64,000 nucleotides of DNA. It comes from Candidatus Poribacteria bacterium (GTDB lineage: Bacteria > Poribacteria > WGA-4E > GCA-2687025). This document shows, piece after piece, positions 1 to 64,000 of the stretch (position 1 is the stretch's first letter; each line of letters starts with the position of its first letter). Under the pieces are notes generated by a model, which saw nothing but the letters and a program-made list of their open reading frames with translations, ran no database searches and was not told the DNA's origin. Location: positions 359,893 through 423,892 of the forward strand of contig JABGQA010000058.1 in the NCBI GenBank assembly GCA_018644665.1, written 5' to 3'. A program made the position numbers and the translations under genes.

Positions 1-159
1 TGAATGTGGTGTATTGAGGCCGCTCACAGGATAACCCGCGCGGGCAACGGGCGTCGAGGAACGGTGGCGGAGAGCAGGACCGCAGGGCGTCTGCCCGTGT
101 TGCGGTCAGTTGCGGACCCGCCCAGGGATGCCAACTGAGCGACCACGGCGAGGGGTCGA

Positions 160-942
160 TCAGCCGGATCGAGTGGGCCGACCGTAACGCTCGTTGAACG
201 CGTCGATTACGGTGAGGAAGTCTTCCGGCAGCCGCTGCCGCGTCTCGCGCCCGAGACTGTCGGGCACGAACCCATAGTGCTGCTCGGCCATCCCGCCAGC
301 GATTGCCGCCTGCGTGTCCGCGTCGCCACCGAGCGACACGGCGTTTCTGACCGCGCTCTCGTAATCATGGGAGTCGAGGAAGCAGATGATCGCCTCCGGG
401 ACGGATCCTACGCACGTCACGTCGAAGTCGTACTGCGGCCGGATCTGGTCGACCGTCCGACCGAGGTCGTATCCGAAGCGCCGGGATATCTCGGCGCGGA
501 TGGCTTCCTTGCCGTCGCCTGCGCGCGCCATGAACACCGCGAGCGCTACCGCCTGCGCGCCGGCGATTGCGTCTGGGTGATCGTGCGTCACGACGGCGCT
601 CCGTTCCGCTTCCGCGAGAACGCGCTCGACGGATTCGAACGCAATGCCCACGGGACTCACCCGCATCGCCGAACCGTTCCAGGCGCTGTTGTAGGGGCCA
701 CCGGCGTTCTGAAGCCAACGGAGAAAGCCGGTACCGTAGCGGGCGTTCGGGTAGGTCCAGGCGTACTCGCGGTAGGTTTCGGCGTAGTCGGCCTCGTTGA
801 GGATCCCGTCCGCCAGGGCCACTGTTAGGACCGTGTCGTCGGTATACCGGGCTCCCGACGGGAAGAGGGGGAAGTCGAAGCGCTTCGTCGGCCGACGCTC
901 GTAGACAGAGCCGATCACATCCCCCGCGATAGCCCCTAGCAT
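160..942 (-). CDS. ADP-ribosylglycohydrolase (DraG/ARH) family protein
   Basis: A 260-residue protein of the ADP-ribosylglycohydrolase family, which removes ADP-ribose from protein side chains or small molecules with a binuclear Mg2+ centre. The N-terminal GAIAGDVIGS motif, the metal-binding YTDDT at about 33-37 and the C-terminal GGDADTQAAIAGGM at about 205-218 are all present, so it should be catalytically intact. The open frame extends upstream to 1047, but the ATG at 942 has an AGGAGG seven bases ahead and gives the usual family N terminus. It has no signal peptide and is probably cytoplasmic. It is divergent from the HAD gene and appears to stand alone. The exact substrate cannot be told from sequence. 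Confidence 0.9.
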   Translation of the reverse strand: MLGAIAGDVIGSVYERRPTKRFDFPLFPSGARYTDDTVLTVALADGILNEADYAETYREYAWTYPNARYGTGFLRWLQNAGGPYNSAWNGSAMRVSPVGIAFESVERVLAEAERSAVVTHDHPDAIAGAQAVALAVFMARAGDGKEAIRAEISRRFGYDLGRTVDQIRPQYDFDVTCVGSVPEAIICFLDSHDYESAVRNAVSLGGDADTQAAIAGGMAEQHYGFVPDSLGRETRQRLPEDFLTVIDAFNERYGRPTRSG

Positions 943-1099
943 CCCATCCCCTCCTGAACTGCATAGACCGCAAGGAGTATGGCGGGCGCGCCCGCGCGCC
1001 ACAAGCGACGGGGAGTGTGAAGAGCCCAGCGATCGCCGCCCGACCACGCGGCAGGCGGCCGCGTATCATTGCCTCAACTTTCGCTCAAGGAGGCCGGCG

Positions 1100-1819
1100 A
1101 TGGAGCGCGACCGATGGAGCCACATTCGAGGCGTGTTCTTCGACCTGTACGGCACGTTGCTGATCTACGGCGACATGGACGCCGCCGACCGCGCGTGGTG
1201 TGAAGCCCAGCATGCGGCGCTGCAGGACTACGGCTTGAAGGTGTCCGTGGACGAGTTTCGCGAGCAAGCGCACGGGATGTTCGATGCGCCTGCGCCAGCA
1301 GTCGTGGAGCGCGGTTTCACGCTGGCGGAGCAGAGACTGTTCGCGTTCTACGAGGAGTTGGGGCTGTCCGTGCCGGTCGATACCATGCGCGAGCTGGACG
1401 AGGTCGCGCAGCGCGACTGGCAGCGCTACATCTCCCTGGACCCGGACGCGAAGGATGTGCTCGGCGCGCTACGCCAGGTGAAGTCGGTTGCCCTGATCTC
1501 CAACTACGACCACCCGCCACACGTCCGCCAACTACTGTCCGACCTTGATCTCAACCCGCTCTTCGATTGCACGGTGATCTCAGGCGAAGTCGGCGTGAAG
1601 AAACCGGACCCGCGTATCTTCGGGCCCGCCCTCGACGCGACGGGCCTCGAAGCAGCGGAGGTCGTGTACGTCGGCGACGCGATCGTGGACATCGACGGAG
1701 CGCGGGCCGCCGGTATCGCTCCCATCCGCATCGGGAGGGAGCCGGGCGCGTGGGCGCATCCACGGGACGCGGATCTCGTGATCGAGTCGCTGCGCGAGCT
1801 ATTGCCCTTGCTCGGGTAG
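1100..1819 (+). CDS. HAD-superfamily hydrolase
   Basis: A 239-residue haloacid dehalogenase-like hydrolase, predicted to be a cytoplasmic phosphatase or dehalogenase. Motif I is FFDLYGTLL with nucleophile Asp15. The second position of the motif is Tyr17 rather than Asp, a DxYGT form found in haloacid dehalogenases and some phosphatase subfamilies. Motif II is the Ser in ISNYD near residue 133, motif III the Lys pair in GVKKPDP near 167, and motif IV VGDAIVDIDGA near 191. A helical cap domain lies between motifs I and II. The start has AAGGAGG nine bases upstream. It is the first of four co-directional genes. The substrate is not predictable from sequence. Confidence 0.9.
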   Translation: MERDRWSHIRGVFFDLYGTLLIYGDMDAADRAWCEAQHAALQDYGLKVSVDEFREQAHGMFDAPAPAVVERGFTLAEQRLFAFYEELGLSVPVDTMRELDEVAQRDWQRYISLDPDAKDVLGALRQVKSVALISNYDHPPHVRQLLSDLDLNPLFDCTVISGEVGVKKPDPRIFGPALDATGLEAAEVVYVGDAIVDIDGARAAGIAPIRIGREPGAWAHPRDADLVIESLRELLPLLG

Positions 1820-1870
1820 CGTCGGGCAGCTACGCGTTCTCCAGTGGACCTCTCCACGGAGGACGGTTTC

Positions 1871-2632
1871 ATGGACCTGCAGGGACGGATCGCTCTCATC
1901 ACCGGCTCGACGGCCGGCGGCATCGGACGCAGCACGGCGATCACGCTAGCGGGACGCGGCGCGGACATTGTGCTGAACTACGGCACGAACCGCGCGGACG
2001 ATGACGCGGACCATCAGGCGCGCGTCGTCGAGGCAGCCATCCGGGATCTCGGGCGCCGCGTGTTGCTCGTGAAGGCCGACACGAGGGACGGCGACGCCGT
2101 CACCGACATGGTCGGGCAGGCCGTCGACGAGTTTGGGAAGCTCGATATCGTCGTGGCGAACGCGTCGGGCGCGTGGAACTTCAAGGGCATCACCGAGATG
2201 ACTCTGGAGGAGTTTCGCGACGGCATGGACGCGGAGCTGCACGGCGCCTACGCGCTCGTCCACGCATGCCTGCCGGTCATGCGGCGGAATCGCTGGGGTC
2301 GCATCGTGCTTCTGGGCGTATACGGGGCGGGCATCGACGCGCGTGACCCGGCCGACTTCCACATTGGCAAGGGCGCGCGCCACCTGCTCGCGCAGCATCT
2401 CGCTCGGCAGGAACGGCCGCACAACATCACGGCGAACCTCGTGAGCCCGGGCGCAGGGCATACCGAGCATTTCGGCACGATGGACGAGGCCCTGACCTAC
2501 GCGGCCCACGGGGACGAGTGGAGCCGCCGGGAGCGGTGCACGCCGCAGGACATCGCCGACGCGATCGCCTATCTTTGCAGCGAGCAGGGACGCTTCGTGA
2601 ACGGAAGCCAGCTCTCATTCGCCATAGAGTAA
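1871..2632 (+). CDS. Short-chain dehydrogenase/reductase with altered active site
   Basis: A 253-residue Rossmann-fold SDR. The nucleotide-binding loop TGSTAGGIG is at about 11-19 and the structural NA(S)G block is present as VANASGAW. The catalytic YxxxK is changed: DNA at 2357-2371 encodes F-H-I-G-K, so the tyrosine is Phe163 while Lys167 is kept. The serine expected about 13 residues earlier is also not obvious (LLGVYGAG). This points to a non-classical or non-catalytic SDR. The ATG at 1871 has GGAGG eight bases upstream, so the longer frame from 1844 was not used. It follows the HAD gene by about 50 bases and probably shares its transcript. Confidence 0.85.
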   Translation: MDLQGRIALITGSTAGGIGRSTAITLAGRGADIVLNYGTNRADDDADHQARVVEAAIRDLGRRVLLVKADTRDGDAVTDMVGQAVDEFGKLDIVVANASGAWNFKGITEMTLEEFRDGMDAELHGAYALVHACLPVMRRNRWGRIVLLGVYGAGIDARDPADFHIGKGARHLLAQHLARQERPHNITANLVSPGAGHTEHFGTMDEALTYAAHGDEWSRRERCTPQDIADAIAYLCSEQGRFVNGSQLSFAIE

Positions 2633-2707
2633 CGATGGGGCGTGGGGTTGCGAGACGCGACGCGGCCGCGCGTTCGCTGTGCGTCTCAGTCGACGGAGGC
2701 CCGGGCA

Positions 2708-3898
2708 ATGCCGAACCGTGGAATACGGGTGAGCGCGAACGGTCGCTACTTCGAGTCGGCCGACGGCGAGCCGTTCTTCTGGCTAGGCGATACCCAGTGG
2801 CAACTCGCGCGGGACTTCACGCTGGATGAAGTCGACGCGATCGTCCGGGGCCGGCAGCGACAGGGCTTCAACGTCCTGCTCGTGATGTTGACGGGCGTCG
2901 GCGATGGCACGCGGGCCAACGTGAACGGCGACGCCCCGTGGCTTGCCGACGACCCCATGACGCCCAACGAGGCCTACTTCCAGCACGTGGACGATGCGCT
3001 GCGCGTCGCGCAGGACGCCGGCATGGTCGTCGTATTGGGCGTGTTCCATCAGCTCCACGTGACCCGCATCACCACAGACAACGCGCGCCGATATGCGAGG
3101 TGGGTCGCGGAGCGGTACGGCGACAACTCGAACATCGTGTGGAGCATGTATCCCCGCGCGGCGGATCAGTTCGTCCCTGTGACTCGGGAACTCGTCGCCG
3201 GCCTGATGTCCGTCAGCGACGAGCGCCTGATTAGCGTCCATCCCGACCCGTCGCCCGCGTCGTCGAGCTTCATGCCGGAAGCGGAGTGGCTCGCTTGCCA
3301 CATGATCCAAAGCTGGGCGTACCTGGACGTGCTCGTCGAGATGGTGGCGGCGGACTATGCGCTCCATCCACCGAGGCCGGTCGTCATGGCCGAGGGCGCC
3401 TACGAGGATCCGCTGACGGACGAGTACCGCATGGCAATCACGCCGCTCATGGTTCGGCAGCAGGCGTACGCGTCGTGCCTCGCGGGCGGATTCCACGTGT
3501 ACGGGCACACGGATATGTGGAAGCGTCCTGCGAACTGGGAGGCGGCGTTGGACGCTCCCGGCGCGACGCAGATGCGCGTCCTGCGTGATGTGCTTTGCGA
3601 CCTGTCGTGGGTCGATCTGGTTCCCGACACCGGTTTGCTCGCCGACGGGCCTTCGCACGCGTTGGACTGCGCGGCCCGTGCTGCGGACGGGTCGTGGGCG
3701 CTCGTCTATGTCGCCGAGGGTGGCACGGTGGATGTGCGGTCGGAGTCGCTGGGCGCCTCATCGCTGCGGGCCACGCGCATCGACCCGTCGACGGGCGAAC
3801 GAAGCGACCTAGGCGCCCACGCTGGTTCCGGCGCGGTCGAACTCAACGCGGGAGAGCCGGGCTCGGACGGTCTGTTGCTGCTGCGGCCTCTGGAGTAA
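2708..3898 (+). CDS. Apiosidase-like (DUF4038) glycoside hydrolase
   Basis: A 396-residue TIM-barrel protein of the apiosidase-like/DUF4038 family. The N-terminal block has the pattern G-x-Y-F, DGEPFFWLGDTQW and a helix rich in charged residues followed by QGFNVLLVML. MVVVLGVFHQ and NIVWSMYPRA match later strands, and the last 80 or so residues look like the beta-sandwich domain that usually follows. The family cleaves apiose or related plant or algal sugars, but the substrate here is unknown. No clear signal peptide is seen after the ATG at 2708, which has GGAGG eight bases upstream. It lies between the SDR and a large membrane protein, which suggests a small carbohydrate-use operon. Confidence 0.75.
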   Translation: MPNRGIRVSANGRYFESADGEPFFWLGDTQWQLARDFTLDEVDAIVRGRQRQGFNVLLVMLTGVGDGTRANVNGDAPWLADDPMTPNEAYFQHVDDALRVAQDAGMVVVLGVFHQLHVTRITTDNARRYARWVAERYGDNSNIVWSMYPRAADQFVPVTRELVAGLMSVSDERLISVHPDPSPASSSFMPEAEWLACHMIQSWAYLDVLVEMVAADYALHPPRPVVMAEGAYEDPLTDEYRMAITPLMVRQQAYASCLAGGFHVYGHTDMWKRPANWEAALDAPGATQMRVLRDVLCDLSWVDLVPDTGLLADGPSHALDCAARAADGSWALVYVAEGGTVDVRSESLGASSLRATRIDPSTGERSDLGAHAGSGAVELNAGEPGSDGLLLLRPLE

Positions 3899-3980
3899 TG
3901 CCACGCCGCTCTGATGTTGTGTGCGTGACGGTGGGCCCATCGCGGCCCTCCCCTGTTAGGGAAGTTGAGCGCTATGGAGC

Positions 3981-5921
3981 ATGATGCCTAAGGACGCGGC
4001 TCCGGAGCATGCCACGCGCCGAGTCTCCGTCAAGGCGGTGCTCCTCGGCGCGCTGTTCATACCGATCAACGCGTACTGGATCATCACGACTGAGATCGTG
4101 TGGTACTCCGGCCACCCGACGGTCGTGTCCCTGTTCTTCAACGCCGTCTTCGTGCTTTTCGCCCTCGCCTTGGGCAACCTCGGCGTGCGCCGTCTGTGGC
4201 CGCGCGCGGCGTTGCGCGACGACGAGATCCTGGTCGTCTACTCGATGGTGGGCATCGCCTCTGCCATCGGCAGCACCGACATGTCGCAGATACTCGTCCC
4301 CGCCATCGGGCATGGGTTCTGGTTTGCCACGCCGGAGAACGACTGGGAAGGGCTGTTTCAGCACCTCCTGCCCTCGTGGCTGACGATCCGCGACGAGACC
4401 GTGTTGCGCGGGTACTACGACGGCGAGTCCAGCCTCTATCGCGCCGATGTCATGCGAGCCTGGCTGGGGCCAACGGCGTGGTGGTGCCTGTTCATTTGCG
4501 TGCTCGTGTTCGTGATGCTGTGCTTCAACTCCATCGTGCGCCGCCAGTGGGCCGAGCAGGAGAAGTTGCAGTATCCGATAATCCAGATGCCCGTCGAACT
4601 CGCCCGCGACACGAGTAAGTTCTTCGGCCGCCGACTGGTGTGGGCGGGCATCGCGATCGGCTTTGGCCTGGAAGCCTACAACGGATCGAAGGTGCTGTTG
4701 CCCGCGCTTCCTCTGGTCCCGTACGCCCGCCGGAACATCGGCGCGCTGCTCTTCACGGAGAAGCCGTGGTCCGTCCTCAGTGGCATCAACGTGGCCTTCT
4801 ACCCGTACATCATCGGCCTTGGGTTCTTCATACCCCTCGACCTGTCGTTTTCGTGCTGGTTCTTCTTCTTGTCGTGGCAGTTTCAGCGGGTGTTCGCCAG
4901 CGCGTTGGGTTTGCGTGCGCTACCCGGGTTCCCCTACATCACCGAGCAGACCGCCGGAGGATACCTGGCGTTGGGATTCCTGGCTCTATGGGTGACGCGG
5001 CGCCACCTACGACGTGTAGGTCGGCATCTGCTGCACGGAGACGCGTTCCCCGACGAGGGGCGCGAACCGTTCAGCTATCGCGTAGCCGTGGGGGGCCTTG
5101 TCGGCGGGTCGATATTCGTCGCGGTCTTCTGCCTGTACGCCGGCATGTCGCTATGGGCGATCGTCGCGTTCTTCTCGATCTACATGCTCCTTTCAGTCGC
5201 GGTGTCGCGCATGCGCGCGGAACTGGGCACCCCGGTGCACGACCTCCACTATGCCGGGCCGGAGCAGATGATGACGATGGCGGGAGGGACGCGGGCCATC
5301 GGCGCGCGGAATCTGACGATGATGTCGCTGTTCTGGTTCCTGACCCGGGCGTACCGTAGCCATCCGATGCCCCACCAACTCGAGGGGTTCAAGATGGCGG
5401 AGCGAGCGCGGTTGGGCAACCGCCGGCTCGTGTGGGCGATGACCATCGCGGTGGTGCTCGGCGCTTTCGCGTCGTTCTGGGCGTTCCTCGACCTCGCGTA
5501 CCGGTATGGAGCGACCGCGAAGATCGTCGGCGCCACGTTCATCTTTGGGGACGAGACATTCACTCGCTTGCAGGGGTGGATGGCGTCTCCCCAGGACCCG
5601 GACATCCCTCGCACCGTGTTCCACTTCGTGGGCGCGGGGATGACGCTGCTGTTCGCGGGCATGCGCACCCGATTCGTGTGGTGGCCTCTGCATCCCGCGG
5701 GCTACGCGGTGTCCAGCAGTTGGGGCATGCACGTCTTCTGGTCGTGCCTCTTCGCGAGTTGGCTCATCAAGTGGACGACGTTGCGCTTCTACGGCCTGCG
5801 TGCGCACGCGCAGGTAGGACGGCTGATGATGGGCGCGATACTGGGCGAGGGCGCGGCACGGAGCATCTGGGGGCTCGCCAGCGTGGTCACAGGTATGCCC
5901 CTGGGAACAGGTCACTGGTAG
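3981..5921 (+). CDS. Polytopic membrane protein, DUF6785/DUF6784 type
   Basis: A 646-residue integral membrane protein with about a dozen hydrophobic segments, beginning with AVLLGALFIPINAYWIITTE and continuing through FNAVFVLFALALGNLG, WWCLFICVLVFVMLCFN and several pairs in the second half. The EQEKLQYPIIQMPVELARD loop after the third or fourth segment is reminiscent of DUF6785 proteins, often found in Poribacteria and Planctomycetes next to sugar or peptide genes and distantly like OPT transporters. Transport is therefore plausible but not shown. Two adjacent ATGs occur at 3981 and 3984. A GGAG at 3975-3978 is better placed for the second. It ends a four-gene run. Confidence 0.75.
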   Translation: MMPKDAAPEHATRRVSVKAVLLGALFIPINAYWIITTEIVWYSGHPTVVSLFFNAVFVLFALALGNLGVRRLWPRAALRDDEILVVYSMVGIASAIGSTDMSQILVPAIGHGFWFATPENDWEGLFQHLLPSWLTIRDETVLRGYYDGESSLYRADVMRAWLGPTAWWCLFICVLVFVMLCFNSIVRRQWAEQEKLQYPIIQMPVELARDTSKFFGRRLVWAGIAIGFGLEAYNGSKVLLPALPLVPYARRNIGALLFTEKPWSVLSGINVAFYPYIIGLGFFIPLDLSFSCWFFFLSWQFQRVFASALGLRALPGFPYITEQTAGGYLALGFLALWVTRRHLRRVGRHLLHGDAFPDEGREPFSYRVAVGGLVGGSIFVAVFCLYAGMSLWAIVAFFSIYMLLSVAVSRMRAELGTPVHDLHYAGPEQMMTMAGGTRAIGARNLTMMSLFWFLTRAYRSHPMPHQLEGFKMAERARLGNRRLVWAMTIAVVLGAFASFWAFLDLAYRYGATAKIVGATFIFGDETFTRLQGWMASPQDPDIPRTVFHFVGAGMTLLFAGMRTRFVWWPLHPAGYAVSSSWGMHVFWSCLFASWLIKWTTLRFYGLRAHAQVGRLMMGAILGEGAARSIWGLASVVTGMPLGTGHW

Positions 5922-6161
5922 CGCTGCGCAATCGCGACACGGCGGCGCCAAGGGTCGAGCTTACGCCCCTGTCGGGCCGGCGGCAGGGAGAGAGCGGCTT
6001 CACGGGACGCCTGCCGTCGACTTGGTCACCGACCTCCTGGACGCAGCCGCCTACCGTGCGACTGTCACGAGCCATGTCCCAAGGTCGTCGGAAGGCAGGA
6101 CGGCCCATCCACCAGCGATCGCAAGGAACCGATAGTACGATGTCAGAGGGAGCGCTAGAGC

Positions 6162-7355
6162 ATGGCGACCTGTGAGCATCTGTCCGCGCTGGTGAACAGG
6201 CCCATCTTGCGGCTTGGCGCGTGGTTGGTGCTTATGGTTCCGTTAGTCGGCCTCTCGCAGGGCGCCGGCTGGGAGCAAGTGCTGCCTCCTCAAGCAGGAG
6301 ACATCCAGTATGTCACTCACGCGGATGCCGGCGTGTTCTACGCGCACGCGGGCGACACGCTGTGGGTAAGCACAGACCGCGGGACGACGTGGCAGTCGAC
6401 GCCTATCACGTCTGCTCACGACATCTACGGCAGGCCAGTCCACGTCAGCGCTGTTGCGGTCCATCCGTCGAATCCTCCGATTCTCTACGCGGGCGCTCGG
6501 AGGGCGGTTGGCGTCAGCCGCGACCGGGGAGAAACATGGGATTGGGGCAGTCCAACGGGGGCCCTGTACCGCGTAGGCGGAATCACCGTGTCGCCCTCGG
6601 ATCCCGCCCAGGTTCTGGTCGCGATGTGGGACACGAGCACTGGAGATCTCTATGCGACTACAGATGACAGGAAGACGTGGCGTCGGTTGCCCGGGCCCAT
6701 CGACCCCGCACCCGTACGCAACCCAGGACCTTCGTGGTTCAGTTTTGTGCATCCCGACACCAACTGCGGGTACACGAACGGGTTCTACGGCCTCCACCCA
6801 TTCGGTTTCGTTGAGGCCTGTCCAGACAGGCTGACGATGCGAACCCTCGGCGACGGCGACTGGGGGACGGCGTACGGCTTCAACTCAGAGAACCCGCATG
6901 AAGTCCTCGTGTCGAATCCCGGGGCAGGCGCGCAACTCGACGTGAGACATGTTGGTAGCGATGTCTTGGACGAGGGAGACCGGCACGGCGACGTGACGGC
7001 CCGTCTACGGATGCCCATGTGGGCGCACGCCGAGGGGGCGCACGTCTACTCGCACGCATTCGAAGGCAGAACAGAGACGTACCTCCTGGCCGTGCGTGCG
7101 CCCGGGTCTCACGAACTCCTGGTGATCGGCACGACGGATTTGGGTGAGTCCTGGCAGACCTACGGTTCCCTGGCGCATGATGGCGACAGGATACCTGGTC
7201 TGGGCAATGTGTGGCAGTTGCACTTCCTGGAAGGCGAAACGGACCTCTTCATGAGAACGCGCACGAACTGGTACCGCTGGCCGCGCGGGCGGGCGACTCC
7301 CGTCGCCGGAAGCGGCCAACTGCCTATCACGTGGGGCGAACTTAGGTCGGAGTGA
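6162..7355 (+). CDS. Exported Asp-box (BNR/sialidase-like propeller) protein with C-terminal tag
   Basis: A 397-residue predicted secreted protein. Residues 14-36 form a hydrophobic signal segment (ILRLGAWLVLMVPLVGL). The body carries at least four Asp-box repeats, STDRGTTW, SRDRGETW, TTDDRKTW and TTDLGESW, typical of BNR/VPS10/photosystem-stability-factor propellers. The sialidase catalytic residues are not evident, so a binding or structural propeller is more likely than an enzyme. The last residues, GSGQLPITWGELRSE, match a motif shared by four other exported proteins in this window. An AGGGAG lies about ten bases before the start. The gene stands alone between the DUF6785 gene and a small exported protein. 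Confidence 0.75.
   Translation: MATCEHLSALVNRPILRLGAWLVLMVPLVGLSQGAGWEQVLPPQAGDIQYVTHADAGVFYAHAGDTLWVSTDRGTTWQSTPITSAHDIYGRPVHVSAVAVHPSNPPILYAGARRAVGVSRDRGETWDWGSPTGALYRVGGITVSPSDPAQVLVAMWDTSTGDLYATTDDRKTWRRLPGPIDPAPVRNPGPSWFSFVHPDTNCGYTNGFYGLHPFGFVEACPDRLTMRTLGDGDWGTAYGFNSENPHEVLVSNPGAGAQLDVRHVGSDVLDEGDRHGDVTARLRMPMWAHAEGAHVYSHAFEGRTETYLLAVRAPGSHELLVIGTTDLGESWQTYGSLAHDGDRIPGLGNVWQLHFLEGETDLFMRTRTNWYRWPRGRATPVAGSGQLPITWGELRSE
7299..7352 (+). other. C-terminal tag motif, copy 1 (Asp-box protein)
   Basis: The last 18 codons encode PVAGSGQLPITWGELRSE. Core pattern is G-Q-L-P-I-T-W-G-x-L-R at the extreme C terminus, one of five similar tails on unrelated exported proteins. Confidence 0.6.
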
Positions 7356-7516
7356 CGCATCGGCCGACTGACTTCCGAGAACGTCCGATGTGTCACCACA
7401 TCGGTAGGGGAGGCGGCGAAGGACGCGGGTACGGCGGCGGCGCGCCGGGACCCCGGACGCCCAGGAACCACGCGAGGACGACGTACGCGTCCCAGGCCCA
7501 GCGGGCAAGTAAGTAC

Positions 7517-7546
7517 TTGGCCTAACAGGGCGCAATGTGCTAGATT
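7517..7546 (+). promoter_or_regulatory. Putative sigma-70-type promoter with extended -10
   Basis: TTGGCC at 7517-7522 is followed by an 18-base spacer and TAGATT at 7541-7546, with TGC directly before the -10 box. This places a transcript start near 7553, about 30 bases before the exported-protein gene at 7584. Base match only. No experimental support. Confidence 0.45.
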
Positions 7547-7583
7547 GCGCTCGTCGCGCGAAACATCGGTAGGAGGTTTGGAT

Positions 7584-8285
7584 ATGCGCAGGACACTGTA
7601 TCTCTGTCTCATCATGTTGCTGGTCGCGCCATTGGCGTCGTTCGCCGACGTCGAGGCGCCGGTCAGGTTCGAGGCGCTCGACCTGGGCGACCTGGGCGAC
7701 TTCCACGGCGACATCGCCGCCGACAACGACCAGGGGTGGGGCTACTGGGGCGGCCGCGAGCCGGTCGTCACCACCGACTGGGTCGTCTTCCCGTGGAAGG
7801 GCAAGTATTCGTTCATCATCGAGGCGTCCAGCCAGCAGTTGGTCCCGGAGGACACGGACAACGGGATCTTCGCGGAAGTGGAACTGCGCGGCCGGTTCGA
7901 CGGTGAGAACGGCGTGAAGAAGCTCGCCGACACCAAGGCCGACTTCCAAAGCGGCGAGATGGTGATGCTGCATACGCGGATAAAGGCCGACCTGGCAGCT
8001 GCCGAGTGGTTCACCGATCCCGTCCAAGCGGGAACGGTCGATCCCGATGGAGCGATGATCATCGAGGACGACCGCCTTCTGGGCATCATCGAGGTCGACG
8101 CCGGTATGAAGGCGCAACTCGGAGTCTGGTTCACCAACGACGAATGGGTCCCCGACCCGCCGCCCGCCAAGGACCGCAACATGCGCCTGCGCGCGCTGGA
8201 GGTCATCCCGCCCGAGGGATCGCTGGCTGTCGACGCCGGCGGGAAGGCGACGACAAGCTGGGGTCGTCTCAAGGCGTCCCGCTAG
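7584..8285 (+). CDS. Exported protein of unknown function with C-terminal tag
   Basis: A 233-residue protein with a clean signal peptide (RRTLYLCLIMLLVAPLASFA, cleavage likely after the SFA). The mature part is acidic, begins with repeated LDLGDLGDFHGDIA-type sequence, and contains a stretch resembling a beta-sandwich (WGGREPVVTTDWVVFPWKG). I do not recognise a family. The C terminus AVDAGGKATTSWGRLKASR matches the shared tail seen on four other exported proteins. The start at 7584 has AGGAGG nine bases upstream and a promoter-like pair ahead of it, and the gene is followed by a terminator hairpin. It therefore looks like a monocistronic, well-expressed exported protein. Confidence 0.75.
   Translation: MRRTLYLCLIMLLVAPLASFADVEAPVRFEALDLGDLGDFHGDIAADNDQGWGYWGGREPVVTTDWVVFPWKGKYSFIIEASSQQLVPEDTDNGIFAEVELRGRFDGENGVKKLADTKADFQSGEMVMLHTRIKADLAAAEWFTDPVQAGTVDPDGAMIIEDDRLLGIIEVDAGMKAQLGVWFTNDEWVPDPPPAKDRNMRLRALEVIPPEGSLAVDAGGKATTSWGRLKASR
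8226..8282 (+). other. C-terminal tag motif, copy 2 (unknown exported protein)
   Basis: The last 19 codons encode AVDAGGKATTSWGRLKASR, with core G-K-A-T-T-S-W-G-x-L-K. The VDA-G-GK lead-in is closest to the LamG protein copy (VDARGK). Confidence 0.65.
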
Positions 8286-8308
8286 ACCCCACATGTGACT
8301 TCGGCGAG

Positions 8309-8332
8309 CCCCCGGCTATCGGCCGGGGGTTT
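8309..8332 (+). terminator. Rho-independent-like terminator
   Basis: An 8-base-pair GC stem (CCCCCGGC at 8309-8316 with GCCGGGGG at 8322-8329) closes a 5-base loop and is followed by TTT. It lies 24 bases after the stop of the + gene ending at 8285 and just past the end of the - gene at 8351, so it may serve both strands. Confidence 0.6.
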
Positions 8333-8350
8333 CGCATGTACGGCGTGCGA

Positions 8351-9979
8351 TCACTCGCCTACGGATATGTACCGGCGAGTTGCGACGTCCTTGAGCACGG
8401 TCGTGACGCCGGAAGGCCACCGCACGGAGACAGCCGGTCGGGACCCCGAATTGCCCAGACCGAACAGCAGACGCCCATCACTGGCGGACGCGTATCCGAC
8501 CGCCGTGGTGACCTCGCGCGTCTGCGTGACTTCCGCCGTGACCGTCACACGCGCTCCGACGCCCGCCCGGTTGGCTCCCTGCCCCACGAGCACGACGCCC
8601 AGCCAGTCGCGCTCGGCGCCGCCGTCGTTTCGCAGCAGCGTCGGCGCCTCTCCCGTGTTGACGACGAGTATGTCGGTGTCGCCGTCGTTGTCGTAGTCTC
8701 CGAACGCGGCCCCACGGCTCGATAGGTTCGCGTCAAGCCCCGATTCGCGCCCACGTTCCGCAAACGCGCCAGTGCCATCGTTCACGTATAGCAGGTTGGG
8801 CTGAGCGTAGGCGCTTGTGCTGTCTCGGCCCGCCACGTTGAGGAGGAGGTGCCCGTTCGCGACGAACAGGTCGAGGTCGGCGTCGTTATCGACGTCCAGG
8901 AACGCAGTTCCCCATCCCACCAACGGATACGTGAGCAGCGCCGTACCCGCCGTGTGCGAAACGTCCGAGAAGAGGCCGTCACCCTCGTTCCTGTAGAGGC
9001 TGTTCACCTGGTCCTGGTAGTTCGTGACGACCAGGTCGAGACGGCCATCGTTGTCGTAGTCTCCAAAGGCCGCCCCCATGCCGCCTTCCGGCTCACCGTA
9101 TTCGCTGAATCCGACCCCTGCCCAAAACGTCGCGTCGTCGAACGTGCCGTCGCCGGTGTTCCGGTAGAGGAAGTTGCGCGTGTCGTCGTTCGCCACGTAG
9201 ATGTCCGGGTCGCCATCGTCATCGTAGTCGCCCACGGCGACGCCCAGGCCCTTGCCCTCTTCGGTGTACACGCCCGCTTCGCGCGTGACATCCGCGAACG
9301 TGCCATCGCCGTTGTTGCGGTAGAGGACGTCGGCGGCGCCGGCGTAGTCCCCGGGGCCGCAGTCGGTCCCGAGGCGGCCGCCGCAAGGCGTGTAATCCTC
9401 AATGCGGAAGGCGACGTAGTTGGCGACGTACAGGTCCAGATGGCCGTCGCCGTTGTAGTCCAGGAAGGCGCTCGACGAACTCCACGCTCTGCCGTCCACG
9501 CCCGCGGCGGCGGCGACATCCGTGAACGTGCCATCGCCGTCGTTCCGGTACAGGGCGTTCCGCTCGAAGTTCGTGACGTATAGGTCGGTGTCGCCGTCAC
9601 CATCATAGTCGGCAGTGGCGCATCCCACGCCATAGCCCGTGTCGCCGACGCCCGCGAGCGCGGTGACGTCCGTGAACGTGCCGTCGCCGTTGTTGCGATA
9701 GAGTGCGTTCGCTGATTCGTTCGGAGCGGACGGTGGTAGGGCGTGGCCGTTCACCAGGTAGATGTCGAGGAGCCCGTCGCCGTCGTAGTCCAAGAAGCCG
9801 CATCCTGACGCGACGGTTTCCAGGATGTATCCCTTGCCGCTACGCCCGATGTCGTGGATGAAGTCGATCCCGGCCTGCGCGGTGACGTCGGTGAAACGCG
9901 CCGAGGCCGCGCAGGCGCAAACGTGGAGCAGCGCGAGCATCACGGACGAGGCCCCAACAACCCAATGGCGCCGAGACAT
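8351..9979 (-). CDS. CRTAC1-like FG-GAP/ASPIC-UnbV repeat protein
   Basis: A 542-residue exported protein. After an N-terminal signal segment (GASSVMLALLHVCACAASA) it has about seven FG-GAP/VCBS-type repeats, each with a calcium-loop pattern D-x-D-x-D-G next to LYRN-NGDGTFTDV. The last 80 or so residues form an ASPIC/UnbV domain (DWLGVVLVG, RAGVGARV, FGLG, VRWPSG). This architecture makes an integrin-like beta-propeller outside the cytoplasm, but the biological role is not established. The ATG at 9979 overlaps the stop of the upstream TPR gene as TGATG. An in-frame GTG sits one codon earlier. The overlap suggests translational coupling with the TPR protein. Confidence 0.9.
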   Translation of the reverse strand: MSRRHWVVGASSVMLALLHVCACAASARFTDVTAQAGIDFIHDIGRSGKGYILETVASGCGFLDYDGDGLLDIYLVNGHALPPSAPNESANALYRNNGDGTFTDVTALAGVGDTGYGVGCATADYDGDGDTDLYVTNFERNALYRNDGDGTFTDVAAAAGVDGRAWSSSSAFLDYNGDGHLDLYVANYVAFRIEDYTPCGGRLGTDCGPGDYAGAADVLYRNNGDGTFADVTREAGVYTEEGKGLGVAVGDYDDDGDPDIYVANDDTRNFLYRNTGDGTFDDATFWAGVGFSEYGEPEGGMGAAFGDYDNDGRLDLVVTNYQDQVNSLYRNEGDGLFSDVSHTAGTALLTYPLVGWGTAFLDVDNDADLDLFVANGHLLLNVAGRDSTSAYAQPNLLYVNDGTGAFAERGRESGLDANLSSRGAAFGDYDNDGDTDILVVNTGEAPTLLRNDGGAERDWLGVVLVGQGANRAGVGARVTVTAEVTQTREVTTAVGYASASDGRLLFGLGNSGSRPAVSVRWPSGVTTVLKDVATRRYISVGE

Positions 9980-11409
9980 CACGGGCCGCCGCCTTGCGTG
10001 ATCGCCCGCAGGGCGTCTCGCCTGGCGCGGTACCCGGGGTTGTCCGGCGCGGCGTCCAGCGCGCGCGCGACGGCAGCCAGCGCCTCCGCCGGTCGTCCCT
10101 GCGCTTCATAGACGTGGGAGAGGGTGTCGAGATACACCGGCTTCGGCTCGATGCCCACCGCGCGTTCCGCCAAGTTCGCCGCCTCGTCGAGCCGCGTCTC
10201 GTTCTTGTAGAAGAGCCATGCCAGGTTGTTGTACCCGCCTGGCCGCTCGGGGTCGAGTTCGATCGCCCGTCGGTATGCCGCAACCGCCTCGTCTACGGCG
10301 CCGACCGCGCCTGCCGCCATACCGAGGTACAGGCACGCCATCACGTTGTCAGGCCGGGCTGCCGTCAGATGTCCCGCCCACACGTACGCATCGTCCCATT
10401 CCTTGAGCGACAGGTGGATGCGCACACGGGCGTCCAGCGCGGGGGCGAACGTCGGGTCGACGGCGAGCATCCTGTCGAGTTCGCGTATCGCGTCGGGCAT
10501 GCGCTCTGCGCGCAGGTACACCTTGGTCATGGCGTAGCGCGCGGGGAGGTCCGTGGGATCGGCCTCCAGCGTGCGCAGATGGGGCTTCAGCTTCTCGTCC
10601 AGTTCGTGGAGAGCCGTAAACTCCGCGGTCGCTTCTGCCGCAGGATCGCGGTCGCCGTTCGCGGCGTACGCCTTGGCCAGGCTGTGCCACGCCGATTTGT
10701 GCCCCGGGTCGAGCGCCACCGTGCGGCGTAGGGCGACGACTGCCGCGGCGTATTCGTGCTGCCGCAAGCGCGCGACGCCGACGCCGTGATGCACTGCCAC
10801 GACTGTGGGATCCAGGGAGAGAGCAGCGCCGTAGGATGTGATCGCCGCGTCCAGGTCGCCCTCCCACGCGTGGATCTCGCCGAGACTGCGATGCGCGGGC
10901 GCAGTCGACGGATCGAGAGCCAGCGCCATGCTGTAGGCGTCTCGCGCCTCGGGGAACATCCGCTGGGTGGCGAACGTCAGACCTAGTCCGAGGTACGCCT
11001 CGACGTAATCCGGCCGCAGGGCGATGGCGGTGCGGTAGTGAGACTCGGCCTCGCGGAACGCGCGGCGCCTGAGAAGGATGTCGCCGAGTTCGTCGTGCGC
11101 CTCGGGAAAGCCCGGGCGCTTCGTCAGCGCGTCCTCCAGCGCGTCCTCGGCGCGGTCGAGCCAACCAAGGGCGGCGCAGACGATGCCGACACCGAAGTCC
11201 GGCATCGGCGAATCGGCGTCAGCGTCCGCCGCGCCGTGGAACGCCATCAGCGCCTCGGCCATGCGCCCGCTTTCGTAGAGCGCGAGACCCCGCTCCATCG
11301 GCGAGGACGGGTCGCTCGCGGCGAATTGCGAGCGGGGGGGCACGCCAACGCCGACCCACATGGCCAACGCGGCCGTCAGCGCGACTACGCGTCCTCTCCT
11401 CATCCCCAT
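9979..11409 (-). CDS. Tetratricopeptide-repeat protein, membrane-anchored or exported
   Basis: A 476-residue TPR protein. A hydrophobic segment (VVALTAALAMWVGVG) near the N terminus acts as signal or anchor. The rest is a string of about ten TPR units with the W/L-G-Y-A-F-A-P pattern, for example YNNLAWLFYKNETRLDEAANLAERAVGIEP. Such proteins scaffold complexes. The tight TGATG overlap with the downstream FG-GAP/ASPIC gene suggests the two products are made together, a pairing common in Planctomycetes and related groups. The open frame extends to 11502, but the ATG at 11409 puts the hydrophobic segment at the N terminus. Another ATG at 11403 is equally possible. Confidence 0.85.
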   Translation of the reverse strand: MGMRRGRVVALTAALAMWVGVGVPPRSQFAASDPSSPMERGLALYESGRMAEALMAFHGAADADADSPMPDFGVGIVCAALGWLDRAEDALEDALTKRPGFPEAHDELGDILLRRRAFREAESHYRTAIALRPDYVEAYLGLGLTFATQRMFPEARDAYSMALALDPSTAPAHRSLGEIHAWEGDLDAAITSYGAALSLDPTVVAVHHGVGVARLRQHEYAAAVVALRRTVALDPGHKSAWHSLAKAYAANGDRDPAAEATAEFTALHELDEKLKPHLRTLEADPTDLPARYAMTKVYLRAERMPDAIRELDRMLAVDPTFAPALDARVRIHLSLKEWDDAYVWAGHLTAARPDNVMACLYLGMAAGAVGAVDEAVAAYRRAIELDPERPGGYNNLAWLFYKNETRLDEAANLAERAVGIEPKPVYLDTLSHVYEAQGRPAEALAAVARALDAAPDNPGYRARRDALRAITQGGGP

Positions 11410-11530
11410 CGTCCCGGCGCCCGATCCGCATGTCGCCGAGGGGCGCGTAGCCGGACAGCGACCGTACATAGTGGAGGCCGCGTCCGGCGAGTCCGTCTCC
11501 ACTCGCCATCACGCGGCCCCAGACGTGTCG

Positions 11531-12280
11531 TTAGCGGGCCCGTTTCATCCCCGCCCAGGTAGTGGCGACCTTGCCGCGCGCGTCCACGGCGAATGTCATG
11601 AGATCCAGCATGCTGTCTTGCACGTCGTTCTCGGACAGCGCGCGACCCCAGATCTGCACCTCGTCGATGAGGCCGTTGAACTTCTGACCCGACGTGCCCC
11701 ATGAGCCGATGATCGTATCTCCGGCATTGCCGAGGTAGGCGCTCTTGCCGGCGTCTTGCGCGACCTGCTCGCCATTGATGTAGATGCGTCGGTCCTGGCT
11801 GTCGGCATCGAGCCAGAAGACGATGTGCGACCACTCATCCGCCAGCACCGCGGCCGGGGCGTCTAGGTCGTTGCTGTAGAAGCCCATGCGAACTGTCCCG
11901 GCGTTATAGACGCGGTAGTGCAGGCTCGTGTTCGTGGCGTTCGTCTGCATCTGGGACATGACGCACTGCTGGTCTTCGCCCTCGAGCCGTGGATTCACCC
12001 ACATGCACATGGTGAAACTACGCTCGTTCAGTTCGATGTACGGGGCCGCGACCTCGCCGTCTGCGGAGAAGTCCATGCCCAGCCCGTACTGGCCTTCGAC
12101 GATGTCGACCGTGCCGGCGACGATGCCGTGGTTGCCCGCCGGCCCCTCGTCGAGTACTTCGCCACCGTCGTCCCCGACAGGCATGTAGAGCAGGAGTTCG
12201 TCGTCCGTGATGTCGAGCGCCGCTGCCATGAGCGGCAGTAGTCCGAGTAGAAGCGCAAGAATCGTTAGCCTTCGTAGCAT
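11531..12280 (-). CDS. Exported LamG/concanavalin-like lectin domain protein with C-terminal tag
   Basis: A 249-residue exported protein. A signal peptide (LRRLTILALLLGLLPLMAAA) is followed by one LamG/concanavalin A-like domain: LLLYMPVGDDGGEVLDEGPAG, GMDFSADGE, FTMCMWVNP, WSHIVFWLDADSQDRRIYING and IDEVQIWGRALSENDV. These match the carbohydrate- or ligand-binding jelly-roll fold. The C terminus AVDARGKVATTWAGMKRAR is a strong example of the shared tail. The ATG at 12280 has AGGG six to seven bases upstream. It is a single gene in an operon of its own, with a possible promoter at 12361-12389. Ligand unknown. Confidence 0.85.
   Translation of the reverse strand: MLRRLTILALLLGLLPLMAAALDITDDELLLYMPVGDDGGEVLDEGPAGNHGIVAGTVDIVEGQYGLGMDFSADGEVAAPYIELNERSFTMCMWVNPRLEGEDQQCVMSQMQTNATNTSLHYRVYNAGTVRMGFYSNDLDAPAAVLADEWSHIVFWLDADSQDRRIYINGEQVAQDAGKSAYLGNAGDTIIGSWGTSGQKFNGLIDEVQIWGRALSENDVQDSMLDLMTFAVDARGKVATTWAGMKRAR
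11534..11590 (-). other. C-terminal tag motif, copy 3 (LamG protein)
   Basis: The last 19 codons encode AVDARGKVATTWAGMKRAR, with core G-K-V-A-T-T-W-A-x-M-K. This and the copy at 8226-8282 share the VDA-x-GK lead-in. Confidence 0.65.
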
Positions 12281-12605
12281 GGTCGTCCCTTCCGAGCGCG
12301 TGACGTTGAGAGCCTGGGCACCGGCCAACGGGGAGCCCCACTGACCTACAGCTTACCTATAGTATCGACCCGGTTCCCGCGGTCCGCAAGCTGTTTTGCG
12401 GAGGGCATCGCACGACGGTGGCGACCCAGGGAGGGCGTCCCGGCCGAGGCCTGTCGCGGTGCGCAGCGGTCGTGTCCCCGTCTTGCGCCGCATCTTCCGT
12501 GGGCTGGCGCGATTCAGCGGTTGCCGGCCGCCGATCGCTCGCCTACTACTTGTGCGGCGCGCCGTGTGGCCTCCGGCCGCCCACCCGTCAGGAGGATTAT
12601 CGACG
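12281..12605. other. Divergent intergenic region
   Basis: This 325-base region separates the LamG gene (-) from the UroD-like gene (+). It holds a weak promoter-like pair for the - strand at 12361-12389, a small CCGCAA/TTGCGG hairpin at 12384-12401, and the AGGAGG ribosome-binding site for the + gene at about 12590. The + strand is open from 12396 to 12605, but that stretch has no convincing start or homology. Confidence 0.5.
12361..12389 (-). promoter_or_regulatory. Weak sigma-70-like promoter for the LamG gene
   Basis: On the - strand TTGCGG (12389-12384) and GATACT (12366-12361) are separated by 17 bases, giving a leader of about 75 bases before the ATG at 12280. Only seven of twelve consensus bases match. 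Confidence 0.3.
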
Positions 12606-13550
12606 ATGGATTCCCGCGAACTCGTGTACGCCGCCATCGAGCATCGAGACACCCCGCGCGTTCCGTACAGCTTCCTAACGACGGGCGAGACCAACGACCA
12701 GATACGCGACGAACTAGGCGTCCAGGACGTCGAGGCGTGGCTCGACAACGACCTCCAGTCCATCGGAGTGCCGTGGTGGGGATGGGACGGTCTGGGACCC
12801 GACTGGCGAGGGGAGGCGACTCCCATATCTCCGGCCACGGTGGCCGGGTCGGGATCCTACGCGAATCTTCGCGACAGCATCCGCGAGATGCGCGACCGTA
12901 GCGACAAGTACTTCCTGGTCATGATATGGGGCAGCCACTTCGAGAAGGCGAATTCCGCGCGCGGCATCGAGAACTTCCTGTGTGACATCGCCGCCGACTA
13001 CGCGTTCGCGAAGCGTCTCTGCACGTCCATCGTCGACAAGAACATGGTGATGCTGGAGAACTTCCTCAATATCGACGAGATCGACGGCGTGCTACTCGGC
13101 AGCGACTGGGGCTCCCAACGCGGATCGCTCATGGCGCCAGAGGTGTGGGACGACCTGATCCGACCCGGCGAGCAGCGCGAATACGACCTGGTCCATGCCT
13201 ACGGCAAACACGTGTGGGTGCACTCGTGCGGCCGCGTCGACGCGCTCATACCGCGCCTCGTGGAGATGGGCCTCGACGTGCTGAACCCCGTGCAGCCCGA
13301 ATGCATGGATCTGGCGACTCTCAAGGCGGATTTCGGCGACGACCTGGCCTTCTGGGGCGGCATCGGCACGCAGAACATCCTCCCCTATGGCACGCCCGAT
13401 GAAGTGCGCGCCGAGGCCCGTGCCACCCGCGACCTGATGAGCGACGACGGCGGCTACATCCTGTCGCCGTCACAGGCGCTACAGGGAGACGTGCCGGTCG
13501 AGAACATCCAGGCGCTCCTGGAGATCGCCCGCGAGCCCATGTCCGCATAG
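12606..13550 (+). CDS. UroD-like (uroporphyrinogen decarboxylase family) methyltransferase
   Basis: A 314-residue protein of the uroporphyrinogen decarboxylase superfamily. The HSCG in VWVHSCGRV and the later Cys in VQPECMD fit the zinc-binding His-x-Cys ... Cys pattern of MtaA/MtbA/CmuA-type corrinoid methyltransferases rather than the decarboxylase of haem synthesis. The N terminus (RELVYAAIEHRDTPRVPY) also matches that branch. The likely role is methyl transfer between a corrinoid protein and a cofactor, or in demethylation of a methylated substrate, but no corrinoid protein gene is adjacent. The ATG at 12606 has AGGAGG ten bases upstream; the frame open from 12396 is non-homologous. Cytoplasmic. 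Confidence 0.85.
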   Translation: MDSRELVYAAIEHRDTPRVPYSFLTTGETNDQIRDELGVQDVEAWLDNDLQSIGVPWWGWDGLGPDWRGEATPISPATVAGSGSYANLRDSIREMRDRSDKYFLVMIWGSHFEKANSARGIENFLCDIAADYAFAKRLCTSIVDKNMVMLENFLNIDEIDGVLLGSDWGSQRGSLMAPEVWDDLIRPGEQREYDLVHAYGKHVWVHSCGRVDALIPRLVEMGLDVLNPVQPECMDLATLKADFGDDLAFWGGIGTQNILPYGTPDEVRAEARATRDLMSDDGGYILSPSQALQGDVPVENIQALLEIAREPMSA

Positions 13551-13565
13551 GTGGGCGACACGGAC

Positions 13566-14660
13566 TCAGTCGCGGAACAGAAGCGGCAGAAACTCCTCGA
13601 GGTAGTCCCGCCACACGCTCCACGTGTGGCCGCCGTCGGTGATGTGCGCCGTGTGCGGAACGTCGTTCTCGCTCAGCCACGCGAGGAACGCGGTGTTCCG
13701 CTCGTAGAGGAAGTCGTCCGTGCCGCAGCCGACCCAGAGCAGTCGCGGCTTGCCAGGGCGGGAGAGCACGTCGGCGAACGTCTCCTCGAGGTCTTCGTCG
13801 GGAACCGCGGAGCTGTACCCACCGATCCAGCCGAACGTGTCGAGGCGCGTCAGGCCGACGCCCAGCGACTGCCCGCCTCCCATCGAAAGCCCGACGATGG
13901 CGGTGTTGTCGACGTCCGTCGCGACGGAGTAGTTCGCGGAAACGAACGGCAGTATGTCCGCCATTAGGTCGGTCTCGAACCCACCGCGGACGCCACGCCA
14001 GTTCTCGACGGTCAGGTCCGCCGGAGCCGCGTGACCATGTGGCATGACGATCACCATCGGGTCGATCTTGCCTGCGGCGATCAGGTTGTCGGCGATGATG
14101 TGGGCGCGGCCCAGAGTGGTCCAGCCCGAGTCGGTGTCGCCGTAGCCGTGGAGCAGGTAAACCACGGGATACGTCGTGTCTGGGGTGTAGCCGGGCGGCG
14201 TGTACACGTGCATGCGGCGGACCACGCCCAACGACTCGGACGCGTAGCGGCGCAGGTGCACGGCGCCCTGCGGAGCGTCGGCTTGCTCGTACGCCCGTGG
14301 TGGATCGGCCCGGACGAGGAACTGGCTCTCCGGCCACCGGCCGAGCCGCCCATCGTGGTTCGCCAGGTCCAGCACGGACAGGCCGTCGACATCCAACGTG
14401 TAGCCGTAGATGTCCGGCTCCAACGGACCGACGGTGAGGGCCCAGACACCGTCCTCATCACGCTCCATGGGCGCCTTACCGTCCTCGACGAAGGACGCGG
14501 ACAGCGTGACCTTGGTGGCGTTGGGAGCGTTGAGCCTGAACGTCGCCGTACCGTCCGCGTGGATTTCGGGCGACTTGGGCGGCTCTTCCCACTGCGCGGA
14601 GCCGCCGTGCGCCACCATGCCGAAGAGACAGGATGCGAAGATGAGCGGTCGTGCGTGCAT
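13566..14660 (-). CDS. Exported esterase with N-terminal CBM48-like domain
   Basis: A 364-residue protein with a signal peptide (PLIFASCLFGMVAHGGSA). Residues 30-115 resemble the isoamylase/CBM48 beta-sandwich (FRLNAPNATKVTLSASF ... PDIYGYTLDVDG). Residues 130-364 form a Fes/esterase-D-like alpha/beta hydrolase. The nucleophile elbow is GLSMGGGQS, the acid is probably in GCGTDDF and the histidine in GGHTWSVWRDYL. Related proteins are often called enterochelin esterase-like or feruloyl esterase and act on polysaccharide-linked esters. The ATG at 14660 has CGGAG upstream and defines the signal peptide; the frame is open to 14837 but would cross the start of the divergent selenoprotein gene. Confidence 0.88.
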   Translation of the reverse strand: MHARPLIFASCLFGMVAHGGSAQWEEPPKSPEIHADGTATFRLNAPNATKVTLSASFVEDGKAPMERDEDGVWALTVGPLEPDIYGYTLDVDGLSVLDLANHDGRLGRWPESQFLVRADPPRAYEQADAPQGAVHLRRYASESLGVVRRMHVYTPPGYTPDTTYPVVYLLHGYGDTDSGWTTLGRAHIIADNLIAAGKIDPMVIVMPHGHAAPADLTVENWRGVRGGFETDLMADILPFVSANYSVATDVDNTAIVGLSMGGGQSLGVGLTRLDTFGWIGGYSSAVPDEDLEETFADVLSRPGKPRLLWVGCGTDDFLYERNTAFLAWLSENDVPHTAHITDGGHTWSVWRDYLEEFLPLLFRD

Positions 14661-14818
14661 CGTCCGATTCTCCGAGTGTGCCGCTTGAGGAGCGGACCGG
14701 CGTCCGCGTGTACTATGCCTACGCGTCGGTATTGGCGCAATGCCTCTCGGAGTTGCGCTTCCTACGCCGATATGCCCTAATCGCGCCGGGCGAATAGAGA
14801 CAGGAGCGCACACGGGAG

Positions 14819-16123
14819 ATGGGCATGGCTCGACCAAGACGGAAAGCTCTTGCGATCGCGTGCGGGATACTGACGACCGTGAGCGTGCTCGGCGGGGCTC
14901 AGTTCTCGGCGTTGCAGACGGACTTGGAGGATCTCGAAGTCGGCGGCGGATGGCTGTACGGCGATCTCGACGCGGGCGTCGCGCAGGCCAAGGAAAGCGG
15001 GCAGCCGCTGTTCGTGCTTTTTCGGTGAGTGCCGTGACAGGCCTGCAAAGGCTTTGACGGGCAGGTTGTCCGTCAGGATTCCGAGATGCAAGAGCTGCTG
15101 GATCGGTTCGTCAAGGTGCGGATCGTGCACATGGCCGATGTCGATCTCGCACAGTTCCAGTTCGACTACGATCTCACGTGGTCGGCCTTCCTCATGAACG
15201 CGGACGGCACGATCTACGGCCGGTTCGGCACACGTTCCATCGCCGGGCCGATGGCGCACATCTCCGTGCAAGCGCTCAAGAACGCCATGACCCGCGCGTT
15301 GGACCTGCACGCGGACTATCCCGGCAATCGCGCGCAGTTCGTGGACAAGCGAGGAGCCGAGCCCAGGTGGAAACGGGCGTTGGACATACCCGCGCTCAGC
15401 AGGCGGATGGGCGACAGACCTGCGGAACAGAACCAGCGCAAGGGCTGCATCCACTGCCACCACATCTACGACGGGTGGAACGACACGGCCTACGACGAGG
15501 ACGCATTCTACCAAGACACCATGTGGAAGTACCCGCTGCCTGAGAGCGTAGGCATGACGATAGATGTCGACTCGGGCAACGTCGTCGAGAGTGTGGCGGA
15601 GGGGTCGTTCGCGGAGCGTGCGGACATCCATGCTGGTGATGTCGTGCGGTCGATGAACGGTCAGCCAATCATCTCGCAGGCGGACATGCAGTGGGTGCTA
15701 CATCACACGGCGCCGGAGTCGGAAGTCGAGGTCGTCGTTGGGCGCGACGGGGCGCCGGTGACTAGCACGCTCGCCGTAAGCGGGGAGTGGAAGCGGTCCA
15801 ACATCATCTGGCGCGCCTCGTTCCCCAGCATACGTCCACACTTGTGGGTGCGCGCGCCTGAGCTGTCCGTCGAGGAGAAGTCGGAACTCGGGCTGGGGGT
15901 CGACGACCTCGCGCTCAAGGTCACCACGATCTGGGCAGGCGCCGCCCGCCGGGCAGGCCTCATGATCGACGACATCATCGTCGACGCCGGCGGTCGTACC
16001 ACGCGGATGGACAACGGCGAGTTCCACATCTGGCTGAAGCTGGTCTACAAGGACGGCGACAGTCTGCCTACGATAGTGCTGCGGGATGGTGAGAGGATCC
16101 CGCTGCTGATACCGATCATGTAG
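14819..16123 (+). CDS. Trx7/PDZ-type selenoprotein with two in-frame UGA codons and a haem c motif
   Basis: A single 434-residue gene read through two TGA codons. Codons 1-69 and 74-434 share one frame, broken only by TGA at 15026-15028 (residue 70) and TGA at 15035-15037 (residue 73). The product reads U-V-P-U-Q-A-C-K-G-F, a U-x-x-U-x-x-C redox motif after a signal segment and PLFVLFR. The family name Trx7/PDZ domain-containing (seleno)protein is recalled from memory. Further along are C-I-H-C-H at 210-214, a c-type haem or metal motif, and two PDZ domains (about 250-330 and 350-430). The protein is probably periplasmic. An ATG at 14825 with GGGAG seven bases upstream is an alternative start. 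Frameshift and pseudogene readings are disfavoured because both sides are well conserved and only TGA interrupts them. Confidence 0.85.
15036..15070 (+). promoter_or_regulatory. Putative bacterial SECIS hairpin
   Basis: A 10-base-pair stem (with two G-U pairs and bulged A39) begins inside the second UGA: bases 15036-15046 pair with 15061-15070. The 14-base apical region can form a small AAA/UUU mini-stem with a GGC loop. The position just 3' of the UGAs and a G in the loop fit the general bacterial SECIS rule. Pairing by eye only. Confidence 0.5.
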
Positions 16124-16152
16124 CGGCCTCAGCCGCGATCAGGGGCGCCCGG

Positions 16153-16425
16153 ATGACGTGGATGATAGTCGTGCTGCTCGCCGTGGCGGCGTTCGTGTCT
16201 TTAGGGGGCTTTGCCATCTACGCGGCCGTCTATCTGCCTATCTCCAGGTCGATGGCGAAGCCTGGCCGCGGCGCCTCCGTAGCGGGGGATGTGGCCGATC
16301 TGCGGGATCGCCTCGCTCGGGTTGAGGAGGCCGTCGAGGAGATGCGCGAGGCGGTCGCAGAAGCGGTCCTTCAGACGCATGAGCGTGACGCGTTGGGCTC
16401 GGGGCGACGTGACCCCGATGCTTGA
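16153..16425 (+). CDS. Small membrane protein with coiled coil
   Basis: A 90-residue protein. Residues 3-32 form one transmembrane helix (MIVVLLAVAAFVSLGGFAIYAAVYLP). Residues 46-72 form a coiled coil (DVADLRDRLARVEEAVEEMREAVAEAV). The C terminus is charged. The family is not recognised, but small proteins with this plan often act as partners or regulators of membrane complexes. It begins 29 bases after the selenoprotein gene on the same strand and could be co-transcribed with it. It ends 2 bases before the convergent HNH-like gene. Confidence 0.6.
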   Translation: MTWMIVVLLAVAAFVSLGGFAIYAAVYLPISRSMAKPGRGASVAGDVADLRDRLARVEEAVEEMREAVAEAVLQTHERDALGSGRRDPDA

Positions 16426-16427
16426 GG

Positions 16428-16985
16428 CTACGTCGCCGTCTTCAGCGCGGCCGTGGCGGCACGGTGCCACCGGCTAAGGTAGTCGTCGCCCAGTAACGCG
16501 GCGTTGCTGTCGGCGTATTCGACGAACCACCCAAGCAGCCCGTCCCACTGACCGATGTCGCCGGGAGGGTGCAGGGCCCAGCTCATCTCGTCCAGCGTCC
16601 ACTGCGACTTCGCCGTGTGCTTAAGCATGCACGTCGTGACCCGATTGTCGTCGTCGTCGGGCCCGCCACGCGCCAGAGGGACGACGTAATCGACAGTCGG
16701 GTACAGCTCCCAGCACGCGATGTGCGGGCCGCCGGTCTCGCGGTTCGGATGAGATGGGAATTCGTCGGGCAGAAGTTGCGACACGACCCGCAGCGCGCCG
16801 GGAAACACCAGCCGGCGGCCGGAGTACCGGTCGAGGAACCCGTCCCGGATGAACATCCGCAGCGATTCGGCCGGCGTGAACGTCGCTCGGGCACAGGCCA
16901 GGGGCTCGTACGCGTACTCGGCCCTGGCGATGCGGCCCGCCCGCTCTTTGTCGCGCTCGGAGAGCGCGAAGCATATGCGCGCCAT
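16428..16985 (-). CDS. HNH-nuclease-like protein with His to Tyr change in the core
   Basis: A 185-residue protein. The block TVDYVVPLARGG, an acidic run, N-R-V-T-T-C and HTAKSQWTLDEMSW follows the pattern of a family of HNH endonuclease-like proteins whose usual core is DHxxPxxxGG ... N. Here the general-base histidine position is a tyrosine (codon TAC where CAC would give His), so the classical metal-dependent mechanism may be lost. The start is uncertain: ATG at 16985 matches the expected N terminus, while ATG at 17042 would add 19 residues. It is convergent with the small membrane protein gene and has no obvious partner. Nuclease function is unproven. Confidence 0.6.
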   Translation of the reverse strand: MARICFALSERDKERAGRIARAEYAYEPLACARATFTPAESLRMFIRDGFLDRYSGRRLVFPGALRVVSQLLPDEFPSHPNRETGGPHIACWELYPTVDYVVPLARGGPDDDDNRVTTCMLKHTAKSQWTLDEMSWALHPPGDIGQWDGLLGWFVEYADSNAALLGDDYLSRWHRAATAALKTAT

Positions 16986-17226
16986 GACCTCGCCCGGCTG
17001 CGAGCCGCGTTGACCTACGTGGTCCGCATCCTGTTCTGGCATGTCGCCTATCGCCCCACGCTTCGAAGCCTCTGCGATGGTCGTCCCGCGGCAAGTATAG
17101 CCGCGCGTTGGAGGTCGCGCACAGTTACCTGTCGGGTCGCGTGTCACCTTGACCGCCCCGCGACCGGGCGCCTAAGATACCGCCGCCCACACGACGACAT
17201 CCGCGCACATCACGGAGGCACGCCCC

Positions 17227-18333
17227 GTGGCCCCAACCCAGAACCCTCCGGTTCTCGACCACCTGCCGAAGATGCCGCGGGACCGGGACGTCCGCATCGG
17301 GTGTATTGGAGCGGGGTTCATCATGGCCGACTGCCACCTTGTGGCGTATCGGTCCGTCGGATTCAACCCCGTGGCCATCTCGTCGCGGAACCCCGACACG
17401 GCAAGGGCCGCCGCCGAGCAACACAACATCGGCACCGTCTACGACACGTACCACGAGCTTCTGGCGGACGAGTCGATCGAGGTCGTGGACATCGCGGTGC
17501 CGCCGGACATCCAGATCGATGTGGCCCGGCATGTCGTCGAGCGCGCGCCGCACATCAAGGGAGTCCTGGCGCAGAAACCGCTCGGCAGTGACTACGCCGA
17601 GGCGAAGCAGATCGTCGAGATGTGCGAGGTCGCTGGCATCGTGCTCGGCGTCAACCAGAACATGCGCTACGATCACTCGATCCGCGCGTGCAAGTCCCTG
17701 CTCGACGGCGGCCACCTGGGCGAGCCCGTCCTGGCGACGGTGGACATGCGCGCGATCCCCCACTGGATGCCCTGGCAGGAGCGGCAGGGGTGGGCGACGC
17801 TACGTATCATGAGCATCCACCATCTCGACATGTTCCGGTTCCTCTTCGGCGACCCACTGCGCGTCTTCGCCAGCGTGCGTCCCGACCCACGCACGACGTT
17901 CGAGCATCAGGACGGCATCTGTCTGTACATCCTCGAATATGAGAACGGGCTCCGCGCATCGTCGTGGGACGACGTGTGGTCCGGGCCTGCGCGCGAGGGC
18001 GCGGAGGCCGACATCGGCATCCGCTGGCGCGTGGAGGGCACTGGAGGCATGGCGCGTGGCACGATCGGGTGGCCGGACTATCCAGAAGGCTCGCCGAGCA
18101 CGCTCGATTACACGACGACGCACATTGATGGCTGGCAGAAGCCGCGCTGGCCGGAGATGTGGTTCCCAGACGCGTTCGCCGGGCCGATGGCGCAGTTGCT
18201 CTGCGCGCTGGAGGACGGCGCGGAGCCCGAGATCGGCGGCCGGGACAACCTCAAGACGATGGCCCTTGTCGACGCGTGCTACCTGTCCGTCGAGGAGCAT
18301 CGCGCCGTTGAGATCACCGAACTTCTCACCTGA
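17227..18333 (+). CDS. Gfo/Idh/MocA-family oxidoreductase
   Basis: A 368-residue NAD(P)-dependent dehydrogenase. The N-terminal Rossmann motif is [14 protein letters not shown], and the catalytic lysine region AQKPLG corresponds to the usual EKP. The second domain contains NQNMRYDH and the long open beta-sheet of GFO_IDH_MocA_C. The family oxidises or epimerises sugars and inositols. It starts at GTG 17227 with GGAGG about nine bases upstream. The stop is 12 bases before the start of the M28 peptidase gene, so the two are almost certainly co-transcribed. The substrate is not predictable. Confidence 0.92.
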
Positions 18334-18345
18334 CGGGAGTCAGAC

Positions 18346-19281
18346 ATGCCGGCCGATCCGGTCGCAGACATCATCGCGCGCATCGACGGCGACAACATCC
18401 GTCGGAACCTGTTCCATCTGTCGCAAGACCCATTGCCGTTCCGCAAGGTGAACCACACCCGTCCCGGAGCCAGCAAGTGCACGCTGGACGAGGCTGACGA
18501 CTTCATCCGCGGGCAGTTGGAGTCGTACGGGTACAGCGTCGAGGCGGAGGCCGTGGAGGTCCAGGCGCTCGCGTGCGACACGTCCAAGCCGAAGGCCCAC
18601 CAGTACTCCCCGCCGGCTGAAGAGGACCCCTGGTTCACCGCCTACAACCTGTATGCCGAGAAGCGCGGCTCCGAATCCCCCGACGAGACCATCCTGTTCC
18701 TCGCGCACAAAGACTCGCAAAGCTGGGTCGACTCACCCGGGGCCTACGACAACTGTGCGGGAACCGTCGCGGTGCTCGAGATGGCGCGCGTGCTCGCCGG
18801 TTGCCATACGCGTCGGTCGATACGCTTCCTCTTCTGCAACGAGGAGCATGGGCCATGGACGAGCGTCACGGCCGCCGTGCGCGCGAAGGAACGCGGTGAC
18901 GACCTCGTCGCGATTTTCAACATCGACAGCCTGGGCGGGAAGTCGGACGACGACATGCGCGCCGGCCGCAAGACGAGCGCCACCCTGTACACCGAACCCG
19001 AAGGCGAACGCTTCGCCGACCTAATGGGGACGGTGAACGACCACTACGGCATCGGTCTGCAGCACCAGAAGGTACTGCGCGACCGGCCCGGAGATGACGA
19101 CGGCTCCTTCATCAACGCGGGGTTCCCGATGGCGATCGCGAGTATCGGCTCGATCCCCTACGCCGACCCGAACTACCACCTGGAGTCGGACACGCCCGAC
19201 CTTGTGGACATCGAGAACGTCGTCATGGCGACCCGCGCGAGCCTCGCTGCGGGGCTTTGGGTGGATCAGGACCGCGGCTAG
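18346..19281 (+). CDS. M28-family zinc peptidase
   Basis: A 311-residue aminopeptidase-like protein of family M28. The ligands are visible: His in FLAHKDS, Asp in GAYDNCAG, the Glu pair in CNEEHG, Asp in NIDSLGG and His in YHLESDTPD. The family removes N-terminal residues or acts on acylated amines, using two zinc ions. No signal peptide is seen, so it is probably cytoplasmic. The start has GGGAG eight or nine bases upstream and lies 12 bases after the Gfo/Idh/MocA stop. The two genes probably form an operon with the two small genes that follow. An amidase or deacylase activity is an alternative. Confidence 0.9.
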   Translation: MPADPVADIIARIDGDNIRRNLFHLSQDPLPFRKVNHTRPGASKCTLDEADDFIRGQLESYGYSVEAEAVEVQALACDTSKPKAHQYSPPAEEDPWFTAYNLYAEKRGSESPDETILFLAHKDSQSWVDSPGAYDNCAGTVAVLEMARVLAGCHTRRSIRFLFCNEEHGPWTSVTAAVRAKERGDDLVAIFNIDSLGGKSDDDMRAGRKTSATLYTEPEGERFADLMGTVNDHYGIGLQHQKVLRDRPGDDDGSFINAGFPMAIASIGSIPYADPNYHLESDTPDLVDIENVVMATRASLAAGLWVDQDRG

Positions 19282-19299
19282 CGTGGCCCGGGAGGCGGG

Positions 19300-19566
19300 A
19301 TGCGCGGGGATGGTGTGGGGCAACGCCGGCGCAGGCACGAGCGCAAGTGGCGCCACTGGGACGAACTGCCAGAAGGCGTACGCGTGTATTGGCAGGAGCG
19401 GCCCGGCGCGCGGTTCGGCCGGCAGCGGCTCATCCTGGTGGTAGACGCCGACGAAGTGACGTTGCAGATGGCACAGCTCATATACGACCATGAGGGTGTG
19501 CTGATCGAGTGGCACCAGAAGTATCCGGTCGACTTCGGCCATCGAAGGTCTGGGGACGCGGAATGA
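19300..19566 (+). CDS. Small basic hypothetical protein
   Basis: An 88-residue protein with a strongly basic N terminus (QRRRRHERKWRHWDELPEGV) and a folded-looking C-terminal half (LILVVDADEVTLQMAQLIYD). No family recognised. The ATG has GGAGG only four bases ahead. The last bases overlap the next gene (start at 19563), so translation of the two is probably coupled. It follows the M28 gene by 18 bases and belongs to the same run. Could be a nucleic acid or partner-binding protein, but this is a guess. Confidence 0.55.
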   Translation: MRGDGVGQRRRRHERKWRHWDELPEGVRVYWQERPGARFGRQRLILVVDADEVTLQMAQLIYDHEGVLIEWHQKYPVDFGHRRSGDAE

Positions 19567-19829
19567 CCAACCTGCTAACGCGTCGGGATGTGGCGAGCCG
19601 ACTGACGGCGTACCTCAGTGGCGATACGGACGGGTCCGGGCTCGCGCAGTGGGCGGCCGCGCGGCTGATCGAGAATCCCGATTACGAAGAGGCGTACTTC
19701 GACGCGATCAACGAGGCCGTGTTCGACCTGTCGATGGCGGACAAGGGCGCCCTGCCCATCGAGGATGTCGCCCGGCATCTCAAGGGGCTCGGGTATTCCG
19801 TGCGCGTGGAACTGCGAGAGACAGGCTGA
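19563..19829 (+). CDS. Small hypothetical protein, translationally coupled
   Basis: An 88-residue acidic, probably helical protein (LLTRRDVASRLTAYLSGDTDG, EAYFDAINEAVFDLSMADKG, VARHLKGLGYSVRVELRETG). It starts at an ATG that overlaps the stop of the preceding gene by four bases (ATGA). No family recognised. The acidic partner beside a basic one is reminiscent of two-protein modules such as toxin-antitoxin pairs, but nothing else supports that. It ends the + strand operon that begins with the Gfo/Idh/MocA gene. The 149 bases to the channel gene hold no other feature I can support. Confidence 0.55.
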   Translation: MTNLLTRRDVASRLTAYLSGDTDGSGLAQWAAARLIENPDYEEAYFDAINEAVFDLSMADKGALPIEDVARHLKGLGYSVRVELRETG

Positions 19830-19978
19830 TGCCCGGACCCGACGCCACGATGATGCCGCGTGCGTACGGGGCGCCCCACGCAACGCACCATTGCCAGGCC
19901 GTGTCGTAGCATACGCCGGACCGCCCATTGATGGTGACAGCCGCGCTGTGGTAGGTTGCGGCGTCCCTGGAGCCTGCG

Positions 19979-21061
19979 GTGATCCTGTTCTTCCTACCCG
20001 CGCGTCTAAGCCAGCGGTTCAAGGACCGCAAGCCCCTGGTCCTGCTGCTGGATCTGCTGTTCCTCGGCGCAGTTGTGTCTGCGGGATTCATCGTCCTCCT
20101 CCGGTTCGTCGAGGACGTGACGTGGGAAGAGTCGATTTGGCAGGTATGGCAGACTGCGACGACGGTCGGTTACGGGAACCGGCCGGCGCAGACATCCGTC
20201 GGGCGCTACGCCACGATGGCGTTTGGGCTGATGGACATAGCGATCGTGGGCGCGGGGATCGGCGCGGTATTCGACGCGCGTGAAGACAAACGACGACGCA
20301 CGAGGCTGGGCCTGATGGATAACCCCCACCGCGACGGCTACGTAGTCTTCAACTTGCCCGGCACATCCCAATTCATGGCATTCGTGCACGAGATCCGGCA
20401 CGTCGAGCCGGACGCGCCCGTGTGTGTAGTGGATGACGCCGTTGAGCAACTGCCCGAGAGCATCGCGGCGATTCCGCGCGTGCACTTCGTGAAGGGCTCC
20501 GTGCTCGACAAAGACACCTACACGAGGGCGAAGCTCGCCGACAACAAGGTCGTCATCGTGTTCCCAACGCATCCGGGCGACCCGTCATCCGACGGCACGA
20601 CACGGGTGGCAGTCGACCTCATCCTCGACACGGTGACGGCAAACACGCGCGTTCTGCACGTGCTCGTAAGTCCCGACAACGACTGGATGTTCTCGCACCT
20701 GGCGTCGACAGCCGTGATGGAGACGCTCGAGGTGCTGGCGATCGTGCAGGAGTGTCAGGACGTACACAGCGCGGACATCGTGCAGCGCCTTCTGCTGAAC
20801 ACGCAGGACGCGAACCCGATGACGGTGGTGCCGGAACGCATCGTGGGGTGGACGTGGCAGGATTTCGTCACGTACGCGCTACCCGCCGCCGAAGCGTGCC
20901 GCGTCGAGATCAACCCGTTCGCGATCATAAAGGACGGCGTGCCGCAACTCTGTCCATCGCGCACCGCGCGCATTGAGGAGGGCGACCTGCTGTCGGTGAT
21001 TGCGCTCACCGGTCTGGATTGGGCGGCGTTCGAGGAGGCCTTGGTCCGGGCGCGCGCCTAG
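19979..21061 (+). CDS. Two-TM potassium channel with degenerate RCK domain
   Basis: A 360-residue protein. TM1 (LLLDLLFLGAVVSAGFIVLL), a pore helix and the filter TTVGYGN (about 59-65), and TM2 (MAFGLMDIAIVGAGIGAVF) form an ion-channel module. It is followed by a TrkA-N/RCK-like domain and a TrkA-C-like tail (TARIEEGDLLSVIALTGLDW). The first strand of the RCK domain reads VVFNLPGTSQFMAFVHEI without a canonical GxGxxG loop, so nucleotide or ligand binding may be altered. The start GTG at 19979 precedes the hydrophobic segment. Function is probably K+ conduction, gated by the cytoplasmic domain. Confidence 0.88.
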   Translation: MILFFLPARLSQRFKDRKPLVLLLDLLFLGAVVSAGFIVLLRFVEDVTWEESIWQVWQTATTVGYGNRPAQTSVGRYATMAFGLMDIAIVGAGIGAVFDAREDKRRRTRLGLMDNPHRDGYVVFNLPGTSQFMAFVHEIRHVEPDAPVCVVDDAVEQLPESIAAIPRVHFVKGSVLDKDTYTRAKLADNKVVIVFPTHPGDPSSDGTTRVAVDLILDTVTANTRVLHVLVSPDNDWMFSHLASTAVMETLEVLAIVQECQDVHSADIVQRLLLNTQDANPMTVVPERIVGWTWQDFVTYALPAAEACRVEINPFAIIKDGVPQLCPSRTARIEEGDLLSVIALTGLDWAAFEEALVRARA

Positions 21062-21063
21062 CC

Positions 21064-21312
21064 TTAGGCGGCAGACCCGAGACTGTTGATTACCCGGTCC
21101 AGAGCGTGCGGGATGTCGTAGGGGTTCGCGCGCCCGCCGCCGCGCGAGCGCGGCCGAGCGGGCAATTTGTCGACGAAAACCACTGGCCGCTTGCCATCGT
21201 GCAACAGGGCGTCGCGGCGACGGGCCGCCAGCCACTCCATGCTCATGTCGAGCAGTCGTTCCTCGTCGGTCACTTCCTCGATGATCCGTATCCGTCTGAC
21301 GTTCAGCACCAT
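21064..21312 (-). CDS. Hypothetical protein (82 residues)
   Basis: An 82-residue basic protein with the segments RIRIIEEVTDEERLLDMSMEWL and RPVVFVDKLPARPRSRGG, ending NPYDIPHALDRVINSLGSAA. No family recognised. The start is well supported by GGAGG seven bases upstream. It ends two bases past the K+ channel stop on the other strand, and is a convergent neighbour, so no operon is evident. Confidence 0.55.
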   Translation of the reverse strand: MVLNVRRIRIIEEVTDEERLLDMSMEWLAARRRDALLHDGKRPVVFVDKLPARPRSRGGGRANPYDIPHALDRVINSLGSAA

Positions 21313-21530
21313 GACGCGTCCTCCACCGTGTTGACGCTACCCGAGCATGTGCGAACCGACATACATCCCCGGTGGCAAGCGGCGCAGGCCGGGCCGGGGA
21401 CATCCGTGCATCCACTCGTGCCACATGGTCGTGGGAACGAGGGACCCTCCACTGTAGGAATACGGCCGAAGTGCACCATGCCGCAACAGCGAACTGGCGC
21501 ATGGCTTCGCTACAGACCTCGCGCGACGAG

Positions 21531-22442
21531 TCAGGAAGCCATTTCGCCGGTGGCGAGCCAGTGCGCGCAATCTACGCCAAGCTCCCGCTCAGCGCGGCTC
21601 TCGTACTTGTCGATCTCCTCGGCGCCGAGCGTGTCGTGCCATCGCCCGTTCGTGCCCCGGTGGATGAACGTCTGCGCTCCACCGTCCCAGAAGACGCCAC
21701 CTAGAGGCACGCTCAGTGTCGCGTTTCGCTTCATGTACTCGAACCCGCAGTGCTCCACGATCGCGTCCCACGCCGCCTCGTCGATGGGGATGTCCAGGAA
21801 TTCCGCGACGCGGCGGATCTCCCGGGGCATGTCCGCCTTCAGCGCGGCGAAGTGAAGCATGAGGACGTTCGGCAGGTCGCGAATGCCCCACCACGACTGG
21901 ACGTTCTCCCAGAACGGCCAGAATGGATGACCGTCCATGTCCAGCCAGTCGTGGAAGTACTGCCGCACCGAGTCTGCGGGCGGGCCGATGGGCGGCCCGA
22001 CGCGTCCAGGCGTGTCGTTGAGCGCCTCGTACCACGTGTCGTTGGCCGATGTGTGGTGGTTGTACATGCTCCAAGCGACATCCCGCCCATCGCGCGCGAT
22101 ATAGATGTACTTCGCCTCGGGTGAGAACACCAGGGCGTCCACGGGCAGGTGGGTCTTGAGGAAACGCCGATGCTTCTGCGCTTCGACGGCGGGGAGCTTC
22201 ACTTCCCTCGGCGGCACGCGTAGATCCACCCACGGGGACATCTCCGCCACGGGCAGACCTTCCTCACCGTTGAAGATGAGCTGGGCGATTATCTGCTGCA
22301 CCCATGTCGTGCCGGACTTGGCGTAGGTCGAGATGACGATGTCATCGTCCCGGAACTGGAACCCGTCCCACATGGTCGAGTCGAAGTGATGGTTGTGCAG
22401 GTCTCGCGTCTTGGTCGGCCAGGTGATCGCGGTGGCGCCTAT
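21531..22442 (-). CDS. PAPS-dependent sulfotransferase with apparent ATA start
   Basis: A sulfotransferase of the cytosolic (Sulfotransfer_1) type. The PAPS 5'-phosphosulfate loop is YAKSGTTW at about 40-47 and the 3'-phosphate site is near RDGRDVAWSMYNH. It transfers sulfate to an unknown alcohol, sterol-like or carbohydrate acceptor in the cytoplasm. The homologous N terminus (TWPTKTRDLHNHHFDS) lies upstream of the first ATG (residue 24, at 22373). The only position that keeps it after a good SD is an ATA codon at 22442, with AAGGAGG seven bases ahead. If ATG 22373 is used the protein has 280 residues and lacks this conserved stretch. The much longer open frame to 22973 is antisense noise. 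It follows the cyclase gene by about 43 bases. Confidence 0.85.
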   Translation of the reverse strand: MGATAITWPTKTRDLHNHHFDSTMWDGFQFRDDDIVISTYAKSGTTWVQQIIAQLIFNGEEGLPVAEMSPWVDLRVPPREVKLPAVEAQKHRRFLKTHLPVDALVFSPEAKYIYIARDGRDVAWSMYNHHTSANDTWYEALNDTPGRVGPPIGPPADSVRQYFHDWLDMDGHPFWPFWENVQSWWGIRDLPNVLMLHFAALKADMPREIRRVAEFLDIPIDEAAWDAIVEHCGFEYMKRNATLSVPLGGVFWDGGAQTFIHRGTNGRWHDTLGAEEIDKYESRAERELGVDCAHWLATGEMAS

Positions 22443-22485
22443 GGTTCTTCCTCCTTGGTTCGCCCGCGCTGCGTTCGCCGCCCGG

Positions 22486-25400
22486 TTAGGCCAGCTCCTC
22501 CTGCAGCGCGCGAGCATCTCGTAGATCCGGCGTGTCCAGGTGGCTGGGGAACCAGCTACACAGACCGTCGAGCAGAACGCGCGCCTCGGCCTCCCTACCG
22601 TGGGTCTGCCACAGTCTGCAAAGCCCAACGGCAGCGCGCAGCTCCGTACCTCGCGCCTCCTGCCGACGGGCGATGTCAATCGCCTCCAGGAACGACGCCT
22701 CCGCCTCGGCCGCCCGGCTCTCCGGGTCACCGTCGTTCCCCTGGAGGACCAACTCCGCGCGTATGCGGTAAAGCTCAGTGGCGTTGTGCATCGATCCGGC
22801 TTCCTCGCTGGACTCGATCGCCTCGCGCACCGCCGCCATACCCGTGTCGATGTCCCCCACGCGCGCGCAGGCCTCCGCCAGCAGACCGAGGAATGCTGGC
22901 GCGGCGACGGTACTGCCGGCCGCGCGCCATGTGGCGACACCCGACTGTGCCTGGGCGACGCCGGCCGGGTCACCGTGCCAGGCAGCTATCCACCCCATGT
23001 GCACGTCCGCAATTGCGCGGAACGTGGGGAATCCGTACTCCTCCGCCAGGGCCGCCTGCCGGTCACAGTGCTCGCGGGCGGCCGCGAACTCCCGGGTACT
23101 GCGGACGAAGCCCGACGCGTATGCCGCCGCCTCCGTGCGCACGAGCGCCGAGGGGTGGGCCGACCCGAGCTTCAGCGCTTCATCGGCCATCGCCCGCGCT
23201 CGCTCGCCGTGGCCCATTCGCTCCAAGGCCCAGGAGGCCCAGACGCGACACATGATGCCGTCGTCAGTTCGGCTCTCTACGCCTGCCGCCCGTTCTTCGT
23301 CGTCCAGAGCGATCCCCGTCTCTCCGTGTTCCACCGCCGCCACGAAGGCGCCGGAGTTGTACATGACGTCCGCCAGCATCGCGCGCGCGCTCAGTTGAAG
23401 ACTTCGGTCGTCGAGCCGCTCCGCGGTCTCGAGCAATTGCTCCGCGATCTGTCGCGCGGTCTGCAACGGGCCTCGCGACATGTAGTAGTTCCACAGCCCG
23501 GCCAGCGCGCGGAACTGTTCGGGGCTGTCCTCGCCGAGCTGGCGGCTGAGTTCCAACGCCCGCGTGTAAGTCTCCTTCACCTCCGGCCTCGCGTATCCGC
23601 GTGACGCTATGAGCGCCGGCCCCAGTTCGGTCAGCGTATCGAATTCGCGGCCCTCGTTCTCCTCTGACGTGGGCAACGCCTCGAGCAGGTCCAGCGCCTT
23701 CGTCAGATGGCTGATCGCTTCGAGTGTGGCCGCGCGTTCGTTGGCGCGGGCGCCCGCCCTGTGCCAATACTCGACCGCCTCCTGAGGACGACCGGCTTCC
23801 GTGTAGTGATGCGCCAGCAGCTCCGGCTCGGCCTCGCCGTCCCCCGGCGCATTGCTTCGCAGCGCCTCCGCGATCTTGTGGTGGTACTGCTGCTGCGTAC
23901 TCCTCAGAAGCGAGCCGTACGCCGCGTCCTGCACGAGAGCATGCTTGAAGGTGTACGTCGCCGTGGGTGGCGCGCCACGCGGATAGAGGAACTCCGCGCC
24001 GACCAACTCCGCGAGATGCGCCCTCAGTGTGGCTTCGTCCAACGGCGACACCGCGCGCAGAAGCTCGTAGCTGAACTCGCGACCGACCGTCGCCGCCAAC
24101 TGGAGCACGTCGCGAACTGCTGCCAGGCGATCCAACCGCGCCATCAACGATGCATGGAGTGTCGATGGAATGCCGAGCGCCGGGAGCGGCCGCGTCAGCT
24201 CGTACCGCCCGGCCGTCTCTTCGACCATGTCGGAATCGAGAACCGTCTTGAGCAGTTCCTCAATGAACAGCGGCACGCCGTCCGTCTTTGCCACGACCTG
24301 ATCGAGCACCTCTCTCGGCAGCGCCTTCCCGCGGGTGATACGGGTCACCATGTCGAGCGTGGCATCGGGAGGCAGGCGCGTGAGACTCACATGGGTGGCG
24401 TACGAGCGCTGGCCCCAGGGGGGCTCGAACTCCGGTCGGGACGTAAGCACCATGAGAAACGGAACCGTGGGCACCTGGTCCATCATCATGGACACGAGTT
24501 CCAGCGTGGACGGGTCGGCCCACTGCAGGTCCTCCATGACGAACAGGACGGGCTGCTGACCAGCGCGGATGCTCAGCATACGCACGAACCCTTCGAGCAC
24601 CCTCTGTTTCCTCTGCGCGGGAGACAGGTCCGACGACGCCAGGCCGTCCTCCGGCGAGATGCCGAACAGCTCGCCGAACAGCGGCACGGCCTCACCCAAC
24701 TCGAAGCCGTACTGCGCCAAGAGCCCGGTGAGTTTGTCGCGCTTCGAGGCCGCCGTATCGTCTCTCGTAAGCCCGAGCACGGTGTTCTCGAAAAGGTCGA
24801 TGACAGGATGCAGCGCGGTGTTGCGATGGTGCGCGGAGCATTGGCTCTCGGTCAGCCAGGCGTCGGCGTCGAGCGCGACGTGCTCCTTGATCGAACTGAG
24901 CAGGCGAGACTTCCCGATGCCGCCCTCGCCCCGTAGCGAGATGACGTGTCCAGCGCCACGCTTCACGTCCTCCCATCGCTCGCGCAGCATGGCGACTTCC
25001 CGGTCTCGCCCGACGAGCGGCGTTAGCCCGAGAGTCGCCGCGACGTCCAGCCGCGTCTTCGCGGCGCTTTCGTGCAGCACGCGGTACAGGTCGACGGGAG
25101 CCGTCACGCCTCGGAGCGCGTGCGCTCCCAACGGCGCGCAGTCGAAGAAGCCCTGCACGATGCGATACGACGCGTCGCTGAGGACGAGCGAGCCGGGTTC
25201 CGCCGCGCCCTGCACACGCGCAGCGATGTTCGGCGTGTCGCCCACGGCAAGCGATTCGCGGACCTCGTCCCCGCCCATGTCTCCGACAACTACATGACCC
25301 GTATGCGCGCCGATACGCACCTCGAGGTCGACTCCCCAACGGTCGTGGATCTCGGGCGCCAGAAGGGACATGGCGCCGAGTATCCCAAGCGCGGCGCGCG

Positions 25401-25845
25401 TCGCCCTGTGGACATCGTCCTCGTGTGCGTGGGGGTAGCCGAAGTAGACGAGTAGACCGTCACCCAGGTACTGGGCGATGTGCCCTTCGTAGCGCAGGAT
25501 GACTTTCTCCGCGGCCGTCTGGTAGGCGCGGATCACGTCGCGGAGCGCCTCGGGGTCGAGCCGCCCCGACAGTTCTGTGGAGCCGACGATGTCGCAGAAG
25601 ACCACGGTAAGCTGTCGCCGTTCGGCGGACGGCGCCTCCGGGAGCACGATGGTCGGTGTTGGCACGGGCTTGGGCGCGCGGGGTGGCGGAGCCGAGTCGA
25701 GTGACGTTCCGCACATGTCGCAGAAGTTTGCGCCGGCATCGGCGTCCGCGCCGCAGGATGGGCACACCTCTGGCAGCGACTGCCCACAATGCGAGCAGAA
25801 CTTCGCGCCGTGCCTGTTGCTATGGCCGCAGTGCGGACACTCCAT
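22486..25845 (-). CDS. Zinc-ribbon / class III cyclase / AAA ATPase / TPR signalling protein
   Basis: A 1119-residue multidomain protein. Residues 1-50 carry two zinc-ribbon knuckles (CPHCG ... FCSHCG and CPSCG ... FCDMCG). Residues 75-240 form a class III nucleotide cyclase (VVFCDIVGSTELSG, the YLGDGLLVYFGYP catalytic loop). Residues 285-600 form an AAA-type ATPase with Walker A GEGGIGKS near 305 and an FVMEDLQWAD Walker B. Residues 700-1110 are TPR-like repeats. Such proteins resemble the CyaA/AfsR-like regulators of actinobacteria and cyanobacteria. The substrate (ATP or GTP) is not deducible by eye. It is divergent from the large histidine kinase at 26161, and the sulfotransferase gene lies downstream on the same strand. 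Confidence 0.9.
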   Translation of the reverse strand: MECPHCGHSNRHGAKFCSHCGQSLPEVCPSCGADADAGANFCDMCGTSLDSAPPPRAPKPVPTPTIVLPEAPSAERRQLTVVFCDIVGSTELSGRLDPEALRDVIRAYQTAAEKVILRYEGHIAQYLGDGLLVYFGYPHAHEDDVHRATRAALGILGAMSLLAPEIHDRWGVDLEVRIGAHTGHVVVGDMGGDEVRESLAVGDTPNIAARVQGAAEPGSLVLSDASYRIVQGFFDCAPLGAHALRGVTAPVDLYRVLHESAAKTRLDVAATLGLTPLVGRDREVAMLRERWEDVKRGAGHVISLRGEGGIGKSRLLSSIKEHVALDADAWLTESQCSAHHRNTALHPVIDLFENTVLGLTRDDTAASKRDKLTGLLAQYGFELGEAVPLFGELFGISPEDGLASSDLSPAQRKQRVLEGFVRMLSIRAGQQPVLFVMEDLQWADPSTLELVSMMMDQVPTVPFLMVLTSRPEFEPPWGQRSYATHVSLTRLPPDATLDMVTRITRGKALPREVLDQVVAKTDGVPLFIEELLKTVLDSDMVEETAGRYELTRPLPALGIPSTLHASLMARLDRLAAVRDVLQLAATVGREFSYELLRAVSPLDEATLRAHLAELVGAEFLYPRGAPPTATYTFKHALVQDAAYGSLLRSTQQQYHHKIAEALRSNAPGDGEAEPELLAHHYTEAGRPQEAVEYWHRAGARANERAATLEAISHLTKALDLLEALPTSEENEGREFDTLTELGPALIASRGYARPEVKETYTRALELSRQLGEDSPEQFRALAGLWNYYMSRGPLQTARQIAEQLLETAERLDDRSLQLSARAMLADVMYNSGAFVAAVEHGETGIALDDEERAAGVESRTDDGIMCRVWASWALERMGHGERARAMADEALKLGSAHPSALVRTEAAAYASGFVRSTREFAAAREHCDRQAALAEEYGFPTFRAIADVHMGWIAAWHGDPAGVAQAQSGVATWRAAGSTVAAPAFLGLLAEACARVGDIDTGMAAVREAIESSEEAGSMHNATELYRIRAELVLQGNDGDPESRAAEAEASFLEAIDIARRQEARGTELRAAVGLCRLWQTHGREAEARVLLDGLCSWFPSHLDTPDLRDARALQEELA

Positions 25846-26160
25846 ATCCTATCGCCCACCCGTATGTCGGTTGTCCCCCGAGGCAATTGTCACAGCCAAC
25901 GACGCGTACGACAACCGCGTGCGGGGTGAGGCAGCGCGCCTGGCGCCGGGCCTCTGTATCGCGCCAAACGCCCTTTAGAACTCGGCCAACTGACCAGTCT
26001 CGCGGGCGCCGAGTGAAGTTCCGCCCACGCCGCCAGGCCGGTCCCGGACCTTGACCGCCGCTGTTCCTGCCGCCTAGAATCATCGGCGAATTCCACGCCT
26101 ACTCGGCGCCCTACCTGTGCGCCGATTCTGCCGGTGCCGGCGGGAAGGGAACGCCACGGA
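25846..26160. other. Divergent intergenic region
   Basis: A 315-base region between the cyclase gene (-) and the histidine kinase gene (+). I see no clear promoter pair, repeat or RNA gene. The GGGAAGGGAACG before 26161 is the likely ribosome-binding site of the + gene. Confidence 0.4.
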
Positions 26161-28722
26161 ATGCCTCACGCCCAGAAGGAAGACGCGCGGCTAGTCGCGG
26201 AGATCGCCGCCCTGCGCGAGCGGGTCCGCGAGTTGGAGGCCCGCGATGAGCTGACGCCAGTCAACGCGCTCGAGGCCGAGCGAGACCGGGCGCAACGGTA
26301 CCTCGATGTCGCTGGCGTCATGCTCGTTGGACTCGACCCTGAGGGCCGCGTGACACTGGCGAACCGTAGGGCGTGTGAGATCCTCGGGCGCCCCAGCGAG
26401 GAGATCGTCGGGCAGTCGTGGGTGGAACAGTTCGTCCCCGAGAGCGCCCGCGAGGGCGTTCAGGGGGTGGTCCGAGGCATCGCCCGAGGCGATATTCCCT
26501 ACTCCGAGGAGCGTCTCGGTCCGGTGCTGACCGCGTCGGGCGAGACCCGAACTGTCCGCTGGCAGAACGCGAGCGTCCATGACTCCCAGGGCCGGTTCGT
26601 GGGGTCGCTCAGTTCCGGGCTCGACGTAACGGAGGAACTGACGGCGTCGGACGCGCTGCGCCAGAGTGAGGACACCATGGCGGCGATCCTCGCGGCCATG
26701 CCCGACCTCGTGCTGCACCAGGATGCCAAGGGACGCTTTCTCAACTGCTTCAAGGCGCCGGATGTCGACACACTCCTCCCCGTCGAGGAGTTCCTCGGCA
26801 AGCGGATGGAGGATGTCCTCCCCGAGGCGATGGCCGCGCAGAGCCGGTTCCTGATCGATAGGGTCGTGACCACAGGGGACGTCGTGAGTTCCCAGTACGA
26901 CCTCAACATGGCGGACGGCCTCCACTCATACGACCTGCGGATGGCGCCCGTCGGGGAAGGTGAGGTCGTGAGCGTCATCCGTGACGTGACGGAGGCACGG
27001 CGGTCAGTCACGCGTCTCGAGGAGAGCGAACGACGCTTCCGCGCGCTCTTCGAGGAGTCGCCGGTGGGTCTTATAATCGGCGACGGCAGCGGCAGGTTGC
27101 TGACGACAAATCGCGCGATGGCATCGTTACTCGGATATGCCCCCACGGAGTTGGCGGGCAAGTCGTTCGCCGACATCACGCTCCCAGCGGACGTCGAGGG
27201 AACCCGTGTGGTCATCGCCAACCTGCGGACGGGCGCTACCCGCTCGGAGAGACTTGAGAAGAGCTACGTCCGAAAGGACGGTGGCGTGGTGCGGGCCGAG
27301 GTGCATGTCGTCGCGCTCGGGGACGAGCACGACGGATCAGAGCGGCTCTTTGCCCTCGTCGATGACGTCACGGAACGGCGGCAGACAGAGTCGCTTCTCG
27401 CCACGCGCACGAAGCAGCAATCGGCGCTTGCGCTGTTCAGCCAGGAGGCGCTCAGGAGTCGAGACGTGCCGGCGCTCATGCAACGCGCATGCGAGTTGCT
27501 GCGGGACACGCTCGGCGTCGAATACGCGAAGGTGCTGGAACTCCTGCCGGGCCGCCGCGGCTTGTTGCTGAAGGCGGGCGTAGGCTGGCACGATGGGCTT
27601 GTAGGGGAGGCGTGCATCAGCTCGGGACGTGACTCGCAGGCGGGATACACGCTCCTGTCCGGGGAGCCCGTTGTCGTCCCGAACCTGTGGGAGGAGGAGC
27701 GGTTTTGTGGGCCGCCGCTTCTCTTCGATCATCTTGTGACGAGTGGTATGAGCATCCAGATCCAGGGGTCTGACGAGAGCGATGGGCCATACGGCGTGCT
27801 GGGCGTGCATACCAAGCGGCGCCGGGATTTCTCGCCGGACGATGTCAACTTCCTGGCGGGGTTCGCGACCGTCATTGCTGCGGCCGTGGTCCGGTCAGGT
27901 CACGAGCAGGAGATAGAGGACCTGAACGCGCAGCTCGAAGCGCGCGTTGAGAAGCGGACAGGCGATCTGAACGAGGCGAACGAACGGCTACAGGCTGAAC
28001 TCGCGCTTCGGAACAGCACGGAGGACGCGCTGCGTCGGACGGAGTCGGAACGGTCGCAACTCACGCAACGGATTCTCACGATCCAGGAAGACGAGCACGC
28101 GCACATCGCGCGCGAGTTGCATGACCGTGCCGGGCAAGGGTTGTCGTCCGTGCTGGTGGGTCTTCGCCTGCTCTCACGCGAGGCGGGGTCGCTGGAGATG
28201 AGCGACCGCCTCGAAGAACTGCGAAACCAGACATCGGATACCTTGGACAGCATCCGCAACCTGGCGTTCGAGATGCGACCGACGTCGCTGGACCACCTCG
28301 GTCTCGCCGCTACGTTAGAGCAGGATGTCCGCACACTGGCGACACGGCTGCAGATCGGCGTCGACTTCCTTGCCGGGCCGGAGGAACGCGAGCCGCTGCG
28401 GAAAGACATCGAGATCGCGATCTATCGGGCCGTGCATGCGGCGCTCACGAACGCCGCCCATCACTCGGAAGCGGCCAACGTGAGCGTCACCATGCAGCGC
28501 CAGCAACGCCGCCTGTCGATCATCGTGGAAGACGATGGGAAAGGCTTCGACGTCGATGCTGTCTCGGCCGGGCCCGTCGAGAACCGCTTCGGTCTCCTGG
28601 GGATGGAGGAGCGCGTGCGGCCGTTCGGCGGGCGCGTGACGTTCGAGTCGAGCCCGGGAGCCGGGACGACCGTCTTCATCGAGTTGCCCATGGAAGCGGG
28701 CGCCCCGGCCGACGCGTCCTAG
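26161..28722 (+). CDS. PAS/GAF sensor histidine kinase (HisKA_3 type)
   Basis: An 853-residue sensor kinase. After an N-terminal coiled coil, three PAS domains occupy roughly 45-165, 175-285 and 290-420 (for example VMLVGLDPEGRVTLANRRAC and GLIIGDGSGRLLTTNRAM). A GAF domain lies at about 435-585. A coiled coil leads to a HisKA_3 dimerisation domain whose phospho-acceptor is His654 (ELHDRAGQGLSS). The C-terminal HATPase has VEDDGKGFD and the G2-like FGLLGMEERV. This is the NarL/DegS class of kinase. No membrane segment is seen, so it is cytoplasmic. The cognate regulator is not adjacent; a stand-alone receiver gene is 4 kb away. Start chosen at 26161 because of GGGAAGGGAACG upstream. Confidence 0.9.
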   Translation: MPHAQKEDARLVAEIAALRERVRELEARDELTPVNALEAERDRAQRYLDVAGVMLVGLDPEGRVTLANRRACEILGRPSEEIVGQSWVEQFVPESAREGVQGVVRGIARGDIPYSEERLGPVLTASGETRTVRWQNASVHDSQGRFVGSLSSGLDVTEELTASDALRQSEDTMAAILAAMPDLVLHQDAKGRFLNCFKAPDVDTLLPVEEFLGKRMEDVLPEAMAAQSRFLIDRVVTTGDVVSSQYDLNMADGLHSYDLRMAPVGEGEVVSVIRDVTEARRSVTRLEESERRFRALFEESPVGLIIGDGSGRLLTTNRAMASLLGYAPTELAGKSFADITLPADVEGTRVVIANLRTGATRSERLEKSYVRKDGGVVRAEVHVVALGDEHDGSERLFALVDDVTERRQTESLLATRTKQQSALALFSQEALRSRDVPALMQRACELLRDTLGVEYAKVLELLPGRRGLLLKAGVGWHDGLVGEACISSGRDSQAGYTLLSGEPVVVPNLWEEERFCGPPLLFDHLVTSGMSIQIQGSDESDGPYGVLGVHTKRRRDFSPDDVNFLAGFATVIAAAVVRSGHEQEIEDLNAQLEARVEKRTGDLNEANERLQAELALRNSTEDALRRTESERSQLTQRILTIQEDEHAHIARELHDRAGQGLSSVLVGLRLLSREAGSLEMSDRLEELRNQTSDTLDSIRNLAFEMRPTSLDHLGLAATLEQDVRTLATRLQIGVDFLAGPEEREPLRKDIEIAIYRAVHAALTNAAHHSEAANVSVTMQRQQRRLSIIVEDDGKGFDVDAVSAGPVENRFGLLGMEERVRPFGGRVTFESSPGAGTTVFIELPMEAGAPADAS

Positions 28723-28749
28723 CGGACATCCACCGCCATGCCGGGGCCG

Positions 28750-30714
28750 CTAGCGCCCGACTGGAACCGTCAGTCGCACTCGCCGCGTCTCGTAGACGAA
28801 GGAGTGCGCCCCCTGCCGATCCCGCGGCATGTCGCCGACCTTCTGGAAGTCGTAGACGCCGTGGAACATGATCTCATGCCCTGGCGGGCAATCCTCGCGG
28901 ATGTACACCTCTGAGACGCGTCGTGCGGTGCCCGACCAATCGGGTCGATGCCGCCAGACGGATCGCTCCCGCGCGCGGTCGACGTACGGGTCGTCTGTGA
29001 AGAGCGACAGGCCGTACCACACGTCGTCCTCGCGGTCGGACTGCGTAAGGATGCTGACCCACTCGCCGGGATCGGCAATGCCGTTTGCGTCGCCCGCGCC
29101 GAACGTCACCTCGCTGTCATCGTCCTGTATGCACGCGACGCCGTCCGCGACTCGGTACTCAGTCAACTCGGCCGCGGTCGAGTAGAACGGCACGTCGAGC
29201 AGATACCGGCGTGTGGCTCCATCGTGCGTGACCATGACCTTCATGCGCGCGACTTCCAACTCGGCGGAGCGGCACCGGATGCGGAACGACGTGTCCAGCG
29301 AAACCTGGCCGGCCCCCAGCGCGGCAACGTCGACGGCCGCGTCCAACACCTCCACATCCTCCGTTTGGGCGATGAGTTCGACGCGTGCCGACTCCACCGC
29401 GGTTCCCCCGGCATTGAAGAGCACGGGCGTCAACTGGATCACGTCCCAAGCCTGCGGGACGTCACGGTCCAACCGATGGCCGGCGACGACTAACCGGCCG
29501 GATTCACCGGGGGCGTGCGCGCCGACGTATTCGCCCGCGCCGCTCACAGCGAAGCGGAGTCGGCCTTCGCCGTCCGCGGTAGCTTCGTCCTCAGTCGCCC
29601 TGAGGTCCGACAGCGCGAGGCGTCGCAGCGAATACGTCCCTGCTGGTTCGTATCGCCCGTCGGTCGTGATGTCGATCCGGGCCGCGGGGATGTTCGGTCC
29701 GTCCGGTAGCCACTTGCGCGTTGTGACCTTCAACCCGTGTGCCGACGCCTCGTCGACGGCCGTGAACCCGGGCTCGTCGCGGTCGCTCGCGAAACGGTAA
29801 CCCCAGATGTCGAAGTCGGGGTAGACGTCGATGTGGCTCCATTCCGACGGCGGCGGCGCCGGCTGCCGGAAGTGGCGCATGTGGAAGTCGAACTGCCCCT
29901 CGACGTTCACCACGGTGTGGAAGCCGTCGAAGTAGTTCACGCCGTAGTGCCATGTCTCGTAGGAGAGTTCTTGGGCCTTGAACTCGCGATCGATGCCCAG
30001 GTCATGCTGCCGCAGGAAGTCCTTCATGCCCACGTGTTGGCGGATCGGCAGACCCACGTAGTTGCGACCCATGTGACGGAACGGCGTGTACACCTGAAGC
30101 GCGCGCGGGCCGATGATGAACGCTGACGACGGATTGAAGAACGAGGCGCTGCCGATGACGTGCGGGTACTTCGACGCGACGAACATCGACATGAACCCGC
30201 CCATGCTCAGGCCGGATGTGGCGCGGCCCTCGCGCGTGGGGATCGTCCTGTACTCGGCGTCTATGTGCGCCACGAGGTCAGGGAACTCGTCGACGAAGTG
30301 GAGGTCGTCCTTCACGGGCCCGACATCGTACGGCCGCGGGTACTGCGCGGCGACGTAGCCGTCCCACTTGACGACGATGACGTCGTTCTCGCTGACGTAT
30401 GTCGCGATGTTATCTCGCGGGTCCGGGCCGGAACGTTCGATGTCGCCGTTCCACTCGTCGTAGTAGCGCGACTCCGCAGACGCCGACGGCTCGCCGTATT
30501 CGGGCCCGTTGTAGCGCCCTCCGTACCCGTGGAAGAAGTAGATGACCGGGAAGCGGTGGTCGACATCCGTCGCATAGGTCGGCGGGAGGAAGACGCGATA
30601 GTTACGCTCCTCGCCGAACACGTCGCTGTGCCGCGAGCGATCCTGAATCACCGCCTCCCCGGCGGAGACAGCGGCGGCGCCACAGAGGCACACGGATAGC
30701 AGCAGTGATCGCAC
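28750..30714 (-). CDS. Exported esterase, Fes/esterase-D-like
   Basis: A 654-residue exported protein with a GTG start at 30714 (GGGAGGGG upstream). A signal peptide (RSLLLSVCLCGAAAVSAG) is followed by an alpha/beta hydrolase (about 25-310) with the FFHGYGG oxyanion region and the nucleophile elbow GLSMGGFMS. The C-terminal half (about 320-654) is probably two or more beta-sandwich domains (KVTTRKWLPDG, VMVTHDGATRRYLLDVPFY). Proteins with this plan hydrolyse polysaccharide-linked esters. Two frames extend further upstream, but those would not give a signal peptide. A second exported esterase is encoded at 13566, without the added domains. Confidence 0.85.
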   Translation of the reverse strand: MRSLLLSVCLCGAAAVSAGEAVIQDRSRHSDVFGEERNYRVFLPPTYATDVDHRFPVIYFFHGYGGRYNGPEYGEPSASAESRYYDEWNGDIERSGPDPRDNIATYVSENDVIVVKWDGYVAAQYPRPYDVGPVKDDLHFVDEFPDLVAHIDAEYRTIPTREGRATSGLSMGGFMSMFVASKYPHVIGSASFFNPSSAFIIGPRALQVYTPFRHMGRNYVGLPIRQHVGMKDFLRQHDLGIDREFKAQELSYETWHYGVNYFDGFHTVVNVEGQFDFHMRHFRQPAPPPSEWSHIDVYPDFDIWGYRFASDRDEPGFTAVDEASAHGLKVTTRKWLPDGPNIPAARIDITTDGRYEPAGTYSLRRLALSDLRATEDEATADGEGRLRFAVSGAGEYVGAHAPGESGRLVVAGHRLDRDVPQAWDVIQLTPVLFNAGGTAVESARVELIAQTEDVEVLDAAVDVAALGAGQVSLDTSFRIRCRSAELEVARMKVMVTHDGATRRYLLDVPFYSTAAELTEYRVADGVACIQDDDSEVTFGAGDANGIADPGEWVSILTQSDREDDVWYGLSLFTDDPYVDRARERSVWRHRPDWSGTARRVSEVYIREDCPPGHEIMFHGVYDFQKVGDMPRDRQGAHSFVYETRRVRLTVPVGR

Positions 30715-30947
30715 TGGGCGCCCCTCCCTACGCGAGACCAGGAAACGAACGGAACGGCGACAGCATATCACGAGGCGACGCGGCCACACGACGCGTCGGA
30801 CTGCGGCGAGCGCTATCTAGCGGCGCCTGTGCGTCCCGGCCCGTCGGAACGCCGTGCAGGCGCACCTGCTCCGCGTGTGCGAATTGCGGGCCGTGAAGTC
30901 GTACTCTACCCTACTGATCAGGACACGCCACGCCAAGGGGACTCCAG

Positions 30948-31751
30948 ATGCGGGCAACTAGCTCACGGGGGCCACGGATCGCGGCATCGATCTGGCTGAC
31001 GATCGCCCTCGCCGTCGCGGCGACGTCCGTAGCAACGCGGTCGTCGGCGGGGACGGACCATTTCCCGGGCGGCAGGCTGAGCGCGGATTGGGCGGTCCAT
31101 TCCACAGGGCAGGCGGAGTATGCCGTGCGGGACGGGCGCCTGGTCGTTGAGGTACCCGAGCGCCACTCGCTGTGGCCGCTTCCCGGCGACAACATGGACG
31201 CGCCCATGTTCCTCCTCGACCCGCCGCCAGACGCCGCCACTGTAAGCCTCGAAACACGGCTCAGCTTCGCGGCCGGCGCCGAGACGTCCGTGGGCGCCCA
31301 GGCGGGACTCGTCATCGTCCGGCGGGACATGCAGGCGCTGGCCTTGCTGCTGGCGGCTCGGGGTTGGTCGGCGCTCATGGCGGAGTGGGCGGATGCAGAG
31401 ATCAACACCGCGATCGGCGGCGGGGGGGTAGCCGCCTTCGGCGCCGGCGAAGACCTGTGGATGCGGTTCGAACACCGCGGCGACGACTTCGCCGTGTTTC
31501 ACAAGGACGCCGAACAGGAGCCCTGGACCGACGTCACCAGCAGCATGAACGGCTCGTTCCCCAACCTCGTACATCGATTCGAACCGGGCTCGTACCTGGT
31601 TGGGTTGTTCGTCGCGAACGGCATGGTCCCTGTCGATACGGTCGAAGTCGCCTTCGACTACTTCCACTCGCCGGAGTTGGACCTGCGCGACATCGCGCCC
31701 GTGGGCAGACTCACCACCACTTGGGCCGAGCTTCGCTCCCCGGCGCCGTGA
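30948..31751 (+). CDS. Exported beta-sandwich (GH43_C2/DUF1349-like) protein with C-terminal tag
   Basis: A 267-residue exported protein. After the signal segment (ASIWLTIALAVAATSVATRSS) the body resembles the DUF1349/GH43_C2 concanavalin-like fold: LSADWAVHSTGQAEYAVRDG, VETRLSFAAG in the same plan, and EVAFDYFHS near the end. It has no catalytic residues that I can identify and is probably binding. The C terminus PVGRLTTTWAELRSPAP matches the five-member shared tail. The start has AGGGG upstream. It is a single gene between two divergent or convergent esterase and GNAT genes. Confidence 0.7.
   Translation: MRATSSRGPRIAASIWLTIALAVAATSVATRSSAGTDHFPGGRLSADWAVHSTGQAEYAVRDGRLVVEVPERHSLWPLPGDNMDAPMFLLDPPPDAATVSLETRLSFAAGAETSVGAQAGLVIVRRDMQALALLLAARGWSALMAEWADAEINTAIGGGGVAAFGAGEDLWMRFEHRGDDFAVFHKDAEQEPWTDVTSSMNGSFPNLVHRFEPGSYLVGLFVANGMVPVDTVEVAFDYFHSPELDLRDIAPVGRLTTTWAELRSPAP
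31692..31748 (+). other. C-terminal tag motif, copy 4 (GH43_C2-like protein)
   Basis: The last 19 codons encode IAPVGRLTTTWAELRSPAP. Core G-R-L-T-T-T-W-A-x-L-R. Confidence 0.65.
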
Positions 31752-31956
31752 CCCCGAACAGCGCGCGCGAGACCTCGACTCCGCGGTACGGCTCGGCTCT
31801 CACGACGTAATCGCCCTCAGAGCACACACTGCCCCGGGGCCTGCGCCGATGGCGCGGCTGAGCTTGGGCGAGTTCCAGCTATGGTCCGATTGCGGCGACC
31901 GGCGCGGGGAGGGACATGTCGACTGACGGCGACCGAATGGCGCAGGTAGCGGGGGT

Positions 31957-32349
31957 TCAGTCCAGATCCATCGTGAGCACGCCAGACTTAGAGAAGCCGA
32001 GACCCGCGTAGAACGGCTCCATGTAGTCGCCGCAACGCAGGAGCACCTCCTCGATTTCCATCTCGCGGAGGCGGGCGACGAGGCGTCGCATCAGGTCGGA
32101 GCCAATGCCGGCCTTGCGCTCTGGCTCGTCGACGACGACATCATCGATCAGCGCGCGGTACACGCCATCCGTGACTACGCGCGCGTATCCGACCAGCCGG
32201 TCGCCGTCCCAGGCGCCAAGCATCACCGGCGTCGCTTCGAGCATCCGCCGGATGCCTTCGACGTCGCGGTCATGCGCCCAGCCGGTCTGCTGAAGGAGTG
32301 GCTGTAGGTCGCCCGGCGTAATCGCGCGGTCGAAGGAGTAGCTCACCAT
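31957..32349 (-). CDS. GNAT-family acetyltransferase
   Basis: A 130-residue acetyl-CoA-dependent N-acetyltransferase. Motif A is VDEPERKAGIGSDLMRRL, with the R-K-A-G-I-G acetyl-CoA-binding loop. The region MEPFYAGLGFSKSG corresponds to motif B. It is small, cytoplasmic and lacks other domains. The ATG start lies at 32349. The substrate (an amine or the N terminus of a protein) is not predictable, and the neighbours do not suggest one. Confidence 0.85.
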   Translation of the reverse strand: MVSYSFDRAITPGDLQPLLQQTGWAHDRDVEGIRRMLEATPVMLGAWDGDRLVGYARVVTDGVYRALIDDVVVDEPERKAGIGSDLMRRLVARLREMEIEEVLLRCGDYMEPFYAGLGFSKSGVLTMDLD

Positions 32350-32413
32350 ATCGTCTGCGTTCTGCCGGCGTGGTTGCGAGAGAGGCGGCCGGGCGATGTG
32401 CGCGCGGCTGCGG

Positions 32414-32830
32414 TCAGACTACGTTGGGGTAGTCGACCAGCTTGTGTCCGGCGTCCTCCTTTGCCTTCTCGATGATCGCGAGCACCTGGCCGTGCAGGAG
32501 TTCGACGCTGAACGGCTTCGTGAGGTAACCAGTCGCGCCAGCGTCGATCGCGCGCTGGATGCTGCCCATGTCTCCGAGCGCGGTCAGCATCGCGATCGGT
32601 ATGCCGCTCGTGCGCTTGTCGGCTTGCAGGGCCTCGACGGCCTCGAAGCCATCGACTCCCGGCATCATCACGTCGAGCAGGATGACGTCGGGCTGCTGCC
32701 TCCGGGCGACCTTGACGATCGCCTTCGCACCCTCCTCCTCGGTCACCTCACACCCGTCCTTCTCGAGCACAAGCCGCAACACCTGACGAATGTCCGGCTC
32801 GTCGTCGACAATCAATACGCGCAGTGCCAC
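32414..32830 (-). CDS. Single-domain response regulator receiver
   Basis: A 138-residue CheY-like receiver with no output domain. The acidic pair is DD at 9-10, the phospho-acceptor is Asp53 (ILLDVMMPG), and the conserved Lys105 is in LTKPFS. It starts at GTG 32830 with GGGAGGAA upstream. The stop-free frame continues to 33517, but that is antisense to the ThuA gene. It may be a phosphorelay intermediate or act in protein-protein signalling; the nearest histidine kinase is 4 kb away (26161) and partnership is not shown. Confidence 0.88.
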   Translation of the reverse strand: MALRVLIVDDEPDIRQVLRLVLEKDGCEVTEEEGAKAIVKVARRQQPDVILLDVMMPGVDGFEAVEALQADKRTSGIPIAMLTALGDMGSIQRAIDAGATGYLTKPFSVELLHGQVLAIIEKAKEDAGHKLVDYPNVV

Positions 32831-32957
32831 CGGTATTCCTCCCGCGACAGTCCACCACCCATGCCGCACTCCTGACACACGAGCACGGCTTTCACCCACC
32901 ACATTGTAAGGCATTCCCCAGGGCACGGCTAGCGCGGAACACGGCGGACCGCAGGCG

Positions 32958-33680
32958 TCACGCAGACAGCCGCCCGGCGGCCCACTGGATGCCACGCTGT
33001 AGGATGGTGCGGAAGTTGATGTCCTCGAAACTCCGCAGGTCGTGGCCGGGCTGTAGGTAGAGCACTCGCGCCTGCTGGTACTCACGCGTCCACGCCAACT
33101 GCCTTGGCATCTGTTTCGGGTGGTCGGTCGTGAGAAGGACGCGGCAGTCGTCGTACGGTCCGAGGTCCTCGACCCCCGCCGCTTCCCACGTCTCACCCTC
33201 GATGGTGAAGTCGTGGAGACCGTGCGTGATGGGGTGCTCCGGGTCCACGATCGTGATGGGAATCGTCTCGTCGAAGTGCAATTGGACCTCGTTGGCGGCG
33301 GCCCACGCCATGCGATCGAACCCGACCAAGTCGGACCAGAAGTCCCACTTCGGGAACGCGTCCAGCGCGTGGTGCAGGACGATGATGCCCTGTTTCGTCT
33401 CGCCCAGCCCAAGGAGCGCCTCGCGCGCTGGGCGTCGCCAGATGCGTTCCTCCGCCCCTGGCGCCTCGCGATGGAAGTTGTAGAAGATGACGACGTCATA
33501 CGCGGTGCGAACCTCACCCCAGTCGTAGATGTAGTCGTCGTAGTGCTGGATGTAGGCGTTTACGCTGTCGAGCCTGCGGAACAGGTTGTGCAGTCCCACC
33601 ACATCGAACGGGTGCCCGCCCGTTACGACGGCAACCGTGGTCGCCCCTGACTTGGGGAACTCGCTCCGAGGCGTCAGCAT
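32958..33680 (-). CDS. ThuA-like protein
   Basis: A 240-residue protein of the ThuA (PF06283) family, with a class-I glutamine amidotransferase-like fold. Visible features are VAVVTGGHPFDVVGLHNLF, the segment YDVVIFYNFHREAPG, GIIVLHHALDAFP and PGHDLRSFEDINFRTILQRGIQWAAGRL near the end. ThuA proteins are linked to carbohydrate use, including trehalose, but the reaction is poorly known. The start has AGGAG upstream. It is not part of a clear operon, being followed on the same strand by a receiver gene 127 bases away. Confidence 0.88.
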   Translation of the reverse strand: MLTPRSEFPKSGATTVAVVTGGHPFDVVGLHNLFRRLDSVNAYIQHYDDYIYDWGEVRTAYDVVIFYNFHREAPGAEERIWRRPAREALLGLGETKQGIIVLHHALDAFPKWDFWSDLVGFDRMAWAAANEVQLHFDETIPITIVDPEHPITHGLHDFTIEGETWEAAGVEDLGPYDDCRVLLTTDHPKQMPRQLAWTREYQQARVLYLQPGHDLRSFEDINFRTILQRGIQWAAGRLSA

Positions 33681-33869
33681 GCGTCGCTCCTGTCCGTTGC
33701 GGCTCCGAGACTACGGGCTCGACCGCGCGTCATCGCGCATAGACGACCGGCGTACCGGGCGAGATGGCTGCGCGCGGCGGCTCGGGACCATATCCTGACG
33801 CAAGAGCGATCGCCGGGCCAAGTCCACTAACCTGCGAGCGTGCGCCTAGCCGCGGCGTCGCGGGGTCCG

Positions 33870-34730
33870 CTATCGCCGCGTCGCCACGCCGAACATCGCG
33901 CCCGTCCCCATAGACAGAACGCCGTGCTCGGCGAGGATGGCCTCGGCGCGGGCGTGATACGCAGAGCGAAAACCCGCGACATCCGCTTCCGAGAGCGTGT
34001 GCGCCGCCATGCGGTATGCGCTGTGTCTGACGACCTCCCACTGCCAGGCGTCCGCAGCCGAGCGAAACGGCGAACGGTATGAGAACGACCAGAGCGCGAT
34101 GTCGTTCATTCCCGTGTCGCGCAGGTCGTCCGCTAGGGCCGTCGAGGGGTCCACGGAGGAGGCCGGGGCGTTGCCTGCGCGTGCACCGGTGAGTTCCGGG
34201 AAGCGTTCGCCCATGAGCGACAGGAACAGGTTGTCGACCGACGCCTCCGCTGGCGGCTCGTCCGCGGCTGCCCGGGCCGCAAGCGGCCATCGAGGAGGGC
34301 CTCCGCCGCCATGGCAGATGGCAATGCGTCCCGCCGGGCGGAGGACTCGCGCGATCTCACGCAGCGCGCCGGCCCGGCCCGGGAAGTGTGGGTAACGCGC
34401 GGTGACGACATCGAAGGAGCGGTCGGGGAAGTCGAGGGACATCGCGTCCATCACGATGTACTCGATACGATCCGGCCCTCGGCTTCGCGCGACGCGTACC
34501 TGGCCCGGCGACAGGTCGATGCCCACTGTCCGCCCGTTCGGACCCACGGCTTCGGCGGCTCGACGCGTCGCGATGCCCGAGCCACACGCGACGTCCAGCG
34601 TGTGCAGTCCCGCCCGCATCTCCGTCATCTCGACGAAGCACTCGGTCAGCGGGCCGCCCGTGCGCTCGGAGTAGCGGTCGAATGTCTCGGCGACCTCGTC
34701 GTACCGGTCAGGGTCCGTGTGGGCTGCCAT
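33870..34730 (-). CDS. SAM-dependent methyltransferase (UbiE/Methyltransf_11 type)
   Basis: A 286-residue class I methyltransferase. The SAM-binding motif I is LDVACGSGIAT, motif II includes GIDLSPGQV, and a motif III region is VLRPAGRIAICHGGG. The substrate may be a small molecule, lipid or quinone-type acceptor. The ATG at 34730 is used as the N terminus matches the family; the frame open to 35123 crosses the preceding gene. A weak SD only. It starts 20 bases after the stop of the upstream gene, so the two are probably co-transcribed. Confidence 0.82.
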   Translation of the reverse strand: MAAHTDPDRYDEVAETFDRYSERTGGPLTECFVEMTEMRAGLHTLDVACGSGIATRRAAEAVGPNGRTVGIDLSPGQVRVARSRGPDRIEYIVMDAMSLDFPDRSFDVVTARYPHFPGRAGALREIARVLRPAGRIAICHGGGGPPRWPLAARAAADEPPAEASVDNLFLSLMGERFPELTGARAGNAPASSVDPSTALADDLRDTGMNDIALWSFSYRSPFRSAADAWQWEVVRHSAYRMAAHTLSEADVAGFRSAYHARAEAILAEHGVLSMGTGAMFGVATRR

Positions 34731-34750
34731 GCTCGGCCGTTCGGAGATGG

Positions 34751-35119
34751 TCAGGAGGGCTTCGACACGATGAGACGGTAGTACGCCGTGTGCCCATGAT
34801 CTCCGGAGAGCGTCAGGCTGTCGCCAGGGTTGAGGGTCCACGCCGCTGGCTCCTCGCACCCGCTCTTGACGAGGCTTTTCTCGCCCGGCTGCCCTTTGCG
34901 CGCCGTCACCGTGTGCTCGTGTTCGTCTGACGCGATCAGGAACAGGATGACGTTGCGCGTGTATTCCGTGTTGTTGGTGCAGATCACCCGGTCGGCCTCG
35001 GCGGTTGGCCCACCGGTGGCTCCGTCGATCATCAGATGCTCGCCCAGGTCGCGCATCGACCCGCGACGGAACGGCGGGTCCGCGCGCTCGAGCATCGCCA
35101 TCGTGTCGTCGTCGCACAT
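34751..35119 (-). CDS. Hypothetical protein (122 residues)
   Basis: A 122-residue protein with no recognised family. It has a short acidic, Met-rich N terminus and a beta-rich C-terminal half (NVILFLIASDEHEHTVTARK, AAWTLNPGDSLTLSGDHGH, AYYRLIVSKPS), which suggests a small beta-sandwich or cupin-like fold. The ATG at 35119 has GGAGG eight bases upstream. The stop is 20 bases before the methyltransferase gene, implying shared transcription and perhaps related function. Confidence 0.55.
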   Translation of the reverse strand: MCDDDTMAMLERADPPFRRGSMRDLGEHLMIDGATGGPTAEADRVICTNNTEYTRNVILFLIASDEHEHTVTARKGQPGEKSLVKSGCEEPAAWTLNPGDSLTLSGDHGHTAYYRLIVSKPS

Positions 35120-35394
35120 GCATCGGTCCTCCGGGGTGGCTCTACTTGACGCCGCACGTGGTGAGTCTACCACCCGGCGGCCCGCAACACAGGGGCGGCT
35201 TCGACGTCTCGGTACGGTGGGGCCGCGGGCCTTCTACCTCACCCGGTGCCGGTGTCGGGCCTACCGAGGAGCCAGGTCGCTGCGCTGCAGTTGTCCGGGG
35301 TCGGATTCAGAGTCGGTAGACGTAGGCGGGGCTGCGCCGCATCCGGGAGGGGGCCGCGCGCTGAGCCAGCCAACGCGCGGCCTGGGTCTGTCGA

Positions 35395-35550
35395 TCAGCG
35401 TGCGGCCTTTGTGAGACCGCGGCGAGACGCCGCGGTGCGCCGTCTCCCTGTCGGCCGATCCACCGCCCGGTAGGCGTTGGCGCGGCTGAAGTTTCGGCGC
35501 TTGACGACCTTCTTGGTCGCGTCCCCGCGACGCAGTGTATTCCTACTCAC
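35395..35550 (-). CDS. Very basic 51-residue protein
   Basis: A 51-residue protein starting at GTG 35550 with AAGGGAGG seven bases upstream. About a third of its residues are Arg or Lys (TLRRGDATKKVVKRRNFSR, RPTGRRRTAASRRGLTKAAR), with few acidic residues. It is too small for family assignment. High charge suggests RNA, ribosome or DNA binding, as in small ribosomal or nucleoid proteins, but there is no other support. It lies downstream of the YbaK gene on the same strand, 45 bases after its stop. Confidence 0.45.
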   Translation of the reverse strand: MSRNTLRRGDATKKVVKRRNFSRANAYRAVDRPTGRRRTAASRRGLTKAAR

Positions 35551-35595
35551 CGGATCGCCTCCCTTACGATCTCTCGCGTGCAATGGCGGACGCTG

Positions 35596-36078
35596 CTAGA
35601 CGCCGATGCGAACTAGCTCCAGATGGAACGCCCCGACCGTCGGTCGGACGAGGCCCGCGAAGTCGGCGTAGGCTAGCTGCACCAACTCCTCGTGGGTGCC
35701 CGCGTTGAACGCGATGAGTCCATCCGCCGCCAACGCCTCGTCGACGTACACGTCCATCGCGTAGAGGTTCCCGAGTGGTGGCATCGCCCCGATTTCGCAA
35801 TCGGGGAACCGGGCGCGAAACTCCGCTTCCGTCGCCAGGACGACGGTGGAGGCGCCGGTGATTTCCCTGAGGCGGTTGAAGTCGAGCATGTCATTGGCGG
35901 ACAGGACCGCCATGGCGAGCACGCCGTCGATGTCGACGATCGTGGTCTTGGCGAGCTCTTTTCCGGGGATGTGCGCGGAGGCGGCGACTTCCTGCGCGGT
36001 GTACGCCGGTGAGTGGCGTATGCTGATGTACCGCACGCCATGCGTGTCGAGGAACTCCTTCAGCATCTTGGCAGGCAT
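35596..36078 (-). CDS. YbaK/ProX-domain aminoacyl-tRNA deacylase
   Basis: A 160-residue stand-alone YbaK/EbsC (tRNA editing) domain. The HSPAYTAQEVAASAHI motif, K-x-x-x-x (GKELAKT), and the later GAMPPLGNLYAMDVYVDE and FNAGTHEELVQLAYAD patterns are typical. Such proteins hydrolyse mischarged aminoacyl-tRNAs in trans, keeping translation accurate. The start at 36078 has AAGGAG upstream. Cytoplasmic. The small basic protein gene follows, but no functional link is evident. Confidence 0.88.
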   Translation of the reverse strand: MPAKMLKEFLDTHGVRYISIRHSPAYTAQEVAASAHIPGKELAKTTIVDIDGVLAMAVLSANDMLDFNRLREITGASTVVLATEAEFRARFPDCEIGAMPPLGNLYAMDVYVDEALAADGLIAFNAGTHEELVQLAYADFAGLVRPTVGAFHLELVRIGV

Positions 36079-36199
36079 CGTTCTCTCCTTCCCGTGTCAG
36101 AGGGGTGGGCCAAGAGACGTAGCCTGCAAGTGCCCGGCCCGGAAACGGAAAGGCTCGGGCCGCGCGACGGGATATCGTCCCGTACCCAACGCCGACCGA

Positions 36200-38728
36200 C
36201 TACTCGCCCGCGTTGGCGCGGCCCGGCGAGGCTGCCATCGGCCCGAATTCTCCCACGCCGTTGGGCATCCTCCCGAACGACACGTCGACGGTCTGCTCGC
36301 CGTAAGCCACGCTGTCCAGAGCCGCGCCGCCCTGTTCCTCGGACGCGACAAGCAGGATGGACTCGCCCCCGCCCGCCAGCTTGAACGACGCGTGCAACCC
36401 CGGCGACGCGCCACCGTCCTCGTCGGCCCAAACCGTCAGGTAGCCGTCCGGCGCGATCACGACACCGTCCGGGACGCGCCACTTGTGGGGAGTAGTGGGG
36501 TCGTCGGACAGGTAGTGGCCGGTGAGATCGACCGGCACATCCGTGGTGTTGTGCAGTTCGATCCAGTCGTCGAACTCGCCCTGCGGGTCGGCGACGGCGG
36601 CTTCGTTGCGCGCCATGAACTCATTGATGACGACCGTCCGACCGGTCGGCGCCGTCATCTCGACCTGGAAACTCAGCGCGCTGGCCTCGGCGCGAGGTGG
36701 CGCGAAAGCCGTCGCACCGTTCTCGCCTCGGAACTCGACGTAGTAGTAGACCGACGATCCCCCGGCATACGCGGGTATGTCGGCCGTCCACTCGCCGCCC
36801 CCGGGCGCCATGGTGACCCGTGTGAACGGCGCGTAACGCCCCCTCGAGTGATAGAGAATCGCCGCCGAGACACCCACGTCGCCGCCGGAGGTCACACGGA
36901 TCGACGTGGGTTGTCCCGCAACGCCCGCCAGAACACGTGTGACGTCCTCGACAACGGGACGCGCACGCGCGATCTCCTCAACGCCAAGCAGGTATGCCCG
37001 ACGCTCCGTCACCCACGGCTGCAACCCCGGGGTCGACGGCGGGCCGTAGCCCCCGCGGCCGCCCCTCCCGCGTCCACGGCCGCCACGGGGGCCACTCCGT
37101 CTGTCGGGCGCCTCTCCGTCGCTCCTCGGCCTCGCGGCGTCCGCGTCGGCCACGTCGCCGGGCCCGGCGGGAGGGAGTCCGGACGGAGGACCGGATCCCC
37201 CGGGCCCGGCCATGCCAGGCGGCGGGCCGAATCCCCCGGGCCCGGCCATGCCAGGCGGCGGGCCGAATCCCCCGGGCATGGCCAGAGTGAACTCCTCGGT
37301 CGCGCTGGCGAGGAAGGCCTCGTACGAATAGAGCTGCTTGCCATCCGCCTCGACGTGTGGACCGATCAGGGTCTGGTAGGCCTCGACCCTATCGCCAATC
37401 CGCTCCCAATCGAGCCACTCGTCGACGATGGCCCGTACGTGCGCGGCGTATCGCGCGCGGAGATGCGGGATCGCCAGAAGCCGCCGTATCACAGGTCGCT
37501 CGTCGCTATCGGCGTGCAGGAAAGGATCGACCTGCTCGCTGTCCCCGAGTGAGGATGGGCCGCCGCCGCGTCCGCTGTACCGGAACGTCTCGTTGCTGTC
37601 GTGCGGGACCAGATGAAAGCGGCCGGCGGGGTCCCGGTACAGGTTGTAGTCGCTGGCCCGGCTCATGTAGCCGTCGTGATCGACGAACACGTTCTCCATC
37701 GCCACATGCCAGAGCGCGCCGTCGATATTGAACAAGGGGTCGAGAGCGGCTTCTAGGTCGTCGTCCGGCGTGCTGCCGAGTACGTCGCACAGCTCGACCA
37801 GCGCGTGCCATGCCCCGTCCGAAGCCTTGGACCCGAGACGGTAGGCCTCCTGATACTCGGTAATATCCGGGCCCAGGTACGCCAGGCCTCCGTCGCCGGC
37901 CTTCGGATTGGCGGGTACCTTCCATCGGTCTCCAGCGGCCTGTCCGAAGGTGTCCCGCGTATAGTCCTTGTTGAACTGCTGCACGTTCACGTAGACGCCC
38001 CAGTCGTCGCCGTTGACGACCAACCGCACGTGGTTTGCCTTGGGCGCTGGCGTGTAGTCGCGTCCGATCTCGCTGTAGATCACCTCGCGGACGAACGACG
38101 GATCTTCGTGCGAGTTGAGTAGGTTGAGGGTCCGGTAACCGTACAGCCGTTGGCCTTTGTGCTCCCAGTCCAGCGAGATGTTCCACGACTTCTTCAGAGA
38201 CTCACGCGTCATGAAGTACGAGGAGTTCCCGCGGAACCGGACGCCGACGCTCGGGTACTCGCGCCCGTCGACGATGAGAGTCGCGGGGACGTCGACCTCC
38301 GTGTGGTACAGGTCGCGAAGCTCGTCGTACCAGTCGTCCGCAGGGAAGCGGAGGAACAGCGTCCGCACGACCTCAGTGTCGTACAGCGGCGTGTCCTCAC
38401 CGACGGCGACTCGGGCGCTCTCGCGCATGTCCTGTTCTGCCGTGCTGAGGCGTTGAGGTGTCGGTTGGTCTTCGCCGGCGTCCGGGTCGCCACCGACTGG
38501 GAATCGTGGCGCTTCGCTGACGTTCTTACGGGCGTGTGCGCGCGCCGCCGCGCGTTCGTCGTCGTTCAGGCGTCCGTTCCCATCCGCGTCGTACCGCTCG
38601 ACGAGATTCTCGCGCTCCCTGCCGGGCGGCGCGCCACGCGGCCTTCGGCGCCCTGGCGCTTGCGCATGCGCGTGGTGCAGCGCCACAGCCAACAGCATTC
38701 CCGCGCAGATCCATCGCCGTACCATCAT
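36200..38728 (-). CDS. Exported CotH-kinase-like protein with EF-hand, Gly/Pro repeats and lamin-tail domain
   Basis: An 842-residue exported protein with the start at 38728 (GAGGAG upstream). After a signal peptide comes one EF-hand-like loop (YDADGNGRLNDDE, about 46-58), then a CotH-kinase domain (about 120-450; FRGNSSYFMTRESLKKSWNI, the HDSNETFRYS region). A Gly/Pro-rich spacer at about 484-540 includes GGFGPPPGMAGP repeats. A lamin-tail domain (about 700-842; VVINEFMARNEAAVADPQGEF) ends the protein. CotH proteins phosphorylate spore coat proteins, but in these bacteria they are exported and the substrate is unknown. No C-terminal tag of either type was seen. Confidence 0.88.
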   Translation of the reverse strand: MMVRRWICAGMLLAVALHHAHAQAPGRRRPRGAPPGRERENLVERYDADGNGRLNDDERAAARAHARKNVSEAPRFPVGGDPDAGEDQPTPQRLSTAEQDMRESARVAVGEDTPLYDTEVVRTLFLRFPADDWYDELRDLYHTEVDVPATLIVDGREYPSVGVRFRGNSSYFMTRESLKKSWNISLDWEHKGQRLYGYRTLNLLNSHEDPSFVREVIYSEIGRDYTPAPKANHVRLVVNGDDWGVYVNVQQFNKDYTRDTFGQAAGDRWKVPANPKAGDGGLAYLGPDITEYQEAYRLGSKASDGAWHALVELCDVLGSTPDDDLEAALDPLFNIDGALWHVAMENVFVDHDGYMSRASDYNLYRDPAGRFHLVPHDSNETFRYSGRGGGPSSLGDSEQVDPFLHADSDERPVIRRLLAIPHLRARYAAHVRAIVDEWLDWERIGDRVEAYQTLIGPHVEADGKQLYSYEAFLASATEEFTLAMPGGFGPPPGMAGPGGFGPPPGMAGPGGSGPPSGLPPAGPGDVADADAARPRSDGEAPDRRSGPRGGRGRGRGGRGGYGPPSTPGLQPWVTERRAYLLGVEEIARARPVVEDVTRVLAGVAGQPTSIRVTSGGDVGVSAAILYHSRGRYAPFTRVTMAPGGGEWTADIPAYAGGSSVYYYVEFRGENGATAFAPPRAEASALSFQVEMTAPTGRTVVINEFMARNEAAVADPQGEFDDWIELHNTTDVPVDLTGHYLSDDPTTPHKWRVPDGVVIAPDGYLTVWADEDGGASPGLHASFKLAGGGESILLVASEEQGGAALDSVAYGEQTVDVSFGRMPNGVGEFGPMAASPGRANAGE
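37197..37277 (-). repeat. 36-base tandem repeat in the CotH gene
   Basis: Two perfect 36-base units (37197-37232 and 37233-37268) plus a partial third encode GGFGPPPGMAGP. The unit is in frame and length is a multiple of three, so it can vary in number without breaking the gene. Confidence 0.8.
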
Positions 38729-39006
38729 GCGACCCACTCCTCGTGGCGGCCCACCGACGTCCGTCGCGCTCACCCGCCCGCGCCAACCCTCGTTGGGGAC
38801 GACGCGCGCGTTGTGTTCGTCGTCCCGCGTGTGACTTCGGTTGAGCTGACCATGCCACTTCGACCCTGGTGGCGCGCCCGCGACACCTGGGGCGCTGGGC
38901 AAGAAGCCGGTGGCCTGGAGCGCGCGACTCCCCCATGTGCGCGTGGCCTACACTGAGCGATGGCCGTCCGCCTCCGCAGGCATCACCCCACATGGAGCGA
39001 GTACCT

Positions 39007-39408
39007 ATGGCGAGCAACGGAACGACCGACCCGGCTATCGTCGAAGCCTTCGTCGGCGCCGCGCACAGGGACCTGGACCGGGTCACAGAGATGCTGACCG
39101 AGGACAAGGAACTCGCGAACGCCACGTGGGACTGGGGTGGCGGAGATTGGGAGACCGCCCTCGGCGCCGCGGCGCACATGGGCCGACGCGACATCGCGGA
39201 ACACCTGCTGGCGCACGGGGCCCGCATGGACGTGTTCGCCGCCGCGATGCTCGGTGAACTCGATGTCGTGAAGGCGATCCTGGCCGCGAACCCGTCGGCA
39301 CGCGACTTCCCGGGCCCACACGGCATACCCCTGCTGGACCACGCCGAATGCGGCGGAGACGCGGCAGCGCCAGTGGTCGAACACCTGCAATCGCTCGCAG
39401 CCGGATAG
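39007..39408 (+). CDS. Small ankyrin-repeat-like protein
   Basis: A 133-residue protein with about three ankyrin-like helical repeats (DLDRVTEMLTEDKELANATW, ETALGAAAHMGRRDIAEHLL, GELDVVKAILAANPSARDF). Ankyrin repeats mediate protein binding. No signal peptide. The ATG at 39007 has GGAG nine bases upstream; an ATG at 38992 is possible. It is convergent with the large exported protein gene at 39425, and divergent from the CotH gene. Confidence 0.72.
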   Translation: MASNGTTDPAIVEAFVGAAHRDLDRVTEMLTEDKELANATWDWGGGDWETALGAAAHMGRRDIAEHLLAHGARMDVFAAAMLGELDVVKAILAANPSARDFPGPHGIPLLDHAECGGDAAAPVVEHLQSLAAG

Positions 39409-39424
39409 TCGACTGCTGCGCCTG

Positions 39425-42400
39425 CTACTTCAGCACGAGCATGCGTCGTAGCGCGCGTTCGCTGCCTGCCTGTAGTTCGTACAGGTAGACGCCACTCGCA
39501 ACGCGCTCACCCGTGCGGTTGCGCCCGTCCCAATACGCGGCGTCGGCGCGCGCGGTGTAGTAGCCCGCCGCGCGATAGCCCAGATCCAGGGCGCGCACGA
39601 GGCCGCCGTCCACCCCATAGATGCGCACCAGCACCTCGGACGCCTCCTGCAACTCGAACGGAATCCACGTCTCGGGGTTGAACGGGTTCGGGTAGTTCGC
39701 CAGCAAGCGCGTGTTCGCCGGGGAGACGCGCGCGAACCGCACCGCCATGTCGCGGGCGCCCGGCGGGACGTCTACGGAGCCCGCGCGCGTAAGGTCGTGC
39801 GGGCGACCGTCTAGGTAGAGCCGGAGACTTTCGCCCTGTCGCAGATCCACGCCGTCCCACGTGAGCGTCGCGGCGGATGGTAGCGACGCGCGGAGCGGCC
39901 ATTCTGCGTGGCCCGCTTCCGTCGGCGCTATGCTGCGTGATAGGCGGCCCACGGCCCCGTCTTCCAAAGCGTGTAGCGACGGCCGTGACGACAGACCCGG
40001 CATGGGTGGAGAGGGGATGTCCATGGCGTCGTATCCCGCACGGGCCGCCGGTCCGGCGCCGATGATGACGGTCGCGGCTTCGCCCGCAGGGCCGGATACG
40101 ACCAGCGACGCCTCCCAGTCGGGGGCGGCCGGCTCGCGGATTGCCGGGGCCGCCGGGCCTTCGAGACGGTATCTCAACTGCGTGAGTGTCACGTCATACG
40201 CCGTGCCGGGGTTGTACACCCAATAGCCCTGATACGGCCACAGCTGACTCGCGACGGTATACTTCGCGCCGTCCCAGCCGAAGACCGTGTTGGGTGTGGA
40301 CGTCAGATGCCCGGGCGTCAGACCCCCGTCCGCGACGCCGACCAGGTTCCAGCCAGCCTCAATGGTGAGATCGACCGACGCAGCTTCCGGCGCGTCGACA
40401 TTCACCTCCAACGTGGCATCAACCCCGTCGAGCGTCGACCCGCGATGGATGAAATAGCCCGTGCCAACGTGTTCGAGCGGCGCGACGTCGACAGCCTCGA
40501 ACTGCTGACTCACGGCGTCCCACGCGTTGATGGTGTCGACTTCGTACTCCAACAGCGCCTCCGGCGTTCCCTGCGGAGACGGGCCGGGTAGCGAGAAGAG
40601 ATTCCACCCGCTCCCGAGGTGCACCGTCGCCTGCGCCGGCTCCATCACGGCCGCGTTGGGATCGAAGTTGCGGAGTGACGCGATCTCGTCGTCGGTCATG
40701 CCCTCGGTCGCGCCGTCCAGCAGTGCCACGAGACTCTCGGCCGCGGCGATGGCGTCGTCTGGCCCATAGCGCTGCACGGCAAACTGAAGCATCGTCACCT
40801 GTTCGGACGGGGCGAGGGTGAGAACGTAGTCGTACGCGACGGAGTCGGTAGAAGGGTCGCCGACGGAGGCGCTGATCGCTCCGATGTCGCCACCCGGCCC
40901 GCTGATGACGTGGGCTACCACGGGATCGCCGCCGCCGAAGCCGTCGCTGGAGTCGTCCGTGACGAACCAATCGTCGTCAGGGCCGACCGTAGCGTCGCCC
41001 GACGAGCTAGCGATAACTGTTGTGCTGCCGTTGGAGCCGAGGTTGGTGCGCATGCCCATCGTGATGCTGACCGTGGCGTCAGTCGTGTTCTCGATGAGGT
41101 CGATGAACCGAGCGTAGGCGCCGTCCGTGGGCACGTACACCTGCCGCGTCACCTCGACGGCGCCCAACGTCGCCGGCCCGACCGTCACCTCGCGGCCGTC
41201 CGCGATGCCAGCGCTGAACCAGGGGAACGCCTCCTCGTCGATGCTGATCTGGTGCCCGCCGTCGTAGGCGTCATTCGTGCCGTCGCTGATGCCGCCGTTG
41301 CCCATTATGTCCCACTCGAACTCGAGCGAGTCGAACACGCGCGCGGTGAAATCCACCACCGACGTGCCGCTCCCGCTGACCGGGATCGTCAGCGGCGAGT
41401 CCAGGCCGTCGTGCGTCACGATGATGGAGCCGGAGACGGCTGCGTCGCTCGTCGGTTGGAACTGCACGAACAGCGGCTGCGAGTCTTCCCACACGACGCG
41501 ATCCGGGTAGTCGGTGACGGAGAACTCCGGCGTGTCGGACGTGACGTCTAGTATGCCGGCGACGAGCCCGCTCGTGACCTCAAGCGTCAGTTCCTGCGCG
41601 TCGCCGGTAAGCACGCTCACCTCGCCGAACGACAGCGATGTCGGCGCCGCAGCAAGGCCGCTGGGAGCAGACACACTGAAGGTCACCGTGTCGGTCGTAA
41701 GTGGCTCGTACATGGTCCCGTCGCCGTTTACCACGGCGACCTCGATGGCGTACGAGCTGTCTGTCTCCGGCACGACGAAGGTATCGGAGTCCACGCTCGC
41801 GGCCTCCGAGCCGCCCGCGTCGCCGGAGGACGGGAACGCCCCGTCGGTTTCCACCAGGCGCCATCGCCAGTGCGTTGCGGCGGGCCGATTGGCAAGGTAG
41901 ACGCGTAGATCACCACGGATGGTTGGGTCGGCGGCGCCCGCTCCCAGCGTGGTTCCTTCGCGGGGCTCGACGACCGTGATGAATGGGTCGGTGGTAACGA
42001 CGAAGTTCAGGATGAGCGCGGCTTCGTCGTCCGTTATCCCAACGAGGCCTTGCGCGGTCGTCATGTTCGACAGGTCCATCGCGATGGCCACGCCGTCATC
42101 ACCGTACCATCGCTGCACGCCGTAGTGCATGACGGCAGCCTGTCCGAGCGCGGGCACGGACACGTCATACTCGTACCCTATCTCGCCCCACTCCAGCCCG
42201 CCGTACACCCGGGCCACGGGAAGCCTTCCACCAGGCCCCGCCAACACGTGCACGACTGTCGGATCGTCGCCTGTGCCGCCCAGGGGCGTGTCGTCCGTCA
42301 CGACCCACGTGTCCTCCGCGGTGAAGGCGGCGTCGCCAGTGGACGTCTCTGTGAACTCCTCGTAGTCGTCTGAGCCCAGGTTCGTGTATATCTCGACCGT

Positions 42401-42820
42401 CACGGTCTGGTCGATCTGAGACGTGTTCGTGAGTATCTCGATCCACCGGGCGAAGGCGCCGTCACGTGAGATGAAGACCTTGCGCACTACCTCGATATCG
42501 CCGAACGTGGCGGGTCCAATGACGAACTGCGCGCCGTCCAACTCCACGGTAGCGGTGGGAAAGGTCGGGAACGACTCCCCGTCAATGTGGAGTTGGTGGC
42601 CCCCGTCGTAGGCGTCGTCCGTGCCGTCGCCGATCGCGCCGCTCGGCCACATGTCCCACTCGAAGCCGAGATCGTCGACCACCGTGAGGCCTATGTCCAC
42701 GGTTTCCTGGGCTTCGGCCCGCACGCCCACCAGGAGGGCCGTACAGACAGTCAGCGTCGCCGTCACCGCCCACGCCACGCCGCCAAGTCTGGACCTTCGC
42801 GCGCGATCAGTGCGCCACAT
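39425..42820 (-). CDS. Large exported protein with internal duplication and FlgD/T9SS-like C-terminal tail
   Basis: A 1131-residue exported protein with a signal peptide (AVTATLTVCTALLVGVRAEA; ATG at 42820 has GGAGG six bases ahead). Two homologous regions, about 40-285 and 490-725, share WDM/WDI, DGT-DAYDGGHQ, TVGPAT and VTDD motifs, so a block has been duplicated. Between them is a Hydin/ASPM-like domain (LSFGEVSVLTGDAQELTLEV). A pair of GWNL modules (LGSGWNLFSLPG and IEAGWNLVGVADG) follows. The C-terminal ~85 residues (NYPNPFNPETWIPFEL ... AYWDGRNRTGERVASGVYLYE) end in LRRMLVLK, an FlgD/T9SS type-A-like tail, predicting export across the outer membrane. Confidence 0.85.
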   Translation of the reverse strand: MWRTDRARRSRLGGVAWAVTATLTVCTALLVGVRAEAQETVDIGLTVVDDLGFEWDMWPSGAIGDGTDDAYDGGHQLHIDGESFPTFPTATVELDGAQFVIGPATFGDIEVVRKVFISRDGAFARWIEILTNTSQIDQTVTVEIYTNLGSDDYEEFTETSTGDAAFTAEDTWVVTDDTPLGGTGDDPTVVHVLAGPGGRLPVARVYGGLEWGEIGYEYDVSVPALGQAAVMHYGVQRWYGDDGVAIAMDLSNMTTAQGLVGITDDEAALILNFVVTTDPFITVVEPREGTTLGAGAADPTIRGDLRVYLANRPAATHWRWRLVETDGAFPSSGDAGGSEAASVDSDTFVVPETDSSYAIEVAVVNGDGTMYEPLTTDTVTFSVSAPSGLAAAPTSLSFGEVSVLTGDAQELTLEVTSGLVAGILDVTSDTPEFSVTDYPDRVVWEDSQPLFVQFQPTSDAAVSGSIIVTHDGLDSPLTIPVSGSGTSVVDFTARVFDSLEFEWDIMGNGGISDGTNDAYDGGHQISIDEEAFPWFSAGIADGREVTVGPATLGAVEVTRQVYVPTDGAYARFIDLIENTTDATVSITMGMRTNLGSNGSTTVIASSSGDATVGPDDDWFVTDDSSDGFGGGDPVVAHVISGPGGDIGAISASVGDPSTDSVAYDYVLTLAPSEQVTMLQFAVQRYGPDDAIAAAESLVALLDGATEGMTDDEIASLRNFDPNAAVMEPAQATVHLGSGWNLFSLPGPSPQGTPEALLEYEVDTINAWDAVSQQFEAVDVAPLEHVGTGYFIHRGSTLDGVDATLEVNVDAPEAASVDLTIEAGWNLVGVADGGLTPGHLTSTPNTVFGWDGAKYTVASQLWPYQGYWVYNPGTAYDVTLTQLRYRLEGPAAPAIREPAAPDWEASLVVSGPAGEAATVIIGAGPAARAGYDAMDIPSPPMPGLSSRPSLHALEDGAVGRLSRSIAPTEAGHAEWPLRASLPSAATLTWDGVDLRQGESLRLYLDGRPHDLTRAGSVDVPPGARDMAVRFARVSPANTRLLANYPNPFNPETWIPFELQEASEVLVRIYGVDGGLVRALDLGYRAAGYYTARADAAYWDGRNRTGERVASGVYLYELQAGSERALRRMLVLK

Positions 42821-43076
42821 CCCGCGCCTCCGTTTCCTCAGTGTCGTCCAGGGTCTACGCGTGTACGTATACCACCGATCCAAGGGGCACGCACGAGCCC
42901 GGTGTCAGGTGTTGCATGTCGTGGGCAGCCGCCACCCGGCGACTGGAATCCCTTGCTAGACTGTCCGCGCCGCGAAGACCCCGTCACGCAGGCCCACAGA
43001 CTCCAACGTGTCGCCGGGGCCATGGTTCAGACGCGCCCGGCGGCGCTGGCGCCGGGCGGCACAGCGCCCGTTGTAA

Positions 43077-43880
43077 TCAGGTGAGCACGTTCTGCAACAC
43101 AGAACGGTGTTCGCACAGCCACGCCGCCGCGCGGGCCCGCCATGCCAGCGCCCACACGGCCGTAGGATCGGTGGTACCCGGCGTGACCTCGAGGTCGACC
43201 GCTTGCCACGCCGTGTCGTGCACCACGAACTCGATCATCACGTCGATGAAGCCGTGTCTCTGCGCCGCCGAAAGGCCGTAAGCGTCGACCATTGCGCGCA
43301 GGTGCTTGGCGCGCTCTGAGAGCGGCGGCAGACCCTCCAGCGCGGCCACCTGGTCGTCGTGTAGCTTCGCGTTGAGCCAGCAGGCCTGAGCCAGTTCCAC
43401 CAACGGGTCTACCGGGCCCGCGAAATCCCAGTCGATCAAGCCGAACGGCAGTCCGTCACGCGTGACGATGTTCCAAGGAGCCATGTCGCAGTGACCTATG
43501 ACGCGCGCAGGGCCACCCAACGGCCGCCCGAACCACGGGCCCCAGACCGCGTCGCCAGGCGGAACGTACGACGCATTAGCGTCGTGCAGCTCACGCAGCA
43601 TGCCGCCGATGGCGGCCGCTCCGTCCCGGGACCACGGCCCGGACGGAGTGAATTCGCCCTCGATGTACGTGAGCGTCTCGCGCCCGTCGGTGTCGAAGCC
43701 ATCGCCAACGACACGTGGCGACGCCCCGAAGCCGACGTGCTCGAGATGGCGCAGAAGTGAGTGCACGGTTGGCGCCCACGGCCCAGTCTCGCGGATAACG
43801 ACGTCCCCGCGGCGGTAGACTTCGTACCGATGTAGCGCGCTTCGCTCTCGGAGGACCTCGTAGTCTTGCTCAGGTGGCAT
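43077..43880 (-). CDS. Aminoglycoside phosphotransferase (APH) family kinase
   Basis: A 267-residue small-molecule kinase of the APH/choline-kinase fold. The catalytic loop is HCDMAPWN near residue 130 and the metal-binding DFG-like motif is DWDFAG near 148. The N-terminal nucleotide-binding lobe is typical (RRGDVVIRETGPW). Family members phosphorylate aminoglycosides, macrolides or homoserine and other metabolites, so resistance is possible but not proven. The start has AAGGAG upstream and is divergent from the AAC(3)-like gene, 126 bases away. Confidence 0.87.
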   Translation of the reverse strand: MPPEQDYEVLRERSALHRYEVYRRGDVVIRETGPWAPTVHSLLRHLEHVGFGASPRVVGDGFDTDGRETLTYIEGEFTPSGPWSRDGAAAIGGMLRELHDANASYVPPGDAVWGPWFGRPLGGPARVIGHCDMAPWNIVTRDGLPFGLIDWDFAGPVDPLVELAQACWLNAKLHDDQVAALEGLPPLSERAKHLRAMVDAYGLSAAQRHGFIDVMIEFVVHDTAWQAVDLEVTPGTTDPTAVWALAWRARAAAWLCEHRSVLQNVLT

Positions 43881-44006
43881 GCGGGCTCCTTCCTGCGATG
43901 CTCGCCTACCCTCGCGGCCGGATGCACGCGGGCGCTGCGTTGGTCACCACTGGCGCCTCACCTTATGATCTTACGCGACGGCCACCCCGACGGAGGCAAG
44001 AGCGCC

Positions 44007-44771
44007 ATGGCGCGATTTATCGACGGCCCGGAGATAGAGGACGGCTTGCGCGATCTAGGGGTCGCGGCCGGCGACGCGGTGGAGGCGCACGCGTCTCTCA
44101 GCGCCTTCGGCCATGTGAACGGCGGAGCGCCGACGGTCGTCGAGGCGCTGACACGAGTCGTCGGGGAAGACGGGCTCCTGGTCATGTCCGCGTACCGCGT
44201 CGGCCCTCCCGTTCACCTCACCGAGGCCGAGCGAGGGCGGGGCATGACCTGGAAGGTACCCATACTGGCCGAGGACCATGACGAGAAGAGCGGCATGGGA
44301 GCGATCGCCGACAACTTCCGCCGCCGGCCGGACACCGTGGTCGGAACGGGCGTGCATCGGACGTGCGCGTGGGGGAGGGAAGCTCGGCTACACACGCGCG
44401 GCTACCGACGCCTGCTCCGGCAGGACGGCCGGGGGTTGCTCATCGGTGTCGGCATCGACCGGTGTTCGAGCATGCACGAGGCCGAGGACGCCGTGCAGAT
44501 CCCTCCTGACATCACCCAACTGACGACCCCGCCGGGCGACATCCTCCGAGACTATCCCGAGCGCAGGTGGGCCGTCGGGTACGGGGACACCCCACGAGAC
44601 GCGTGGAAGATCGTCTGGGAGGAGGCGGTCGCCGCCGGGCTAGTGCGGACGCGCCTGATCGGCGACGCGACCTGCCACCTGTTCCGCGCGCGCGCAGTGG
44701 TGGATATCTACGAGGACCATCTGCGCTCCGACCCGTACGCGCTGTTCGGCGTCGAGCGCCCAGACGACTGA
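44007..44771 (+). CDS. AAC(3)-family N-acetyltransferase-like protein
   Basis: A 254-residue protein of the AAC(3)/antibiotic_NAT family, which uses acetyl-CoA to modify amines, including aminoglycosides. Visible blocks are GDAVEAHASLSAFGHVNGG, the VVGEDGLLVMSAYR segment and GIGVDRCSSMHEAED-like GVGIDRCSSMHEAED with the H-x-x-E motif. The start at 44007 has GGAGG eleven bases upstream. An earlier ATG at 43963 is in frame but lacks family sequence. It is divergent from an APH-like kinase. The substrate may be a cell-wall or capsule precursor rather than an antibiotic. Confidence 0.8.
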   Translation: MARFIDGPEIEDGLRDLGVAAGDAVEAHASLSAFGHVNGGAPTVVEALTRVVGEDGLLVMSAYRVGPPVHLTEAERGRGMTWKVPILAEDHDEKSGMGAIADNFRRRPDTVVGTGVHRTCAWGREARLHTRGYRRLLRQDGRGLLIGVGIDRCSSMHEAEDAVQIPPDITQLTTPPGDILRDYPERRWAVGYGDTPRDAWKIVWEEAVAAGLVRTRLIGDATCHLFRARAVVDIYEDHLRSDPYALFGVERPDD

Positions 44772-44778
44772 CCGCGGC

Positions 44779-46392
44779 CTACGCGCCATCCTTACGCGAC
44801 GGTGACAGGCGCATCCGCGGGCCCTCAAAGGCGACCTCGATCTCGTCGGCGTCGGCGTACCGGCGGCGCCACGTCGGGTGGTCGCGCATCTCCGGCGGGA
44901 AGCGCACTTCGACTCCCTCACCCGTCACGCGGACATCTCCGACGAAGCGGGCGCGGTCGGCTTCCAGGAACTCCTGCTTCGCCGTGCTCATCCACTCCGG
45001 GGCATGCATGGGGTCGAACGTCTCGGCGTTCTTGGGGGCGTAGACGATGTACTTGTCGATGAGTTTGTCGCGGAGCGTCCGCAGCGCCCTGACCTCCCCG
45101 TGTACCAGGATGATGCTGCGCGGCTTCATGTAACTCACCTGCTGGCACAGCTGGACCTGATCGGCGTGCGCCGACAGGTTGTACTTGTCGACGCGGCACA
45201 GCATCGGGACGTCCTCGCCGTCGATCTTGAGAGTGTCGCCTGTCTGCAGTTCGAGCAATCGTCGTCCGGGCGACTCCTCGTCCTGGTAGCCGGTGATGAA
45301 GATGGCGTTCTTCCGGTCGGAGGCAAGCGCCTTCGCGTAGTACGCGCTCGGGCCACCTACGAGCATCCCGGACGACGCGATGATGACCTTCGGCCCCTTG
45401 GTGAGGATGCTGACGCGTTCGTTCGCCTGAAGCCGTGACACCTCGGGCATGTTGCGACGGGGGCGGCTCCAGAAGACGTGCTGCCGGGAGTTGCGCACGA
45501 AGTTCTGCAGCTTCTCGGGCAGATACGGCAGCAGCCCACGCTCGGGATCGCGCATGTCGTAGTATGCATCGCAGATCCAGCGAACCATGCCGTCCGTGTA
45601 GATCGGGAAGGTCGAGATCGTCTGACTGAGCATGGAGAACTTGAGGATCAGGATGACTTCCTGCGCGCGTCCCAGCGCGAAGCTGGGGATCAGCACCGTA
45701 CCTCCAGCGTCGACGACCTCCGCCACCGCCTTCGCCAGCGTTTGCTCCTGTGACGATCTGTTCGGGTGCGCGCCGTCGCCGTACGTGCCTTCTAGTATCA
45801 GCAGGTCCGGCTGGAAGAAATCGATGGGCTTCATGCCCGCCACGGTGCGCTGTGCGGCGACGGAAACATCACCCGAATAGACGACCTTTCCGTCCTCCGT
45901 GTCGATCAGGATGCAGCCGGCTCCCACGATATGCCCCGAGCGATGGAAGTACACGCGCACGCCGGGTATCGGCTCGACCCACCGGTCGAACGCCACGGTC
46001 TGTAGGTGGGCAAGGGCGTTCTCGACCTCGCGGCGTCCGAAGAGAGGGAACTCGCCCTTCTCCTCGCGCTGCATGTCCATGATCTTGATCGTGTCGCGCA
46101 GGAGAATGTCCACGATGACCTGCGTCGGCTCGGTGCAGAGCATGGGCGTCGCGGGATACTGCGCGTGCATCAGCGGCAATGAGCCGGTGTGGTCGATGTG
46201 CGCGTGGCTCAGGAGGAACAGGTCGACCTTGCCGCGGGTGAGCGCCTGCAACAGTTCGAAGTTGGGCAGACTTGCCTCGCCCCGCCTGTTGGGTCTCAGG
46301 CCGGAGTCGATGACGATGTTCTTGCCGGCGATCTGTAGCAGGTGGCAGCTCGCCCCTACCTCGCCGGCGCCCCCCAGCGCTGTGTAGATCAT
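44779..46392 (-). CDS. Metallo-beta-lactamase/beta-CASP nuclease
   Basis: A 537-residue beta-CASP protein of the RNase J/CPSF-73 type. The metal-binding HAHIDH is near 62-67, the later SGHIVGAG, the GDVSVAAQRT block and LILEGTYGD belong to the metallo-beta-lactamase fold, and the beta-CASP insert ends with YNLSAHADQ and the ILVHGE motif. It is expected to process or degrade RNA as an endo/exonuclease in the cytoplasm. Start at 46392 (GGGAG upstream), not 46440. It is convergent with the AAC(3)-like gene, separated by only 7 bases. Confidence 0.92.
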   Translation of the reverse strand: MIYTALGGAGEVGASCHLLQIAGKNIVIDSGLRPNRRGEASLPNFELLQALTRGKVDLFLLSHAHIDHTGSLPLMHAQYPATPMLCTEPTQVIVDILLRDTIKIMDMQREEKGEFPLFGRREVENALAHLQTVAFDRWVEPIPGVRVYFHRSGHIVGAGCILIDTEDGKVVYSGDVSVAAQRTVAGMKPIDFFQPDLLILEGTYGDGAHPNRSSQEQTLAKAVAEVVDAGGTVLIPSFALGRAQEVILILKFSMLSQTISTFPIYTDGMVRWICDAYYDMRDPERGLLPYLPEKLQNFVRNSRQHVFWSRPRRNMPEVSRLQANERVSILTKGPKVIIASSGMLVGGPSAYYAKALASDRKNAIFITGYQDEESPGRRLLELQTGDTLKIDGEDVPMLCRVDKYNLSAHADQVQLCQQVSYMKPRSIILVHGEVRALRTLRDKLIDKYIVYAPKNAETFDPMHAPEWMSTAKQEFLEADRARFVGDVRVTGEGVEVRFPPEMRDHPTWRRRYADADEIEVAFEGPRMRLSPSRKDGA

Positions 46393-46687
46393 CGTGCGTT
46401 GCTCCCGGCGCCTCGCGCTCCCGACTCCACGATGAACCACCGGGCGTCGGCCGTCAACGGGCCCGCCGCTGAGACGGTCCTGCCCCGGCGCTCGAATCCG
46501 CGCGCCTATACGACTCGGCGCGAACTGTGGCTACCAATCAGTGAGCGGGCGAACCAATTCCTTTGGGGCAGGCGACATCGTAGCCGCCAGTCACTGCACG
46601 GCTTCGCTGATCCGCGCGTCCCCAGATCGTGGCGCCCAACAGATCGCTTCACACGGCTTCTCGCCCAGGCACAGAAGTAGGAGATTC

Positions 46688-47911
46688 ATGTTGGCACACG
46701 CCTCCGCACGACCCACGGGACGCGGCCGACCAGCATCGCGCCACGCCGGCGCCCTCGGCGCCCTGATGATCCTCGCCCTCCTCGCGACCGCGGCGTCTGC
46801 GCGGGACGTCATCCTCCTGATCGGCGACGGGATGGGCTTCAACCACGTCGCGGCCGGCCGAGCCTACTGCGTAGGCACGGAAGGCGCCCTGGTGATGGAG
46901 CAGATAGAGCGCCACGGGCAGGTGTCCACCCACGCGGCCAACGCCGCTGTCACCGACTCGGCGGCCTCGGCTACGGCCCTGGCGACCGGCGTGAAGTCGT
47001 ACAACGGCGCCATAGCGGTGGCGATGGACGGATCGAATCTGGAGACGATCCTGGAGATAGCCAAGGCCAAGGGCATGGCGACGGGCCTTGTCAGCACGGC
47101 TCGCATCACCCACGCGACTCCGGCCGCATTCGGCGCGCACGAAGCGAGCCGGAACAGTGAAGTCCAGATCGCGCAGGACCTCGTGCGGGACTCGCAGCCG
47201 GACGTGATGCTCGGCGGCGGTTCGCAGTTCTTCGGCGGCGCGCTGCTGGAGGAGGCCGCTCAGGCCGGCTATGAGGTGATCACCACTGCCGACGAACTCG
47301 GCGTCGCTACGGCGGGCGCCACCGAAACTTCGAAGACCCTGGGACTGTTTTCCGCCGGGTATATGACGTACGAGTTCGATCGATCGGACGCTTCCTCAGA
47401 GCCGCACCTGTCGGAAATGGTAGCCAGCGCGCTCGACATGCTCTCGGTCCACCCCAACGGCTTCTTCCTGATGGTGGAGGCCGGCCGGATCGACCACGGC
47501 GCCCACGCGAACCATCTGCAACGAACCGTCCTCGAGGTCGAAGCGTTCGACGCCGCAATAGAGGTCGTGCAGAACTGGACTCGAGAGGGCTCGGCCAGAC
47601 AGGCAGACACGCTCGTCCTCATCACGGCGGACCACGAGACCGGCGGGCTGAGCATCCAGAACCCCGACGACACGTTGGTAGCAGGCGAGTTCGTCAGGCC
47701 CGGATGGTCGTCCACGGGACATACGGCAGCGGATGTTCCCATATGGGGTTTCGGGCCCGGATCTGAAGCGGTCCAGGCCCAGATGGACAACATCGACATC
47801 TTCCCGATCATGCTGGACGCCATGTCCACGGAGCCGGGGACGGCCGTAAGCCTGGTTGGCAAGCATCTCACCACGTTCGGGGCGCTCAAGCGCCCGGAAG
47901 CCACTCGATAG
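46688..47911 (+). CDS. Exported alkaline phosphatase with C-terminal tag
   Basis: A 407-residue alkaline phosphatase. The signal peptide includes GALGALMILALLATAASA, followed by DVILLIGDGMGF, which begins the metal site. The active-site serine is in VTDSAASATALATG, and later zinc/magnesium ligands are in VEAGRIDHGAH, ITADHETGG and TGHTAADVP. It should hydrolyse phosphomonoesters in the periplasm or cell surface. The C terminus GKHLTTFGALKRPEATR is the fifth copy of the shared tail (Trp replaced by Phe). The start has AGGAG upstream. Monocistronic, followed by a stem-loop. Confidence 0.93.
   Translation: MLAHASARPTGRGRPASRHAGALGALMILALLATAASARDVILLIGDGMGFNHVAAGRAYCVGTEGALVMEQIERHGQVSTHAANAAVTDSAASATALATGVKSYNGAIAVAMDGSNLETILEIAKAKGMATGLVSTARITHATPAAFGAHEASRNSEVQIAQDLVRDSQPDVMLGGGSQFFGGALLEEAAQAGYEVITTADELGVATAGATETSKTLGLFSAGYMTYEFDRSDASSEPHLSEMVASALDMLSVHPNGFFLMVEAGRIDHGAHANHLQRTVLEVEAFDAAIEVVQNWTREGSARQADTLVLITADHETGGLSIQNPDDTLVAGEFVRPGWSSTGHTAADVPIWGFGPGSEAVQAQMDNIDIFPIMLDAMSTEPGTAVSLVGKHLTTFGALKRPEATR
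47846..47908 (+). other. C-terminal tag motif, copy 5 (alkaline phosphatase)
   Basis: The last codons encode GKHLTTFGALKRPEATR. Core G-K-H-L-T-T-F-G-x-L-K, with Phe instead of Trp and six extra residues after the core. Confidence 0.6.
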
Positions 47912-47934
47912 CGGACCGCACCGCTCGATCCTCT

Positions 47935-47968
47935 GACGCCCGGGCCGCGATGTCGTGGACCGGGCGTC
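47935..47968 (+). terminator. Stem-loop after alkaline phosphatase
   Basis: A perfect 9-base stem (GACGCCCGG at 47935-47943 with CCGGGCGTC at 47960-47968) begins 24 bases after the stop. There is no T run, so it may be a weak terminator or an RNA-stabilising hairpin. Confidence 0.4.
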
Positions 47969-48102
47969 TGTCGTGCGGCCCTTATTGAGCGGTCGCTCGT
48001 AGGCGCGCCTGAGATCGTCGCGGCGCTGTTGAAGCGGACGTCATCGGACGGGACAATGCCTGCGGAATCCGTGCGAAACGTCGCCCCATAAGGAGCCCGC
48101 GC

Positions 48103-49236
48103 ATGAAGGTCGCTCAGGTTGAGACGTTCCTGGTGGGCAACGTCCCGCCCTACCATGGCGGACGCTGCTGGCTCTTCGTGAAGCTCACGACGGACACCGG
48201 GATCGAAGGCGTCGGGGAGTGGGGCACGGCGCACGTTGGCCGCGAGACGTCACAGGCGCAGCTCATTGAGGCGTTGGCGCGACAGTTCGTGATCGGCGAA
48301 GACCCATTCCAGACGGAGATGCTCTTTCACCGCATCTTCGCGGCGGAGCATGACTATCGGCATCCGGGGTTGGGATCGACGCCTGCACTGAGCGCGTTGG
48401 AAATCGCGTGCTGGGACATCGTCGGGAAGGCGCTGGATCAGCCGATCTACAACTTACTCGGCGGCAAGTACCACGACACGCTGCGCGCTTACGCGTACAT
48501 GCCGGCGGAGGGCATCTGGGAAGACCCGAAGAAGGCGGGGGACGTCGCCAAGCGGCTCGTGGACGAGGGCAACTCCGCGATGAAGTGGGACCCCTTCACC
48601 CCGTTCTTCCCACAGCCGCAGGAAGTCCCCCTCAAGACGATCAACCACGTCGCTGGCATCTTCGGCTGTATCCGCGACGCCGTCGGCGACGACATTGAGA
48701 TCGGGATCGGGACGCACGGGCAACTGACGACATCCAGCGCGATACGCGTCGCCAGCATCCTGGAGCCGTACCACCCGTTCTGGTTCGAGGAGCCGGTCGC
48801 GCCGGAGAACGTGGACGAGATGGCCCGCGTGGCGGCCCACACCAGCATCCCCATCGCCACGGGCGAGCGGCTGCTGACGAAGTACGAGTTCGCGCCAGTG
48901 CTACAGAAGCAGGCGGCGCAGATCATCCAACTCGATGTCGGCCACTGCGGCGGGATACTGGAGTCGAAGAAGATCGCCGGGATGGCTGAGGCCTACTACG
49001 CGACGATCGCGCCGCACATGTACTGCGGGCCTATCGCGGCGGCCGCGGCCGTGCAGGTCGCGACGTGCAGCCCGAACTTCCTCATCCAGGAGTGGAACGT
49101 CACGTCCATGCACTCGGATCTGCTGACCGAGCCGATCGTGTTCACCGAGGGTAGGCTCACGCCACCGGCCGCGCCGGGTCTTGGCGTCGTGTTGGACATG
49201 GACGTCGTGGCGGAGCACGCGTTCGAAGGGGCGTAG
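48103..49236 (+). CDS. Mandelate racemase/muconate lactonizing enzyme-family protein with metal-ligand change
   Basis: A 377-residue enolase-superfamily sugar-acid dehydratase-like enzyme, close in plan to galactonate or mannonate dehydratases. The spacing of the metal and catalytic positions is the same as in E. coli DgoD (ligands 183, 209, 235 with His185 and His285, from memory). Here they fall on Gly203, Glu229, Glu255, His205 and His305, so the first Mg2+ ligand Asp is Gly while both histidines and two Glu remain. Activity may need a different metal geometry or be lost. The N-terminal lid (ETFLVGNVPPYHGGRCW) and FEEPVAPENVDEM are typical. The start at 48103 has AAGGAG upstream. Confidence 0.88.
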   Translation: MKVAQVETFLVGNVPPYHGGRCWLFVKLTTDTGIEGVGEWGTAHVGRETSQAQLIEALARQFVIGEDPFQTEMLFHRIFAAEHDYRHPGLGSTPALSALEIACWDIVGKALDQPIYNLLGGKYHDTLRAYAYMPAEGIWEDPKKAGDVAKRLVDEGNSAMKWDPFTPFFPQPQEVPLKTINHVAGIFGCIRDAVGDDIEIGIGTHGQLTTSSAIRVASILEPYHPFWFEEPVAPENVDEMARVAAHTSIPIATGERLLTKYEFAPVLQKQAAQIIQLDVGHCGGILESKKIAGMAEAYYATIAPHMYCGPIAAAAAVQVATCSPNFLIQEWNVTSMHSDLLTEPIVFTEGRLTPPAAPGLGVVLDMDVVAEHAFEGA

Positions 49237-49343
49237 CTCCCGCGGGCGGCTGCGCGGACGGGCCGGACTCACGTCTCACCCGGGCGATACACCGGGCGGC
49301 CCCGCGCGTAGCTCTGCGCCGAGGACTTCGGATCGGCCGGCCG

Positions 49344-49925
49344 CTAGCAGTCGCAGCTTTCCCGAGGATCACGCGCCTCGTACCCCGCGATGCCGCCCGC
49401 TGGCGCCAACTCGACATCGCAGCATTCGCTCAGCATCGCGCGGACCATGCCACGACCTCGCTGCACGCGCGACTTCATGCCGGAACCCGAGATGCCGACG
49501 CGGCGGGCAGCATCGACCTGCGTCATGCCCTCCAGCTCGACGAGGCGTAGCGCCTCGCGATAGGGGTCGGGCAGACGGCTGACGTAGGGCCGCATGCAGG
49601 CCGCCAGCTCACCCTCCTGGTCGTCCTCTACGGCTGTGGGGCCAGAGACGCGACCGGAGTTCTCGTCCTCCAATTGCGCCATCGCGCCCGAGGCATTCGC
49701 ACGGCTGCGATAGTAGTCCGTGATCGCGTTTCGCGCGATGCCGTATGCCCATGCCATGACGCGATCCGTGTCGCGCAAGCGGGACAGGTTCGCGTGCATC
49801 CGAATCAGCACGTCCTGCACGAGGTCCTCGGCGTCCTGTGGTGTGGCGACGCGGCGTTGGACGAAGGCGAGTAGTCCACGCCGCGTCTCCTCCCAGACGA
49901 GGCCGGTGTCGAAGGTGGTGGCCAT
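49344..49925 (-). CDS. sigZ: SigZ-type ECF sigma factor with C-terminal Cys motif
   Basis: A 193-residue extracytoplasmic-function sigma factor. Sigma region 2 (VQRRVATPQDAEDLVQDVLIR) and region 4 (EALRLVELEGMTQVDAARRVGISG) flank an acidic linker. The C terminus ends in ECCDVELAPAGG ... YEARDPRESCDC, a Cys-rich tail characteristic of SigZ, which may bind a metal or metalloid. The start has TAGGAGG eight bases upstream, overlapping the stop of arsM. It lies 12 bases after arsM in the same operon and may respond to arsenic or redox stress. No anti-sigma gene is adjacent. Confidence 0.9.
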   Translation of the reverse strand: MATTFDTGLVWEETRRGLLAFVQRRVATPQDAEDLVQDVLIRMHANLSRLRDTDRVMAWAYGIARNAITDYYRSRANASGAMAQLEDENSGRVSGPTAVEDDQEGELAACMRPYVSRLPDPYREALRLVELEGMTQVDAARRVGISGSGMKSRVQRGRGMVRAMLSECCDVELAPAGGIAGYEARDPRESCDC

Positions 49926-49937
49926 CGTCGGCGCCTC

Positions 49938-50720
49938 CTACGCGTCGCCGCGCGGTCGCCGCGCCTGGATCTTCGCCGAGACGACCAGGTCGGCCACGTC
50001 GCTGCCCGGCGCCCACTCGGCGATCATCTCTCGGCTGCCATCGACGGGCGTGACGGCGACCGCCTCGTATCCGAGCTCGGCGAGCATAGCCTCGATCTCG
50101 CCGATGGGTATGGCGCCCGAGACGCAACTCGCCCGCAGATCGAGGTCCGCGCGCGCTTCGTCGGGGATCGGGCCGCGCGCAACGATGTCGTAAATGGCGA
50201 GTCGCCCGCCCGGCTTCAGGACGCGGAACGCCTCCGCGAACACGGGCCGCTTGTCCGGCGCCAGGTTGATTACGCAGTTGGACAGGATGACGTCAACGGT
50301 CGAGTCGGCAACCGGTAGGTGCTCGATTTCGCCCAGCCGGAACTCGACGTTCGTCGCGTCGACGGACTCCGCGTTCTTGCGGGCGCGCGCGAGCATCCCG
50401 TGGGTCATATCCACACCGATGACGTGGCCCGTCCGGCCGACCTGGTTGGCGGCGAGGAAACAGTCCAGACCCGGGCCACTGCCGAGATCCAGGACCGTCT
50501 CACCGGGCTGCAGTTCGGCGATCGTGAGCGGATTGCCACAGCCGAGCCCCAGGTCGGCGCCCTCGGGCACGGATCCCTTCTCGGCGGCGGAGTACCCAAG
50601 GCGATCCTCCGCCGTGTCGGGCGCGCAGCAGTCCGACGCAGTGTCGCAGCACCCGGCGCCGTCCCTGGCGGCGATCTTCGCGTACGTCTCTCTGACGGCG
50701 GTGCGGATGTCTTCGCCCAT
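49938..50720 (-). CDS. arsM: Arsenite methyltransferase
   Basis: A 260-residue arsenite SAM-methyltransferase. It has two N-terminal Cys pairs (GCCDTASDCCAP at 23-34), the motif I LDLGSGPGLD, and conserved Cys in SNCVINL and RASCVSG, which match the As(III)-binding pattern of ArsM. It converts As(III) to methylated arsenicals in the cytoplasm. The ATG at 50720 has AAGGGA upstream; the frame open to 50945 lacks ArsM homology. It is followed by sigZ and preceded 85 bases upstream by a deiodinase-like selenoprotein on the same strand, implying a redox/metalloid operon. Confidence 0.92.
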   Translation of the reverse strand: MGEDIRTAVRETYAKIAARDGAGCCDTASDCCAPDTAEDRLGYSAAEKGSVPEGADLGLGCGNPLTIAELQPGETVLDLGSGPGLDCFLAANQVGRTGHVIGVDMTHGMLARARKNAESVDATNVEFRLGEIEHLPVADSTVDVILSNCVINLAPDKRPVFAEAFRVLKPGGRLAIYDIVARGPIPDEARADLDLRASCVSGAIPIGEIEAMLAELGYEAVAVTPVDGSREMIAEWAPGSDVADLVVSAKIQARRPRGDA

Positions 50721-50805
50721 GCGTCTGTCCCTTCGCGTTCGGTTCGGTTGTGATGTTCGCATAGGGTGACGCGGAATGTGCGGGAAGGACGCACGATACG
50801 GCGGA

Positions 50806-51393
50806 TTAGCCGGCCGGCCACGCCGTGCGGATGTCCAGGATCGCCTGCCCCAACTCGGCGGGCTCGAAGCCCCACGGCCCTTGGCCGCCCTGGTACGCGA
50901 CACGTCCGTCGACTCCCACAAGGTATAGCCGCTCGGGTTGCGCAACGTAGGCCGTCATCACGGGATCGTCCATCTCGTCGACGTACGTCCGAATCCCGTG
51001 CGCCATGGCGACTTCGCACTCGCCCGCGATCGCGCGGCGCTCCTCGATGGTCGTGGGGTCGTTTATCTTCGGACACAGGTCGCTGTTGGTGGCCCATCCG
51101 TCCTGAGGGTGCGCCTCGCGGATGTAGATGACCAGGAACTGCACTTCGTCGGAGTATCGGGCGTAGAGGTCGCGGAGGCTCACGGCCGCCTTGACGAACG
51201 GCGGTCAGGTGAAGCTCCCGAACACCAACGCGACGGGCCTGTCCCCGCGGAACGACGACAGGTGCACGCTCGTCTCGCCGGCGACATCGTAGAGCTCGAA
51301 GTCCGGCGCGAGGTCACCCACTCCAGGAGCCGACGCGCCGTGCTTCTCGTGCCATTCCATCGTGGCCGCCATGTCCGGGAACGTCTCTGCCAT
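50806..51393 (-). CDS. Deiodinase-like selenoprotein (one in-frame UGA)
   Basis: A 195-residue thioredoxin-fold protein of the iodothyronine deiodinase-like family. The frame is continuous except for TGA at 51207-51205, which falls exactly at the active-site position, FGSFT-U-PPF (Sec63), as in deiodinases (recalled NFGSCT-U-PPF). Further conserved features are IYIREAHPQDGW and LYLVGVDGRVAYQGG-type C-terminal sequence. Bacterial members act as peroxide- or thiol-dependent reductases, and substrate here is unknown. The ATG at 51393 has GGAGG eight bases upstream. A possible SECIS follows the UGA. It lies upstream of arsM and sigZ on the same strand. Without Sec the gene would make a 62-residue fragment. 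Confidence 0.87.
51174..51190 (-). promoter_or_regulatory. Putative bacterial SECIS hairpin (deiodinase-like gene)
   Basis: Bases 15-31 after the UGA can form 2 base pairs, a C-U mismatch and 3 base pairs around the loop CGUGA. The loop starts 20 bases after the UGA with G at loop position 2, matching the usual distance and loop-G rule for bacterial SECIS. The stem is short. Pairing by eye only. Confidence 0.4.
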
Positions 51394-51495
51394 GCGTCGT
51401 GCCTCCGCGCGGTGTGGCGTCTGCTCCCTCGATACTACCACGGCCCCCTATCCGCTCGTTCCTCCGCCGGGACTTCCGCGGGCCCAGCCGCCCGT

Positions 51496-52248
51496 CTACT
51501 GGCCCCAGGTCTTGCGGTAGGGGTCACCGGCCGACGCGCGCGACGCGGTCGTGTTGCGCGTCCAGTCGGTGTCCATGTCGGTGGCAAACGTCGCGTTCGT
51601 GAGACAGCTGCAGTTCCGCGCGAGCGTGGCGAACACCTCGTGTGCGATGAGCATGTTCCCAACGCGGTTTGCGTGGACGCCGTCCGGGTTGATGAGCCAG
51701 TCCGCCTGGCCCTGCGCGCGCCACACGTCCGCCAGCAGGCCGTCCATCTCCTCCGCGAGCGCCGCGATGCGGGCATTGTATGTCGCGTTAAGCTCCCGTG
51801 TGCCTCGATCGAACGGCGGGAAGCTCTTCCACCCGGTCATGTGGTAGATCGTCGTCAGCACGATGACGGGGTCACACGCGGCCTTCACGTCGGTGAGGAT
51901 CGTACGCGCGTCGTCGATGAACTCGTCGATGTCCATCCCGGCGCGCATGTCGTTCAGGCCGTAGCAGAAGATGAACAGGTCGGGATCGTGGTCGATGACG
52001 TCGTCGGCGTAGCGTTCCATCGCGCTGGGTTTGGCGGAATCCGCATAACCCGGGCTGCGCGTCGAGATCGCATTCGCGCCGATGCCGCTGTTGACGTAGT
52101 GGAACGGCGCGTCCTGCACAGTGTCTATCAGGTCGGCGACGATGTCCGCGAAGTAGTGTGACGGATCGCTAACCCACGGCCCGCCCTGCACCGTGCTCTC
52201 GCCGAGAATCACCATCCGCTCGAACGGTTCGTGTCGGTAGTCGCGCAT
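51496..52248 (-). CDS. SGNH/GDSL-family hydrolase
   Basis: A 250-residue SGNH hydrolase. Block I is ILGESTVQGG (GES in place of GDS), block II has NSGIGANAIST with the oxyanion Gly, block III is YGLNDMRAG, and block V is DGVHANRVG with the catalytic D-x-x-H (here D-G-V-H). It should hydrolyse esters such as carbohydrate O-acetyl or lipid esters. No signal peptide is seen, so it may be cytoplasmic. The start at 52248 has GGAG upstream. It is encoded just upstream of the selenoprotein on the same strand, with 102 bases between. Confidence 0.88.
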   Translation of the reverse strand: MRDYRHEPFERMVILGESTVQGGPWVSDPSHYFADIVADLIDTVQDAPFHYVNSGIGANAISTRSPGYADSAKPSAMERYADDVIDHDPDLFIFCYGLNDMRAGMDIDEFIDDARTILTDVKAACDPVIVLTTIYHMTGWKSFPPFDRGTRELNATYNARIAALAEEMDGLLADVWRAQGQADWLINPDGVHANRVGNMLIAHEVFATLARNCSCLTNATFATDMDTDWTRNTTASRASAGDPYRKTWGQ

Positions 52249-52327
52249 GGCGCTCGTTCTCCAATGGGTGGGAGACGGAGTGTATCACAGAGGCCGGGCG
52301 CGACGAGGCGGCGCGTCCTCTGAAGCG

Positions 52328-52361
52328 GGCGCGGCCCGGACCTCAATGGCCGGGCCGCGCC
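52328..52361 (-). terminator. Strong GC-rich stem-loop downstream of propeller gene
   Basis: A perfect 12-base stem (GGCGCGGCCCGG at 52328-52339 with CCGGGCCGCGCC at 52350-52361) and 10-base loop begin 29 bases after the stop of the - strand gene. No T run follows, but stability suggests a terminator or RNA-end-protecting structure. Confidence 0.5.
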
Positions 52362-52390
52362 GACGAGCGCCCTTCTGGCGATCGCCTGCG

Positions 52391-54667
52391 TTACTTGAGG
52401 ATGGTCATACGGCGCACGCTGCGGTGGTCGCCCGCGCGCAACTCGTAGACGTACACGCCGCTAGAGACATGTTCGCCGTTAGCGTTGCGGCCGTTCCAGT
52501 ACGCGGCCTTGGCGCCGTCGGCGTACATCCCTTGCGCCAGGGCGCCGAGCTCGAGCGTCCGCACCACGCGACCGTCTACGGCGTAGATGTGGATCGTCAC
52601 GTGGGCGGCTTCGCTCAGCTCGAAGGGAATCCACGTCTCGGGGTTGAACGGGTTCGGGAAGTTCGCCATCAGGCGCGTGCGGTACGGCTCGACGGCATAC
52701 GCAAACCGGAACCCGGTTTCATACGTCGCGCCGTTGAGGCGGAGGCGAGACGCCTCGATGACGCCCGACCGGACATCGTCGAGGTCCCGCGCCGCCTCGA
52801 AGACGACGTGCAACGATGATCCCGCGGCGTCGATCGGACGCGCTGCCGCGAAGGCGACACCCACGCGGCCCTCATGCGCGTGATGCGCGAGCATCGACGC
52901 CGGGCCTTCCGGGCCACCCATGTACGCCGTCACGGCCCGCAGCGCCACCGGGTCGAAGTCCAACCGCAGTTCACCCGCGAGCAGGTCCGGGACGTCGGAC
53001 GCGTCCAACGTCACGACGATGCGCGCTCCGGGGCGTGTCGATGACGCGACGCCCGACAGACCGTACGCGCCCACGACGGGAGCCACGCTCGGAGCGCCCG
53101 GCGCCTCAACAGGGAACTCGGTGATCAGCTCGACGTCGTGCTGGAGAATGAGCGACGCGTCAATCGCACCGACGCTGGCGTCGCCGTCCACATCGGCGAC
53201 GGCGATCGCGTCGGCGTTGCTCAGGGGCGACGACGCCCACGTCGGCGCCGACGTCTCGATCGGGAGCGTGACCGGGTCGCCGACTGAGTCCGTCGCGACG
53301 TATTCCAGCACCCACGACGCGTCGAAGGACGTTACCGCGCCGTTGCCCGTCACGTCGCCGTAGACGAGGTTGAGGACGGTGAACAGCCCGGAGGTCTCAC
53401 CCGAAGTCACCTGGCCTTCGTTCAGGTCGGCCTGCGCCAGTGTGACGACGCTCGTCGCTCCCGCCGCGGCGGCCGGGGCGACATCGAACGTTACGTTCAG
53501 CAGCACGCCGGCGCCGACCAGCGGCTCGCCGAACCCACCCGCGAGGGATGCCTGCAGCAGGCCTGCGGTGGCGATGTTCTGCTGGATGGACCATCCCGCC
53601 GGTATGAGCGCTCCCACGACCGCAGGCGTGGCGCCGGTGGGTGTTAGCAGCGCGGCATCGTACGTTATGCCGAGGCTGACACCTGTCACGGAGAGACTCG
53701 TGGCGTCCGTGATCGTGATCGGGATCGTCACGGAACTTGCGGCCTGTCCTTGGGTGTTCGCGACCGTGATCGTGGAAGCTGCGGGGAACGGCGACCAACT
53801 CGGGGAGCCGTCGGCTGCGGCATCGGTCGTCAGCTGCGCCTCGTTGGTCCCGGCTGGGTCTATCGCATACACGTCGATCTGGCCGGCCGCCTCGGACTGG
53901 AAGACGATGCGTGTGCCGTCGGGCGACCAGACTGGGACGCTCTCGACCGAGCCCGCGCGGACCACCACCTGTGATGGGTTGTAGGTCGCCGTATCCATCA
54001 CGAAGAGTTCCTTCTCACCCGTGCGGTCCGAGTCGAACACGATTTGCGTGCCATCCAGCGAGAAGGCAGCGCTCCCTTCGGCCGCCGCGTTGTTGGTTCG
54101 GTTGACGGGATTCTGCCCGTCAGCGTCCATGGTATAGATTTCCCAGTCGGTGTCGCGGTTGGTAGCGAACAGGATGCTCTGACCATCCGGCGACCATCGC
54201 GGATAGTTGTCGTTCACCCCGACGGAGTTCGTGAGGTTCGTCTGACCCGAGCCATCGGCCGCCATCACGTAGATTTCCCAACTCGCATCGCGGTTGCTAT
54301 CGAAGGCCACCTTCGACCCGTCTGGCGACAGCATCGGCGCCCCGTCGTCGCCGCCTGCTGTGGTGGTCAGCCGCACGGGGTGCGTGCCGTCCGCGTTCAT
54401 CACGTAGATATTCGCCGCTCCGCTGGCGTCCGACGTGAAGTAGATTCGGCTGCCGTCCGGCGAGTACGACGGCGACCGTTCGTTCGCCGCCGTGTTCGTC
54501 AGTTGGGTCACCCCTGTCCCGTCCGGGCCGACGGTGTAGAGGTCGTAGTTCCCCGACCGGTTCGAGTCGAACACGATCTTCGTTCCAGTCAGGTCGGCCC
54601 GCGAGCCACCAGTCAACGCTAGGAACGCCGCCGCCATGAGCGCCCATCTGATCCGTTGCGTCTTCAT
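52391..54667 (-). CDS. Exported PD40 propeller/cohesin/dockerin-like protein with FlgD/T9SS-like tail
   Basis: A 758-residue exported protein, the smaller paralog of the neighbour at 54724. After a signal peptide (ALMAAAFLALTGGSRA), residues 25-310 form about six PD40/TolB-like repeats, for example KIVFDSNRSGNYDLY and SPDGSRIYFTS. A cohesin-like domain (about 315-460) is followed by a dockerin-like pair (YGDVTGNGAVTSFDASWVLE and ADVDGDASVGAIDASLILQH) and a second cohesin-like domain. The last 85 residues contain NFPNPFNPETWIPFEL and end in VRRMTILK. The architecture combines cohesin and dockerin modules with T9SS-type export. The start at 54667 has AGGAG upstream; it lies 56 bases after the larger paralog. 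Confidence 0.85.
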   Translation of the reverse strand: MKTQRIRWALMAAAFLALTGGSRADLTGTKIVFDSNRSGNYDLYTVGPDGTGVTQLTNTAANERSPSYSPDGSRIYFTSDASGAANIYVMNADGTHPVRLTTTAGGDDGAPMLSPDGSKVAFDSNRDASWEIYVMAADGSGQTNLTNSVGVNDNYPRWSPDGQSILFATNRDTDWEIYTMDADGQNPVNRTNNAAAEGSAAFSLDGTQIVFDSDRTGEKELFVMDTATYNPSQVVVRAGSVESVPVWSPDGTRIVFQSEAAGQIDVYAIDPAGTNEAQLTTDAAADGSPSWSPFPAASTITVANTQGQAASSVTIPITITDATSLSVTGVSLGITYDAALLTPTGATPAVVGALIPAGWSIQQNIATAGLLQASLAGGFGEPLVGAGVLLNVTFDVAPAAAAGATSVVTLAQADLNEGQVTSGETSGLFTVLNLVYGDVTGNGAVTSFDASWVLEYVATDSVGDPVTLPIETSAPTWASSPLSNADAIAVADVDGDASVGAIDASLILQHDVELITEFPVEAPGAPSVAPVVGAYGLSGVASSTRPGARIVVTLDASDVPDLLAGELRLDFDPVALRAVTAYMGGPEGPASMLAHHAHEGRVGVAFAAARPIDAAGSSLHVVFEAARDLDDVRSGVIEASRLRLNGATYETGFRFAYAVEPYRTRLMANFPNPFNPETWIPFELSEAAHVTIHIYAVDGRVVRTLELGALAQGMYADGAKAAYWNGRNANGEHVSSGVYVYELRAGDHRSVRRMTILK

Positions 54668-54723
54668 CCGTCGATCTCCTGCGTGTGCGTCGTCGGTGTG
54701 TCTCGTGCTGAGAAGTCGTCTCA

Positions 54724-57700
54724 TCATTTCAGCACCACCATCCGGCGCATCGCCCTTTGCGATCCCGCGATCAGCTCGTAGACATACAGCCCGCTAGACA
54801 CCGCTTCGCCGAGCTCGTTCCTGCCGTCCCAGTACGCGGCGGCGTCGCGTACTGCGTGGACGCCCATCGCCCGACTCCCGATCTCCAGCGTCCGCACACG
54901 CTGGCCGTCCAGGCCGTATATGTGGATCGTGACGTCCGAGTCCTCGTTCAGCTCGAACGGAATCCACGTCTCGGGATTGAACGGGTTCGGGTAGTTCGCC
55001 AACGCCTGGAAGCGGTACGGCTCGATGTGGAACCGATACTCGAACGACGGGTCGAGGCGCGTCGCGTTGAGGCCGAGCCGCGACGAACGGATCGCGCCGT
55101 CCACCGGGCCGTCAAGGGAGGGAAGCGGCTCGAAGACGACGTTGAGCGTCGCGTCGCGCGCGGCGATGGGCTTCGCCGACGCGAACGCCACGCCCAGCCT
55201 CCCTTCGTCCTCGGCGTGCACGAGCAGCGGCGGCTTCCCGCCTTTCGACTTGCGCTCGAGGTAGACCGTCACCGGGCGGACGACCTCCGCGTCGAACTCC
55301 AGTGCGAGTTCGCCCGCGTAGAGGTCGTCGATGCCCGCGGCGTCCAGCGAGACGGTGATGCACGCGTCCGGTCGCTCGGAGGTCGCACTCGCCGTCAACT
55401 GGTAAGCGTCCGGCGAGACAGCGCGGCTCGGAGCGGCAGGAGTGTCCGCCGGGAACGCCGTGATGATGTCCACGTCGTGCTGGAGGATCAGCGACGCGTC
55501 CATGCTCTGCACGATGGCGTTCGCGTCGACGTCCGCGACGCTGAACGCGTCCGCTTGGGTGAGCGGCGCCACGCCCCACGTCGGCGCGGTCGTCTCGATG
55601 GGGAACGTCGTCGTCTGGCCGATCATGTCCTTCGCGACGTACTCCAGCACCCACGACGCGTCGAACGCGGTGACGTCGCCGTTGCCCGTGACATCGCCGT
55701 ACTTGAGCGTCACGACGGTGAGCGTCCCGGACACGATCGTCGACGTCACGCCGCCCTCGTTGAGGTTCGCTTCCGTGATCGTGAGCGCGCTCGTCGCTCC
55801 GACGGTCGCCGTTCCACTCACGTCGAACGCCACGGTCGCCAGGACGCCGCCACCGACGCCCGTGATCGGGTCCTCGAAGCCGCCCGCCATCGAGAAGCTG
55901 AGCGTCCCGGCGGAAACGACGTTCTGCGCCAAACCCCACGTTACCGGGACCATCGCGCCACGCGTGACTGCGGTCGTGCTCGCCCCGTCGTCTTGCGGCG
56001 TGATGATCGCGGGGTCGTACGTCAGCGTGATCGTGACGCCCGTCAGGTCCAGCCCGCGGACGTCGGTGATGTTGATGGGGACGGTCGCGACGCGACCTAC
56101 CTGTCCCTGCGTGTCGACTGCGGTGACCGTCGCAGTCGAGGGGAACGGACCCCAAGACGGGTGCGCGTCCGCCTGGCCACTGGTTGTTATCCGGATGACG
56201 TCCGTGCCGTCCGCCGCCATGTGGTACAGATCCGTTGTGGCCTGCGAATCGAGCTTGGAGCGGAACACGATGCGCGTCCCGTCTGGTGACCACGACGGGT
56301 CACCATCAAACACCGCGTTGTTGGTGATGTTCGTCTGGCCGGTGCCGTCCGGGTTCATCAGCAGGATTTCCTGGGCGCCGGCGCCGTCAACGTCCTCCTG
56401 GAAGGCGATCTTCGAACCGTCAGGTGACCACCTGGGGAGAATGTCCTGGACCGCGTTGTTCGTGAGTCTGGTCTGCCCTGATCCGTCGGCGTCCATGACG
56501 TAGATCTCGGACAGACCGCCATCGCGTTGGGACTGGAAGACGATGCTGGCGCCGTCGGGCGACCACGACGGGTTGACGTTCCCGAGGCCGTCGGTCGTCA
56601 GACGCACGATCGTCGTCCCATCGGCGTTCATCTTGTAGATGTCGGTCTCGTTGGTGGCAGTAACCTTGCGCTTGAAGGCGATCACGGTCCCATCGGGCGA
56701 CCATGCGGGGCCTGAGTCGTTGTCGACCTGCCCGGTCGTCACTTGCACGACGCCCGTGCCGTCGGCGTTGCTGACGAATATGCCCGGGAGGCCGTTCAGG
56801 TCGGAGTCGTACGCGATTTTCGTCCCGTCGGGCGACCAATCGGCTTCGGACTCGCGCTCTGCGGTGGATGTCAGGCTGACCTCGTTCGTGCCGTCGTAAT
56901 CGACGGTCATGATGTCGCCGTCACCCCGGTAGAAGAGGATCTTCGTCGCAGTGAGGTCGCCCGACCGGGGCGTGATGACGGACGTGCCGGCCGCCGCGAG
57001 GACGCTCGAACCCATGGGCCCGTTGTGGTTGACGGTGAGCGTCGCGGCGTCGGAGCCAATGGCCGTCGGCGAGTAGGTCACTGTGACCGTCTGCGTCTGG
57101 CGGGGCAGGAGGCTGAACGTCGTCGGCAATGCCGAGAACAGGCCGTTGTCCGAGGTGATCCCGGACACGTTCAGCGTGCCGGCCGCCTGGTTCTTGACTG
57201 TTAGCGTCGTCGTGCCGCTGGAACTCGCCTCAGACTGAACCGCGATGCCGTCCGCAGCTTCAAGGACGATTGGGAATGGCGACCAGTGCGCCGCCTTGTC
57301 GTCGCCCGCTGCGGTCGTCACTTGCACTTCGTCCGTGCCGTCGGCCGCCATCGAAAACAGGTCCCACGTCCCTGTAGTGTTCCTATCGAAGATGATCCTG
57401 CTGCCGTCCGCGGACCACACCGCCGTGCCGTCGGACACGCTGTTAGCCGTGAGCTTCACGCGATTGGCGCCACTGATGTCCATGACGTAGACATCGGTAT
57501 CGCCGTCCTCGTCGGACACAAACAGGATCTTGGCGCCATCCGGCGATGGAACGGGATCCTGGTCGTTTACGGCGTTGTTGGATAGGTTCAGCGGGTTCGC
57601 GCCGTTGGCATCCATGACGTATATCTGGGGATGCCCGTCGCGCTGCGATACGAACAGCAGCTTCTGCCCGTCGGGAGTCCACCGCGCCCAGGAGTCATGT

Positions 57701-59259
57701 GTGCCGGCGATGTTGGTCAGATTCGTTGGGCTCGATCCGTCGATGTTCATTGTCCACACGTCGGCAAATGCACCCTCCGCATGGAACGCGATGGTCGTTC
57801 CATCAGGGGATATCTGCGGGAACGACTGAGGTGTGCCCGCATCGTTCGTGAGGTTCACGATGTGTGTGCCGTCCGCATACATCATGTAGATGTCGTAGGA
57901 GGTGTCGCCCCTGGCCCACACGATGCGCGACCCGTCCGGGGACCACGCAGGGTGACGGTCCAATTCGGCGAAATCCGTAAGCCGACGCTGGTTGGCGCCG
58001 TCGTAGTCCATCGCATAGAGCTCGACGTTGCCGTCACGTGCGGACTGGAAGACGATGCTCGTCTCCGTGAGGTTCCCCGGCGGGATGACCGCAGTCCCCG
58101 TCGCCCCGATGACGCTGGAGCCCATCGGCCCGTCGTGCGTGACGGTGATCGTCGTGGAATCGGCGCCGGTCGCGACCGGTGAGTACGTCACCGTGACCAC
58201 CTGCGTCAGCCCGGCGGCGAGGTTGAACGTCGTCGGCGCAGCCGTGAAGAGCGCGTTGTCCGACGTGATGCCGGACACGCTCAGTGCAGACACGGCGTCC
58301 TGGTTCTTCACGGTGAAGGTTGCGGTTCCGGGCATCCCGACATCGACGGTTCCGGCGTCCACGCCGTCCGCACCTTCGAGGAGGAAGGGGAACGGCATCC
58401 AGTTCGGGTTGCTATCGTTGTCGGCTCCCGTCGTGAGCTGGACTTCGTTCGCCCCGTCCGGGTCGCTGGCGTAGATTACGCCGTTGCCCGCGGGGACGCC
58501 GTAGTACACGATGCGCGTGCCATCGGGCGACCACGACGGGCTCCAGTTGGCGAACGCGTTGACGGTGATCGATGCCTGGTTCGCGCCCGTGCTGTCCATC
58601 ACGAAGATGTCCGCATCGCCGTCGCGCGTTGAGGCGAAGACGATCTTCGTCCCGTCGGGCGAGAACCCCGGTTCGTGGTCGTCGACGCCGCTGTTGGACA
58701 GATTTGTCTGATTCGCGCCGTCCGCGGCGTCCATGACGTATACCTGCCACAGGCCGTCTCGGTTCGACGTGAAGACGATCTTCGTCCCATCGGGCGACCA
58801 GCGCGGGTAGTTGTTGCGGAACGAGCTGCTCGTGAGATTGACGGGGTTCGCGCCGCTGATGTCCGCGACGATGATGTCGCTGGGCGTCGAACCAGACGTA
58901 TAGGCGATCTTGGTCCCGTCAGGCGAGATGTGTGGATTGCCCTGAGCAGCCGAGCCGTCGTTCGTGAGATTCACGACGTTCGAGCCGTCGGCGTGCATCG
59001 TGAAGATGTCACGGAAGCTGTCGCCTTGCGCAAAGGCGACACGCGAGCCGTCCGGCGACCACGTCGGATGGATGCTGACCTCCGGGAAGTTGGACACTCG
59101 GCGCTGGTTCGTGCCGTCGTAGTCCATCACGTAGACTTCGGCCACGCCGTCCCGCTGCGACGTGAACGCGATCTTCGTCTCGGCCAGGTTCGCCCACGAC
59201 GACGCAACATAAAACATCGAAAGCACGCACATTAATACGAACATGCACCGCTTCTGCAT
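54724..59259 (-). CDS. Giant exported triple-propeller protein with cohesin, dockerin and FlgD/T9SS-like tail
   Basis: A 1511-residue exported protein. After a signal peptide it has three PD40/TolB-like propeller blocks, about 25-300, 400-680 and 780-1060, each built from repeats such as SPDGTKIVFTSNRDG and ISGANRVKL. They are separated by Hydin/ASPM-like domains (about 300-395 and 680-770). A cohesin-like domain (about 1065-1215), a dockerin-like pair (about 1215-1290; YGDVTGNGDVTAFDASWVLE), a second cohesin-like domain and the FlgD/T9SS-like tail (NYPNPFNPETWIPFEL) ending MRRMVVLK follow. Propeller blocks appear duplicated within the gene. Probably a surface scaffold or sensor; no enzyme motif was seen. 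It is followed by the smaller paralog on the same strand. Confidence 0.87.
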   Translation of the reverse strand: MQKRCMFVLMCVLSMFYVASSWANLAETKIAFTSQRDGVAEVYVMDYDGTNQRRVSNFPEVSIHPTWSPDGSRVAFAQGDSFRDIFTMHADGSNVVNLTNDGSAAQGNPHISPDGTKIAYTSGSTPSDIIVADISGANPVNLTSSSFRNNYPRWSPDGTKIVFTSNRDGLWQVYVMDAADGANQTNLSNSGVDDHEPGFSPDGTKIVFASTRDGDADIFVMDSTGANQASITVNAFANWSPSWSPDGTRIVYYGVPAGNGVIYASDPDGANEVQLTTGADNDSNPNWMPFPFLLEGADGVDAGTVDVGMPGTATFTVKNQDAVSALSVSGITSDNALFTAAPTTFNLAAGLTQVVTVTYSPVATGADSTTITVTHDGPMGSSVIGATGTAVIPPGNLTETSIVFQSARDGNVELYAMDYDGANQRRLTDFAELDRHPAWSPDGSRIVWARGDTSYDIYMMYADGTHIVNLTNDAGTPQSFPQISPDGTTIAFHAEGAFADVWTMNIDGSSPTNLTNIAGTHDSWARWTPDGQKLLFVSQRDGHPQIYVMDANGANPLNLSNNAVNDQDPVPSPDGAKILFVSDEDGDTDVYVMDISGANRVKLTANSVSDGTAVWSADGSRIIFDRNTTGTWDLFSMAADGTDEVQVTTAAGDDKAAHWSPFPIVLEAADGIAVQSEASSSGTTTLTVKNQAAGTLNVSGITSDNGLFSALPTTFSLLPRQTQTVTVTYSPTAIGSDAATLTVNHNGPMGSSVLAAAGTSVITPRSGDLTATKILFYRGDGDIMTVDYDGTNEVSLTSTAERESEADWSPDGTKIAYDSDLNGLPGIFVSNADGTGVVQVTTGQVDNDSGPAWSPDGTVIAFKRKVTATNETDIYKMNADGTTIVRLTTDGLGNVNPSWSPDGASIVFQSQRDGGLSEIYVMDADGSGQTRLTNNAVQDILPRWSPDGSKIAFQEDVDGAGAQEILLMNPDGTGQTNITNNAVFDGDPSWSPDGTRIVFRSKLDSQATTDLYHMAADGTDVIRITTSGQADAHPSWGPFPSTATVTAVDTQGQVGRVATVPINITDVRGLDLTGVTITLTYDPAIITPQDDGASTTAVTRGAMVPVTWGLAQNVVSAGTLSFSMAGGFEDPITGVGGGVLATVAFDVSGTATVGATSALTITEANLNEGGVTSTIVSGTLTVVTLKYGDVTGNGDVTAFDASWVLEYVAKDMIGQTTTFPIETTAPTWGVAPLTQADAFSVADVDANAIVQSMDASLILQHDVDIITAFPADTPAAPSRAVSPDAYQLTASATSERPDACITVSLDAAGIDDLYAGELALEFDAEVVRPVTVYLERKSKGGKPPLLVHAEDEGRLGVAFASAKPIAARDATLNVVFEPLPSLDGPVDGAIRSSRLGLNATRLDPSFEYRFHIEPYRFQALANYPNPFNPETWIPFELNEDSDVTIHIYGLDGQRVRTLEIGSRAMGVHAVRDAAAYWDGRNELGEAVSSGLYVYELIAGSQRAMRRMVVLK

Positions 59260-59520
59260 CCTGACCCGTTCCTCTCAGCCTGAATCCGCTCTCGCGTCGG
59301 TTGGTGATGCCGCGTCGCGAGGCGCCCGGCGCGCTCCGACCCCTATCCCGCAACGGCGACTCATTCACATAGACGGGTCACCCGTGCGGAATCCGCCACA
59401 GAAATGCGCGGACTAATGCTGGGAGGGGAAACGGCGCCGCACGGAGGGTGACAGCGCGCAACCGGCGCGTAGAGGAGTGCGCCGCCGCAGGCCCCAGGGC
59501 CGGCGCCATGCGGCGTGTGT

Positions 59521-60888
59521 CTAGCGAACGGGGATGGGCATTACCCCGGGACTCGCGTCGCGCGACGCCTCGACGAAGCGCAGGTTGTCCGCGCGGCCGT
59601 TGAAGTCCCATCCGGCGCCGAAGAGCGCCACGCGCGTGATGACGGCCGGACGCGAGGAAGCGTCGTACGCGTGCATGGGGTTGCGGAACCATCCGCCGAG
59701 TCCCGCGCGCACCGCGTCGTCTGCGCACAGCGGCGCCAACTCAGCAAGCGTCGGCGAGGTGTACGTGTGCCATACGCCCTGTGGGAGCTTCGTAGACGTG
59801 CCGTGTGTGTCGTCGCCGATGGCGTAGAAGCCCTGGCGCCATCGGTGCGCCGTGCCTCTTTGGTCGAGATAGGCGATCTCGACACACACGGGGTACTCAG
59901 ATCCACCCGCCCAGCCTCCCCCGCGGAGGTTATGGCTGACGGACTTCACATCGACCTGCACCCGCAGGTCTGCGTGTTCCGAGACGTCGATGTTCACATC
60001 TCGAGCGATCCCAACGTGCGATCCGCTGGACCCGCCGCCGACGCGCGTGAATTGGATGACGTTCGAGGCTAATTCGCGGTCCCAGACGATCTCGGCGCCA
60101 CGGTGGCTGTTACTGAGGTCTTCGCCGAACCAACGCTGCGAGTCTCCGATGTCAGCGTCGAGTGTCGTGGGTGATGGGATGGCGCGTCTAATGCCCGCAG
60201 GAGCGACGATGGCTCTGCCCGTGATGTCGAAGGCAGACGGCGTTTCGCGCTTCCACGGCTGATCGTTCGATGTGATGTTCCCGTCCCGCTCGACTATGGC
60301 TCTCGTCACGCGGCGCCATTCCGCGCTGCCAGGGCCGAGGTCGTTCCATCGGCCAGGAGCGAGCCAGTTCATGTGGACGAAATGCTCGCCCTGCGGATAC
60401 ATGTTGTTCGGCTCGCGGTCCGCCCAGTTCGTGTAGGACGCGGGCTCCCCGCCGGCCCATCGCCACGCGCCCTCGCTACCGGCGTCCGTGAGGCCGATCC
60501 ACAGCGGCTCTTCCCCTCCGAAGGTCGATACCAGCCACTTCTGTTCGGCCGCATCGTCGATCGTGACTAGGCGCGCGCCCTGATCCGCGGCCTTCGCCTG
60601 GCCGTCGCGCCACGTGCCGGCCTCGATCACGCGGTAGGAGTTGCGAGTCGCCGGGTTGACGACCCACCGCGACGACGCAGCCGCCGGGCGCGCCGGCGCG
60701 CGCCGCACGATGGTAGGCGGACGAGTCACCCTCACGGGAGGGGCAGCGACCTTCGGGGGCGCCACGCGCGCCTCGCGTTCCCCGAGAGTGAGGCCTATCG
60801 CCAGGCACGTGACCCCGGTCAGGACCAGGAACACCGGGCCAAGGATGTGCCAGAGACGACGCCACCTGCTGTCCTTCGTCCTCGACAT
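59521..60888 (-). CDS. Membrane-anchored C-type lectin domain protein
   Basis: A 455-residue protein with one N-terminal transmembrane segment (LGPVFLVLTGVTCLAIGLTLG) and short cytoplasmic tail. A proline- and alanine-rich linker (about 50-85) leads to a C-type lectin domain (about 90-220) with the WIGLTDAGSEGAWRWAGGEP and EPNNMYPQGEHFVHM patterns, the latter giving an EPN sugar-binding motif. The C-terminal region, about 240-455, is beta-rich and unidentified. Likely role is carbohydrate or surface binding outside the membrane. The ATG at 60888 has GAGGGC upstream; a GTG at 60909 is possible. It is upstream of the giant propeller gene on the same strand. Confidence 0.82.
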   Translation of the reverse strand: MSRTKDSRWRRLWHILGPVFLVLTGVTCLAIGLTLGEREARVAPPKVAAPPVRVTRPPTIVRRAPARPAAASSRWVVNPATRNSYRVIEAGTWRDGQAKAADQGARLVTIDDAAEQKWLVSTFGGEEPLWIGLTDAGSEGAWRWAGGEPASYTNWADREPNNMYPQGEHFVHMNWLAPGRWNDLGPGSAEWRRVTRAIVERDGNITSNDQPWKRETPSAFDITGRAIVAPAGIRRAIPSPTTLDADIGDSQRWFGEDLSNSHRGAEIVWDRELASNVIQFTRVGGGSSGSHVGIARDVNIDVSEHADLRVQVDVKSVSHNLRGGGWAGGSEYPVCVEIAYLDQRGTAHRWRQGFYAIGDDTHGTSTKLPQGVWHTYTSPTLAELAPLCADDAVRAGLGGWFRNPMHAYDASSRPAVITRVALFGAGWDFNGRADNLRFVEASRDASPGVMPIPVR

Positions 60889-61010
60889 GTGATCGCCCTC
60901 GGAAGTCACCGGGTCACGATTGCCGCCGCCGCGCAGCGTGTTGCGTCAGGAAGAGTATACGGTACCTGCATAGTATACGCGCCCTTGGTAGGAACGCGGC
61001 CTGCGGGCAG

Positions 61011-61054
61011 GCCGTTGACGGGGGCCGGCCTCCGGGTCGGGCCCCGTCAACGGC
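61011..61054. repeat. Strong inverted repeat between acetate kinase and lectin genes
   Basis: A 13-base perfect arm (GCCGTTGACGGGG at 61011-61023 with its complement at 61042-61054) lies downstream of ackA on the - strand. A smaller palindrome (GGCCTGC/GCAGGCC at 60998-61013) abuts it. Probably a transcription terminator or RNA-stability element; no T run. Confidence 0.5.
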
Positions 61055-61131
61055 GCGCGCGCTGTGCCCGATGGCTGGGTGCCTTGCTACCCGCGATGTA
61101 CTAGCGTGGGCCCGTGCGGAGGGCCGCCCTG

Positions 61132-62328
61132 TCACGAGCTAGTCCCCGCGAGAACACTGCGCACCTCTCGAGCGATCATCAGATCTTCGCGCGCCCTGAT
61201 GAGGAGAACGCGGGCCCTGGAATCGGCGGTCGCGATGTCGGCATCAGGCTGCGTCTCACGGTTGCGCGCGTCGTCGATGCCGATGCCTAGCGTGCCTAGC
61301 CCGTCGCACACGCTCGCGCGCAGCGCCGCCGAGTTCTCCCCGATGCCGGCCGTGAACGCCAGCGCATCAAGGCGGTCGAGCGTCGTCGCGAGGCTGCCGA
61401 TGGCGCCCCGGACGCCCTCGGCGTACATGTCGAGGGCGAGTCTCGCGCGATCGCTTCCGGCGTTCGCGGCGGCCTCCACGGCGCGGTAGTCGGACGAGAC
61501 GCCCGAGACGCCGAGCAGCCCGGACTCCCGGTTCAGCGCGCGGTCCAGGTCCTCGACGTCGAGACCATGCGCGCGTTGCGCGTGCAGCAAGATGCCCGGG
61601 TCGACCGTCCCGGAACGCGTGCCCATCATCGGCCCTGCGAGCGGCGTGAACCCCATGGACGTAGCCACGGCAACCCCGCCCGCCGTGGCGGTCGCCGAGC
61701 ATCCGGCGCCAAGGTGGCACGTGATGACGTTGAGGCCCGACGGGGCGCGAGCCAGCATCTCGGCGGCCCGCGCGGCGCAGTACTCGTGGCTGATGCCGTG
61801 GAACCCGAATCGCCGGATCCCCCACTCCTCGTACCACGCGTATGGCAGCGGGTAGACGTAGCGATGGCGGGGCAGGTCGCGGTAGAACGCCGTGTCGAAT
61901 ACGGCCACGTGCGGCGCGTCCGGGAGCAGGCGCCGAGCGGCCTCGATGGCCCGAAGCGCCGGAGGGTTGTGCAGCGGCGCGACCGACGACAGTTCCGCGA
62001 TCCGGCGCGTGACGCGCTCGTCAATGCGCGTGGAGTCGCGCAGCGCGGTGCCGCCGTGCACCACCCGGTGCCCGACGGCGATCTCGTCGTTGAGTCTCAG
62101 CGCTCCCCGCTCAGAGAGCGTCTCCACGGCGACTCTCGTAGCGGCGAGATGGTCCTCCGCGTCGACGTCCGAGACACGCTCGTCGGCGCCGACGCTCACG
62201 CGGCACCCGGCCCGGCCCGCTCCGCCGCCCCAGTCAATGAGCCCGGTAGCGCACGCGTCCTCCTCCGAGGCGGTGAACGCGCTGAATTTCAGGCTGCTGG
62301 AGCCCGCGTTGATGACTAGGATACTCAC
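61132..62328 (-). CDS. ackA: Acetate kinase
   Basis: A 398-residue acetate kinase, converting acetate and ATP to acetyl phosphate (or the reverse, yielding ATP). Signature 1 is VINAGSSSLKF at the N terminus and signature 2 RRFGFHGISHEYC near 175. Other active-site features are RVVHGG, DTAFYRD, HLGAGCS and MGTRSGTVD. It starts at GTG 62328, since the ASKHA N terminus begins immediately after; no clear SD was seen. No phosphotransacetylase gene is in the window. Cytoplasmic. Confidence 0.93.
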   Translation of the reverse strand: MSILVINAGSSSLKFSAFTASEEDACATGLIDWGGGAGRAGCRVSVGADERVSDVDAEDHLAATRVAVETLSERGALRLNDEIAVGHRVVHGGTALRDSTRIDERVTRRIAELSSVAPLHNPPALRAIEAARRLLPDAPHVAVFDTAFYRDLPRHRYVYPLPYAWYEEWGIRRFGFHGISHEYCAARAAEMLARAPSGLNVITCHLGAGCSATATAGGVAVATSMGFTPLAGPMMGTRSGTVDPGILLHAQRAHGLDVEDLDRALNRESGLLGVSGVSSDYRAVEAAANAGSDRARLALDMYAEGVRGAIGSLATTLDRLDALAFTAGIGENSAALRASVCDGLGTLGIGIDDARNRETQPDADIATADSRARVLLIRAREDLMIAREVRSVLAGTSS

Positions 62329-62441
62329 GCTGGGGGGCCGCGAAGGCGGCTTCCCAGCACGTTGTCCTCGTGTGCTGCCGGCAGCGGGCGATGTCCGATT
62401 GGCGCCGACGCGCCCGGCCGTGCGCGGCACAGTCTCATGCC

Positions 62442-63569
62442 CTAGCTCTCCCACTCGACGACGAGGTATTCGCTGGACGGCGCGTACCCAAAGCGCTCCA
62501 GCAGATCCCTGGCTCGGGTCTCGCAGGCAGCGGCAGTGTAATTCGTCTCGAGATAGAGACCGTTGGAGAGTTGGTGTGGGCTTGCGAAGTGCGCGTCGTT
62601 CCGGTGGCGTGGCGTGTTGCTCACAATGTACCGCGTGGCCCCCATTGTTACAGGATCTGAGCCTGGGACGATATCGCCCTGCCCAACCAACCACTCGGCG
62701 GTCTCGACAAGCACGTGTTTCGCTCGGCTGGCCGGGCGATCGTTGCCTCCTATCACGATCCGCGTCGGTCTCTTGCGTATGGCGCCTGGTCGCCGTGACT
62801 CCGTGGGTCGCGGGGACTTGGAGCCGCGTTGAGGGTGCTGCCGTGTGGGTGGGCCGGGACGAGAGGGCACGGTGGTCAGCCGGCCCCGGTTCGTGCCCGC
62901 GCCGAGGGACGTCAGCCTAGCGCCTGCGAACCTGGCCACGCGCTCGACGTCAAGGCCAGCGGCCAGCGCAGGGATCTCGCGCCCAATCCGCGCGCGTAGC
63001 GTCTTCGCCACCGCACGCGTCAGCTCGGTCGCTTCGTCCCACATGGCCTCCCAGCATGCGCTCAATGTGGTGCGAAGCTCTATCTCGGCGCGCAACCCGG
63101 CGAGCGAGGCATACGCCATGAGCGACAGTTCGTCTCTGGCTTCATCGACATCGGTGTTGAGGATGTCGACGTCGCAGATGATGCGTTCCGCGAATGGGCG
63201 GCCCTGCAGGAAGGGATCGAACAGCACCCAGCGTGCGCCGTTGGTGAGGACGCCATACGGGACGCCCGTGTCGTTGTAGCAATACCGAGCCAACTGACTC
63301 ATATCGTCGGGTGTGAGCGCATGGCCGGCGGCCTTGGCCTCCACATGGATAGTGGGTCTGCCCTCGTACACTAGTGTGTAATCTGGGCGGCCGTCGGAGG
63401 TCTTCTGCTCGATCTGGACGCGCGTCAGGTCACGGACGCTCCAACCCAAAGCCTCCAAGACTGGATCGATGATGTGGAGGCGTGTCATCGCCTCGTTGGA
63501 TCCGAACTCGCCTTGGTGCTGTACGAGGTGTCCTCTGGCCTCAGCAAGGCATGCTCGCAGTTCGGTCAT
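62442..63569 (-). CDS. Stand-alone HsdR_N-type PD-(D/E)xK protein
   Basis: A 375-residue protein whose N-terminal ~190 residues match the type I restriction HsdR N-terminal nuclease fold. The catalytic residues are in place: P62-D63 (GRPDYTLVYEG) and E78-x-K80 (VEAKA), followed by the Q-x-x-x-Y helix (MSQLARYCYND). The C-terminal part carries a basic linker (RQHPQRGSKSPRP, AIRKRPTRIVIGG) and an unidentified domain ending in YLVVEWES. There are no HsdM or HsdS genes beside it. The role may be defence or DNA repair, but isolated HsdR_N proteins are common and not well characterised. The ATG at 63569 has AAGG nine bases upstream. Confidence 0.8.
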   Translation of the reverse strand: MTELRACLAEARGHLVQHQGEFGSNEAMTRLHIIDPVLEALGWSVRDLTRVQIEQKTSDGRPDYTLVYEGRPTIHVEAKAAGHALTPDDMSQLARYCYNDTGVPYGVLTNGARWVLFDPFLQGRPFAERIICDVDILNTDVDEARDELSLMAYASLAGLRAEIELRTTLSACWEAMWDEATELTRAVAKTLRARIGREIPALAAGLDVERVARFAGARLTSLGAGTNRGRLTTVPSRPGPPTRQHPQRGSKSPRPTESRRPGAIRKRPTRIVIGGNDRPASRAKHVLVETAEWLVGQGDIVPGSDPVTMGATRYIVSNTPRHRNDAHFASPHQLSNGLYLETNYTAAACETRARDLLERFGYAPSSEYLVVEWES

Positions 63570-63891
63570 CCCTCATCACCTTCCGCACGAACGCATTGTC
63601 GGAGACCCGGCTGGCGTCGCAGATGGCCCTACCGGTGGCGCGCTGTCTGCCCGACGCGCGTCGGCAGCATAGTACACGCTGCCACGTCGGGCAACGATAT
63701 CTGTTGGACGACCTCCGTGGCGGCATCTACTGGCGACCGTGGGCCCGGACGCGGAAGCTCGGCTCGCGCCTGGCGCGGTCAACCTGCCGCGCACGCGGGC
63801 GTCGAACATTAACGGGCGCACGGCCGCCGCAGAGCGCGTTTGCTATACTGCTGTAGCGCGCCTCCGAAGTACCCCAGGCAGGGACGCCGAA
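63570..63891. other. Divergent intergenic region
   Basis: A 322-base region between the HsdR_N gene (-) and the partial gene at the right edge (+). Apart from the TGC-TATACT element at 63841-63849, I see no repeats, RNA genes or convincing -35 box. Confidence 0.4.
63841..63849 (+). promoter_or_regulatory. Extended -10 promoter element
   Basis: TGC directly precedes TATACT (63844-63849), an extended -10 pattern, about 43 bases before the GTG start of the gene at 63892. No -35 box at the normal spacing was found, which is typical for extended -10 promoters. Confidence 0.5.
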
Positions 63892-64000
63892 GTGGCTAAG
63901 GACGATACCGGCAAGTCGAAGGACGGCGAGGGCAAAGGCCGCCGCCGCGTGGGTCCGCGCTTTGAGCAGGTCGTCCGCGACCGCCTCAAACGCGAAGGGT
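63892..64000 (+). CDS. Partial gene at window end, basic N terminus
   Basis: An open frame starts at GTG 63892 (AGGGA seven bases before) and runs off the right edge after 36 codons. The visible residues are basic and hydrophilic (KDDTGKSKDGEGKGRRRVG, then FEQVVRDRLKREG), suggesting a lysine-rich N-terminal tail. The family cannot be named from so little. An extended -10 element lies upstream. Confidence 0.5.
   Translation, partial: MAKDDTGKSKDGEGKGRRRVGPRFEQVVRDRLKREG

Follow-up and report, generated by a model that had tools for sequence, protein, structure and literature searches.

A Trx7/PDZ protein gene of Poribacteria with two in-frame UGA codons, a predicted U-x-x-U redox motif and a haem c attachment motif

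Within a 64,000-nucleotide stretch of DNA from a Candidatus Poribacteria bacterium (the window), part of a 7.47-Mb draft genome of 175 contigs, we find a gene whose two in-frame UGA codons are, judging from the sequences of the gene and its relatives, very likely both read as selenocysteine (Sec). This reading draws on the conserved Cys positions with which the codons align, on a covarying hairpin, on the genes for the Sec machinery and on a family model whose cut-off the protein passes. The explanation that we consider best, and reasonably probable, is that one SECIS-like hairpin directs Sec insertion at both codons and that the product is an exported protein with a thioredoxin fold, two PDZ domains and a c-type haem, acting as a thiol/disulfide oxidoreductase of the envelope. 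A bolder version, in which one SECIS recodes two UGAs nine bases apart in an exported diselenide-haem electron relay with client-binding PDZ domains, which would be widespread among both Poribacteria and Planctomycetota and have escaped notice through gene calls that begin 3' of the second UGA, is put forward tentatively, and as a whole we would sooner doubt than assert it. The features on which the argument turns are collected in Table 1.

Table 1. Features of the predicted selenoprotein gene, in window positions; residues are numbered from 14819, the first ATG of the frame.
Feature	Position	Strand	Evidence or remark
Trx7/PDZ selenoprotein gene (predicted)	14825..16123	+	TAG stop; 432 codons when both UGAs are translated
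Signal-peptide-like N-terminus, basic then hydrophobic	14825..14905, borders approximate	+	by eye; low-confidence segment of the structure model
Thioredoxin-fold domain (Thioredoxin_7, residues 46-118)	14954..15172	+	Pfam
UGA1, predicted Sec70	15026..15028	+	Cys or Sec in 127/127 distinct genes; TGA in 57/66 Sec genes
UGA2, predicted Sec73	15035..15037	+	Cys or Sec in 127/127 distinct genes; TGA in 66/66 Sec genes
Third motif residue, Cys76	15044..15046	+	Cys in 122/127 distinct genes
SECIS-like hairpin: 8-bp stem, GGU loop 15064-15066	15056..15074	+	fold, covariation, absent in Cys genes
His164, candidate second haem ligand	15308..15310	+	His in 146/146 aligned relatives
C-I-H-C-H, haem c attachment motif	15446..15460	+	conserved CxxCH
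PDZ domain 1 (residues 249-319)	15563..15775	+	PDZ_2, 56.1 bits (Pfam)
PDZ-like domain 2 (residues 339-434)	15833..16120	+	

The two TGA codons are the sole stops inside the frame 14819-16123, and their reading as Sec gives R-U-V-P-U-Q-A-C, the U-x-x-U-x-x-C centre that the initial annotation had proposed. The gene end given there is retained, while its start at 14819 gives way to the ATG at 14825 as the more likely one, since the nearest relative (L063, Candidatus Poribacteria ARS61, identical in 374 of 434 residues) lacks an ATG at 14819 and retains the second ATG behind a GGGAG-like site. Relative to this sequence, changes at the three codon positions number 8, 5 and 19 before the UGAs and 28, 23 and 114 after them, with position 3 dominant on both sides; by this comparison the frame is under selection both 5' and 3' of the UGAs. 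The database entry for the gene comprises only the 345-aa ORF that follows the UGAs from ATG 15086, with the thioredoxin half cut off, which exposes a fault of annotation. It could be taken to mean that the UGAs are real stops in a split or decaying gene of which only the PDZ part is made, and 33 of 121 listed sequences, 252 to 369 aa long and without R-C-x-x-C, likewise look as if they started after the motif. We regard such decay as very improbable, because the same UGA pair recurs in 57 distinct genes whose frame is otherwise open, because the excess of position-3 changes is already present before UGA1, because a covarying hairpin follows the codons, and because all of the 30 Planctomycetota loci that were read stay open as far as CxxCH. 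Directly 3' of the gene lies a 90-aa ORF (16153-16425, plus strand) with one hydrophobic stretch recognized by eye and no Pfam match.

The combination of a thioredoxin domain with two PDZ domains, also claimed initially, is borne out by Pfam matches to Thioredoxin_7, PDZ_2 and two stretches of PDZ_6, and by structural matches of the predicted model, in which two PDZ-like domains are found, the thioredoxin part resembles a DsbD-like domain and the C-terminal half resembles the PDZ domains of HtrA-like proteins. The family is already known and named as a (seleno)protein: the NCBIfam model NF041199, Trx7/PDZ domain-containing (seleno)protein, matches residues 45-430 with 422.3 bits at a cut-off of 300, and the UxxU form described here is a two-Sec variant of it. 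With this family the window protein shares the Trx_7 and PDZ domains and the Sec at the second motif position. In the accessible text of a 2026 inventory, NF041199 is given as CxxU with one Sec (PMC13188914), and a PDZ domain-containing protein with Thioredoxin_7 is likewise listed as CxxU (PMC9312934); a CxxU protein under the name "putative secreted serine protease MucD" (PMC2398784) and a CxxC/U domain fused to PDZ, with further conserved Cys of no clear function (PMC9402790), are described elsewhere. From the shared names, motif and references in the accessible passages we read NF041199 and the MucD-named protein of PMC2398784 as one family. The window protein, and most of the Sec genes found here, differ from the family as printed in these passages in being UxxU, and also in carrying a CxxCH motif where the same passages mention further conserved Cys and no CxxCH. 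A UxxU form of the NF041199 family was not found in the accessible parts of the literature searched, PMC12013277 included. PDZ domains are common to the window protein and the HtrA/DegP/DegQ/MucD serine proteases, but no trypsin-like protease as in HtrA/DegP is present among its Pfam matches up to E 1, and a thioredoxin domain and CxxCH are found instead. The model of its thioredoxin part matches 3f9u ("exported cytochrome C biogenesis-related protein"), which we take to be a DsbD C-terminal-like domain, with 13% identity over the match, and to this the window protein adds Sec, the haem motif and the PDZ domains.

In relatives, the positions of both UGAs are taken by the Cys pair of a C-x-x-C motif. 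Among 80 named loci the motif is readable in 78 (L073 and L125 were dropped for having no motif), and 60 of these 78 show the C-x-x-C-x-x-C that the initial annotation had expected of Cys homologues. A 300-nt stretch running onward from the motif defines 127 distinct genes, the window included, and every one has Cys or Sec at both positions: 57 are UxxU, 9 CxxU, 61 CxxC and none UxxC, numbers in which 28 of the 66 distinct Sec genes came from a hairpin model whose source genes were mostly UxxU and which is biased towards that form. The protein-based set alone contains 38 Sec genes, namely 32 UxxU, 6 CxxU and no UxxC; UGA1 without UGA2 occurs in none of the 66 Sec genes, 38 of which were found by protein. 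Among the Sec genes read, the predicted two-Sec form is the commoner one. Two Sec residues beside a haem c motif were called unusual at the outset; inside the family the two-Sec form is common and no one-off. A family recorded with one Sec thereby gains many predicted two-Sec members, as read in the 57 distinct genes.

The family exceeds the cut-off in 25 of 84 genomes of its own phylum, and the source genome has four copies, with the motifs UVPU (the window), UIIU (contig C15, L056), CVPU (C12, L055) and CVPC (C78, L026/L059). Own-phylum copies together with the named loci yield 96 distinct 63-nt stretches, of which 35 are Sec (29 UxxU and 6 CxxU) and 61 are CxxC. Using the hairpin model on 392 Planctomycetota genomes, 58 matches in 50 genomes were obtained, and the 30 that were read comprise 27 UxxU and 3 CxxU, a UxxU share biased by the preference of the model for this form; all 30 have CxxCH and an open frame, and 28 represent new Sec genes. 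Records titled Verrucomicrobia likewise include CxxU forms. Both Poribacteria and Planctomycetota retain the UGA pair, in separate parts of the tree, and a quick tree of 71 rows built without the motif columns calls for 4 undirected changes between Sec and Cys and 8 among the three states, with fewer than these forced by the starred branches alone. Some copies deviate from the common pattern. L053 and L055 make up a divergent branch of CxxU copies that lack the third Cys (U-I-N-G) and whose haem motif reads C-T/V-E-C-H, with CxxCH retained. In L044 (G006), of the Cys form, a single in-frame TGA lies away from the motif, and L038 (G060), a UxxU copy, contains an internal TAA; both are taken as broken copies or errors. 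Pairs of hairpin matches about 1.4 kb apart in two Planctomycetota genomes (G368:C198:380/1783 and G203:C242:15344/16802) have the appearance of tandem gene copies.

The hairpin downstream of the codons has the sequence GACGGGCA-GGU-UGUCCGUC, and its GGU loop is separated by 26 nt from UGA2 and by 35 nt from UGA1. The SECIS of E. coli fdhF likewise has a short stem with a GGU loop 3' of the UGA, but serves a single UGA that is nearer to the loop than those found here. The 23-nt core of the window hairpin folds at -13.1 kcal/mol, a value as low as which was reached by 0 of 200 shuffles. Across the 34 distinct rows that represent 35 Sec genes, pairing extends to 96.7% of the stem cells, with a covariation of 0.260 as against 0.144 in shuffled alignments (reached by 0 of 500 shuffles) and with 18 cells changed on both sides as against 5.5 in shuffles, while slid versions of the stem pair in 16-57%. 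Since related sequences can exceed shuffles by kinship, the Cys genes provide the better control, and in 61 of them the same stem is 24.8% paired, with no excess over shuffles. RNAalifold, supplied with no structure, recovers this hairpin alone and finds no second hairpin for UGA1. The 28 new Sec genes have 219 of 224 stem cells paired, with five pair types at one position, and this adds less, as these genes were found with the hairpin model and their pairing is not independent. Folding of the hairpin region gives one outlier among the 61 Cys genes, at -7.8, and one among the 28 new Sec genes, at only -7.4. The hairpin that the initial annotation had placed starting inside the second UGA is a different one and is not supported: a stem at 15040-15053, just 3' of UGA2, is predicted by folding and is not kept in relatives, with 72.9% of cells paired and a covariation matched by 51 of 500 shuffles. 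In the source genome the hairpin model R1 matches the three UGA copies (C169, C15 and C12) and, weakly, the Cys copy C78 (31 bits); no convincing further user of the hairpin was found among the 150 of 4578 first-look candidates that were scored, and the window has no Rfam match that reaches the gathering score. A constraint imposed by the hairpin would explain the D-x-Q-V-V/A-R that follows the motif in most Sec forms and varies in Cys forms.

The machinery required for Sec insertion, which the initial annotation suggested looking for, is present in the source genome: selA adjoins selB on contig C144, the same contig carries a tRNA-Sec with anticodon TCA (UCA), and selD was found with an in-frame UGA near its N-terminus, a site that in this enzyme is usually occupied by Sec or Cys. 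All 24 Poribacteria genomes with the motif UGA have selB above cut-off, but across the phylum 75 of 84 genomes have it too, so that co-occurrence with selB discriminates weakly. Genomes of other phyla carrying Sec forms have it in 5 of 6 tested cases, the one without a selB match being G087, for which completeness is not given. The 64-kb window itself holds no tRNAs. As TGA terminates 7 of the 16 window ORFs inspected, UGA acts here as an ordinary stop and the code is not reassigned.

That one SECIS serves two UGAs is likely from these alignments, and the way in which the work is divided between the codons is suggested by the CxxU genes, in which this hairpin recurs at an unchanged distance from UGA2; the hairpin was thus not added for UGA1. 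It would then belong to UGA2, with UGA1 as an additional codon close to the outer limit of the permitted spacing. The model of bacterial SECIS elements in the accessible text of PMC13188914 asks for a loop of 3-9 nt with G within the first two positions, a stem of 4-16 bp, a UGA-loop spacing of 16-37 nt and an MFE of at most -7.5 kcal/mol, and the hairpin agrees with these rules for both UGAs. At two spacings from one SECIS, one of the UGAs is expected to be favoured. In an extreme case only UGA2 would be decoded efficiently as Sec, whereas UGA1, 9 nt further from the hairpin, would mostly terminate translation and act as a selenium-sensing valve, with little full-length protein made. The constancy of UGA2 (66/66 Sec genes) beside the optional UGA1 (57/66) is consistent with such a valve, as is the distance of UGA1, which at 35 nt comes near the upper limit of 37 nt (PMC13188914, accessible text). 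We consider the valve rather improbable, because a pair kept in separate tree parts of Poribacteria and Planctomycetota, and always on a Cys position, suits catalytic Sec better than a leaky stop, and because the reading frame is under selection before as well as after the UGAs. Translation of both codons as Sec therefore stays the preferred reading, and the family offers a natural test of the reach of a bacterial SECIS, the hairpin having one shared position in CxxU and UxxU genes and being missing from CxxC genes.

The haem c motif noted initially is kept in relatives: CxxCH is present in all of 121 listed proteins, the query included, and in all of 59 loci that run at least 200 residues past the motif and were not selected for CxxCH. 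Counts of CxxCH from the 78 motif-readable loci are left out, being biased by the use of C-x-H-C-H in reading their motif and, in part, of C-[IV]-H-C-H in finding them. The source genome has two Cytochrom_C_asm genes above cut-off, about 5.5 kb apart. It is likely, on this conserved pattern, that the protein carries a c-type haem, for which His164 may be the second ligand. The haem region (residues 139-250), when its model was folded alone, had no PDB match at E 0.001. The His of C-x-H-C-H and His164 could equally suit a metal site, and one may suppose that U-x-x-U-x-x-C serves as a site for a soft metal, be it copper, mercury or a cluster, and performs no disulfide chemistry, with C-x-H-C-H and His164 forming a metal site in place of haem. 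Three close Se/S ligands would be fitting for this, given a third Cys in 122 of 127 genes and the middle His (His212) in 144 of 146 aligned rows, and the accessible text of PMC13188914 considers metal coordination by Sec in other families. In the two remaining copies, however, the middle His is replaced by Glu with CxxCH intact, as a haem c motif allows, and a thioredoxin fold with the pair at its usual place, together with the cytochrome c assembly genes, also speaks against metal binding, which we judge unlikely.

As a role for the protein with its predicted haem and two Sec residues, we propose, from its domains alone, that it most likely acts in the envelope as a diselenol/disulfide oxidoreductase that has haem as a partner and binds clients through PDZ. 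SelB acting on the one hairpin would decode UGA1 and UGA2 in turn, the chain would be exported, and haem would be attached at CIHCH by the cytochrome c assembly proteins of the genome. Sec70 and Sec73, at the start of the first thioredoxin helix, may cycle between diselenol and diselenide, with Cys76, one turn on, as a possible third thiol. The PDZ pair may bind the tails of client proteins in the manner of HtrA, though no protease domain accompanies it here; the selenols would reduce or reshuffle disulfides or oxidised thiols of these clients, and the haem could pass single electrons to or from the Sec pair or a partner. Redox activity of the Sec pair is suggested by its place in the thioredoxin fold and by SelL, which shares the UxxU motif and is said to have a diselenide bond (PMC2397514, accessible text). 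SelL and the prokaryotic Prx-like UxxU proteins are peroxiredoxin-like, whereas no AhpC/TSA domain is present in the window protein among Pfam matches up to E 1. We know of no haem motif or PDZ domain in those proteins. Selenols suit peroxide chemistry, and the protein might accordingly be a peroxide or organic hydroperoxide reductase, in which the Sec pair takes the oxygen of the substrate, the conserved haem motif holds a haem that supplies electrons from the respiratory chain, and the PDZ domains only anchor. With neither a peroxiredoxin nor a glutathione peroxidase domain among the Pfam matches up to E 1, we give this alternative little credence and keep to the oxidoreductase of client disulfides. 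Should the haem prove genuine, one exported protein would combine diselenide chemistry with the transfer of single electrons.

The gene neighbourhood was compared all-against-all for 614 ORFs from 78 loci and the window, and no neighbour is conserved in more than 8 of the 79 stretches, so that no partner or pathway stands behind the role. Elsewhere in the window, at 8351-11502 on the minus strand, an FG-GAP/ASPIC-UnbV ORF overlaps a TPR ORF by 4 bases in an apparent operon.
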